This document shows, in pieces, positions 1 to 35,766 of a DNA stretch of 35,766 nucleotides (the stretch's first letter is position 1; each line of letters opens with the position of its first letter). The stretch comes from a virus, in the IMG/VR virus record IMGVR_UViG_3300032050_000412, positions 1 to 35,766 of that record, one strand, 5' to 3'. Both the position numbers and the translations under genes were made by a program. The notes under the pieces were generated by a model. That model was not told the origin of the DNA. It did not search any database and saw nothing but the letters and a program-made list of their open reading frames with translations.

Positions 1-30
1 AATAATGATGGAGCTTTTAAGGCCATGTAA
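1..30 (+). CDS. 3' end of a small gene that starts at 35701 if the sequence is circular
   Basis: Read in frame from the open frame that leaves the right edge of the window (start 35701), bases 1-27 encode NNDGAFKAM and are followed by TAA at 28-30. The joined product would be 31 residues, starting MNIDCCKSYIGK, with a Cys pair near the N-terminus. No function is recognised. The evidence for the join is that the frame is kept across it and that a terminator-like hairpin follows 10 bases after the stop. A stop within 30 bases is not rare by chance, so the join is a plausible inference rather than proof. Confidence 0.45.
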   Translation, partial: NNDGAFKAM

Positions 31-40
31 AACTTATTGC

Positions 41-64
41 GCGGAATATTAGTCCGCTTTATTA
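41..64 (+). terminator. Rho-independent terminator after the late operon
   Basis: GCGGA (41-45) pairs with TCCGC (53-57) around a 7-base loop and is followed by TTTATTAT. It sits 10 bases after the stop at 28-30. It would end the head-gene operon if the genome is circular. The stem is only 5 bp but is GC-rich. Confidence 0.55.
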
Positions 65-202
65 TGTACTCATTCTTGAGGCCTGTACTTTTTATTAATT
101 CTCTCAGTTTTGACATGGGCGCAAATGTATATAATTGTACTATTCAAAAACAAGAAGTAAAAATAAATAGGCTGATAATCAATAAAATAAATAAATCTAG
201 GG

Positions 203-210
203 TATTTTTG
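203..210 (+). promoter_or_regulatory. Early promoter -7 box (Bacteroidota type)
   Basis: TATTTTTG matches the Bacteroidota sigma consensus TAnnTTTG. It lies 55 bases upstream of the first small gene at 266, in an AT-rich stretch of about 200 bases without a convincing gene. The same octamer occurs at 6453-6460 on the opposite strand before the minus-strand operon. I could not place a clear -33 TTG at the usual distance. Confidence 0.5.
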
Positions 211-218
211 TTATATCA

Positions 219-232
219 GTACAATTTTGTAC
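219..232. promoter_or_regulatory. Palindromic operator candidate at the early start site
   Basis: GTACAATTTTGTAC is a perfect inverted repeat with 6-base arms and a 2-base centre. It starts 8 bases after the -7 box at 203-210, so it would cover the transcription start. TTGTAC half-sites also occur at 135-140 and at 6492-6497, upstream of the other early plus-strand unit. The position suggests binding by a phage repressor or activator; the HTH protein at 4617-4838 is one candidate. This is inference. Confidence 0.45.
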
Positions 233-265
233 TAATTTAGCGGCATCAAACTAAACCAAAACACC

Positions 266-394
266 ATGAAACCACTATTCGCATTCCTATCGACATTCCT
301 AGCAATGGCCGCAGTAGACCAAGATCATTTCCTGACAGCACTTATCTTTATAGGTATAAGTGTTTATCTGTTCACTAAATCCCTACCCAAATGA
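266..394 (+). CDS. Small membrane protein (42 aa), first gene of the early operon
   Basis: The ATG at 266 opens a 42-codon frame whose TGA (392-394) overlaps the next start as ATGA, a junction repeated many times in this genome. The protein starts MKPLFAFLSTFLAMAA and has a second hydrophobic stretch (FLTALIFIGISVYLF) ending in a short basic tail, so it is probably an inner-membrane peptide. No family is recognised. Early, tiny membrane proteins in phages often act on the host or in superinfection control, but nothing in the sequence proves that. It could also take part in lysis, since no holin is otherwise identified. Confidence 0.6.
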   Translation: MKPLFAFLSTFLAMAAVDQDHFLTALIFIGISVYLFTKSLPK

Positions 395-591
395 GCATTG
401 AGGAATTCAACTCCAGAATCATTCAAAAACTACCAATCAAAACCGAACAAAATGACACCATCGCATCCAACGTCAATTGGTCACTCATCGAGCGACTCCG
501 AGCTTACTGGCTCATCCACGGCCCAAACACCAACGAGCAGTGCCGAGAGCATCTCAAACGTATCCGAATCCAATCCAGCATCTACCCATGA
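391..591 (+). CDS. Small hypothetical early protein (66 aa)
   Basis: The start overlaps the previous stop (ATGA). The protein is MSIEEFNSRIIQKL..., with a charged helical C-terminal half (LIERLRAYWLIHGPNTNEQC and on) that looks like a short winged-helix or HTH-type fold. I cannot assign it to a family. Third codon positions are rich in C, as in neighbouring phage genes, which supports this frame over the Ser/Thr-rich +1 frame in the overlap with the next gene. Confidence 0.6.
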   Translation: MSIEEFNSRIIQKLPIKTEQNDTIASNVNWSLIERLRAYWLIHGPNTNEQCREHLKRIRIQSSIYP

Positions 592-754
592 GGTCGGAAG
601 CATCCAACCGCTATTGGACAGATTGAGAGAAATCAGGCATAACTATAACATTGATATGCCTCTTGAAGCTTCACTTAAGCTTATTGACCTTGTAGCCGAT
701 TCATACAAGAAAGGCGGTAAGGACCAGTACGAAATCTTCAAGAGATGGATGTAA
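452..754 (+). CDS. Hypothetical early protein (about 100 aa, start uncertain)
   Basis: The C-terminal half (about residues 50-100, IQPLLDRLREIRHNYNIDMP then SYKKGGKDQYEIFKRWM) looks like a real helical protein. The N-terminal half is low-complexity Ser/Thr/Pro and lies in the +1 frame of the preceding gene, so it may not be translated. ATG 452 is the first ATG after the TTG at 398. The only other in-frame ATG (IDMP, near 656) would give a much shorter product. A +1 frameshift from the 391-591 gene is another way to reach this frame. No function is recognised. The end overlaps the next start (745). Confidence 0.5.
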   Translation: MTPSHPTSIGHSSSDSELTGSSTAQTPTSSAESISNVSESNPASTHEVGSIQPLLDRLREIRHNYNIDMPLEASLKLIDLVADSYKKGGKDQYEIFKRWM

Positions 755-912
755 AACTCAACACCTGCTACTTCAACCGATTCACAGGCGAAATAGTATT
801 AACAAGTTCAATAGTCGGCGAGTGGGTTTACTACACCAAAAAGGGCCGCACTTTCTCAAAACCAATTACAGTATTCAACCAAACCTATAAACCATGTCAA
901 ACGAAAAACTAA
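745..912 (+). CDS. Small hypothetical protein (55 aa)
   Basis: ATG 745 lies 10 bases inside the end of the preceding gene and the frame runs to TAA at 910-912, overlapping the next gene (start 894) by 19 bases. The product begins MDVKLNTCYFNRFTGEIVLT and contains a beta-rich, aromatic stretch (GEWVYYTKKGRTF). No family is recognised. The case for a gene is the lack of any other frame filling the gap at 755-893 and the overlapping packing. Confidence 0.5.
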   Translation: MDVKLNTCYFNRFTGEIVLTSSIVGEWVYYTKKGRTFSKPITVFNQTYKPCQTKN

Positions 913-1394
913 CGCACTGGAAGCAGCTAAAAAATCCCGATTATATCGGTGCATATGCGCTCCAACCCGGTGAGGAAATGATCCTTACCATCAAATCATC
1001 AGGAGTAGAACAAGTAGCCAACACCGATGGCAAGAAACAGGACTGCCTGGTCATCCATTTCATGGAAGCGGTCAAGCCGATGATCCTGAACAGCACCAAC
1101 GCCAAGGTTATCTCCAAGGTTCACCAAACCCCATACATGGAGCAATGGGTGGGCAAGCAGATTCAAATCTATGCCAGGCGAATCCGTGCCTTTGGGGAAG
1201 ATGTCGATGCCTTGCGGATCCGTGACTTCGCACCCAAAACCAAGACCATCGACCCGACCAACGCCATTGCAGCCATCAAGGCCTGCACTAGCTTGGACCA
1301 GCTCAAGAAGCTTTACACATCCCTTACCAAGGATGAGCAAGGTCACCCCGATGTCATCAAGGCAAAGGATAGCAAGAAGGGAGGTCTGGCATGA
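894..1394 (+). CDS. Conserved phage protein upstream of the YqaJ nuclease
   Basis: This 166-residue soluble protein starts MSNEKLTHWKQLKNPDYIGAY. Its core (about residues 40-110) is predicted mostly beta, with the conserved-looking stretches PMILNSTNAKVISKVHQTPY and WVGKQIQIYARRIRAFGEDV, and a helical C-terminus of about 45 residues. Proteins of this kind precede YqaJ-type nucleases in other Bacteroidota phages as far as I recall. That context suggests a role in recombination or DNA end processing, perhaps as a DNA-binding partner. No catalytic motif is visible and I do not name a family. The end overlaps the next start as ATGA (1391-1394). Confidence 0.75.
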   Translation: MSNEKLTHWKQLKNPDYIGAYALQPGEEMILTIKSSGVEQVANTDGKKQDCLVIHFMEAVKPMILNSTNAKVISKVHQTPYMEQWVGKQIQIYARRIRAFGEDVDALRIRDFAPKTKTIDPTNAIAAIKACTSLDQLKKLYTSLTKDEQGHPDVIKAKDSKKGGLA

Positions 1395-1615
1395 TACACC
1401 ACCTCCAAATCGAAATCGATAATGGCAGCCGCCTTCTAGATGCCTTGGTTGACATCAGCTACAAATGGTACGGTGAATCCGAGTTCGCATCTGGTCATTC
1501 GGACTATGGTTGGACTTGCCTATCGCTAACCGAAGTTACCGAAGATGGCACCTTGATAAAGCACAATATTTCAGATTACGAATCCCACATCGAAGAAATC
1601 GTTTCACAGCTATGA
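1391..1615 (+). CDS. Small hypothetical protein (74 aa)
   Basis: The gene is joined to its neighbours by ATGA overlaps at both ends (1391-1394 and 1612-1615), which strongly supports its limits. The protein is acidic, with several aromatic residues, and ends in a helix (YESHIEEIVSQL). It lies between the conserved recombination-region protein and the YqaJ nuclease. No domain is recognised. Confidence 0.65.
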   Translation: MIHHLQIEIDNGSRLLDALVDISYKWYGESEFASGHSDYGWTCLSLTEVTEDGTLIKHNISDYESHIEEIVSQL

Positions 1616-2217
1616 TCATACACAACTGCACCCAAGGTAGCCACGAATGGCACCAACTAAGACTTGGAAAGATAACCGGGTCAAGACTTAAGAAAATGAT
1701 GGCTAAGGACAACCTAGCCCTAATCGATGAACTTATCGCCGAGGAACAAGTCGGCATACCCGATGATGATGAATTCATGTCTGATGAAATGCAACGCGGT
1801 ATCGACATGGAACCGCTGGCTATCCAGGAGTATTCCAACATTACCGGTCATGAGGTAGAACATCCCTGCTTGATTCAATCAGAAGATTGGGACATACTAT
1901 GCCAGTCGCCCGATGGCTATGTCGGAACGGAAGGAGCTGTCGAAATCAAATGCCCCAAGACTAAGACCCACATCAAATACATTCGAATGGGCAAGATTCC
2001 AAACGAATACAAGGAGCAGGTATGGTCTTACTTTTTGGTCAATCCTGATCTTAAATGGCTGGATTTCGTGAGCTACGACCCAAGGCTTGCGGTGAAACCG
2101 ATATGGATTCTCCGCATAAACCGTGAGGATATTGCCGAGGAACTCGATGCGGCCAAAGTCGAACTCATCAAATTCATTATTAAACTTGAAAAGTATAAAT
2201 CCGAAATCTTCTTCTAA
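1612..2217 (+). CDS. YqaJ-like viral recombinase (lambda exonuclease family nuclease)
   Basis: The family is PD-(D/E)XK 5'-3' exonucleases that resect double-stranded DNA ends to feed single-strand annealing. Seen here in a 201-residue protein: WHQLRLGKITGSRL at the N-terminus (the typical R-x-G-x-I-T-G-S segment), RGIDMEPLAIQEYSNITG in the middle, SPDGYVG then GAVEIKCPKTKTH (the D...ExK metal site), and YKEQVWSYFLV (the Q/Y motif of this family). All key elements are present, so it should be active. The start at 1612 is chosen for its ATGA overlap with the previous gene. No Beta/RecT-type annealing protein is recognised nearby; the OB-fold protein at 6645 could serve as the single-strand binder. 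Confidence 0.9.
   Translation: MIIHNCTQGSHEWHQLRLGKITGSRLKKMMAKDNLALIDELIAEEQVGIPDDDEFMSDEMQRGIDMEPLAIQEYSNITGHEVEHPCLIQSEDWDILCQSPDGYVGTEGAVEIKCPKTKTHIKYIRMGKIPNEYKEQVWSYFLVNPDLKWLDFVSYDPRLAVKPIWILRINREDIAEELDAAKVELIKFIIKLEKYKSEIFF
2202..2212 (+). repeat. 11-bp direct repeat, left copy
   Basis: CGAAATCTTCT lies at the very end of the YqaJ gene. The identical 11-mer recurs at 4435-4445 at the end of the AT-rich helicase-methyltransferase gene. The repeats bracket that gene and encode similar C-termini (SEIFF and LEIF). This fits insertion by recombination at or next to a short homology. Confidence 0.65.
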
Positions 2218-2218
2218 T

Positions 2219-4447
2219 ATGACAACATACGAAACATTCTTAAATAATAAGCAAAAATCCATAGTTTTAAGTGGATTTGATATACATGAATCTGAATTAA
2301 ATGATTCAATGTTCGACTTTCAAAAGTTTATAGTAAGAAGAGCATTAAAGGCTGGTAAATATGCAATATTTGCCGATTGTGGTTTAGGTAAAACATTAAT
2401 GCAACTTGAATGGGCAAACAAAGTAAATAAGCACACAAATAAACCAGTGCTTATACTTGCTCCGCTTGCCGTTGCAGGGCAAACAGTAAAAGAAGGTTCA
2501 AAGTTTAATATTGATGTTTGCAAATACGATGGGAGTAATGCACCTATACAAATTTTAAACTATGAGCAATTAGAAAATATTGATACTACTATATTTGGTG
2601 GTATAGTATTGGATGAAAGTAGTATACTAAAGAACTATGAAGGAGCTACAAAAAAACTAATCTTAGATTTGTTTTCTAAAACACCTTATAAGCTTGCTTG
2701 TACTGCAACACCAAGCCCAAACGATCCAATGGAGTTAGGCAATCATTCTGAGTTTTTAGATGTAATGACAAGAACTGAGATGCTTGCAATGTATTTTATT
2801 CATGATGGTGGAGAAACTGCTAAATGGAGATTAAAAGGTCATGCCACAAAATTATTCTATCAATTTGTTGGTACTTGGGCTATTATGCTTAATAAACCAT
2901 CTGATATTGGTTTTATTATGAATGGATATGATTTGCCATCATTGAATTTAATAGAAAAACAGATAATAACTCCTAAAAGAGATAATGGTAGTTTATTTAA
3001 TGATGCAATAATTAGTGCAACTAATTTTAATCAAGAGTTAAGGATAACAAAAGAAGAAAGACTTAATGAAGTCATTAGGCTTGTTAATAGTAAACCGGAA
3101 GAAAATTTCATTATTTGGATTAAACAAAATGAGGAAGGTGAAATATTAAAAAAATTAATTCCTGAAGCTAAAGAGGTAAAAGGCAGTGACACCAATGAAT
3201 GGAAAGAAAAAACACTTCTTGGATTTGCAAATAATGAATTCAGAATATTAATTACTAAAACTAAAATAGCATCTTTTGGAATGAATTATCAAAATTGCAG
3301 GAATCAAATATTTGCTTCACTTGATTTCTCATTTGAAGGCTTATATCAAGCAATTCGCAGAAGTTACCGATTTGGTCAGAAAAATGAAGTAAACATTTAT
3401 TTAATAACTACAGACACAATGGCTAATGTAAATCAATCAATAAATAACAAACAAAAACAATTTGAAATTATGCAAGATGAAATGAGTCAAGCCGTAAATG
3501 CAAATTTAAGCGGAAAACTAATGAATAAATCTCAACTGGATTTGACAGCAGAAAATAATGAATGGTTTAGGATTGAACGCGGAGACAGTTGCCAATTAAT
3601 TAAATCAATACCGGATGAAAGTATTCATTACTCAATATTTAGTCCTCCATTTGCATCTTTATATACATATTCTGATCATTTAGAAGATATGGGGAATTCT
3701 AAAAATTATAATGAGTTCTTTGAACATTTTAAGTATTTAGTAAAAGATTTATTTAGAATACTTAAACCTGGTAGAAATGTATCTATTCATTGTATGAATT
3801 TGCCAACTACAAAAACTCATCATGGCTTTATTGGTATTGAAGATTTTAGAGGAGATATAATTAGACTTTTTCAAGAGTGTGGTTTTACATACCACTCAGA
3901 AGTATGTATTTGGAAAGATCCAGTAATTGCAATGCAAAGAACAAAGGCAATAGGATTATTGCATAAACAAGTAGTCAAGGATAGTTGTATGAGTAGACAA
4001 GGAATACCAGATTATTTAGTTACTATGAAAAAACCTGGAATAAATACTGAACCAGTTCAAGGTGAATTTGATCATTTCTGTGGTGATCAAAGTACATTTA
4101 AATCTGAAGGTAGATTGTCAATTGATATTTGGCAGCGTTACGCATCACCTGTTTGGATGGATATAGATCCTGGAAATACTTTGCAATACATGTCTGCAAG
4201 AAATGAAAAAGATGAAAGGCATATTTGTCCATTACAATTAGATGTTATTCATAGAGGTGTTCAGTTATGGTCTAATCCTGGAGATACTGTATTTACTCCA
4301 TTTTTGGGAATAGGTAGTGAATTATATGAGTCTATTAAATTAAATAGGAAAGGTATCGGTTTTGAATTAAAAGAAAGTTACTTTGATTTAGCCAAATCAA
4401 ATCTTAATTCATTAATTAAATCAAAAAATCAACTCGAAATCTTCTAA
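2219..4447 (+). CDS. SF2 helicase fused to a beta-class DNA methyltransferase
   Basis: This 742-residue protein joins two enzymes. Residues 1-430 form a SNF2-like ATPase: Walker A CGLGKT (54-59), motif II LDESS (131-135), motif III TATPSPN (162-168), motif V near IASFGMNYQN (350-359) and motif VI QAIRRSYRFGQ (377-387). Residues 445-742 form an amino-methyltransferase with catalytic SPPF (475-478) before the SAM-binding FTPFLGIGSE (692-701), the order of the beta class. It probably methylates adenine N6 or cytosine N4 in phage DNA, as protection against restriction; DarB of phage P1 also combines methylase and helicase. No nuclease domain is seen. Base composition is far more AT-rich than the neighbours, with sharp edges at both ends. 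The ATG at 2219 is where the composition changes. Confidence 0.88.
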   Translation: MTTYETFLNNKQKSIVLSGFDIHESELNDSMFDFQKFIVRRALKAGKYAIFADCGLGKTLMQLEWANKVNKHTNKPVLILAPLAVAGQTVKEGSKFNIDVCKYDGSNAPIQILNYEQLENIDTTIFGGIVLDESSILKNYEGATKKLILDLFSKTPYKLACTATPSPNDPMELGNHSEFLDVMTRTEMLAMYFIHDGGETAKWRLKGHATKLFYQFVGTWAIMLNKPSDIGFIMNGYDLPSLNLIEKQIITPKRDNGSLFNDAIISATNFNQELRITKEERLNEVIRLVNSKPEENFIIWIKQNEEGEILKKLIPEAKEVKGSDTNEWKEKTLLGFANNEFRILITKTKIASFGMNYQNCRNQIFASLDFSFEGLYQAIRRSYRFGQKNEVNIYLITTDTMANVNQSINNKQKQFEIMQDEMSQAVNANLSGKLMNKSQLDLTAENNEWFRIERGDSCQLIKSIPDESIHYSIFSPPFASLYTYSDHLEDMGNSKNYNEFFEHFKYLVKDLFRILKPGRNVSIHCMNLPTTKTHHGFIGIEDFRGDIIRLFQECGFTYHSEVCIWKDPVIAMQRTKAIGLLHKQVVKDSCMSRQGIPDYLVTMKKPGINTEPVQGEFDHFCGDQSTFKSEGRLSIDIWQRYASPVWMDIDPGNTLQYMSARNEKDERHICPLQLDVIHRGVQLWSNPGDTVFTPFLGIGSELYESIKLNRKGIGFELKESYFDLAKSNLNSLIKSKNQLEIF
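4435..4445 (+). repeat. 11-bp direct repeat, right copy
   Basis: This is the second copy of CGAAATCTTCT (first copy 2202-2212), again placed directly before a stop codon and the next gene's start. Deleting one repeat plus the intervening 2.2 kb would leave an intact YqaJ gene followed by the zinc-ribbon gene. Confidence 0.65.
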
Positions 4448-4449
4448 AC

Positions 4450-4620
4450 ATGACCCTACGCAAACACTACCGCCAATACTATTGGCAGAAACAGCACCAG
4501 GCTGAACTAAAACGCATCAAGGAAACAGGTAGGTGCCTATGCGGTGCCAAACTCGATGAACACAATCGCATCATCGACCGGGGTGCGCAATATGGATTTG
4601 AATGCGAGCAATGCCGATGA
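4450..4620 (+). CDS. Small zinc-ribbon-like protein (56 aa)
   Basis: ATG 4450 comes two bases after the methyltransferase stop. The product has a basic, aromatic N-terminal helix (about residues 1-25) and then a CLC...CEQC arrangement ending at the last residues (C29 and C31, then C53 and C56 by my count), which suits a single zinc ribbon. Composition returns to the GC level of the phage backbone. It overlaps the next gene as ATGA (4617-4620). A nucleic-acid binding role is likely, but there is no family assignment. Confidence 0.65.
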   Translation: MTLRKHYRQYYWQKQHQAELKRIKETGRCLCGAKLDEHNRIIDRGAQYGFECEQCR

Positions 4621-4838
4621 ACCACCGCTGGACCCAAAAGCAAGTCGATTTCATCATAGCCAATGGCATGCTCTCAGATCGCGAAATCTCAAACCATATC
4701 GGCGTGGAACCTGCCAAAATCAAATCCTATCGCAGGCGCAACGGCATCAAGAAAGACCCAAAGTTCCTAACGACCTGCCTGACCAATATCACCAAGCACG
4801 GCGGAGGCAGGCCAGTTCGGAAATCGTTACAAGAATAA
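4617..4838 (+). CDS. Small helix-turn-helix DNA-binding protein (73 aa)
   Basis: The central segment (about residues 5-40) reads WTQKQVDFIIANGMLSDREI followed by SNHIGVEPAKIKSYRRRNGI, a Myb/SANT-like or sigma-region-4-like HTH with a basic recognition helix. The start at 4617 uses the ATGA junction; ATG 4602 is in frame and would add 5 residues. It may regulate phage transcription. The palindrome at 219-232 is a possible target, but no link is shown by the sequence. Confidence 0.65.
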   Translation: MNHRWTQKQVDFIIANGMLSDREISNHIGVEPAKIKSYRRRNGIKKDPKFLTTCLTNITKHGGGRPVRKSLQE

Positions 4839-4881
4839 ATGAAAATTACCCTTACTTTGATACATTAAAACTGCACCAAGA

Positions 4882-5067
4882 ATGTCAAGAAGATTAAATT
4901 TTAAAATAAAAAAGAAAAAAGATGGTATATTTTATATAAAAAAAATAAATAAATGGATAGTCAGAATTAAAGAAGGTAAATATATAAGAACTATTGGTTC
5001 ATATGAATCAAAATTAAATGCATTAGAAATCTATAATTCCTACACAACCACGCCATCCACTATCTGA
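4882..5067 (+). CDS. AP2-like DNA-binding fragment, AT-rich
   Basis: The 61-residue product has the three-strand-plus-helix pattern of an AP2/ERF-type domain: KKDGIFYIKKINKWIVRI, then GKYIRTIGSYESKLNALEIY. In phages such domains usually belong to HNH homing endonucleases; no HNH part is present, so this may be a remnant. It is very AT-rich up to about 5039, where the sequence abruptly becomes the 3' end of the converging metallophosphoesterase gene. Its last 9 codons are read from that gene's DNA (28-base overlap). It may be truncated by the insertion boundary rather than a complete gene. Confidence 0.5.
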   Translation: MSRRLNFKIKKKKDGIFYIKKINKWIVRIKEGKYIRTIGSYESKLNALEIYNSYTTTPSTI

Positions 5068-6077
5068 AAAGGACTGACCTGAAACGAGCCGTCATCGTTA
5101 ACTTCTACGGTGGCGGCTCCTTGGGTCCACTGGTTTAGCACTCCTGTATATCTTGGCTTCAAATACGCCAAACAACCCAAAGCCCAAGCACCATGAACCT
5201 CATCGGCAAGGTTCCTGGAAGTATCAACTTGCTGTTTATGCCAGTGTCCGAATATCACATTGACACCCACCCTCATCCTGACCTGCCGAGCAATATTAAC
5301 CGTGCCACTTTTCAAACCAAGCTCATGACCGTGCGCTATCCATAGCTTACCGAACCGCGCCACTTTATGCTCAGGGACATGGATGATGTTATGGTCAGCC
5401 AACTCCAACTGAGTGGGGATATCCATACCGAACAACTTAACCAGTTCCGGTGCCTTCGAGGCCACATAAGCCTCCAACCTTTTCTCATGGTTGCCATCCT
5501 TCCAAAAGATAGGAATATCAGGAAACAAGCTCCGTAGCGACTTCACAAAGCTTCTGCCAACTTCAATCTCATCGCGCAGGTATCTTCCATCTGGCATCTT
5601 TTCAAATCGGCTCACATCTTCCAGATCCATGATATCGCCGTTAAGATATATCCCATCCACCCCACGCTTCTTAAACTCACTGAAGCAAGCCTGAACCGCA
5701 AACTTATCATGGTAAGGCAAGTGTATATCGTTACAGATACCCAACTTCTTTACACCTTGTATAACATAAGGCTCATTGATCTCACTCCAACTATTGGGAA
5801 AGTCTACCATTAAACCCAGCGGATCATTAAAGTCAGCTTCAACCATCACAGCATCACCCAATATAGCCCTTTGCACACTTTCCAAATCACGGTCATAATC
5901 CTTGATCTTGCCCTGTCGGCATCGAGCCACATAACCCCGAATAGTATTATAAGTAGTTTTAACCTCTGGGTGCATCTTCAAATACAACTTGGAAACCCTA
6001 TCTATGCCAAGGTCAGAGGTCCTATGAGCCTCATCATTCTCGGTCAGCCACTTATTTACTTCCTGTCTTAAGCTCAT
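5040..6077 (-). CDS. Calcineurin-like metallophosphoesterase
   Basis: This 345-residue protein carries the metal-binding motifs of the family in order: NDIHLPYHD (D-x-H), NGDIMDLED (GD), KDGNHEKRLEAY (GNHE), IAHGHELG and FGHWHKQQ (GHxH). The first 80 or so residues are helical, with a repressor- or resolvase-like HTH appearance (SKLYLKMHPEVKTTYNTIRG). Family members hydrolyse phosphomono- or phosphodiesters, and in phages they can act on DNA, RNA or nucleotides; the substrate here is unknown. The gene overlaps the end of the upstream zincin gene by 26 bases, so the two form a minus-strand operon. Its 3' end meets the AP2-like fragment. Confidence 0.88.
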   Translation of the reverse strand: MSLRQEVNKWLTENDEAHRTSDLGIDRVSKLYLKMHPEVKTTYNTIRGYVARCRQGKIKDYDRDLESVQRAILGDAVMVEADFNDPLGLMVDFPNSWSEINEPYVIQGVKKLGICNDIHLPYHDKFAVQACFSEFKKRGVDGIYLNGDIMDLEDVSRFEKMPDGRYLRDEIEVGRSFVKSLRSLFPDIPIFWKDGNHEKRLEAYVASKAPELVKLFGMDIPTQLELADHNIIHVPEHKVARFGKLWIAHGHELGLKSGTVNIARQVRMRVGVNVIFGHWHKQQVDTSRNLADEVHGAWALGCLAYLKPRYTGVLNQWTQGAATVEVNDDGSFQVSPFQIVDGVVV

Positions 6078-6426
6078 AGATTTCTTTGATTAAGTATCCA
6101 AACAAATACGCAAACGACTCTTCACTACTCTGGTCATGCTTCAAACCGATATACCTGCCATGGTCCATCACCACATGCCAAACCTCATGAGCAATAGCTT
6201 CAATCGAAAGCTTGGTGAACATGATCACATACTGACCAGGTAAGCTATGCTCTAGATAACAGGTCTGCGCATCGGTATCGCAATCCATGGTAAACTCAGA
6301 AGGATTGAACTTTTCCGACTTGTTTCTGATTCGATTTAGCTTAGTGGCAACCTCAAAAGCCGTAGCCTTGACAAACACATGCACCACAAAGGGGCGGTCT
6401 TTCAATGCTATCTTCTTGTAAATCAC
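6052..6426 (-). CDS. HExxH zinc metallopeptidase-like protein
   Basis: This 124-residue protein has HEVWH at residues 80-84 with a following acidic residue (E103 in SSEESFAYLFG) able to act as third ligand, the layout of small gluzincin-like peptidases seen in phages. It has no signal peptide or membrane segment, so it probably acts in the cytoplasm, perhaps on a host protein; it is not an obvious endolysin. The start codon is GTG at 6426-6424. It is the first gene of the minus-strand pair and lies about 27 bases after a TATTTTTG promoter box on that strand. Confidence 0.8.
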   Translation of the reverse strand: MIYKKIALKDRPFVVHVFVKATAFEVATKLNRIRNKSEKFNPSEFTMDCDTDAQTCYLEHSLPGQYVIMFTKLSIEAIAHEVWHVVMDHGRYIGLKHDQSSEESFAYLFGYLIKEIYELKTGSK

Positions 6427-6452
6427 GGCATAAAAATATGTTGAAAAGAAAA

Positions 6453-6460
6453 CAAAAATA
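6453..6460 (-). promoter_or_regulatory. Minus-strand promoter -7 box
   Basis: On the minus strand this reads TATTTTTG, matching TAnnTTTG and identical to the early plus-strand box at 203-210. It lies about 27 bases upstream of the zincin gene start. It would drive the zincin and metallophosphoesterase genes, divergent from the plus-strand leader that starts near 6530. Confidence 0.5.
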
Positions 6461-6517
6461 CATTAAAGGGGCGACTTATCAGTTATCGACTTTGTACTTT
6501 TTGGCGAAAATCTGCAT

Positions 6518-6532
6518 TAGTTTAGCAGCATC
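6518..6532 (+). promoter_or_regulatory. Candidate promoter or control element shared with the 233-247 region
   Basis: TAGTTTAGCAGCATC here and TAATTTAGCGGCATC at 233-247 match at 13 of 15 bases. Each is preceded by a TTGTAC half-site (6492-6497 and 227-232). Both lie just upstream of plus-strand early units. The element is either an atypical -7 region or a regulator site. Confidence 0.35.
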
Positions 6533-6535
6533 GTT

Positions 6536-6612
6536 GTGACAGACGTATTAAGAAATTGGTGATTCCCCACCACAAGTACCCCCGAAAGATGTCTGTCACC
6601 ATCCTAGGGGGT
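6536..6612 (+). ncRNA. Structured 5' leader with H-type pseudoknot, before the OB-fold gene
   Basis: Stem 1: GTGACAGAC (6536-6544) pairs with GTCTGTCAC (6591-6599), extendable to 11 bp with a G-U pair. Inside it a small hairpin forms (TGGTG 6557-6561 with CACCA 6568-6572). A loop segment ACCCCC (6578-6583) pairs with GGGGGT (6607-6612) downstream of stem 1, making an H-type pseudoknot whose second stem is followed by T-rich sequence and, 32 bases later, the ATG at 6645. It could be an attenuator, a translation-control element or a riboswitch-like RNA. A second leader of the same layout lies at 7143-7248. Confidence 0.55.
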
Positions 6613-6644
6613 TTCTTATTGTTACCAACTTAAAACAAATAAAT

Positions 6645-6944
6645 ATGGAAATCCAAGGAAAAGTAGTAAGAATCTTCCCAATCGAACAGGGAGAGTCAAA
6701 ATCAGGTAAAGCCTGGAAAAAACAAAACTTTGTGATGGAGTACACCGATGGCCAGTTCGCCAAGAAGGTACTTGTAACAGTCAAAGCCGACCCACTCCTG
6801 GCGATGGTCAATATGTTCAGACCAGGTGAGCAAGTAAAATGCCAAGTCAGCGTAGAAGCTCGCGAATGGAATGACCGATTCTTTACAGATGTAACGGCAT
6901 GGAAAATTGAAAAACTGATTGAAAATGTGGATAACTCGTTCTAA
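6645..6944 (+). CDS. DUF3127-like OB-fold protein, probable ssDNA-binding protein
   Basis: The 99-residue sequence follows the DUF3127 pattern of Bacteroidota: MEIQGKVVRIFPIEQGESKS, then KAWKKQNFVMEY, a beta strand FAKKVLVTV, and REWNDRFFTDVTAWKIEKL near the end. This family has an SSB-like OB fold. In a phage with a YqaJ nuclease and an SF3 helicase it would coat single-stranded DNA during replication and recombination. The length equals a minimal OB domain, with a short acidic tail (IENVDNSF), like the acidic tip of SSB proteins. It is preceded by the structured leader at 6536-6612. Confidence 0.8.
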   Translation: MEIQGKVVRIFPIEQGESKSGKAWKKQNFVMEYTDGQFAKKVLVTVKADPLLAMVNMFRPGEQVKCQVSVEAREWNDRFFTDVTAWKIEKLIENVDNSF

Positions 6945-7146
6945 ATATAAATACAGGTTTCCATCACTACATAAGAACTATGGTAAGCCTAGATTCGACC
7001 GAAGTGGTAAACGATGGAGCCAACCCAAGATGATTGAATTCATCAAATCAAAAACACACTGGGATGCTTATGATTTCAAATATGAACTAAGAATAACTAT
7101 TGACCATAGTAGGTATCTTTTATTGTTAATACAATCGGGAAAGTAA
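6919..7146 (+). CDS. Small basic hypothetical protein (75 aa)
   Basis: The frame begins inside the end of the OB-fold gene (26-base overlap) and ends with the TAA at 7144-7146, which lies inside stem 1 of the second leader RNA. The product is basic and aromatic (SKYKYRFPSLHKNYGKPRFD). No family is recognised. Coding is less certain here because codon use is mixed and the frame is short. Confidence 0.45.
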   Translation: MKMWITRSKYKYRFPSLHKNYGKPRFDRSGKRWSQPKMIEFIKSKTHWDAYDFKYELRITIDHSRYLLLLIQSGK

Positions 7147-7248
7147 GACACTCCCTCACTTAACATACTAACCAGCCCTGATGGGGCGGATTCATTCGGC
7201 AATAGGTTGTCTTACACCTGCCCACCGTTTGATGAAGCCTCTCAGGGT
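7143..7248 (+). ncRNA. Second structured 5' leader with pseudoknot potential
   Basis: Stem 1: GTAAGACA (7143-7150) with TGTCTTAC (7208-7215), 8 bp. Loop segment GCCCTGA (7175-7181) can pair with TCAGGGT (7242-7248), 7 bp including one G-U. This is immediately followed by a run of T and then CTTACC before the ATG at 7264. A competing local hairpin is possible (GCCC 7175-7178 with GGGC 7184-7187). The layout and several short blocks (TGTCT, CACC, GGG-TTT, CTTA, TACC) match the leader at 6536-6612 while the stem sequences differ. The downstream pairing plus the T-run also resembles an attenuator. Confidence 0.5.
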
Positions 7249-7263
7249 TTTTTTCTTACCACC

Positions 7264-7638
7264 ATGAGCATAAACAAAGAACTTAACAACCTCCGTAACC
7301 GCATCAAGCAGTACGAACTGAAGCCTGATCACTCGGATTCATATCTCATCTGGATGCAAAACCTTGAACAGGCCATAACAGCCACGCTTGAGGAAATCGA
7401 GATGGACCAGGATGAAATACGATTCATGTATCAAGTCCAAATCCAAGATCTCCACAAGCAGATAGATGCCAACATTGAGGTTATCAAGAAGCTCGCCCTA
7501 ATCATCGAGGCCGCAGGAATCCAATTCCCAACCATACACCAATCCCTGTCAGCCATCAAAAATTATCACCTGGTCGCGATGGGATATGCCGACAAAATCA
7601 ATAGCTTCGACCCCCATTCTATTAAAGTCAGCCTATGA
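7264..7638 (+). CDS. Helical hypothetical protein upstream of the primase-helicase
   Basis: ATG 7264 lies three bases after the TACC that ends the structured leader. The 124-residue product is almost all helix with coiled-coil character (NKELNNLRNRIKQYEL, then MYQVQIQDLHKQIDANIEVI). Its stop overlaps the start of the SF3 helicase gene (7635), suggesting the two are co-translated. It may be a helicase partner or loader, but that is context only; no motif is visible. Confidence 0.75.
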   Translation: MSINKELNNLRNRIKQYELKPDHSDSYLIWMQNLEQAITATLEEIEMDQDEIRFMYQVQIQDLHKQIDANIEVIKKLALIIEAAGIQFPTIHQSLSAIKNYHLVAMGYADKINSFDPHSIKVSL

Positions 7639-9143
7639 CCCACAAACACACCAACCCGGTTAACTATTGGGACCAAGAACGCTCTTGGCAGGAATCCCTT
7701 CAAACCATCAAGGTGGAATGGATAAGCGATACCCAAATCGCTCCTGAACGGTCTTCCAAGCCGTGCTTTATAATCAAGGATGACCGACTGTTGGTGGTGG
7801 ATTCAAACCCCCTTAAACTGCCTATCGATGACAGCTTCACCAAATTCGAGATGCTAACCCTGGGCAAATTCAAAGGAAACGCCCAAGCCGCTTGGACATG
7901 GGTAGGGGTTAAATACATGAACATCGGACTACCCTACCTGCGCGTGGGCGATAGCTACTATAAAATCACCCATGTCCGTGACCGATACGAGGTTCTTCGC
8001 GCCCAGATCAAAGCCTTCAAGAAAGAGGAAATCAAGACAGATCACGGACCAGCTATTATGCCCCTCATACCCAAGTATGATGACTTCTGCATAGTTCCGG
8101 ATAACATGAACTACTGCGAGGTAGTAGATAATTGCTACAACCTATACCACCCATTCAGCCACAAACCTTGGTCAGCTGATCGCAGATTGAAGGACAACGA
8201 TATCAAGGTTAGTATGGGACTGATGCGCCATATCTTCGGTGAACAGGTCGAAATGGGTATTAAATACCTGAAGCTTCTTTACGAAAACCCACGACAAGCC
8301 CTGCCAATCCTATGCCTGGTCAGTCGCGAGAGGCAGACAGGCAAAACTACATTCCTGAACTGGATGAACATCATGTTCGGGCAGAACTATTGCCAAATCA
8401 ATCCCGAAGACCTCGGCAGCCAATTCAACTCAGCATATGCCACTAAGAACGTAATAGCCTTGGATGAGACCGTTATCGATAAGTCCCACGCAGTTGAGAA
8501 GCTTAAATCCATAGCCACAGCCAAGACCATATCCGTTAACCAGAAGTTCGTGGCTAACTACTCGGTCCCATTCTTTGGCAAAGTCATCATATGCACCAAC
8601 AAGGAACATGACTTCATGCGTATCGATGAAGAGGAAATCCGTTTCTGGATCCGCAAGGTGCCTCAGATATCAGCCATCAATACCAATATCGAGAACGACC
8701 TGACCGATGAAGTACCTGCATTCCTGCGGTTTCTTATGAACCAGCCTTCCGTGGATATCAAGCGGTCAAGGATGGTGTTCACTGCCGAGGAACTGCATAA
8801 CGAATCGCTCAACAAGGTCAAAGCCGAAAGCCAATCCCAGCTTCGTAAAGACTTCAATATTATTATGGCCGATTTCTTTAATACCAATGGCATGGACAAA
8901 ATCCAAGCTACCATATCTGATCTCAAGGAAAAGTTCTTCAAGTTCAACAGTCAAGTCGGACCAGGTTACTTGCGCAAGATGCTGACCATGGAAATGGGAT
9001 ATAAACCTATCCACGGCAGATATAGGCCGATGGAAACGCATGAAATCAATAGTAAGGTTGGAGTACATTATACTTTCTTGAGGACTGATTTTGTCCAAAA
9101 TGACCTGCCCCCACAGCCACCAGATGATAACTTCCCGTTCTGA
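7635..9143 (+). CDS. SF3 primase-helicase (D5/DUF5906-like)
   Basis: This 502-residue replication helicase has Walker A SRERQTGKTTF (230-240), Walker B VIALDET (273-279) and superfamily-3 motif C GKVIICTNKEH (315-325), followed by an arginine-rich segment. The first 220 residues resemble the linker and D5 N-terminal part; I do not see a complete catalytic primase motif set, so priming may rely on the host. SF3 helicases form hexameric rings that unwind DNA at a phage origin. The repeat-rich AT tract right after the gene (9144-9425) is a natural origin candidate. It overlaps the preceding gene by 4 bases (ATGA). Confidence 0.88.
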   Translation: MTHKHTNPVNYWDQERSWQESLQTIKVEWISDTQIAPERSSKPCFIIKDDRLLVVDSNPLKLPIDDSFTKFEMLTLGKFKGNAQAAWTWVGVKYMNIGLPYLRVGDSYYKITHVRDRYEVLRAQIKAFKKEEIKTDHGPAIMPLIPKYDDFCIVPDNMNYCEVVDNCYNLYHPFSHKPWSADRRLKDNDIKVSMGLMRHIFGEQVEMGIKYLKLLYENPRQALPILCLVSRERQTGKTTFLNWMNIMFGQNYCQINPEDLGSQFNSAYATKNVIALDETVIDKSHAVEKLKSIATAKTISVNQKFVANYSVPFFGKVIICTNKEHDFMRIDEEEIRFWIRKVPQISAINTNIENDLTDEVPAFLRFLMNQPSVDIKRSRMVFTAEELHNESLNKVKAESQSQLRKDFNIIMADFFNTNGMDKIQATISDLKEKFFKFNSQVGPGYLRKMLTMEMGYKPIHGRYRPMETHEINSKVGVHYTFLRTDFVQNDLPPQPPDDNFPF

Positions 9144-9150
9144 TTGTGGT

Positions 9151-9401
9151 AGAATAACATAAAAACAAGAATAACACGCTAACTAATTGATAGCGTGTTT
9201 TTTATTGCCATTTGTTATTTGTTAGGGTAGAAAAGCCAAAAGTTACAGGAGTTTTAAAAACAAATAGTATCAATAGTTTTTGTAATTTGTTATTCTATAT
9301 ATAAAAAAAAAAAAAAAAAATATATAATAGAGTGAAACTAAGACCCTTACAAGCCAAAAAAAATGTTATTCTAGCTGTTATTCTTTTGTTATTGTTATTT
9401 T
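9151..9401. other. AT-rich repeat region, candidate replication origin
   Basis: This gene-free stretch holds five copies of an octamer: AGAATAAC at 9151-9158 and 9168-9175, and its complement GTTATTCT at 9289-9296, 9365-9372 and 9377-9384, the last two 12 bases apart. Related GTTATT units follow (9388-9399). In the middle is an 18-base A run (9303-9320) flanked by TATA repeats. Iteron-like repeats, an easily melted tract and the adjacent SF3 helicase gene fit an origin. The repeats could instead be operators for the packaging operon. No clear TAnnTTTG box is seen before 9426. Confidence 0.45.
9173..9203 (+). terminator. Rho-independent terminator after the replication operon
   Basis: AACACGCTA (9173-9181) and TAGCGTGTT (9191-9199) form a perfect 9-bp stem with a 9-base loop, followed by TTTTATT. 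It lies 30 bases after the helicase stop and separates the early DNA-replication genes from the packaging genes. Confidence 0.85.
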
Positions 9402-9425
9402 GCAATTCTAACACCACCATTGATT

Positions 9426-9869
9426 ATGAAGCCTTTAGACATCCTTAAACAATTAGCCACGGAAGATAACCGCAAACGCCACCCCGACTTTCCCGATGAC
9501 TACCGCCCTGCCAAGAAATACAAAACCAGCAGCGCCAATGGACTGACCAAGGCAGTGGTGGATTTCCTAAACTTCTCAGGTCATTGGGCTACCAGGATAA
9601 ACAATCAAGGTACTTGGGTTCGGGATAAGTTCAAGCAAGGCGGTGGATATTACCGCCCATCAACCCAAGCCAAAGGGATTGCCGACATTGATTCGCTGAT
9701 CAAGGGTCGGAAGGTGGCCATTGAAATCAAAATCGGCGCGGACAGGCAATCCGAAGCTCAAAAGGAGTTCCAAGCCAAGATTGAGCGCGCTGGTGGTCAC
9801 TATTGGATCGTAAAGGACTTCGACCAATTCCACGAGCTTTATCGTATCTTTGTAGAACAAAACCCTTGA
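9426..9869 (+). CDS. VRR-NUC domain nuclease
   Basis: The 147-residue protein is a PD-(D/E)XK nuclease of the VRR-NUC type: GIADIDSLIKGRKVAIEIKI (residues 84-103) supplies the D...ExK metal site, and SEAQKEFQAKIERAGGHYWI the conserved Q and following helix/strand. Stand-alone VRR-NUC proteins in phages act as structure-specific nucleases, for example on Holliday junctions, and may trim branched DNA before packaging. The ATG at 9426 is preferred over TTG 9420. It is the first gene after the origin-like region and leads into the terminase genes. Confidence 0.85.
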   Translation: MKPLDILKQLATEDNRKRHPDFPDDYRPAKKYKTSSANGLTKAVVDFLNFSGHWATRINNQGTWVRDKFKQGGGYYRPSTQAKGIADIDSLIKGRKVAIEIKIGADRQSEAQKEFQAKIERAGGHYWIVKDFDQFHELYRIFVEQNP

Positions 9870-9872
9870 ATC

Positions 9873-10004
9873 ATGCCATTTAAGTCGAAATCACAGCAGC
9901 GATTCATCTGCGCAACTGACCCTAAGCTATGTCGCAAATTCGCAGCAGAAACGCCCAAATCGGCTTATAAGAGCTTACCTGAGAGGGTTAAAAGGAAAAA
10001 GTAA
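9873..10004 (+). CDS. Small conserved phage protein (MPFKSKSQQRF type, 43 aa)
   Basis: Begins three bases after the nuclease stop. The pattern MPFKSKSQQRFICA, then FAAETPKSAYKSLPERVK, matches a small basic protein found in many phages with the core KSKAQQR...W..ETP....LPERV. Its role is unknown. It is too short to be listed by many gene finders, but the pattern is distinctive. It precedes the small-terminase-like gene. Confidence 0.75.
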   Translation: MPFKSKSQQRFICATDPKLCRKFAAETPKSAYKSLPERVKRKK

Positions 10005-10024
10005 AACATACTTCATAAAACTTC

Positions 10025-10294
10025 ATGCCAGCACCAAAAGGCAATAAATACAGCACCGGTAGGCCATCAGGTTCAAAGAATGAACGCACGATGCAATGGG
10101 AAGAATTAGGCGAGGCTTTGCTAACGAAACATTCGGAGCGAGCCAATCGCATTCTTGAGACTATGCCCGATGATAAGTTCTTGGACAACTACGGCAAGCT
10201 TCTTGAATACTTCAAGCCTAAGCAGGCGCGAACCGAGATAAAGCAGGAAGGCACGCAACAAATAGAAGTCATCATCAAGCGTAAAGCTGAATGA
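10025..10294 (+). CDS. Terminase small subunit-like protein (89 aa)
   Basis: The N-terminus MPAPKGNKYSTGRPSGSKNE is the basic motif seen in short phage proteins next to TerL (APKGNKY-GRPKGSKN type). A helical middle part and a basic tail (VIIKRKAE) follow. Position directly upstream of TerL supports a role in DNA recognition for packaging. It is shorter than most TerS proteins, so it may be a DNA-binding accessory rather than the full small subunit. The stop at 10292-10294 is two bases before the tRNA. Confidence 0.6.
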   Translation: MPAPKGNKYSTGRPSGSKNERTMQWEELGEALLTKHSERANRILETMPDDKFLDNYGKLLEYFKPKQARTEIKQEGTQQIEVIIKRKAE

Positions 10295-10296
10295 TC

Positions 10297-10371
10297 TGCC
10301 AGTTGATGTAATTGGCAACATCTACCTTTCGTTTGGGTAGTATGCGGGTTCGACTCCCCCACTGGCAACCA
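10297..10371 (+). tRNA. tRNA-Thr (anticodon CGT)
   Basis: A full cloverleaf can be drawn: acceptor TGCCAGT (10297-10303) with ACTGGCA (10361-10367), 7 bp; D stem ATGT/ACAT (10306-10309, 10318-10321) with GG in the loop; anticodon stem TACCT/GGGTA (10323-10327, 10335-10339) with loop TTCGTTT, anticodon CGT at 10330-10332; a 4-base variable loop; T stem GCGGG/CCCCC (10344-10348, 10356-10360) with one C-C mismatch and loop TTCGACT; discriminator A 10368; encoded CCA 10369-10371. A pyrimidine at position 37, a U1-A72 pair and the T-stem mismatch are unusual, so it may be a divergent or decaying tRNA. Its last A is the first base of the TerL start codon. Confidence 0.8.
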
Positions 10372-11678
10372 TGGCAATAGAACTAGAACTTCCAAGACCC
10401 CATACGAACCAACAGTTTTTGCTGGACAATCGTAAGCGGTTCAATGTTCTGAAGTGTGGACGGCGGTTTGGCAAGACCGAGCTATGCCAGGAACTTATAG
10501 CCGAATCGTTTGAGAATGGATGGTATACAGGATACTTCAGTCCAACTTATAAGGATCTTTACGAGGTTTGGCGCACCACGCTGAACAACTTCCATAACAT
10601 CATCACGCATAAATCAGAGACAGTCAAGCAGGTCGTTTTTCTTAACGGTGCCAAGGTTGACTTTTGGTCAATGGAAGAACCCAACTCAGGCCGAGGTCGC
10701 AAGTACCACCGGGTGCTAATCGATGAGTGCGAGAAGGCAGGTAAGTTCGAGGAAGCTTGGACCCAGGCGATTGCTCCGACTTTGACTGATTTCGGTGGTG
10801 ATGCTTACTTCCTATCTACGCCTCAATTCGGACAGACCTACTTCAAGAAGCTCTGCAAGCAACAGGACCTAATGCCTGATAATTGGAAGACCTTTGTTTA
10901 TTCTACCTATGACAATCCCCATATAGATCGCGATGAGATTGAGATGATGCGGACTATCTTACCGCCCCTGGTCTTTGAGTGCGAGTACATGGCAGCGGAT
11001 GTGGATGGCAAGGCGGTCAATCCGTTCCTGTATGCTTTAAATCCTGATGTACACTTTGACAACTCGGTCAATATGGATTGGAAGAAGCAGCTGCATATCG
11101 GCATCGACTTCAACTTAAATCCATTCGCGGTGGTGTTCGCCAATATTTGGAGGGATGAGGCAGGTCTGCACGTTAACTTCGTGAATGAGTTCAGCATCGA
11201 CAACGGATCTCTCCAATCCATGGCGCAGCGTATCAAGGCGATGTTTGGCAGCATCCTTCATAATGCAAAGCTTACAGGTGATGCGATGGGTAAGAATAGG
11301 AACATAGCTTTGGCGGATAATGCCAGCAACTACGAAACGCTTCGGAGGTTGCTAGGTATCAGGGATGCGCAGATGGTATTGCCTCCTAACCCCACGCATG
11401 AGGGGAGCCGTAACGACTTCAACTATTTGCTTCATATCGCCTCGGACCGCAGGAACCAGATTCATGTCAAGGTGAACCCGACCACCTGCCCAGGCTTGGC
11501 CCACGATATGCGGATGGTCCAGTGCGATGCGGTGGGTAGCATCATCAAGGGCAATCGTAAGGACTTAAGCCAAAAAGCTGACTTCCTTGACTGTGCGCGT
11601 TATATTATTAATACATTTGTGAAAGCCGAGATTGAGCGGCACCAGAAAAGCAACTTCGGACAATTAAACTTCAAGTGA
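10371..11678 (+). CDS. terL: Terminase large subunit
   Basis: The 435-residue motor has Walker A CGRRFGKT (29-36), Walker B VLIDECEKAG (115-124, D118/E119), a coupling motif near FLSTPQ (148-152), and an RNase H-like nuclease with IGIDFNLNP (243-251) as first acidic strand and DCARY near the end. It packages DNA into procapsids and cuts it. There is no in-frame ATG upstream before a stop at 10338-10340; ATG 10371 shares its A with the tRNA 3' end. The gene is followed by accessory and tail genes, not by the portal, which is about 16 kb away. Confidence 0.95.
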   Translation: MAIELELPRPHTNQQFLLDNRKRFNVLKCGRRFGKTELCQELIAESFENGWYTGYFSPTYKDLYEVWRTTLNNFHNIITHKSETVKQVVFLNGAKVDFWSMEEPNSGRGRKYHRVLIDECEKAGKFEEAWTQAIAPTLTDFGGDAYFLSTPQFGQTYFKKLCKQQDLMPDNWKTFVYSTYDNPHIDRDEIEMMRTILPPLVFECEYMAADVDGKAVNPFLYALNPDVHFDNSVNMDWKKQLHIGIDFNLNPFAVVFANIWRDEAGLHVNFVNEFSIDNGSLQSMAQRIKAMFGSILHNAKLTGDAMGKNRNIALADNASNYETLRRLLGIRDAQMVLPPNPTHEGSRNDFNYLLHIASDRRNQIHVKVNPTTCPGLAHDMRMVQCDAVGSIIKGNRKDLSQKADFLDCARYIINTFVKAEIERHQKSNFGQLNFK

Positions 11679-12079
11679 TGTACTGTAAAGACTGCATAAA
11701 AGTGAACCCATTGCCACGATGCGTAGAGCCAGGACAAGAGATAATTCTGACCGGTATCAACTTTCCAAACGATGTCAGCACTACGCTTTATGCCATACTT
11801 TGGGACATATCCAACAATCGGCAGACACTATTCACCATAACCGTTGATGGAAGTGGTGACATCATCGAAACGGATGGGGTGGCTTCGACAGGGCTGAACC
11901 TGACCGATGCTTACGATCTGATGGGCCATAGCTACGAGCTTGAGTTCACTACTCTTGACCTGCAATCGGTCAGCGTTACCATCGATGGGCAGACAGGCTG
12001 CTGTGCTAAATTCACGACCTTGAAGCCATTGGTTGGAGCTGGCGAGATTGCTTTGTCAACAGGTGGCTGCAATGATTGA
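11678..12079 (+). CDS. Hypothetical virion-associated protein (133 aa)
   Basis: Starts at ATG 11678 overlapping the TerL stop by one base (TGATG); a GTG at 11675 would add one residue. The protein is beta-rich and begins MYCKDCIKVNPLPRCVEPGQ, with CxxC near the start and a CC pair near the end (GQTGCCAKF), followed by a small Ig-like or jelly-roll-like body. No family is recognised. Composition and location suggest a structural or decoration protein. Confidence 0.6.
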   Translation: MYCKDCIKVNPLPRCVEPGQEIILTGINFPNDVSTTLYAILWDISNNRQTLFTITVDGSGDIIETDGVASTGLNLTDAYDLMGHSYELEFTTLDLQSVSVTIDGQTGCCAKFTTLKPLVGAGEIALSTGGCND

Positions 12080-12410
12080 GATACTGGCAGGCATCATCGC
12101 TTCGAGCTGCATCAGCTTGGGCGTTTACGTTTCGGCACAGTTCAACAACTTCGAGGCTTTCGATGACAGCCCTGAGATACTCCGAAAAGAGCGTATCGAT
12201 GGGGCTATGATACTTTGGTGGGTTAGGTGGTATGGTAGCTACCTGCCTTACTTGATGAGAAAACCCCTGTACTTTTGCCTACCTTGCATGGGGTCTATTT
12301 GGTCGGTTCCTGCTCTTTTGTATCTATCTTTGCCCTGGTACTATTGGCCATTCTTTATGCTCGGCACTTGTGGGCTTAACGGATTTGTAAAGTACAATTT
12401 CAACACATGA
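12072..12410 (+). CDS. Small membrane protein, possible holin candidate (112 aa)
   Basis: Starts at ATG 12072 with an 8-base overlap. It has an N-terminal hydrophobic helix (MIEILAGIIASSCISLGVYV), a charged middle, and two further aromatic hydrophobic segments (residues about 70-107) with CLPCMGSIW between them, like the CxxC-W element of DUF1360-type phage membrane proteins. Two or three membrane passes are likely. As no lysis cassette is otherwise seen it is one of the few holin candidates, but its place among tail genes and the Cys motif leave this weak. Confidence 0.6.
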   Translation: MIEILAGIIASSCISLGVYVSAQFNNFEAFDDSPEILRKERIDGAMILWWVRWYGSYLPYLMRKPLYFCLPCMGSIWSVPALLYLSLPWYYWPFFMLGTCGLNGFVKYNFNT

Positions 12411-12595
12411 AGAAGCACTACCACCGCGTTCATGGTTACCATTATATCATGCGCGGCGGCGAGTGGTATGTTTTGATTGGGGGCAAGTGGCATAAGTGCG
12501 CCCCACCAACCCAGCGTTACCCATTACTTATAAATGATGATATTCAAGAAGAAACAACCCGACCTGAAGCAGATCTGGAAGGACCACCGCGATGA
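12407..12595 (+). CDS. Small His/Trp-rich hypothetical protein (62 aa)
   Basis: Linked to the previous gene by ATGA. The first 35 residues (MKKHYHRVHGYHYIMRGGEW then YVLIGGKWHK) are rich in His, Tyr and Trp and look like one small beta sheet; the tail is acidic. It overlaps the tail-chaperone gene by 62 bases. No family is recognised. Confidence 0.5.
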   Translation: MKKHYHRVHGYHYIMRGGEWYVLIGGKWHKCAPPTQRYPLLINDDIQEETTRPEADLEGPPR

Positions 12596-13223
12596 GCTGT
12601 TAAAGCTCTATGCGGCCGAGGTTCCGCAAGGTGATAAGGTCAGTATGGACAAGGCTTTGGTGGATTTGGATGGTAAGGTTTACTATCGGTTCACCGGGTC
12701 AAGCACCATCATCCCATTGGAACGGATGGGCAAGATGCAGGACTTCCTCACGATGATGAGCGCGGGTCTAGATGAGAAGGAACTAACCGCCTTGATTGAT
12801 GTTGCCAATGGCGAGTTGGCTATGGCATTGGCTGGCAAGAAGGCTGATGTGGTCAAGATCGGTGCGGTTCTTAACCAGATCAAGGAGCGGCAACAGATGA
12901 TACTGCATGACCAACTGATGTGGCAATTCATGGCGGTTCAGTTGGTTCGTGAAGATGAGCCACCTGCCAGGTTTATCCAAAAGATTCACGATGAAAAGGT
13001 TGAAGCGTTGCAGCAGCTGTACTATCAGCACCCTGATTACGCTTTTTTTCAGACTCCCGAATTGAGGCTTCTAAACGAGTTGTTAAAGTGTTCACCACAA
13101 GATTGGGAAACATTATTGGTCAGCTCGATTCGGGAGAGAGACCGCCTAAAGAAGATGCTTTCATACTTGCGTGGCGCGAAAGGATCCGCGAGCGACAAGA
13201 AGACCACCGTACCCATGTCATGA
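12534..13223 (+). CDS. Tail assembly chaperone, G-like product
   Basis: The 229-residue, mostly helical protein ends 155 bases before the tape measure gene, where siphophages place the tail assembly chaperone. In the lambda system G is made by normal reading and GT by a -1 slip. Here a T_TTT_TTT heptamer (13043-13049) falls exactly in frame at codons 171-172, and the -1 frame is open from 13037 to 13360. Without slippage the protein ends SDKKTTVPMS at 13221-13223. The ATG pair at 12534 and 12537 leaves the exact start open by one residue. Confidence 0.7.
   Translation: MMIFKKKQPDLKQIWKDHRDELLKLYAAEVPQGDKVSMDKALVDLDGKVYYRFTGSSTIIPLERMGKMQDFLTMMSAGLDEKELTALIDVANGELAMALAGKKADVVKIGAVLNQIKERQQMILHDQLMWQFMAVQLVREDEPPARFIQKIHDEKVEALQQLYYQHPDYAFFQTPELRLLNELLKCSPQDWETLLVSSIRERDRLKKMLSYLRGAKGSASDKKTTVPMS
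13043..13049 (+). promoter_or_regulatory. Programmed -1 frameshift slippery site
   Basis: T TTT TTT in the zero frame of the upstream chaperone gene (GCT TTT TTT CAG) is an ideal X_XXY_YYZ slippery heptamer. Both tRNA-Phe anticodons can re-pair after a one-base backward slip. The -1 frame is open through to the second part of the chaperone. I found no strong downstream hairpin, only weak pairings. Confidence 0.7.
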
Positions 13224-13360
13224 TGTTGGTGGAGGGTGATGTCAGGAACTACGAGGCTATGATGTCTGCTAGTTGCGAGACTTACCTGATTGCTATGGAG
13301 GCTTATGTCAAGAAGGTTTTATTGAGCCGACCCAAGGAAAAGTCACCCATTAAACGCTGA
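13049..13360 (+). CDS. T domain of the tail chaperone, translated by -1 frameshift
   Basis: From codon TCA at 13049 the -1 frame encodes 103 residues (SDSRIEASKRVVKVFTTRLG and on) to the stop at 13358-13360. Fused to the first 172 residues of the upstream product it gives a 275-residue GT-like protein. The frame has no good ATG of its own: GTG 13088 is embedded in the other gene, and ATG 13220 would give only 46 residues. The T part of GT normally binds the tape measure or tail tube protein. The tape measure gene starts 18 bases later. Confidence 0.65.
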   Translation, partial: SDSRIEASKRVVKVFTTRLGNIIGQLDSGERPPKEDAFILAWRERIRERQEDHRTHVMMLVEGDVRNYEAMMSASCETYLIAMEAYVKKVLLSRPKEKSPIKR

Positions 13361-13378
13361 ATTTCTTAACTTTGGAAC

Positions 13379-16300
13379 ATGGCAACAGAAGACATACTCA
13401 TACGGTACCGGGCTGATGTTAGCCAGCTCGAAGGTGATATAAACAAGGTTATCCAAAGTCAGGAGGAACTGACTGCGGCAACCAAGGCCAATACCCAAGA
13501 GCAACAGAAGTCTGTTAGTGCTGCCGAGTTTGCTGCCAAGAAGCGCGTTCAGTTACTTGACCAGGAAAAGAAGACAATCAATGAGCTTAAGGATGCGCAG
13601 AAGAAAGCTTTCAATGGTGAGGAAGTATCCAAGTTCAATGCCCAGATAGCGCAGAGTGAGAAACGAGTTCAGGCATTGGGTGGCAGTTATAGACAGGCTG
13701 CAGATAATGTTCAAAATAGCAATCAACAGATATTAGGTGGCATCAATAAGATTGGTGCTGCTTTTGGTATAGCATTTACTGCCGAGGCACTTATACAGTT
13801 TGCACAGCAGGCGGTTGGTGCGTTTTTAGAAGCTGAAGAGCAGGCAGCCAAGTTAAGGTTTGCCGTTACAAGTATTGGTGGTGAAGGTGAAGAGGCATTG
13901 GCTCGATTGACCAAGCAGGCGGAAGACCTTGCTGCCGTTACTTTCTTTGGTGATGATGATATCACCGCTGCACAGGCTGCGTTGAGTGCATTCGGTTTGA
14001 CTGCCGATCAGATTGAAGGCATTATTCCGAAGCTTGCCGACTTTGCTGCCGTTACTGGTGGAACGGTTACAGATGCTGCCAATACTTTGGGTGGTGCTTT
14101 GGAAGGTAGGGCTGGTGAGTTCAAGCGATTTGGAATTGAAGTAGATGCTGCCAGTACCAAGGCTGAGAATCTTGCACAGGTTAGCGCAGGTTTGGCTAAG
14201 CAGGCAGGAGCGGCTGGCAATGCTTTGAATACCGCAGCAGGTAAAGCCAAGGATTTTAAGGATCAGGCAGGAGAGTTTGTAGAGGCAATAGGTCAAGGGA
14301 TAGTTATAGGCACTCAAAAGATAGGCGAGTTTTTACAGGTTGTCTTTGATGTTTACAAAGAGGCTTTAGCTCCTTTGATTGATGCTGTTATAAGGCTTAA
14401 AAATGTATTGGTTAGCTTTATTCCTGATGCTGTAATAACCAAGATAAAAGAGTTTTTTACAAATACCGCATCCTTAAAGACTGTTTTAGAAACTGCAGCT
14501 CTTCCATTAAAGACTCTTGTCAATATTTTAGCTACCTGGTATAATGGTCTTTTAAAAGCCGTTGCCGGTGTATCAGGTTTAGTCAGTGCAATTCGTGTAG
14601 GCTTCAATGAAATAGGTCAGACTGTTACCAATGTAGGTGGGGGCATTGCTGATGTGATAAATGGAATAGCAGACTTTGACCCTGCCAAGATTAAGGCTGG
14701 ATTGGGCAAGGTTAAGGGAGCATTTACTCAGGCAGGTTCGGATATTGCCAATGCTTTCAATGAAGGTTATAACAAGACCTTAAAGATTGCTGAAGGTGCC
14801 GAAGAGCAGGTGGAAAAGACTACTAAGGTTGTCGAGGCTGCCAGTGAAAAGATATTCAAGTCCGATGAGCTGCGCAAGAAGTCAACCAAGGAGTTGAATG
14901 CTGAATTGGAAAAGCAAAGTAAGATCCAGAGCAATGCGGCTCGGCAGAATGTCGAATCCATCAACAAGGAATTGGAGGCTCGTAAGAAGCAAGGGGATGC
15001 AGCCAAGAAGGCTGGAGATGATGCAGCCAAGGCAGCCGAACAGTTTAAGAAGCTTATTGAAGGTATCGATGGCGAGATTACAAAGCTTCAGGCTGACCTT
15101 GAGCGCAGGAAGATTGAGATAATCCCTGCTGATTCGCAGAAGGCCCAGGAAGACCGCATCAAGGCTTTGGCTGATCTGAATGAGAAGGCTATTAGTGATG
15201 AGATAGCTGCCAAAGTTAAGTTGGTTCAGGATGATGCGAACCTAAGCGAGGCGCAGAAGAACCAAGCCATAGCCAAGTATGAAGAACTCAAGGCGGCACG
15301 ATTGGCATTGGCTCAGTTCAACGAGCAGAATGAACTGAATATAATCAGTGCGCAGCAGGTCGCAAGGATAGAGGCAGCTTTCAAGAAGATTGACGATTTG
15401 AATGTAGAGCAGGCTTTGGTAATTGAAGCTGATAAGGTCGAGGCGGCTAACGAGGCGGTGGCTAAAAGCTTTGAAGACTTAAGCAATGCGATTAGCAAGA
15501 GTGATTTGGAATCCGCTAAGGAGGTTGCAACGGCAAGGACTCAACAGTTAAATAATGCTTTAAGAAGTGAAGAAGAACAAAAAAAGATTCAGATAGATAA
15601 TGCTTTTCAAACTGCCAAAGCACAAATAAAAGCAGGAGATGGAGCTGCTGCCGAACTTGAAGCTATCACACAAGATAAAACCAATAAGATTGCCAATCTT
15701 GAAAAGGAAACCAAAGAAAAGATAGCTAAAAATGATGCGGAGTTAAATAATCAAATAATAACCAATACTGAGCGATCAACAGAAGCACGTATTGCCCAGA
15801 CCTTTGAGATATTGGATGCCACGAAACAGTTGTTTAGTGAGCTTTCTGCCATATACGACCAATTCAGTGAGCAGCGTATTGGTCAAATCGAAGCCGAAAG
15901 GGATGCACAATTGGAATCCATTGATGCCCAGATTGAGCAGAACGCTGAATATTTGGAGAATAGAAGGATTAGCGAAGAGGAAGCGGCAGCCAATGAAAAG
16001 GCTTTGCAAGAAGAAAAGGTTAGGATTGAAGCGGCTGCACAGAAGAAGATTCGTGAAGAAAAACGCAAGCAGGCTATATTGGATAAGGCTGCCGCAGCAT
16101 TTGAAATCGGTTTGGCTACAGCCGTTGCGATTGTGGCTGCTCAAAAACAACCACCACCATTGAACGCGATTTTAACGGCTATTATCGCCACTACTTCTGC
16201 GCTTCAATTGGCAGCGGTTGCAGCCCAACCTATCCCATACCGCAAAGGTTCCAAGAATACCGGAAGCAATGAGCATTTGGCGCGAGTGGGTGAGGAAGGT

Positions 16301-16642
16301 GAGGAATTGGTCTGGATGCCTGCAAATAGCAAGGTATTGCCAGCTCGACAAACCAAGAAGTATTCCGATGTCATCGATGCGATGTATGACAATAAGCTTG
16401 ATGATTACGTTTATAAGAACTACATTACCCCTGCTTTGATGGCTCAGAAGGAGGCGAAGGAGAACCAACGCGCCAAGAGTTTCGCCGAGAATATGGCTAG
16501 CTCGATTGTCTATAATCAGGCAGGCTTAACCCCATCCGATCTGGAGGCACAGCGCAAGAGGGGTCAATATATCAGGAACGTGGATGAGATAGCCGATGCA
16601 ATTGCCAAGAAGCTACCCATTAGAGACATATACCGCGCATGA
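13379..16642 (+). CDS. Tape measure protein
   Basis: At 1087 residues it is among the largest products, and it lies directly after the chaperone pair. The N-terminal 100 residues are coiled coil, followed by Ala/Gly-rich hydrophobic stretches (about residues 120-145 and 360-470). A long charged coiled-coil rod (about 480-920) and a hydrophobic helix near residues 900-940 come next. The C-terminus has NEHLARVGEEGEELVWMPAN, a common C-terminal element of Bacteroidota tape measure proteins. It sets tail length and probably assists DNA entry. Parts of the gene (about 14260-14640 and 15540-15780) are more AT-rich, which suggests mosaic exchange. Confidence 0.9.
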   Translation: MATEDILIRYRADVSQLEGDINKVIQSQEELTAATKANTQEQQKSVSAAEFAAKKRVQLLDQEKKTINELKDAQKKAFNGEEVSKFNAQIAQSEKRVQALGGSYRQAADNVQNSNQQILGGINKIGAAFGIAFTAEALIQFAQQAVGAFLEAEEQAAKLRFAVTSIGGEGEEALARLTKQAEDLAAVTFFGDDDITAAQAALSAFGLTADQIEGIIPKLADFAAVTGGTVTDAANTLGGALEGRAGEFKRFGIEVDAASTKAENLAQVSAGLAKQAGAAGNALNTAAGKAKDFKDQAGEFVEAIGQGIVIGTQKIGEFLQVVFDVYKEALAPLIDAVIRLKNVLVSFIPDAVITKIKEFFTNTASLKTVLETAALPLKTLVNILATWYNGLLKAVAGVSGLVSAIRVGFNEIGQTVTNVGGGIADVINGIADFDPAKIKAGLGKVKGAFTQAGSDIANAFNEGYNKTLKIAEGAEEQVEKTTKVVEAASEKIFKSDELRKKSTKELNAELEKQSKIQSNAARQNVESINKELEARKKQGDAAKKAGDDAAKAAEQFKKLIEGIDGEITKLQADLERRKIEIIPADSQKAQEDRIKALADLNEKAISDEIAAKVKLVQDDANLSEAQKNQAIAKYEELKAARLALAQFNEQNELNIISAQQVARIEAAFKKIDDLNVEQALVIEADKVEAANEAVAKSFEDLSNAISKSDLESAKEVATARTQQLNNALRSEEEQKKIQIDNAFQTAKAQIKAGDGAAAELEAITQDKTNKIANLEKETKEKIAKNDAELNNQIITNTERSTEARIAQTFEILDATKQLFSELSAIYDQFSEQRIGQIEAERDAQLESIDAQIEQNAEYLENRRISEEEAAANEKALQEEKVRIEAAAQKKIREEKRKQAILDKAAAAFEIGLATAVAIVAAQKQPPPLNAILTAIIATTSALQLAAVAAQPIPYRKGSKNTGSNEHLARVGEEGEELVWMPANSKVLPARQTKKYSDVIDAMYDNKLDDYVYKNYITPALMAQKEAKENQRAKSFAENMASSIVYNQAGLTPSDLEAQRKRGQYIRNVDEIADAIAKKLPIRDIYRA

Positions 16643-18306
16643 GTTATAACATTACCGATTTTAGTGAGCTTGAAATAGAGATTACCGATACGGTTAGAAC
16701 TTGGTATATTCCAAAGTTCAGAATCTATATGGTCGTGGATGGCGATTTCTGCTATCTGTATTGGACTGATTCGGAAAAGGGCAGACCAGGAGTAACCAGA
16801 AAACTTCCATTGGATTACAACGATGTGACCTTTGGCGTATTGACTCCGACCTCTGCCACTGAAGTCAAGCAGACCATCGAGGCTTATCAGATTTCAGCTT
16901 TCCCAAGTCTTAGCGGTTATGTCCCATATACCGGAGCGACTCAGAATGTAGACATAACGCCTTATGGTTTAACCACTGACTTTGTTGAGTTCGATTTGAA
17001 TCCAGTCAGTGGTGCTGGTGCTGGCAAGATTGTTTACGATGGTCAGACAGGATCGCTTACTTATCTTCTCAATAACAGCAATGTTCCAAGCCATATTGGT
17101 CAGACCCTTCATGCCTATGTGCATAATGCCGAGGCGGTTCAGATTAACAAGGGCGAGGCGGTTTATTTATTTGCAGCGACAGGCAACAAGGCATCTGTTA
17201 AGCTTGCATATAACACGAGCGATGCCACCAGTGCCAAGACTTTCGGACTTGCTGCCGAGGATATTTCGGCAGGTGGTCAAGGCATGGTGATTACGGTAGG
17301 TCAATTGCAGGGAGTCAATACAGCTGCATTTAGTGAAGGCGATACGCTTTATCTTGGAGCTACGGCAGGCACTTTGACAAATGTCAAGCCATACGCCCCT
17401 AATCATTTGGTGTATATTGGAATAGTTGAGAAAGCCAACGCTAATGGTGAGATCTATGTAAGGGTGCAGAACGGCTACGAGCTGGATGAGATTCACGATG
17501 TGGACTTAATCACCACGCCTCCGATAGCAGGTGATGTATTGACTTATAACGGTTCGCTTTGGGTTAATCAGGCTCCTAGTGGTGGAACAGGTACGGTTAC
17601 TTCGATTGCAACGACTTCCCCGATTACAGGTGGACCGATTACGACAACAGGAACTATTGGCATAAATAATGCCGCGGCTGATGGTTCAACCAAGGGCGCA
17701 GCAGCGTTTACAGCTTCTGATTTCAACGATAACGGTTCGGGAGTAATCAGCATAGACTACACCAACGGACAAGCAGCAAGCGGCTCTAATAAAGGATTTC
17801 TGACCTCGGCTGATTGGACCACGTTTAATGGCAAACAGGACTTGCTTGTCAGTGGTACCAATATCAAAACCATTAATGGCACAAGCATTCTTGGTAGCGG
17901 CTCAATTCCTATTCCTGGTTACACCTTGTCAGTCCAAGCCTTGACATCATCACCTGTCGATGCTCAAACCATATACTTTGGAAACCTACCAAAAGCACCT
18001 GTCACCGTGGCTGGTACTTCAAAGGTTTACATTCCAAAAGATGGCACAATTAAAAGGGCAGAGATTTATTGCTATAGTGGAACTGCTGGAACAAACCAAG
18101 CTTGGAGCGGTTATGTGAGGCTAAACAACTTGACTGATACATTGATTCAAACATTGTCAGTTGCAACAAATGAAAGAAGGTTTAGCAACTCATCATTGAG
18201 CATTGTGGTGGTTGCTGGTGATTATATTGAAATCAAATTTATCAATCCAACATGGGCAACCAATCCGCTAACCACTATTTTTGGCGGTTACATATATATT
18301 GAATAA
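16639..18306 (+). CDS. Tail fibre / receptor-binding protein
   Basis: This 555-residue beta-rich protein has the fibre signature GYVPYTGATQNVDI, a Gly/Thr-rich shaft with GTGTVTSIATTSPITGG, and FLTSADWTTFNGKQD, which recurs in fibre proteins of Bacteroidota phages and prophages. A C-terminal tip of about 130 residues begins near YTLSVQALTSSPVD, and its DNA (from about 17930) is more AT-rich than the rest, a sign of tip swapping. It probably trimerises and contacts the host surface. The start overlaps the tape measure stop as ATGA. Confidence 0.8.
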   Translation: MSYNITDFSELEIEITDTVRTWYIPKFRIYMVVDGDFCYLYWTDSEKGRPGVTRKLPLDYNDVTFGVLTPTSATEVKQTIEAYQISAFPSLSGYVPYTGATQNVDITPYGLTTDFVEFDLNPVSGAGAGKIVYDGQTGSLTYLLNNSNVPSHIGQTLHAYVHNAEAVQINKGEAVYLFAATGNKASVKLAYNTSDATSAKTFGLAAEDISAGGQGMVITVGQLQGVNTAAFSEGDTLYLGATAGTLTNVKPYAPNHLVYIGIVEKANANGEIYVRVQNGYELDEIHDVDLITTPPIAGDVLTYNGSLWVNQAPSGGTGTVTSIATTSPITGGPITTTGTIGINNAAADGSTKGAAAFTASDFNDNGSGVISIDYTNGQAASGSNKGFLTSADWTTFNGKQDLLVSGTNIKTINGTSILGSGSIPIPGYTLSVQALTSSPVDAQTIYFGNLPKAPVTVAGTSKVYIPKDGTIKRAEIYCYSGTAGTNQAWSGYVRLNNLTDTLIQTLSVATNERRFSNSSLSIVVVAGDYIEIKFINPTWATNPLTTIFGGYIYIE

Positions 18307-18605
18307 TGACACTACAAGCAAACCAACGAGAGATTACACCTGTAAGTATATGGACTCAGGGATACGTTTACCAAGCCAATGTGTTGAAGCTTTGCTTATA
18401 CACTGGCTACGATTTCATTGCTTCACCAGGTCAGGTGCATTACGACTTGATTCAGCACGAAGAAGATGTGGATGGTTCAATATTTGAGACTGTCTTGGCT
18501 GAGGGCAACGTGCCACTCACATACGCCCTAGTGGCTAGTTGGGGCGCAGATGACCAACCCATATTTGATTATGTAGCTCAGGAACTTCAATTGATATTGG
18601 TATGA
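18306..18605 (+). CDS. Hypothetical tail-region protein (99 aa)
   Basis: Starts at a TAATG junction with the fibre gene. The product (MTLQANQREITPVSIWTQGY and on) is a small soluble beta-rich protein with an acidic middle. It is likely a fibre accessory or assembly factor by position. No family is recognised. Confidence 0.65.
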   Translation: MTLQANQREITPVSIWTQGYVYQANVLKLCLYTGYDFIASPGQVHYDLIQHEEDVDGSIFETVLAEGNVPLTYALVASWGADDQPIFDYVAQELQLILV

Positions 18606-19033
18606 TAAGAATCATAATCATACTACTATTGGCCGTTCCATGTCAAGCCCAAAAGTTCAGCTTCAAGGAGCATCGGACTAGTTTGGCTTTTGCTTTTGCC
18701 AATGGTCTTAGCGATGGGACAAGGGATGCAGCGATGTTCCATATGAATGATGCCAGTTCTAGATGGTGGAACTCGGATGAGAGTTGGGAGAACAAGTATA
18801 GGGACTATCCAAACGATATGAGGCCAGCGTTTTGGGGTTCCACCAATGTATTTGTTTGGACTACCGATGCGCCCCATTTCTTCAATATGATATCCAATCA
18901 GGCTATGAGCTTTGCGATTGTAACCTATCCCGGTAACTCAGGCAAGTTTAAGCACATGTTAAGGGATGCGGTTATTTACAATTTAACCAGGCAGGCTGGT
19001 CATTCATTAATGTATAAAGTGATTCTGAAATAA
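18602..19033 (+). CDS. Secreted or periplasmic hypothetical protein (143 aa)
   Basis: It has a clear signal peptide (MIRIIIILLLAVPCQAQ, residues 1-17), with cleavage likely after AQA/AQ or lipidation at Cys14. The mature part contains FANGLSDGTRDAAMFHMNDA and RWWNSDESWENKYRDYP, an aromatic-rich pattern that I recall from proteins encoded beside Bacteroidota phage tail genes. It has no recognised peptidoglycan hydrolase motif. Export to the periplasm makes it a candidate for lysis, envelope interaction or superinfection exclusion. It is joined to its neighbours by ATGA and TAATG overlaps. Confidence 0.65.
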   Translation: MIRIIIILLLAVPCQAQKFSFKEHRTSLAFAFANGLSDGTRDAAMFHMNDASSRWWNSDESWENKYRDYPNDMRPAFWGSTNVFVWTTDAPHFFNMISNQAMSFAIVTYPGNSGKFKHMLRDAVIYNLTRQAGHSLMYKVILK

Positions 19034-21222
19034 TGGCATTTCGCTTCTACCTAGATGGTCGGCTGACTGATCAGCCAATGAATGATAAGGAATTGTCTAC
19101 CACCATCAAACGGAACAGTTCGCTTGGTGCTTTGCTAGTTACGCAAGATGTGGAGCTATCTTATAACGGTAACAATGCTCCACAGCCATTGGAGATAAGC
19201 GGCTATTCGTATCTTAAAAGTAAGTTCGATTCGGGATCATGCCAAGAGGTCGGCATTAGGGTAATCGATGACAGCGACCCGACCCAGACTATTGAGATTT
19301 ACTTGGGAGTCATCAAGGTTCCATCCATTCGATTCGATTTGCAGAGGGCATTTGCTAGATGCAAGGTTCAGGACAATAGCTTCTATGCCTACATCAACAA
19401 TAACAAGTCCATCAAATATGATATCCAATCCCCTACGACAAAGAACGGCGTTGTGATTAACCCACCGCCTGCTTATGATGTCAATGTGTTTTTAGGTTGC
19501 GATGGTACCCCTTTGCTCACTCCTGCCAAAGGTTATCGGGTTTATGATGTTTTGCAGTATTTGGTCTATGCGATAAGCGATGGCAAAGTGGCATTCTTTT
19601 CCAACTTTCTTGCCACTCAACCTGAAGTATTCATATTTGATGGATTTGCCTTACAGAATCAAGGTGCTTCGCCAGCAGTTAGGGTTAGCTTCTCAGCTTT
19701 ATTCAACGAGATGTCCAAGATATTCAATCTCAGCTTTTTTATCGATACTACCGATTCGACTAATCCGACCATGATTATGGAAAAGACATCGGATTTATTT
19801 ACTGGATTGAATCAGTTCGAGTTTTTGGATATCAAGGATTTGGAATCCAATATCAGGGAAGATAACTTGTACGGCACGGTCAATGCTGGAAGTGATTACA
19901 ATCCTGTTGGGTCAGATCAGGTTTATACCATCCCAGGTGTAAGTTATTACAGCTTTGGCGAAGAAACATTTACTCCCAAAGGTCAGTGTAATATCGACAA
20001 CGAGCTGGACTTGGTGAATCAATTCAAGATATCCAATAACGCGGTTAATGATCAGATAAATGGTGGCGTTAGTGGTTACGATGATGATTTGTTTTTGATT
20101 GAATGCGACAATATCGATTACATTACCCATATCGCTTCTGCCGTAGTTTATTCTCCTTGGACACCTCCGAATCCTTCTTGCCCCAACGCTAGATACTATA
20201 ACTATAATCTCAGCAATCTTCAGAAGCTTGCCAATTACGGCAATTCGCTTCAAACGACCTTATTCAATACCTTGACAGTAGGAACAAGTGGATTTCAAGC
20301 GAGTCAAGGCAGTGAGACTTTGCTGGTCAGCACCGATCCGCAGTATATTGCCAATTACATAAGCCTACCCGAAACTATTCTGACCTTTGGGGATTTGACT
20401 TCACCGGGCAATTATAATGCAGGTCAATACAGTGCAATCACAGGTCGCTACACAGCCAATGCCAACGGAACCCATAGCTTTGCTGGCAATTATGTATTTA
20501 AGTGCGATAACCTGAAGGCTTGCTTTTCCAACTTTACCATAAGCACGGCTGGCCCTGGTCTGCCTGTTGGGGCTTATTCAAACATCTACATGCAGGATGT
20601 GTTGTATATCAAAGCTTACATAAGGATTTACGACTCAACCAATGTTCTGCTATCAACCCAATCGGCTCAGACAATTGTATCGACTGGGATGGATTCAAGC
20701 CAATTAGGGATTAATTATGTGGTAGATATGGCTTCTACCGATTATGCCGAGTATAGCATTGAGGCTAATATTTATAAAAGAGTCAATTTTGGAAGCAATA
20801 ACCTTACTGGTACTTTCCCATTAGGCGCGGTATTCAGCCAAGCTTTGCCATTGCATCCCAACTTCGGATATCAGATATCAGGCAACCTATGGGCCACTTG
20901 GAATTGGCCAGGATGTACAAGATTTCCTTTTGTAAATATCTTTACCCAAGCCGAATCGATTACGGCCTGCACAGGTACGCCGACTTCGGGCATAACCTTG
21001 ACTGTTCCCAATCAAGGAACTTTTGAGAGTTACGAATACTCCTTCGATTACGATATCAGCCAATCAGATTGGTTAAACATAGTATCGCAGCCAACCACTT
21101 TGTTTATCTTTGAGAAAGATAATCAGCGCAGAATAGGTTGGATTGATACCATGAAGCGCAATGATTGGACAGGTTTAACCCAGATAAAATTAGTCACCAA
21201 TAATGTCGTTACTACGCAATAA
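19033..21222 (+). CDS. Tail tip / distal tail-type protein
   Basis: The 729-residue protein begins MAFRFYLDGRLTDQPMNDKE and contains repeated beta-sheet segments typical of tail-tip hub proteins (a distal-tail-like N-terminus with QTIEIYLGVIKVPSIRFDLQ, and a receptor- or hub-like body). Position after tape measure and fibre supports baseplate/tip identity. It could be the gp27-like hub or Tal; I see no peptidase motif. The last 20 bases overlap the next gene. Confidence 0.65.
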   Translation: MAFRFYLDGRLTDQPMNDKELSTTIKRNSSLGALLVTQDVELSYNGNNAPQPLEISGYSYLKSKFDSGSCQEVGIRVIDDSDPTQTIEIYLGVIKVPSIRFDLQRAFARCKVQDNSFYAYINNNKSIKYDIQSPTTKNGVVINPPPAYDVNVFLGCDGTPLLTPAKGYRVYDVLQYLVYAISDGKVAFFSNFLATQPEVFIFDGFALQNQGASPAVRVSFSALFNEMSKIFNLSFFIDTTDSTNPTMIMEKTSDLFTGLNQFEFLDIKDLESNIREDNLYGTVNAGSDYNPVGSDQVYTIPGVSYYSFGEETFTPKGQCNIDNELDLVNQFKISNNAVNDQINGGVSGYDDDLFLIECDNIDYITHIASAVVYSPWTPPNPSCPNARYYNYNLSNLQKLANYGNSLQTTLFNTLTVGTSGFQASQGSETLLVSTDPQYIANYISLPETILTFGDLTSPGNYNAGQYSAITGRYTANANGTHSFAGNYVFKCDNLKACFSNFTISTAGPGLPVGAYSNIYMQDVLYIKAYIRIYDSTNVLLSTQSAQTIVSTGMDSSQLGINYVVDMASTDYAEYSIEANIYKRVNFGSNNLTGTFPLGAVFSQALPLHPNFGYQISGNLWATWNWPGCTRFPFVNIFTQAESITACTGTPTSGITLTVPNQGTFESYEYSFDYDISQSDWLNIVSQPTTLFIFEKDNQRRIGWIDTMKRNDWTGLTQIKLVTNNVVTTQ

Positions 21223-23545
21223 GTTCCAGCCATACTTCCCAGACCCCGATGCTCCCAACAACTACCAATGCGGTTCGGAGCAATATTGCCACCCTGTAAC
21301 GGTTGGCGATACCGTTTGGAGCCAGTTCTATCAGACTCCTTGTAATGAATCGGAGATAGCCGATCCTGAGTTTGATGATTATGCTTTAGGATCAGAATTG
21401 ATTACCAACGGTACTTTCAATGTAGATCCTGTGGCCACCTGGTCTTATGATCCAGAATGGACATGGGATGCAGGCAATACCGAGATGGATTGTTTGAATG
21501 GTAGCGGTGCTTTGTTAGAACAGTCAAGCTTGTCGCTTACGGCTGGATTGGTTTACCGAATCAGCTTTGATACGGTCATCACCAATGGCGAGTTTGTGGT
21601 TTTGTTTGGTTATGGTGACCCATTGCAGACCCAAACGCCTGCCATAACTACTTCTGGAACTTATGAGTTCGACTTGCAGTTCAATGCTACAGGATTTGAA
21701 ACGATTACTTTTTTTACTGCCAATAACTTTACTGGCAGCGTTACCAATGTCAGCGTTAAGGTCATAAACTTTGCCAAGTGGGATTACAACGATAGCTGGA
21801 TTTTGTCTGATGGTCAAGCCTGCCACATACCTGGTCAGATTGGCGATTTGGAAGAAACCGTAGCTAACTATTTGGATGCAGGTAGTTACTATAAGCTCGA
21901 AATAACCGTATCAAGCAGAACGGCGGGTTCAGTAACGGTGAATATCAGTGATGTCAATACCGGAGCGATAACTACCAATGGGGTCTTTACTTTTTGGAAT
22001 ACACCTACATTGGCAGGAGTGGTAAGCATTTCAGCTACATCGGATTTCGATGGTTGTATAACAGGCTTGGCTATTTATAAGCTTCGGAATGACTACAGTG
22101 CTGAATTGATAGATTCCAACGGCACTGAATATGATGTTTCCGATGCGTTTAGTTATTACCAAGATTATGTAACACTTGGATTCTCATTCGATGATTATGA
22201 GTTAGCTGATGGATGCTATACACTAAATGTTTATGACCAGTGCATAGTGACCTCGGATAATTTGGTTTTAAACGGTGATTTTGCCTTTGGTTTTACTGAT
22301 TGGTCTAGGAACAATGGAACTTCTCAATATGCTATTGTAAGCGATGAACTTCAATTTATCTTCAGTCCATTTACGCAAGGTTATACTTCATACATTACCA
22401 ATGGTGATTTCAGTAGCGGTGCGGCTTGGACTATCAATGCAGGATGGAGCATTGCAGGAGGTAAGGCAGTACATACACCGGGCAATTCTGGAACTTTGTT
22501 CCAAACCATGACATTGCCAACACCACCACCATTACAAAACTATAGCTATTGGGTAAAGTTTACGGTCACGAATTGGACTGCAGGAACAATCAACTTAAAG
22601 CTTGGCAATGCAGTAAATGGAACAACTTATACTTGGAAGGGCAATGATACATTTCTTCAATTTTATACCCCAAGACAAAGTGGTTCAGTTGACATAATTT
22701 TTACCCCATCATCCACATTTGATGGAGAGATTGACAATGTTGATGTTGTTTTAACAAGTGGTCATGTTGCTTTTCCAATCATTACCAATGCAAACCAACC
22801 CTTGTTCACAATTGGAACTTATCAAACTGAATGGGAAATTGTTGGAGTATCAGACCCAAATATTTCAGTTAGATTTTATTTGCAAGGAGGAGTGCCAACA
22901 CCTCCCTATCAATCTGATATTGGTCTTCAGAGTTACACCCAAACATACAACTTGAATGGTGGTAATGTAGTTGGGGTTGCCAACTTTGGTAAGACATCCA
23001 TTGACTACATCCAAACAAATTATGTTATTGGAGACATAACGGTTGACAACATCAATGTTATAAAAACCGAACCTTTTGAAGCGTCCTATACTTCCGAGTG
23101 CCTAAAATTCGATTCCAATGGATTTGAAAGAACCAAGATGATAGTGGGATGGTGCGACCAGCCAAGCTTCGGATTTGAGTTTACACAGACAGGATTCAGG
23201 CTTCAGCAAAGGGCTGAGATTCGTTCAATCGCTCCAACCTATCCCAAGGCTACCACCGTTATGAAAAGCGGAACAGGCAACGCTAGGGTAGCTTATAGCG
23301 AAGTCGAAAAGTATTGGCAGTTGCATACCAATTTTGCTTCAGAAACATTCCACGATGCAATGGCTGCCATCATTAGCTGCGACCATTTCCAAATCGGCGA
23401 TACTGAAGGATCGGGAGTGGAATACGTTTCCGAGCCTGAAGATTATACACCCAATTGGCAAGGCGATGGGTCATATAGCTTGGCTACGGCAGTCATCAAC
23501 TTGCGTGTTAAAGAAAAAGGCCAACAGTTCAATCGGCACATTTAA
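21203..23545 (+). CDS. Tail tip protein with carbohydrate-binding-like repeats
   Basis: The 780-residue protein has three or four related modules that begin with an N-G-D/T-F...W block: ELITNGTFNVDPVATWSYDP, NLVLNGDFAFGFTDWSRNNG, and YITNGDFSSGAAWTINAGW. Each is followed by a beta-rich body of about 100-130 residues. This is the pattern of CBM4/9-like jelly-roll carbohydrate-binding modules, so the protein probably binds surface glycan. The C-terminal 150 residues (from about EPFEASYTSECLKF) form a separate tip-associated domain. DNA of the third module (about 22480-23060) is AT-richer, suggesting module exchange. Confidence 0.7.
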   Translation: MSLLRNKFQPYFPDPDAPNNYQCGSEQYCHPVTVGDTVWSQFYQTPCNESEIADPEFDDYALGSELITNGTFNVDPVATWSYDPEWTWDAGNTEMDCLNGSGALLEQSSLSLTAGLVYRISFDTVITNGEFVVLFGYGDPLQTQTPAITTSGTYEFDLQFNATGFETITFFTANNFTGSVTNVSVKVINFAKWDYNDSWILSDGQACHIPGQIGDLEETVANYLDAGSYYKLEITVSSRTAGSVTVNISDVNTGAITTNGVFTFWNTPTLAGVVSISATSDFDGCITGLAIYKLRNDYSAELIDSNGTEYDVSDAFSYYQDYVTLGFSFDDYELADGCYTLNVYDQCIVTSDNLVLNGDFAFGFTDWSRNNGTSQYAIVSDELQFIFSPFTQGYTSYITNGDFSSGAAWTINAGWSIAGGKAVHTPGNSGTLFQTMTLPTPPPLQNYSYWVKFTVTNWTAGTINLKLGNAVNGTTYTWKGNDTFLQFYTPRQSGSVDIIFTPSSTFDGEIDNVDVVLTSGHVAFPIITNANQPLFTIGTYQTEWEIVGVSDPNISVRFYLQGGVPTPPYQSDIGLQSYTQTYNLNGGNVVGVANFGKTSIDYIQTNYVIGDITVDNINVIKTEPFEASYTSECLKFDSNGFERTKMIVGWCDQPSFGFEFTQTGFRLQQRAEIRSIAPTYPKATTVMKSGTGNARVAYSEVEKYWQLHTNFASETFHDAMAAIISCDHFQIGDTEGSGVEYVSEPEDYTPNWQGDGSYSLATAVINLRVKEKGQQFNRHI

Positions 23546-23550
23546 TTGAT

Positions 23551-23558
23551 TATATTTG
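23551..23558 (+). promoter_or_regulatory. Late promoter before the major tail protein gene
   Basis: TATATTTG matches TAnnTTTG and lies 5 bases after the previous stop, with a 78-base leader before ATG 23637. The same octamer precedes the capsid gene (32330-32337) and the 31145 gene (31119-31126). Here and at the capsid promoter the following bases are also alike (a C, then AAC and GGTGC within about 20 bases). Confidence 0.6.
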
Positions 23559-23636
23559 CAACAACTGGTGCCAAATCGGGTGAGGCATTAAGTAACCCCA
23601 AGAACTCAATCTAAACTCAAAAAATCTATTGCTCTC

Positions 23637-24191
23637 ATGGCAACTTGTTTGAATTACAACTGCGAGGCTCTTGGCGATCACGAAGTAGCCACGTTGACCT
23701 GTAAAGGTCCACGTCCTGCCGGTATTTCCGAAGTAGTCCTCATCCTTTGCGGTAACGACCTTACCGATCCTTCAGATGGAACTGAAGTAAACGCTCTTAT
23801 CGCTGCTGGCGATGCAAAGCTTGTCCAACAGATCCGCATGGGTATCGGTCAGGGTGAATCTACCTTGTCTCCGAAGACCACTGCTTGCGGTCTGCCTCAG
23901 ACTTTGTACATCACCTATTCAGGTAACATCATCGACTATTCCTGGAACACAACCAACTTTGACTTTTGGACAACCTTGTCTAGCGGTTACACCATCGCAG
24001 GTGCTATCGCTCGCCTTTGCCCAAAGACTGGATTTGATGATGAGTCAGTTTACTTGGATGGTGAAATCGCTTTCACAGGTGGAGCTATCATCACTGATAC
24101 TGATGAAGAGCCAGCACGTTTCGAACTGACCTTTACCTACAAAGGTAACATCAGCTTGATCCCAACACCAACAGGAGTATTTAGCGCATAA
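23637..24191 (+). CDS. Probable major tail protein
   Basis: The 184-residue beta-rich protein begins MATCLNYNCEALGDHEVATL and has its own promoter and leader. Its codons favour the C/T-ending forms also seen in the major capsid gene, a sign of high expression. These facts and the size fit a tail tube protein. Against it, the gene lies after the tail-tip genes instead of before the tape measure. A highly expressed decoration or adhesin protein is the alternative. Confidence 0.6.
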   Translation: MATCLNYNCEALGDHEVATLTCKGPRPAGISEVVLILCGNDLTDPSDGTEVNALIAAGDAKLVQQIRMGIGQGESTLSPKTTACGLPQTLYITYSGNIIDYSWNTTNFDFWTTLSSGYTIAGAIARLCPKTGFDDESVYLDGEIAFTGGAIITDTDEEPARFELTFTYKGNISLIPTPTGVFSA

Positions 24192-24202
24192 TCAGTGGAA
24201 CT

Positions 24203-26416
24203 ATGACCAGAGGCATCTTGCTGATGGCGTGGGGAAAAAGGGGCTATGGTTTCATGGCCCACAACCTCGCGGTTTCCATTAAGCATCACAGCCCTGGCAT
24301 ACCCATCCACCTTATAGCTACCGAGAAGGTTCTGAAGGAGGTCACTGACCGCTCTATGTTTGACAGCATCGAGTTGTTGGATGGCGATCCTTCAGATCCC
24401 GGTAGGTATAAAGCGGATATTTACGAACTGACCCCATTCGACTCCACTTTGTTCTTGGATGTCGATGGCATTTGTTTGAGACCTGTCGAGGAGATGTTCG
24501 ATAGGTTGGATGCTTCGGGCGCATATTATGCGACCTTCATCAACGAGGTTTACGATGTAAATAGTCCTAATATCCTACCACAGATGTGGTGGGCTTATAG
24601 GCAAGACATTTGGGACCATTGCTGTTTCGACCATGAGACCAAGTTCCCAGCCACTCAAAGCTCGATTCAATACATAAGGAAGTGCGATAAGACTGCTGAG
24701 ATGTATAGCATCTTCAAGGCTGAGATGGACAGTCCGATACCTTTGGAGAGGCTTAGGAATAAGTGGGGCGGTGGCCAGCCTGATGAACTATATCTGAACA
24801 TTGCACTGGCTAGGATGGGGGAATGGCATCACATTGGTGAGGCTTCGATGTACTTCGGAAACACTTCAGCCAAGCGACCCCATGAGATTGCAGAGGTTTA
24901 CACTTTTTTAAGTTTGTTCGGCAACCGTTCCAACATCAAGCCGATGTATTGGGAATACTACGACCGCATTCTGATGAAGATTCAGTCGGGTCGAGGTCAA
25001 CGGCATAATTTCAAAGGTCATATATTACGAAGCGACAAGATTGCCAACATAAGTTCGCCCAAGACCAAGGTAGTACCTCCGACCATTGCCAAGATTGGCG
25101 ATAACAATCGGACTAAGCTTCCTGGTAAGGTGGCTTTATTTACAAGCTACTTTGAGCAGCAGTATGGCGATAGGCAGCGTGAACTGAGGCAGGCGATGAA
25201 CCTGAACTGCGACTGTCCCAGCATTGATGTGATTTATAATCTTGGCAAGAGTTGGGAACATCCGAAGGTGATAAATGTCGAAGGTTATGACCGCCCAACT
25301 TACACAGATTTTATCAAAGAGATGCAAGCGGTCGAGGCGGATTGGTACATTTTAGCCAATACCGATATTTACTTTACCACCGAAATCGAAGACATCAAAT
25401 CGCTTCAGATGGAGGGTAAGGTACTTTGCCTAAGTCGTTGGGATGTGCTTCATAACGGCAACAGCAAGCTATTCGATTATGAATGGACCCAAGACACTTG
25501 GATATGGAAAGGCAAGCCCACAACGCTTAAAAATGTGGATTTCACTATGGGTCTGCCTGCCTGTGATAACCGCTTGGCTTATGAGATTGCTCAGGTGGGA
25601 CTAAAGCCGATAAATCCAAGCAAGGATATCAAGACCTATCATCTTCATCTAACCAATAAACGAAGCTACAAGGAGCGCGACAGATTGCCTGGCGCGACCT
25701 TGCCAGTTCCACCGACCAAGGCTGATTTATACAAAAAGAAGAGGTTACTTATTAAGCAGCCGGGTAAAGTGGGTGACTTATTGATAGTTCTACCTATTGC
25801 CAATTGGTACAGTGAGCGTGGATTTGATGTATTTTGGCATTGTCCAAAGCAGTACCATTCCTTGCTGGCTTATGCCGATTATGTCCAGCCTGTCGAATCC
25901 GACCGAGGCAATTACGATAGGGTGATTGATTTGAGTTTCGGATTGGACCAAAAAAGTCCAATTCACTACCGATGGATCAAGGACCGAAGGAATGTGGACA
26001 GCTTTGTCACCTACAAATACCGATTGGCAGGAGTGCCGCTGACTGAATTGAGAAACCTTAAATACAAGCGAAATGAAATATCTGAAATGGCCCTTTGTGA
26101 TGCTTTGGGAATTGATAGTAGTAGGCCTTACCATGTCGTTCACAGTAGTAGTGACTATGGGAGTCCTGCTGATATTCTGGTTTCAGACAATGTGGTCCGC
26201 TTTGAAAAGGTGGGCGATTTCACAATTTTTGATTGGCGGAAAGTCCTAGAAGGGGCTGCTTCCATCCATTGCATAGATTCAAGCCTGGCAAACTTTGTGG
26301 ATGCAATCGATACCAATGCCGAGCTTCACTACTATATAACCGATAAGGTTCCGCAACAATCGGACCGAACCATACTGACTAAAAACTGGCAGCAATATGA
26401 TATGGCACGAGTTTGA
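24203..26416 (+). CDS. Three-domain glycosyltransferase
   Basis: This 737-residue protein appears to hold three sugar-transfer domains. Residues 1-290 are GT8/GT-A-like with a DxD metal motif in LFLDVDGIC (D86, D88) and a WGGGQPDELYLN acceptor-region motif. Residues 305-500 are a second GT-A-like fold (WYILANTDIYFTTEIED). Residues 515-737 look like GT-B of the heptosyltransferase kind (LLIKQPGKVGDLLIVLPIAN, then CIDSSLANFVDA). It lies just after the major tail protein gene, so virion proteins are likely targets; host envelope glycan is the alternative. No signal peptide or membrane helix is visible. Confidence 0.75.
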   Translation: MTRGILLMAWGKRGYGFMAHNLAVSIKHHSPGIPIHLIATEKVLKEVTDRSMFDSIELLDGDPSDPGRYKADIYELTPFDSTLFLDVDGICLRPVEEMFDRLDASGAYYATFINEVYDVNSPNILPQMWWAYRQDIWDHCCFDHETKFPATQSSIQYIRKCDKTAEMYSIFKAEMDSPIPLERLRNKWGGGQPDELYLNIALARMGEWHHIGEASMYFGNTSAKRPHEIAEVYTFLSLFGNRSNIKPMYWEYYDRILMKIQSGRGQRHNFKGHILRSDKIANISSPKTKVVPPTIAKIGDNNRTKLPGKVALFTSYFEQQYGDRQRELRQAMNLNCDCPSIDVIYNLGKSWEHPKVINVEGYDRPTYTDFIKEMQAVEADWYILANTDIYFTTEIEDIKSLQMEGKVLCLSRWDVLHNGNSKLFDYEWTQDTWIWKGKPTTLKNVDFTMGLPACDNRLAYEIAQVGLKPINPSKDIKTYHLHLTNKRSYKERDRLPGATLPVPPTKADLYKKKRLLIKQPGKVGDLLIVLPIANWYSERGFDVFWHCPKQYHSLLAYADYVQPVESDRGNYDRVIDLSFGLDQKSPIHYRWIKDRRNVDSFVTYKYRLAGVPLTELRNLKYKRNEISEMALCDALGIDSSRPYHVVHSSSDYGSPADILVSDNVVRFEKVGDFTIFDWRKVLEGAASIHCIDSSLANFVDAIDTNAELHYYITDKVPQQSDRTILTKNWQQYDMARV

Positions 26417-26627
26417 CATTACTCTAAGCGATAAGAAGCTTGATGAGATGGGAATTGACAAGTTCACGGAAAGCAAGGCTATGGTTGCTCTAGACAATGT
26501 TTATTCATTCCACAAGTCTTATAATGAATCGAGCGATGAGGTTACTTTCATCATGTTTATGAATGGTGACACTATGCAGGTCAATTGCTCCTATGAAACC
26601 ATGAAAAAAATAATGCGATGCAGATAG
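26397..26627 (+). CDS. Small hypothetical protein in the glycan cassette (76 aa)
   Basis: Overlaps the glycosyltransferase end by 20 bases and the methyltransferase start by 10. The sequence is acidic and helical (KKLDEMGIDKFTESKAMVAL) with a short beta part (DEVTFIMFMNGDTMQVN). Two-sided overlaps support it as a real gene. No family is recognised. Confidence 0.55.
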   Translation: MIWHEFDITLSDKKLDEMGIDKFTESKAMVALDNVYSFHKSYNESSDEVTFIMFMNGDTMQVNCSYETMKKIMRCR

Positions 26628-27256
26628 CCCAGCACCTGATGCCAAACGGCATGGGAGCGCATAACGACTTCAGAGATGCCATCACCGAACTTATCAAAAC
26701 CAAGAAGCTTGAAAGAATTATTGAAACGGGCAGCTATCTTGGCGAAGGAACTACCCAAGGCATTGCTAATGCTTTGGTGGGAGATGAGCAAGTCTATTCT
26801 ATCGAAGTTAACCCACGCCACTATGAAGCTGCAAGGAAAAGGCATCGTAATTCGATTATCACTTTCCTGCTTGGTCTATCTGTTAAGCGTTCTGATATTC
26901 CCACTGATATTAGTTTCGATGTTCCTGATGATATCGTTATTGACCATCTTGACCATAACAGGGACATTCTCTATAGACAAGAAGTGAGCTTCAAGGTGCC
27001 AGATGAGATGCTTCATTTCGCCTTGGCTAAATTGGACTTTCAACCTGATCTGGTTATCTTGGACAGTGCCGGTCACATGGGATTGATAGAGTTCAAGTAT
27101 TTAATGGAAAGGGTAGAACCTGGCTTTTATTTGGCTTTGGATGATACCAACCATGTCAAGCATTACCATACTTGCGAGAGTCTCAAGACAGTCGATTGCG
27201 AACTGATATGGCAGACTGAACAGGGCTTTGGTAGCCGAATCTATTACATCAAATGA
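26618..27256 (+). CDS. SAM-dependent methyltransferase-like protein
   Basis: The 212-residue protein has a class I methyltransferase core: motif I RIIETGSYLGEGT (residues 33-45), an acidic strand end in VYSIEVNPRHYEAA (E63), motif IV-like LVILDSAGHMG and a late FYLALDDTNH strand. It is close in pattern to enzymes that methylate sugars in glycan clusters, and here it lies between two glycosyltransferase genes, so it may cap a virion-attached glycan. It is not similar to DNA methylases (no DPPY). Confidence 0.7.
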   Translation: MQIAQHLMPNGMGAHNDFRDAITELIKTKKLERIIETGSYLGEGTTQGIANALVGDEQVYSIEVNPRHYEAARKRHRNSIITFLLGLSVKRSDIPTDISFDVPDDIVIDHLDHNRDILYRQEVSFKVPDEMLHFALAKLDFQPDLVILDSAGHMGLIEFKYLMERVEPGFYLALDDTNHVKHYHTCESLKTVDCELIWQTEQGFGSRIYYIK

Positions 27257-28026
27257 GATACGCCTTAACAATAGTTTACAACGCCAAGCATCATCTGCTT
27301 AACAACGGCTTTGCTGAAAAGATGGTTCAGATGTTTGACAAGTGGGTGATAATCGAAGGCTTCAGCAGAAACGGTGGTTCTACAGAGTGGTGTACAAGCA
27401 TCAGACCGCCACATCAGTCTACGGATGGCACTATCGAGACTTGTCAAGATTTGGCAAGTCAATATCCGACCAAAGTCATATTCCATACATCGGCTCAAGG
27501 TTATGCTTCCAAGGATGACCAAGTAAACAAAGGAATTGAACTACTGCAAGGCAATCCCGATGGATGGCTTTGGCAGGTCGATTCCGATGAACAGTGGACT
27601 GAACAGGACTTGACCGAGGCTGAAAGTATGCTTGAAATAGGCTCGAATGTAGCTGGAGGCTTTCAGTTTTATCATTATCTTTGCAAGGATAGTGATGGCA
27701 AGCAGTTGGTGGGGAAAGGATCTTGGGGCGATAACATCGTAGCGCGATTGTGGTGGTGGCATGGTCAGAAGTTCAAGACCCATGAACCTGCAATCATGCA
27801 CGGACAGGATGGCATCAAGTTCCTACCGCAGAAATTTCATCATTACTCTTATGTATTCGAGCAAGATGTGGAATTCAAAAGCAAGTATTACAAAGGCTAC
27901 AGACCAGTGCTATCTAATTGGAGAATGCTCCAACAGAAGCGGTTCAATTACCCTATACCTGCCAAGACATTGCTCGGAAGCGGCACATCGGTTGACCTCA
28001 CTAACTCTTATATAACTACGCTATGA
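27253..28026 (+). CDS. GT2-like glycosyltransferase (257 aa)
   Basis: Begins MRYALTIVYNAKHHLLNNGF; residues 105-114 read GWLWQVDSDE, with the D-x-D (D110, D112) of GT-A enzymes, and GGFQFYHYLCKDSDGK follows. A segment near 160-200 (WGDNIVARLWWW, FLPQKFHHYSY) resembles the acceptor side of family 2 members. It overlaps the methyltransferase gene by 4 bases (ATGA). It is probably the second sugar transferase of the cassette. The exact donor and acceptor are unknown. Confidence 0.7.
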   Translation: MRYALTIVYNAKHHLLNNGFAEKMVQMFDKWVIIEGFSRNGGSTEWCTSIRPPHQSTDGTIETCQDLASQYPTKVIFHTSAQGYASKDDQVNKGIELLQGNPDGWLWQVDSDEQWTEQDLTEAESMLEIGSNVAGGFQFYHYLCKDSDGKQLVGKGSWGDNIVARLWWWHGQKFKTHEPAIMHGQDGIKFLPQKFHHYSYVFEQDVEFKSKYYKGYRPVLSNWRMLQQKRFNYPIPAKTLLGSGTSVDLTNSYITTL

Positions 28027-28097
28027 AAGGATGTTCATCATGCGGTGGCTCAAAGCCAAGGACTAGACCTAAACCGCCCACTAAACCAAAACAATAA
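28023..28097 (+). CDS. Tiny Cys-pair basic protein (24 aa)
   Basis: ATG 28023 overlaps the previous stop as ATGA, and its own TAA (28095-28097) overlaps the portal start as TAATG. The product begins MKGCSSCGGSKPR and continues as a Lys/Pro-rich tail. The perfect packing on both sides and the CxxC-GG-SKP pattern, which I recall from small proteins in other Bacteroidota phages, support translation. Function is unknown; it might also serve translational coupling of the portal. Confidence 0.6.
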   Translation: MKGCSSCGGSKPRTRPKPPTKPKQ

Positions 28098-29992
28098 TGC
28101 TAACAGCTGAGCAGTTATCCTATTTGGTCGATGAAATTACATCGATCCGCAACAAAGGGAATAAATCAAGAGGCATTTCATTACTTCGCCAAGATGAGGA
28201 AGTAACACCGAATATACCTGATTTCTTCCCAGGCTATGTGTTATCCGTGAAATGGCTTGACCAGATACTTATACATGCTCAGAAGGGAGTGTTTCCGGGG
28301 TTATTGTTTGCTAAGAATGCGCCGAACCAGACTCCCAAGGAGTTTGAATATGTTCGTGCCAACTTCAAGCAGACTACCTTACAAGTCTTCAAGGATATGG
28401 TCGATACTTATGGCCGTGCCTATCATGAGAATAATTGGTCAATCAGTTACACCCCTGATGCGGACCAATATGTAAACACCGATACCACTTTAGCCAAGTA
28501 CCTTGATCAGGACTTTCCTGAGTATGGCAGCTTGGATAACTTCGTGTTCACCTTCCTGCCTCCATTGAAACTGATGGATGCAATGGGAGTAGTTGCGGTT
28601 ATGCCATACGAACTCGATACCGTTGAAATCGAAGGCGAAGAAGTGCTTAACCCTGATGAGTTGGTTGAGCCTTACACCAAGTTCTACCATACTACCAGAG
28701 TCTTGGCATTCGATGAGGAATTCGCCATCATAGAGAGTGATGAACGCTCCAAAGTAGAATACAATAACAAGGAGGTGATGGATGGAATCGTTTATCTGAT
28801 ATTTGACGATGAATGGATTTACAAGGCTGTCCAAGTTGGCAAGAAAGTAGATTATCAGTTTGAGCTGGTGCCTTACTTCAACCACGCCACAGGTATGCTT
28901 CCTGTTAAGCGTGTTGATGGTATCTCGATTCAAATCGATGAGGTAATGATGCAGCAATCTCCATTCCTTTACGCTACGGATGTATTGGATGAGGTTCTTT
29001 TGGATGCCGCATTGCTTCGTGGCATCAAGCCAACCTGCACCTATCCTTACCGGGTGATGATTGGTGACCCTTGCCAATTCCAAATCAGGGTGGATGGCGA
29101 GAATCTGACTTGTGACGGTGGTTTCCATTATCGCATGGATGGCTCCAAGACTATCTGCTCGGAGTGTAGCGGTTCAGGTCTTAAGGACAGGATAAGTCCT
29201 TATGGCACCTTGCTTATCAAGCCTCAAACCAATACTTCCCAAGGCGATAACATCAGCCCCGATTCGGCTATATTCTATGCTGCACCATCGACTGAAACGC
29301 CAAGGTTCTTGCGAGAGGAAATTGCTTATAACATGAATCAAGCCTATGAGATTCTACACCTCAAGAAAACAAATAACAAGGTCCAAGGCGGTGAAGGCAT
29401 CACTGCAACAGAGGCGGCATCAGACCAAAAGGCACTCATCGCTGGAATCAAACAGAACTGTATGCAGCTCTTTGATATGTATGAGTGGTGCGTTAACATG
29501 GTTGGATTGATGCGCTATGGCGAGAACTATCGCCAGCCTGTAATCAAGCGACCTGTGAACTATGACTTCTATTTGGAGTCGGATTACTTGGCTCAGATTA
29601 ACGAGGCTATCATGGCCAAGCAGCCACCGTTTGTTATCCAATCCATCATCTACAAATACCTTCAGACCCTTTACTATCCCGATGTTCAAGGTCAGCAGAT
29701 TTTCAACCTTATTAGCCAAGCCGATAGGTTGCTTACTATGACTTTGGATGAGATTAATCTGAAGCTTTCCAAGGGATTGGTAGATAAGTGGGAGGTTGTT
29801 CTGCATGATTCGGCTATCAACTTGGTGAACGCTCTTATGATGGAGAATCCTGCATTCTTTGAGCAGGACTTCGACACCCAATTGGCTCAGTTGATAGAAC
29901 GCGCCAAGAATATTGCTGCCAGTATTCAGTTGACTACCGCAGCACCCTTCAACGCACAATCATTAGTTAGCAATATTGTAGCTGGCATCTAA
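28097..29992 (+). CDS. Portal protein
   Basis: The 631-residue protein shows the portal pattern: an N-terminal region SVKWLDQILIHAQKG, an alpha/beta wing with repeated VYLIFDDEWIYKAVQVGKK, and a C-terminal clip and stem (EEIAYNMNQAYEILHLKK, then DYLAQINEAI). The next gene is MuF-like, as in many phages. It has an unusual inserted Cys cluster (LTCDGGFHYRMDGSKTICSEC, about residues 335-355, then CSGSG) that may bind zinc. It would form the dodecameric ring through which TerL packages DNA. The ends overlap the neighbouring genes. Confidence 0.8.
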   Translation: MLTAEQLSYLVDEITSIRNKGNKSRGISLLRQDEEVTPNIPDFFPGYVLSVKWLDQILIHAQKGVFPGLLFAKNAPNQTPKEFEYVRANFKQTTLQVFKDMVDTYGRAYHENNWSISYTPDADQYVNTDTTLAKYLDQDFPEYGSLDNFVFTFLPPLKLMDAMGVVAVMPYELDTVEIEGEEVLNPDELVEPYTKFYHTTRVLAFDEEFAIIESDERSKVEYNNKEVMDGIVYLIFDDEWIYKAVQVGKKVDYQFELVPYFNHATGMLPVKRVDGISIQIDEVMMQQSPFLYATDVLDEVLLDAALLRGIKPTCTYPYRVMIGDPCQFQIRVDGENLTCDGGFHYRMDGSKTICSECSGSGLKDRISPYGTLLIKPQTNTSQGDNISPDSAIFYAAPSTETPRFLREEIAYNMNQAYEILHLKKTNNKVQGGEGITATEAASDQKALIAGIKQNCMQLFDMYEWCVNMVGLMRYGENYRQPVIKRPVNYDFYLESDYLAQINEAIMAKQPPFVIQSIIYKYLQTLYYPDVQGQQIFNLISQADRLLTMTLDEINLKLSKGLVDKWEVVLHDSAINLVNALMMENPAFFEQDFDTQLAQLIERAKNIAASIQLTTAAPFNAQSLVSNIVAGI

Positions 29993-30939
29993 TGGCAACG
30001 ATTAGTGAGCTGATAGCTGAAAAAACGCGGCGGCTCACCACCGTTCCTGATGAGTATTTGACCGAGGTCGAGAGGGCGCAGAAGAAACTGTTTCCTCAAA
30101 TCGTTGATATCCTACGCCAGCTGACTGTTGACTCGGCAGGTAACTTGGTTCTAAACGCTTCCAATCTTGCCTTGGCTTCCGATGTGAAAGAGTTAGTTCA
30201 GCAGATTTTGGCTGATTCGGAATACATCGGAGCGGTTCAGACCTATGCCAGGCAGATGGGTGAACAGGCCAAGGTCAGTGATTCTTTGTTTGCAAAGACC
30301 TTTGATGATTATGCGACTACGGCAGTCAGTCAGCAGCTACTCAGAACCACGCAGCGCAATGCGGTTGACTTGCTTGTGAATGCCATCGGTAATCAAAGGT
30401 TCGCTGATGTGGTGCGTGAGAATATCGAAACGGCTATCAGTTCCAATGCTGGCTTTACCGAGACTGTTAAACAGCTTCAAACAATAGTTACAGGCGATGA
30501 TGAGGTGGATGGGAAGTTGCTTCAGTATAACAAGCAGATTGCCCATGATACCTTTGCCATAGCCGATAGGAACTACACTTCGGCAGTCAGCGAAGAGCTG
30601 GAAGCGGAATGGTTCTTTTATTCAGGAAGTGAGATTGAAACTACAAGGCCTTTCTGTGCTGAAAGACATAATCAATACTATTATTACAAAGAAATTGAAT
30701 TGTGGGGAGAAGGCAGAAAAACACCACCTTTAAGACTACCTGATTCATCAGGAGCATGGGCTGGTCAGATTCCTGGCACCAACTCATCCACGATTTATTC
30801 CTATGCAGGTGGTTACAATTGCAGACATTCCATCATACCGGTATCCATCAGGCGAGTTCCTAAAGCAGTAATATTGGAGGCGATAAACAAATATGGATTT
30901 GAGCCGAGCGCGGTCGAAACGGATTTGCTAGGATTATAA
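29992..30939 (+). CDS. MuF-like head morphogenesis protein
   Basis: The C-terminal third has the MuF signature: TTRPFCAERHNQYYYYKE with the Cys-x-x-Arg-like element, then GAWAGQIPGTN and GYNCRHSIIPVSIRRVP. The N-terminal 200 residues are helical. MuF proteins associate with the portal and are packaged in the head. It overlaps the portal stop by one base (TAATG). It ends just before the minus-strand terminator at 30938-30960. Confidence 0.85.
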   Translation: MATISELIAEKTRRLTTVPDEYLTEVERAQKKLFPQIVDILRQLTVDSAGNLVLNASNLALASDVKELVQQILADSEYIGAVQTYARQMGEQAKVSDSLFAKTFDDYATTAVSQQLLRTTQRNAVDLLVNAIGNQRFADVVRENIETAISSNAGFTETVKQLQTIVTGDDEVDGKLLQYNKQIAHDTFAIADRNYTSAVSEELEAEWFFYSGSEIETTRPFCAERHNQYYYYKEIELWGEGRKTPPLRLPDSSGAWAGQIPGTNSSTIYSYAGGYNCRHSIIPVSIRRVPKAVILEAINKYGFEPSAVETDLLGL

Positions 30940-30960
30940 AAAGCCACCTTACGGGGCGGC
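30938..30960 (-). terminator. Minus-strand terminator of a tiny antisense gene
   Basis: On the minus strand, GCCGCC (30960-30955) pairs with GGTGGC (30948-30943), with one G-U, around a 6-base loop and is followed by TTTTT (30942-30938). On the plus strand the stem has an A-C mismatch and no T-run, so it acts mainly against transcription from the right. It fits the end of the minus-strand gene at 30992-31081. Confidence 0.55.
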
Positions 30961-30991
30961 AAGCAAACAACCAAACGCGATTCAAATATAA

Positions 30992-31081
30992 TTAAGTAAT
31001 AATCCACCACCAAATGATGATGCAAATACTTACTGCTATAGGCCAGAAGCAGCCTTGGAATTTGTCTTTATTATCTTCCAT
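30992..31081 (-). CDS. Candidate tiny antisense membrane peptide (29 aa)
   Basis: On the minus strand, ATG at 31081-31079 opens a 29-codon frame: a charged N-terminus MEDNKDKFQ, then a strongly hydrophobic single helix rich in Ile and Trp (FWPIAVSICIIIWWWII). A hairpin plus T-run terminator lies 32 bases after its stop, and upstream there is a near-consensus box TATAATTG (minus strand, near 31090). It lies in the only sizeable gap of the head operon. Such peptides in phages include toxins, lysis proteins and exclusion proteins; which applies here is unknown. A longer frame to 31243 exists but overlaps the real gene on the other strand. Confidence 0.4.
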   Translation of the reverse strand: MEDNKDKFQGCFWPIAVSICIIIWWWIIT

Positions 31082-31118
31082 GCCACAATTATAGTTATAA
31101 AACAGTAATTTTGTTAAG

Positions 31119-31126
31119 TATATTTG
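31119..31126 (+). promoter_or_regulatory. Late promoter before the 31145 gene
   Basis: TATATTTG is identical to the boxes at 23551 and 32330. It lies 18 bases before ATG 31145, so the leader would be about 12 bases. It is divergent from the minus-strand unit that ends at 30938. Confidence 0.5.
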
Positions 31127-31144
31127 TATAAAAATCACCCCTTT

Positions 31145-31441
31145 ATGGATCATCTGAAGAAAGCCCAAAGCATGAAGACAGGTCGGGTAGCGATGCTTCC
31201 ACCATCCATCTACAACAATCCAATCAGGATGGCTAATGGTCAATGGGTGATTATTGAAACGCCACCCGATATCGTGCAGGTCAGTCCTAACCGATTCGTG
31301 ATACTTGATACTAACCAGACCGCTCCTGCCGAGCCGACTGTAGATACCCTAACTTCGGAGCAACCGATTGCCGAAGCCCCAAAGAAAAGAAATCGGAAAC
31401 CAAAACAAACTACAAATGATAGACCTGAAGCAGCTGAATGA
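31145..31441 (+). CDS. Hypothetical head-region protein (98 aa)
   Basis: ATG 31145 is chosen over TTG 31124, which falls inside the promoter box. The N-terminal part is short and beta-like (MANGQWVIIETPPDIVQVSP) and the C-terminus is basic and disordered (KKRNRKPKQ). It overlaps the scaffold-like gene by 26 bases. Short proteins with such tails occur beside scaffolds and may be head assembly factors. No family is recognised. Confidence 0.6.
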   Translation: MDHLKKAQSMKTGRVAMLPPSIYNNPIRMANGQWVIIETPPDIVQVSPNRFVILDTNQTAPAEPTVDTLTSEQPIAEAPKKRNRKPKQTTNDRPEAAE

Positions 31442-32276
31442 GTTCGCAGGTATCGAAGCCGAAAACTTCGACCAATTTAAAGAACAGTTCCAAACCAAAT
31501 TCGTACTTAAAGAGAATGTCGTAAAAGACCCCGACTTGACATCAGCCATAACCGGTAAGGTGATGGGTAGCCAAATGACCAAGATCAGGCAGATGTTCAA
31601 GGAGGAAGGCATTGAGATAACCGAAGAGGAAACCAAGACCATTAAGAAGAATGAGGAACTGTTCCAACTGGGAATGAACAAGCTCAAAGGAAACTATATA
31701 AACCAGATTGAAGATGTCAAAAAATCCTCCGCACTCGGGTCAGATGAACGGCTCAAGGAATATGAATCGCGTATTCAAAAGATTGAGAAAGAAAAAAACG
31801 ACATTAAAGCAGCTTGGAAAAGCACTGGCGAAGAGTTTGAGAAATACAAGTCCGACATTTCCACCTCAATGAAGCAAAAGGAAATCGATTATAAGGTTTC
31901 CAAAGCGAAAGAATCCCTGAAGCTACGCGCCAAGATTAACGAAGCAGAGCGAGCAGGATTTGAGGCAATCCTTAAAAACCGCCTTAAGTTCGATATGGAT
32001 GATAGCGGATCACTGGTCATAATGAATGGCAACGGTGAGCGCATAAAGTCCAAGGTAAAGGCAGGCGATTTCATGCCAGCCGAGGAAGCCATGCAAGAGA
32101 TAGTCAACGAGCTTGGCTTGGGTGAATCAAATCCTCATGCTGGCAAGGCTGCTCCACAGGTTCCGTTGACTAACCAAGGCTTCGGACTTAACAACCGCAA
32201 TCCTCGCCCTATGCCGAACCAACAAGCTCCAGCGATGGCAGCAGGTAAGCGCATCCATCCGAGGGCTTCAAAATAA
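31416..32276 (+). CDS. Probable capsid scaffold protein
   Basis: ATG 31416 begins MIDLKQLNEF; frames before it overlap the other gene. The 286-residue protein is largely charged coiled coil (about residues 60-190, with KKNEELFQLGMNKLKG and YESRIQKIEKEKNDIKAAW), and the C-terminal tail is Pro/Gln/Asn-rich and basic. Gene position between MuF and the major capsid gene is where scaffolds are found. No protease gene is recognised, so it might leave the procapsid by another route. It ends before a strong terminator. Confidence 0.7.
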   Translation: MIDLKQLNEFAGIEAENFDQFKEQFQTKFVLKENVVKDPDLTSAITGKVMGSQMTKIRQMFKEEGIEITEEETKTIKKNEELFQLGMNKLKGNYINQIEDVKKSSALGSDERLKEYESRIQKIEKEKNDIKAAWKSTGEEFEKYKSDISTSMKQKEIDYKVSKAKESLKLRAKINEAERAGFEAILKNRLKFDMDDSGSLVIMNGNGERIKSKVKAGDFMPAEEAMQEIVNELGLGESNPHAGKAAPQVPLTNQGFGLNNRNPRPMPNQQAPAMAAGKRIHPRASK

Positions 32277-32301
32277 TACGGTTTGAATTGAATATAGTGG
32301 A

Positions 32302-32327
32302 GGCTGTGAGAAATCACGGCCTTTTTT
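32302..32327 (+). terminator. Terminator between scaffold and capsid genes
   Basis: GGCTGTGA (32302-32309) pairs with TCACGGCC (32314-32321) with one U-G, around a GAAA tetraloop, followed by TTTTTT. It stands directly before the capsid promoter, so the capsid gene can be made at its own level. Confidence 0.85.
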
Positions 32328-32329
32328 CG

Positions 32330-32337
32330 TATATTTG
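32330..32337 (+). promoter_or_regulatory. Major capsid gene promoter
   Basis: TATATTTG lies 2 bases after the terminator T-run and about 97 bases before the capsid ATG. The initial transcript region resembles the one after 23551 (both have CAAC then GGTGC). The -33 element would fall in the terminator hairpin, so a normal -33 TTG is not present. Confidence 0.6.
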
Positions 32338-32350
32338 CCAACGGTGCGAA

Positions 32351-32390
32351 CCACTGCAATAGTGTGGATTTGTTGCAAGCCACTGCAATA
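32351..32390 (+). repeat. Direct repeat in the capsid leader
   Basis: CCACTGCAATA occurs at 32351-32361 and 32380-32390, 29 bases apart. Local hairpins are possible (CACT with AGTG around the first copy; TTGCA with TGCAA at the second). It lies in the 5' untranslated region of the capsid transcript, where it may control stability or translation. Confidence 0.6.
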
Positions 32391-32434
32391 ACAGGGCAAA
32401 CTCAACTAATTCTAATCTTAAATCCATACTAATC

Positions 32435-33484
32435 ATGTCATGTTCTTCAACCCTGCTCGCTTGCCCCGATGTGCAGCTAGAGCTTAATTCTTATTTCACA
32501 ACTTGTAATGTAGCTACCCTTGGCCGCGATTCAGCGTTCCTTGGCATGCTTACTTCACCTGAGAACGTATCTGGTATCAATCAGGTAGTAAACCCAGGTG
32601 GTGCAAAAACCCGCACCGTTATCCTTCGCTACGATTCAGGTATCCCTGTTGCCAATGTAGAAGAGGTAACCGAGTGTAACTTGGACTGTGCCGCTACCAA
32701 CCAAGGTGGTGACAACTCAGCCGAATACTCGATGGATATCTGCCAGAAGGTAAAATACGGTGAGTCTTATTCCGTTTATGAATTGGCTAACATCTGCCGT
32801 TCAAACCAAGACTTCATCGCTGCTCGCCTGAATGCTATGGCTGGTGCTATCGAGCAGAAAATCGCTCAGAAGACTGCTGAAGAAGCTGTTCCTTTGGTAG
32901 GCGGTTGGGCTTCTGATGTATCCAACGTAACAGGTGCAGTAAAGCAAGTTGCCACCAAGAATGGCACTGCCTTGAATCCTTACTTCCTTCCTGAGATCGA
33001 CTTGGCTTCCAAGCAAACTGGCTACTGCGCTCCTATCGGTATCTTCGGTGGTTCTGAATTGTACCTTTCAACTGATTTGTTAAACGTAGGTTGCTGCGGA
33101 CAAGATGGAATGGATTTGATGGGTATCATGGGTCGCTACGGCAAAGTAGTTGCTTGGGATCCTTATATTGTTGATGCTTTCACTTCTAACAACATCTCTT
33201 TGATGACCCAACTTGGTGCTATGCAACTGTTGGTGTATACTGTTGGAACTGAAGCGTCTTTCAGCCCACTTGCTTCCGGTGCTTCCAGCAACTTCGAGAT
33301 CATCCCATTGACTACTCCACGTTATGGCATCCCAGTTGACTTGATCGTATCAAACAATTGCGGTCAGATCAGTATGACCATGCAGACTTCAACCAAGCTT
33401 GTTGCTTTGCCAACTGACTTGATCTGTTCTGGTCCTTCACAAGGAGTTAACTTCGTGAACTTGATCGAAGTAAACAACGCGTAA
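32435..33484 (+). CDS. Major capsid protein
   Basis: The 349-residue protein has an N-terminal Cys-rich start (MSCSSTLLACPDVQLELNSY), a long helix-like segment with AARLNAMAGAIEQKIAQKTA (a HK97-fold spine-type region) and a beta-rich C-terminal half with LYLSTDLLNV and PVDLIVSNNCGQI. Codon choice is strongly biased towards high-expression codons, it has its own promoter, and it is flanked by terminators. It lies between scaffold and connector genes. The family is identified from context and fold pattern, not from a named match. No N-terminal delta domain is visible, so the separate scaffold at 31416 would be needed. Confidence 0.85.
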   Translation: MSCSSTLLACPDVQLELNSYFTTCNVATLGRDSAFLGMLTSPENVSGINQVVNPGGAKTRTVILRYDSGIPVANVEEVTECNLDCAATNQGGDNSAEYSMDICQKVKYGESYSVYELANICRSNQDFIAARLNAMAGAIEQKIAQKTAEEAVPLVGGWASDVSNVTGAVKQVATKNGTALNPYFLPEIDLASKQTGYCAPIGIFGGSELYLSTDLLNVGCCGQDGMDLMGIMGRYGKVVAWDPYIVDAFTSNNISLMTQLGAMQLLVYTVGTEASFSPLASGASSNFEIIPLTTPRYGIPVDLIVSNNCGQISMTMQTSTKLVALPTDLICSGPSQGVNFVNLIEVNNA

Positions 33485-33504
33485 TCGGTTTCATTTTGTT
33501 AATT

Positions 33505-33532
33505 GGGAGGGGTGCCTTTAGCCCCTCCCTTT
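33505..33532 (+). terminator. Terminator after the capsid gene
   Basis: GGGAGGGG (33505-33512) pairs perfectly with CCCCTCCC (33522-33529), followed by TTT and then AATCTT. The short T-run suggests partial read-through into the downstream neck genes, which have no separate promoter that I can see. Confidence 0.8.
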
Positions 33533-33544
33533 AATCTTATAAGC

Positions 33545-34540
33545 ATGGAGTGTTTCAAAGACCTTATTCAAGTCAGGGACCTATGTAACGCCCCTGCTCC
33601 CAAAAGCTCGATTTACATCGATGATGTCGGCGTCAGCCTGAATGACATCGAGAGCTTCATTACAAGCCAATACAGCACGGCTGAAGAGTATTTCAACGCA
33701 AGGGTGGACCATGCCGTGCGTGAGATGTCTCAAACCATCTACAACTATTTTCAAGGACAATACAACGCTGCGAGCCTGGTTGATTCGCATCGCTTGGGTA
33801 TTTACAATGGCACTCAATCTGTGATTGCTGGTAACGGCAACTATCGCGGAATAGAGATGAGCTTCAATCAATCCGATACATTCTACAAAGTCAGCATCGG
33901 TGAAATCAGCCTTTTGGTTGACCAAACCACCACGGTTACTGTCGAAGTTTGGGACTTGAGGCAGAATGTGCTTTTGGATTCCATAGACATCAACACAACC
34001 GCAGGAGTCATTTCTCGCGGTTATCTGCATAAGACATATTTATCCGACAAGCAGCCATTGAACTTATTCATCGGTTATGATAGCACTGGCATCGGAGCTT
34101 ATACCACCCCAATCAAATCGGGTCTTTGCTGCGGTAGAATCAGCTGTAACAACAGCTATGTATCCGCCTTTGGTGCCGAGGTCAATGGTGCATTTTATGA
34201 TGACAATGTAACAGGCTTGAATCATTCAGCAGGCATGAGCTTGGTTTATGATATCGCCTGTGACCACATGAGTTGGATTTGCTCACATGCGGAAAATCTT
34301 GCCCTCCCATTGGCTTATAAGACAGCTGAGATCCTGGTGGCTGATGCCGCTTATAACACATCAGGTGAGCGTGCCACCAACCATCATACCATCAACATAG
34401 ACCAGTTAAAGGAACGCCATTCGTTCTATGTGAACAAATACAAGGAAATCATGGGCAATTGGCTAGGCAACATGCAGCTGCCAAACAACCGTTGTTTCCA
34501 GTGCAATACTCCCATCCGACATAAGATAACCTTGCCATGA
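33545..34540 (+). CDS. Head-tail connector / neck-region structural protein (331 aa)
   Basis: ATG 33545 is the first ATG after the terminator; the upstream frame runs through the hairpin and is not used. The product begins MECFKDLIQVRDLCNAPAP, has a helical segment (YFNARVDHAVREMSQTIYNYF), a beta-rich middle and a Cys-rich end (CFQCNTPI). Place after the capsid gene and before two small neck-size proteins suggests a connector or minor head protein. No family is named. Confidence 0.6.
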   Translation: MECFKDLIQVRDLCNAPAPKSSIYIDDVGVSLNDIESFITSQYSTAEEYFNARVDHAVREMSQTIYNYFQGQYNAASLVDSHRLGIYNGTQSVIAGNGNYRGIEMSFNQSDTFYKVSIGEISLLVDQTTTVTVEVWDLRQNVLLDSIDINTTAGVISRGYLHKTYLSDKQPLNLFIGYDSTGIGAYTTPIKSGLCCGRISCNNSYVSAFGAEVNGAFYDDNVTGLNHSAGMSLVYDIACDHMSWICSHAENLALPLAYKTAEILVADAAYNTSGERATNHHTINIDQLKERHSFYVNKYKEIMGNWLGNMQLPNNRCFQCNTPIRHKITLP

Positions 34541-35118
34541 CCATTGAAGAGTTCAACCTAAAGCTTAAACAGGCATTGCTTGAGATTCAAGCCAATGATG
34601 TTCCGCTTCGGTTGGCATCTTATGGCTCGGTAGCGGAAGTTTCTCTCAGGGTATTTACCAAAGGAGGTAATGCTGATGGAGGTGCGATTGGTCAGTATAA
34701 TAATGATAAGCCTATTTATCTTAACCCCAAGAAGGCTTTTGGTGGTTCCAAACTTGGAACTCCTAGAGGCAAGAATGGGGATACCAAGTTTAAGAACGGC
34801 AAGCCTCATGTAACTGTTTATTTGGACTCATACAAGGATTATAAATCAATCCTAGGCAAGCCATCTGATGGCGGTTTTGTCAACTTGGAACTAAGCGGAG
34901 ACCTTAAATCCGACTTTGAGAATGGAGCCGTTCCAACTCCAACCCAAATCGGACCACATGAATACGCAGTTCAATTAAAAAGGAACATCAATATTAATAA
35001 GGTCGCTGGCTTGGAATCTCGCTATGGAAAGATATTTGCCCTGACAAATCAAGAAGTCGAGAACTTCATTGAAGATATTAAATTTGAATTCGCTAAATTA
35101 TTTGGAAGCAAAGCATGA
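34537..35118 (+). CDS. Probable head-closure or neck protein (193 aa)
   Basis: ATGA overlap with the previous gene. It starts MTIEEFNLKLKQALLEIQAN (helix) and has a glycine-rich beta middle (GGAIGQYNNDKPIYLNPKK), ending in a helix (VENFIEDIKFEFAKLFGSK). HK97 gp10-like neck proteins have this size and a similar helix-beta-helix layout, so that is a reasonable but unproved assignment. Confidence 0.55.
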   Translation: MTIEEFNLKLKQALLEIQANDVPLRLASYGSVAEVSLRVFTKGGNADGGAIGQYNNDKPIYLNPKKAFGGSKLGTPRGKNGDTKFKNGKPHVTVYLDSYKDYKSILGKPSDGGFVNLELSGDLKSDFENGAVPTPTQIGPHEYAVQLKRNININKVAGLESRYGKIFALTNQEVENFIEDIKFEFAKLFGSKA

Positions 35119-35711
35119 TAAACGATTTATTTTGTGACATATCGGATAAGTTGATGGGTACCGGGTATTTCGATACGGTCTATGAGTATTGCGAAATCAT
35201 CAAGCGTACCGATGGAACCTTGCGCCCGATGTATTACAAAGGTTTCAAGGCTGGCTATGTGGATGTTCAGAACTTTGATAAGAACGGTTCAGCTTACATC
35301 CGAAAGCGCGGAAACGTATCGATGCAAATCGATAGGACCGCTACCAGACTGACCAGCTGCTCCGATACGATTCAGATGGTTACTGCCACTATCCCACTCA
35401 GGCTGGTCGTGGCTGTTCCCAAGACTCAGCTTGAAGATTCGCCCCTAGTGGATGATATCTTGGCAGCCGACCTGATTGGAGTGCTTCAGAGCGACATGCA
35501 TGCAACCGCTACCGCTATGGATGCTACGAGTGTAATTTGTGCGGTCAGTGGTTACGATACCGATTCGGTTACGATCTGGGAGGCCGAGAACAAAGGGGTG
35601 GCACTTGATGAGACCAAGGTTTATCGATTCGCCTACCTGGCTATCGATTTTATTTGCGAAATTAGGGGAGATGTCCAATGCTTACAAAACTGTCTGAAAA
35701 ATGAATATTGA
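35115..35711 (+). CDS. Probable tail terminator / neck protein (198 aa)
   Basis: ATGA overlap with the previous gene. The sequence starts MINDLFCDISDKLMGTGYFD and continues with alternating strands and helices (IPLRLVVAVPKTQLEDSPLV), ending in a Cys-rich strand (FICEIRGDVQCLQNC). Size and position fit a tail terminator or tail-completion protein, but I cannot separate those options. Confidence 0.55.
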   Translation: MINDLFCDISDKLMGTGYFDTVYEYCEIIKRTDGTLRPMYYKGFKAGYVDVQNFDKNGSAYIRKRGNVSMQIDRTATRLTSCSDTIQMVTATIPLRLVVAVPKTQLEDSPLVDDILAADLIGVLQSDMHATATAMDATSVICAVSGYDTDSVTIWEAENKGVALDETKVYRFAYLAIDFICEIRGDVQCLQNCLKNEY

Positions 35712-35766
35712 TTGCTGCAAATCCTATATAGGGAAACAAATCATAGGTCTGTTGCCTGGTGGTGCT
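35701..35766 (+). CDS. Small gene cut by the window end; continues at base 1 if circular
   Basis: ATG 35701 overlaps the previous gene by 11 bases. It encodes MNIDCCKSYIGKQIIGLLPG and is open at the right edge. Added to bases 1-30 it becomes a 31-residue protein that ends just before the terminator at 41-60. Confidence 0.5.
   Translation, partial: MNIDCCKSYIGKQIIGLLPGGA

Follow-up and report, generated by a model that had tools for sequence, protein, structure and literature searches.

To our knowledge, few phages have been described in which structured leaders control the replication genes. Kissing loops of the RNAI/RNAII type and those of cobalamin riboswitches span about 7-9 nt with near-complete pairing, and put-type RNAs bind the zinc-binding domain of the polymerase beta' subunit and suppress termination. 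In phage HK022, two putRNAs of ~70 nt, putL and putR, lie near the early promoters and fold into two stem-loops each (PMC9378689). In the T4 gp32 leader, a pseudoknot of ~28 nt is followed by >40 nt with less structure, in which UUAAA/UAAA units occur, and this gene 32 operator varies among T4 relatives (PMC535899).

The window analysed here is a whole virus record of 35,766 bases, and all of its relatives are uncultured metagenomic contigs. Leader A precedes its DUF3127 gene, and leader B precedes its DUF5906 primase/helicase operon (Table 1). As judged from the comparison of homologues, both leaders are almost certainly structured RNAs that are conserved and contain a loop-loop kiss, and we judge them to be a new cis-acting phage leader RNA, most likely an attenuator, with a translational operator for the SSB-like protein and a put-like antiterminator as serious competitors. 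Type A leaders consist of a 5' hairpin (HP1), a middle hairpin (M), the 5' arm of P2, HP2, the 3' arm of P2 and a U-rich tract, and type B leaders of HP1, an A-rich linker, P2, the GGAT/TGAA internal loop, P3, a second internal loop, HP2 and a U-rich tract. The common layout that the initial annotation had seen in the two leaders is borne out, with element ends that the covariance models extend to about 6529-6621 (A) and 7136-7254 (B).

Table 1. Features of the two leaders and of the adjacent genes in the window.
Feature	Position	Strand	Remarks
Divergent neighbour of leader A	6052..6426	-	phrog_1365, function unassigned
Candidate Bacteroidota -7 promoter element TAGTTTAG	6518..6525	+	near match to TAnnTTTG; directly upstream of leader A
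Leader A, whole	6529..6621	+	covariance model R2, G000, 99.0 bits; sole R2 match in record
A-HP1, 5' hairpin CGT[TGTGACAG]ACG	6532..6545	+	stem covaries: CGT/ACG, CAT/ATG, CAA/TTG in homologues
A kiss, 5' strand GTGACAG	6536..6542	+	cis/swap pairing and covariation
A-M, middle hairpin TGGTG[ATTCCC]CACCA	6557..6572	+	loop conserved; folding and homologues
A-P2/HP2 rod ACCCCC ... GATG[TCTGTCAC]CATC ... GGGGGT	6578..6612	+	-14.8 kcal/mol folded alone
A kiss, 3' strand CTGTCAC, HP2 loop	6593..6599	+	cis/swap pairing and covariation
U-rich tract TTCTTATT after rod A	6613..6620	+	5-6 T in 8 in 9/9 tabulated type A sequences
DUF3127 gene, SSB-like OB fold	6645..6944	+	PF11325, E 9e-24; phrog_4932, single strand DNA binding protein
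Small ORF, 75 aa	6919..7146	+	overlaps DUF3127 gene end; stop inside B-HP1
Leader B, whole	7136..7254	+	covariance model R1, G000, 117.7 bits; sole R1 match in record
B-HP1, 5' hairpin GGGA[AAGTAAGACAC]TCCC	7137..7155	+	stem invariant except alignment shift in L104
B kiss, 5' strand GTAAGAC	7143..7149	+	cis/swap pairing and covariation
B rod: P2 (AGCCCTGA-GGGGC / GCCTC-TCAGGGTT), P3 (CGG/CCG), apical HP2 (AGGT[TGTCTTAC]ACCT)	7174..7249	+	
Internal loop GGAT, 5' side	7188..7191	+	opposite TGAA 7233-7236; kept in all type B including L104
B kiss, 3' strand GTCTTAC, HP2 loop	7209..7215	+	cis/swap pairing and covariation
U-rich tract after rod B	7250..7257	+	7/8 T in window; 4-6 T in 8 in homologues
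Gene next downstream of leader B, 124 aa	7264..7638	+	no Pfam or PHROG match
DUF5906 primase/helicase-like gene	7635..9143	+	PF19263, E 7e-19; phrog_1156 DNA primase, E 1e-13

The DUF3127 protein looks SSB-like, by its predicted fold as well as by its PHROG: the AlphaFold model has a pLDDT of 88.6, and its best PDB matches are SSB and PriB, with E from 2e-5 and TM 0.6-0.7. The box upstream of leader A resembles TAnnTTTG, the Bacteroidota -7 promoter consensus (PMC6847099); an exact copy stands at the equivalent place in the homologues L003/L004/L008, and an exact or near box lies a few bases 5' of HP1 in many homologues, which would place transcription starts there. From this promoter-like box and from the relatives of the DUF3127 protein, the host presumably belongs to the Bacteroidota. 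No TAnnTTTG-like box was found close to leader B in the window, and as the small ORF stops within B-HP1, leader B may sit inside an operon there. The divergent neighbour at 6052-6426 has apparent counterparts upstream of leader A in relatives. Elsewhere in the window, at 2123-4447 (+), there is a helicase-methyltransferase fusion ORF, in which SNF2/helicase domains are followed by a DNA N6/N4 methylase.

Homologues were collected with a helicase query, which led to 13 related IMG/VR loci, and with DNA patterns and DUF3127/primase searches, which added a few more, the contigs being largely repeats. After merging of duplicates, the distinct stretches number 15 for type A and 12 for type B, one type B being cut at a contig end; a further type A pattern match in L023/L025 was set aside as chance. 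MAFFT alignments comprise 13 type A and 11 type B sequences. The covariance models R2 (type A) and R1 (type B) find at most one A and one B per record, and a weak reverse-strand R1 echo of leader B is due to the partly palindromic nature of B. Leader A is present in L003, L004, L008, L009, L012 and L031; four records of this A-bearing set were searched with R1 (G001, G005, G006, G013), and none of them gave a B, and R2 detected no A in L104/L106, where B is present. Across 16 records and at E <= 0.5, R1 matches are confined to B and R2 matches to A, and since neither model matches the other type, a common descent of A and B, which the initial annotation had implied by calling the leaders related, is not supported.

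The distribution of the leaders appears to be limited to one phage group. A sequence search of INPHARED phages gave no leader match, and the helicase had only a 24% match there, in one Caudoviricetes record; a search of genome contigs with the helicase alignment gave none. Among Bacteroidota genomes (395 per model), where about ten candidates were scored per genome and a negative is accordingly weak, R2 found nothing and R1 gave two weak matches (E 0.016 and 0.036), neither convincing and both judged to be chance, one being partial (54 bases, L297) and the other just 58 bases long. Broader patterns in viral contigs, one of them spaced for L104 alone and hence unable to recover the group of the window, returned known members and chance matches only. 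In those DUF3127 relatives that were searched (30-45% identity), no R1 or R2 match stood convincingly above chance, the best one (E 0.0096, 55 bases) lying downstream of the gene in L263. Rfam 15 gave no match at the gathering threshold, and permissive settings gave chance-level matches far below the gathering scores, which agrees with the earlier impression that no described riboswitch class is present.

The main argument for the structures comes from the kiss itself. There are nine distinct kiss sequences, three in type A and six in type B, and all of them pair 7/7 in cis, while HP1 and HP2 loops swapped within a type pair at 1-6/7 positions; the arms were placed by eye, and in the register chosen for L017 one of the base pairs is G-U. 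As relatives exchange the kiss sequence and yet the pairing persists, the leader structures can be regarded as real. For the B kiss, the covariation score is 0.629 versus a shuffled mean of 0.233, with 0/500 shuffles reaching 0.629 and scores of 0.036-0.255 when the kiss is slid out of register, and 5/7 pairs are altered on both sides in the MAFFT alignment. The whole structures of A and B exceed every shuffle, for the covariation score as well as for the cells paired. Such shuffle counts are not probabilities, as the aligned sequences are related, and the several distinct kiss types are the stronger argument. Moreover, the MAFFT alignments A5 and A6 misplace a few arms in L005/L017/L026 (A) and in L006/L022 and the L010-type (B), which results in lower pair counts. 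In type A, the HP1 and HP2 stems also covary, the outer pair of rod A changes from A-U to G-C, and the HP2 stem occurs in four versions; in type B, HP1 has no compensatory changes, and HP2 is altered on both sides once, in L104. It is this comparison that shows the helices, the kiss, their conservation and their position before replication operons. An AAGAAA/TTTCTT helix that pairs in leader A of the window is absent from L003 and L004 and was not counted.

These results recover the pairings of the initial annotation, which are GTGACAG 6536-6542 with CTGTCAC 6593-6599 and ACCCCC 6578-6583 with GGGGGT 6607-6612 in leader A, and GTAAGAC 7143-7149 with GTCTTAC 7209-7215 and AGCCCTGA 7174-7181 with TCAGGGTT 7242-7249 in leader B, and the covariation among homologues agrees with its view that the stem sequences differ and stay paired. 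What had been termed stem 1 is indeed paired but differs in nature: as the HP1 and HP2 stems flank the pairing, and as these stems covary in type A, it consists for the most part of a 7-bp kiss, in which the loop of HP1 pairs with that of HP2. The proposed pseudoknot therefore stands, but with another geometry, in which the loop of a 5' hairpin kisses the apical loop of a rod. The TACC-containing end is present in the window and absent from most homologues.

Folding agrees with this geometry as far as minimum-energy folds can, since they cannot contain pseudoknots: the rod with an open HP2 loop appears in 7/7 whole leaders and HP1 in 6/7, the L011 piece having begun inside HP1 so that HP1 could not appear; the folded HP1 loop is often narrower by one extra pair. 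Type A folds have modest z-scores, from -1.7 to -2.5, those of type B are stronger, from -2.7 to -4.6, and rod B alone folds with -33.6 kcal/mol (z -4.28). A nested 9-bp stem 1 was rejected as the main fold, as the stem-1-nested, P2-open fold falls short of the stability of the rod by 3.0 kcal/mol (A, window) to 11.9 kcal/mol (B, L104). In a single-sequence geometry scan, the window gave nine matches on the + strand and eight on the - strand, and Markov nulls gave 4-9 per strand. The kiss geometry in the window alone is not beyond chance, and it is the covariation among homologues that gives it significance; the other matches of the scan correspond to the null expectation and were not taken as further kissing leaders.

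Two details of rod B are worth describing. The GGAT/TGAA internal loop, whose flanking stems vary, resembles tandem G-A mismatches and is a candidate binding site. An ATGAA within the rod (window 7232-7263 and homologues) starts short frames toward the next gene, which by eye end in an ATGA overlap in W, L002, L006 and L022 and are in frame with the gene in L005, L007, L010, L011 and L013; as the reading frame differs between homologues, a leader peptide starting at this conserved ATGAA was dropped.

How might the leaders act? The main reading is transcription attenuation, to which we assign a rough probability of 0.4, a value that, like all gradings of confidence in this work, is a judgement and was not computed. 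HP1, which would lie close to the 5' end of the transcript or right at it, would be the earliest part to form, and the rod with P2 and HP2 would form next and end in the U-rich tract, where part of the transcripts would terminate. The kiss, depending on whether it is formed or blocked, would then set the fraction of transcripts that reaches the replication genes, possibly with the help of a factor recognising the conserved internal loops. The transcription start, the termination at the U-tract, the regulation by the kiss and any effector are parts that we infer. The rod and U-tract are attenuator-like, as had been noted in the initial annotation: in leader A, a GC-rich stem followed by a U-tract lies between candidate promoter and gene, and this arrangement is weaker in B. 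In most copies, the U-tract is found 11-35 bases before the next start codon. The type A tract has five or six T in eight, whereas T makes up a fraction of 0.28 of the 20 bases that precede the gene starts of the window, and it is preserved even though the bases that follow it have diverged. Leader A is not the terminator of an upstream gene, because the neighbour lies on the opposite strand, and with the U-tract kept and no upstream gene on the same strand, A is most naturally read as an attenuator or as a small RNA.

Attenuation at the operon level would also fit the accessory genes that are found between leader and core genes. Genes without Pfam match occupy this place in L006, L010, L017 and L104, and a short ORF does so in L022; behind leader B, L007 (634-1317) encodes a Mom family protein (PF25680, E 2e-36), and the ORFs L017 2592-3170 and L104 2042-2575 resemble each other when compared by eye and match no Pfam family; all three lie directly behind the leader. 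As a counter-point, the U-tract of type B has only 4 T in 8 in L005, L006 and L007, so that the T-rich stretch noted earlier is a constant feature of type A (5-6 T in 8) but a variable one of type B (4-7 T in 8). No conserved antiterminator fold that excludes P2 was found. The sites of a generic terminator scan were not above those of shuffles, and neither rod was listed, as the scan limited loops to 3-8 bases. Furthermore, rod B and the start codon are separated by a near-constant gap of about 13-16 bases, also where an accessory gene follows, and such spacing would be equally suited to control of translation.

A translational operator is the alternative to be weighed first, although we regard it as less likely than attenuation. 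The SSB-like DUF3127 protein would bind the leaders and spread over AU-rich bases to the start codon, and whenever little single-stranded DNA is present, it would shut off both its own gene and the helicase operon, in analogy to T4 gp32 and the gene 32 leader. Such a gp32-like operator is conceivable because the protein is SSB-like by fold and PHROG, and leader A lies directly before its gene in most records. The T4 pseudoknot is a precedent (PMC535899), and in the window leader A is followed by CTTAAAACAAATAAAT, the 32 AU-rich nt from rod A to the DUF3127 start containing CTTAAAAC and AATAAAT and differing in length among homologues. However, AU-rich start regions are ordinary in Bacteroidota, and an extra gene separates leader A from DUF3127 in L006 and L010. 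In the distant relative L106, DUF3127 is encoded in a different operon and no leader is recognisable before it, so that autogenous control would be lost there while leader B is kept, which opposes a purely autogenous form. DUF3127 is encoded in 16/16 records searched, but this figure is biased towards the gene, next to which most of the records had been located.

It is unlikely that the leaders are put-like antiterminators, which would bind the transcribing RNA polymerase and let it pass later terminators in early operons. Each phage has one or two of the elements with two main hairpins each, in many homologues they lie right behind the promoter-like boxes of replication operons, and operons that accept cargo genes would profit, but such a model has no role for the U-tract directly after the rod, and leader B of the window follows a small ORF and not clearly a promoter of its own.

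Two further readings are quite improbable. In a riboswitch or other ligand-sensing leader, the kiss would serve as a tertiary lock, and some unpaired positions (GGAT/TGAA and a CCCA strand in B, the loop RTTCCC in A) are indeed more conserved than the kissing loops, but there is no Rfam class, the spread covers one phage group, and the downstream genes suggest no obvious metabolite. A leader that is released as small RNA, or that serves mRNA processing or stability, would agree with the promoter-like box and terminator-like end of several homologues, which would yield RNAs of about 95 and 125 nt, and with the long irregular rod of type B in an intergenic gap; in the window, however, the stretch from rod A to the start of DUF3127 has no recognisable promoter, so that this gene appears to need read-through.

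A more specific picture can tentatively be drawn, in which a new class of leaders has a 5' hairpin that kisses the tip of a terminator-like rod, and in which the matched pair might set the expression of SSB-like protein and primase/helicase in proportion, the kiss being either a terminator switch or a binding site of the SSB-like protein. No Rfam family covers either leader, and the pair offers a clean test case, as a covarying kiss before likely SSB and primase/helicase genes lends itself to disruption and repair through exchanged bases. Should the terminator be under the control of the kiss, this would constitute a simple, re-programmable transcription gate that is based on loop-loop pairing.

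How do these leaders compare with the described systems? With T4 gene 32, they share the pseudoknot leader of a phage SSB-like gene and the AU-rich RNA up to the start, and leader A would indeed be a pseudoknot in the leader of an SSB gene. Here, in contrast, two hairpins kiss within 93-119 nt in place of a compact pseudoknot of ~28 nt, the helicase operon has a leader as well, and protein binding is putative; the SSB-gene leader is found in most records, whereas the DUF3127 gene of L106 lacks it. The HK022 put elements, likened by layout alone, are also two two-stem-loop elements near early transcript starts, but the leaders described here, with starts that are predicted, have a 7-bp loop-loop kiss and a U-tract, and some records have A only or B only. 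Compared with the kisses of RNAI/RNAII and cobalamin riboswitches, both loops are in one leader here. Intrinsic-terminator attenuators, finally, share with leader A the GC-rich hairpin and the U-rich tract between promoter and first gene; the difference is that, in place of a mutually exclusive antiterminator, which was not found here, it is the loop of the terminator-like hairpin itself that would kiss the 5' hairpin.
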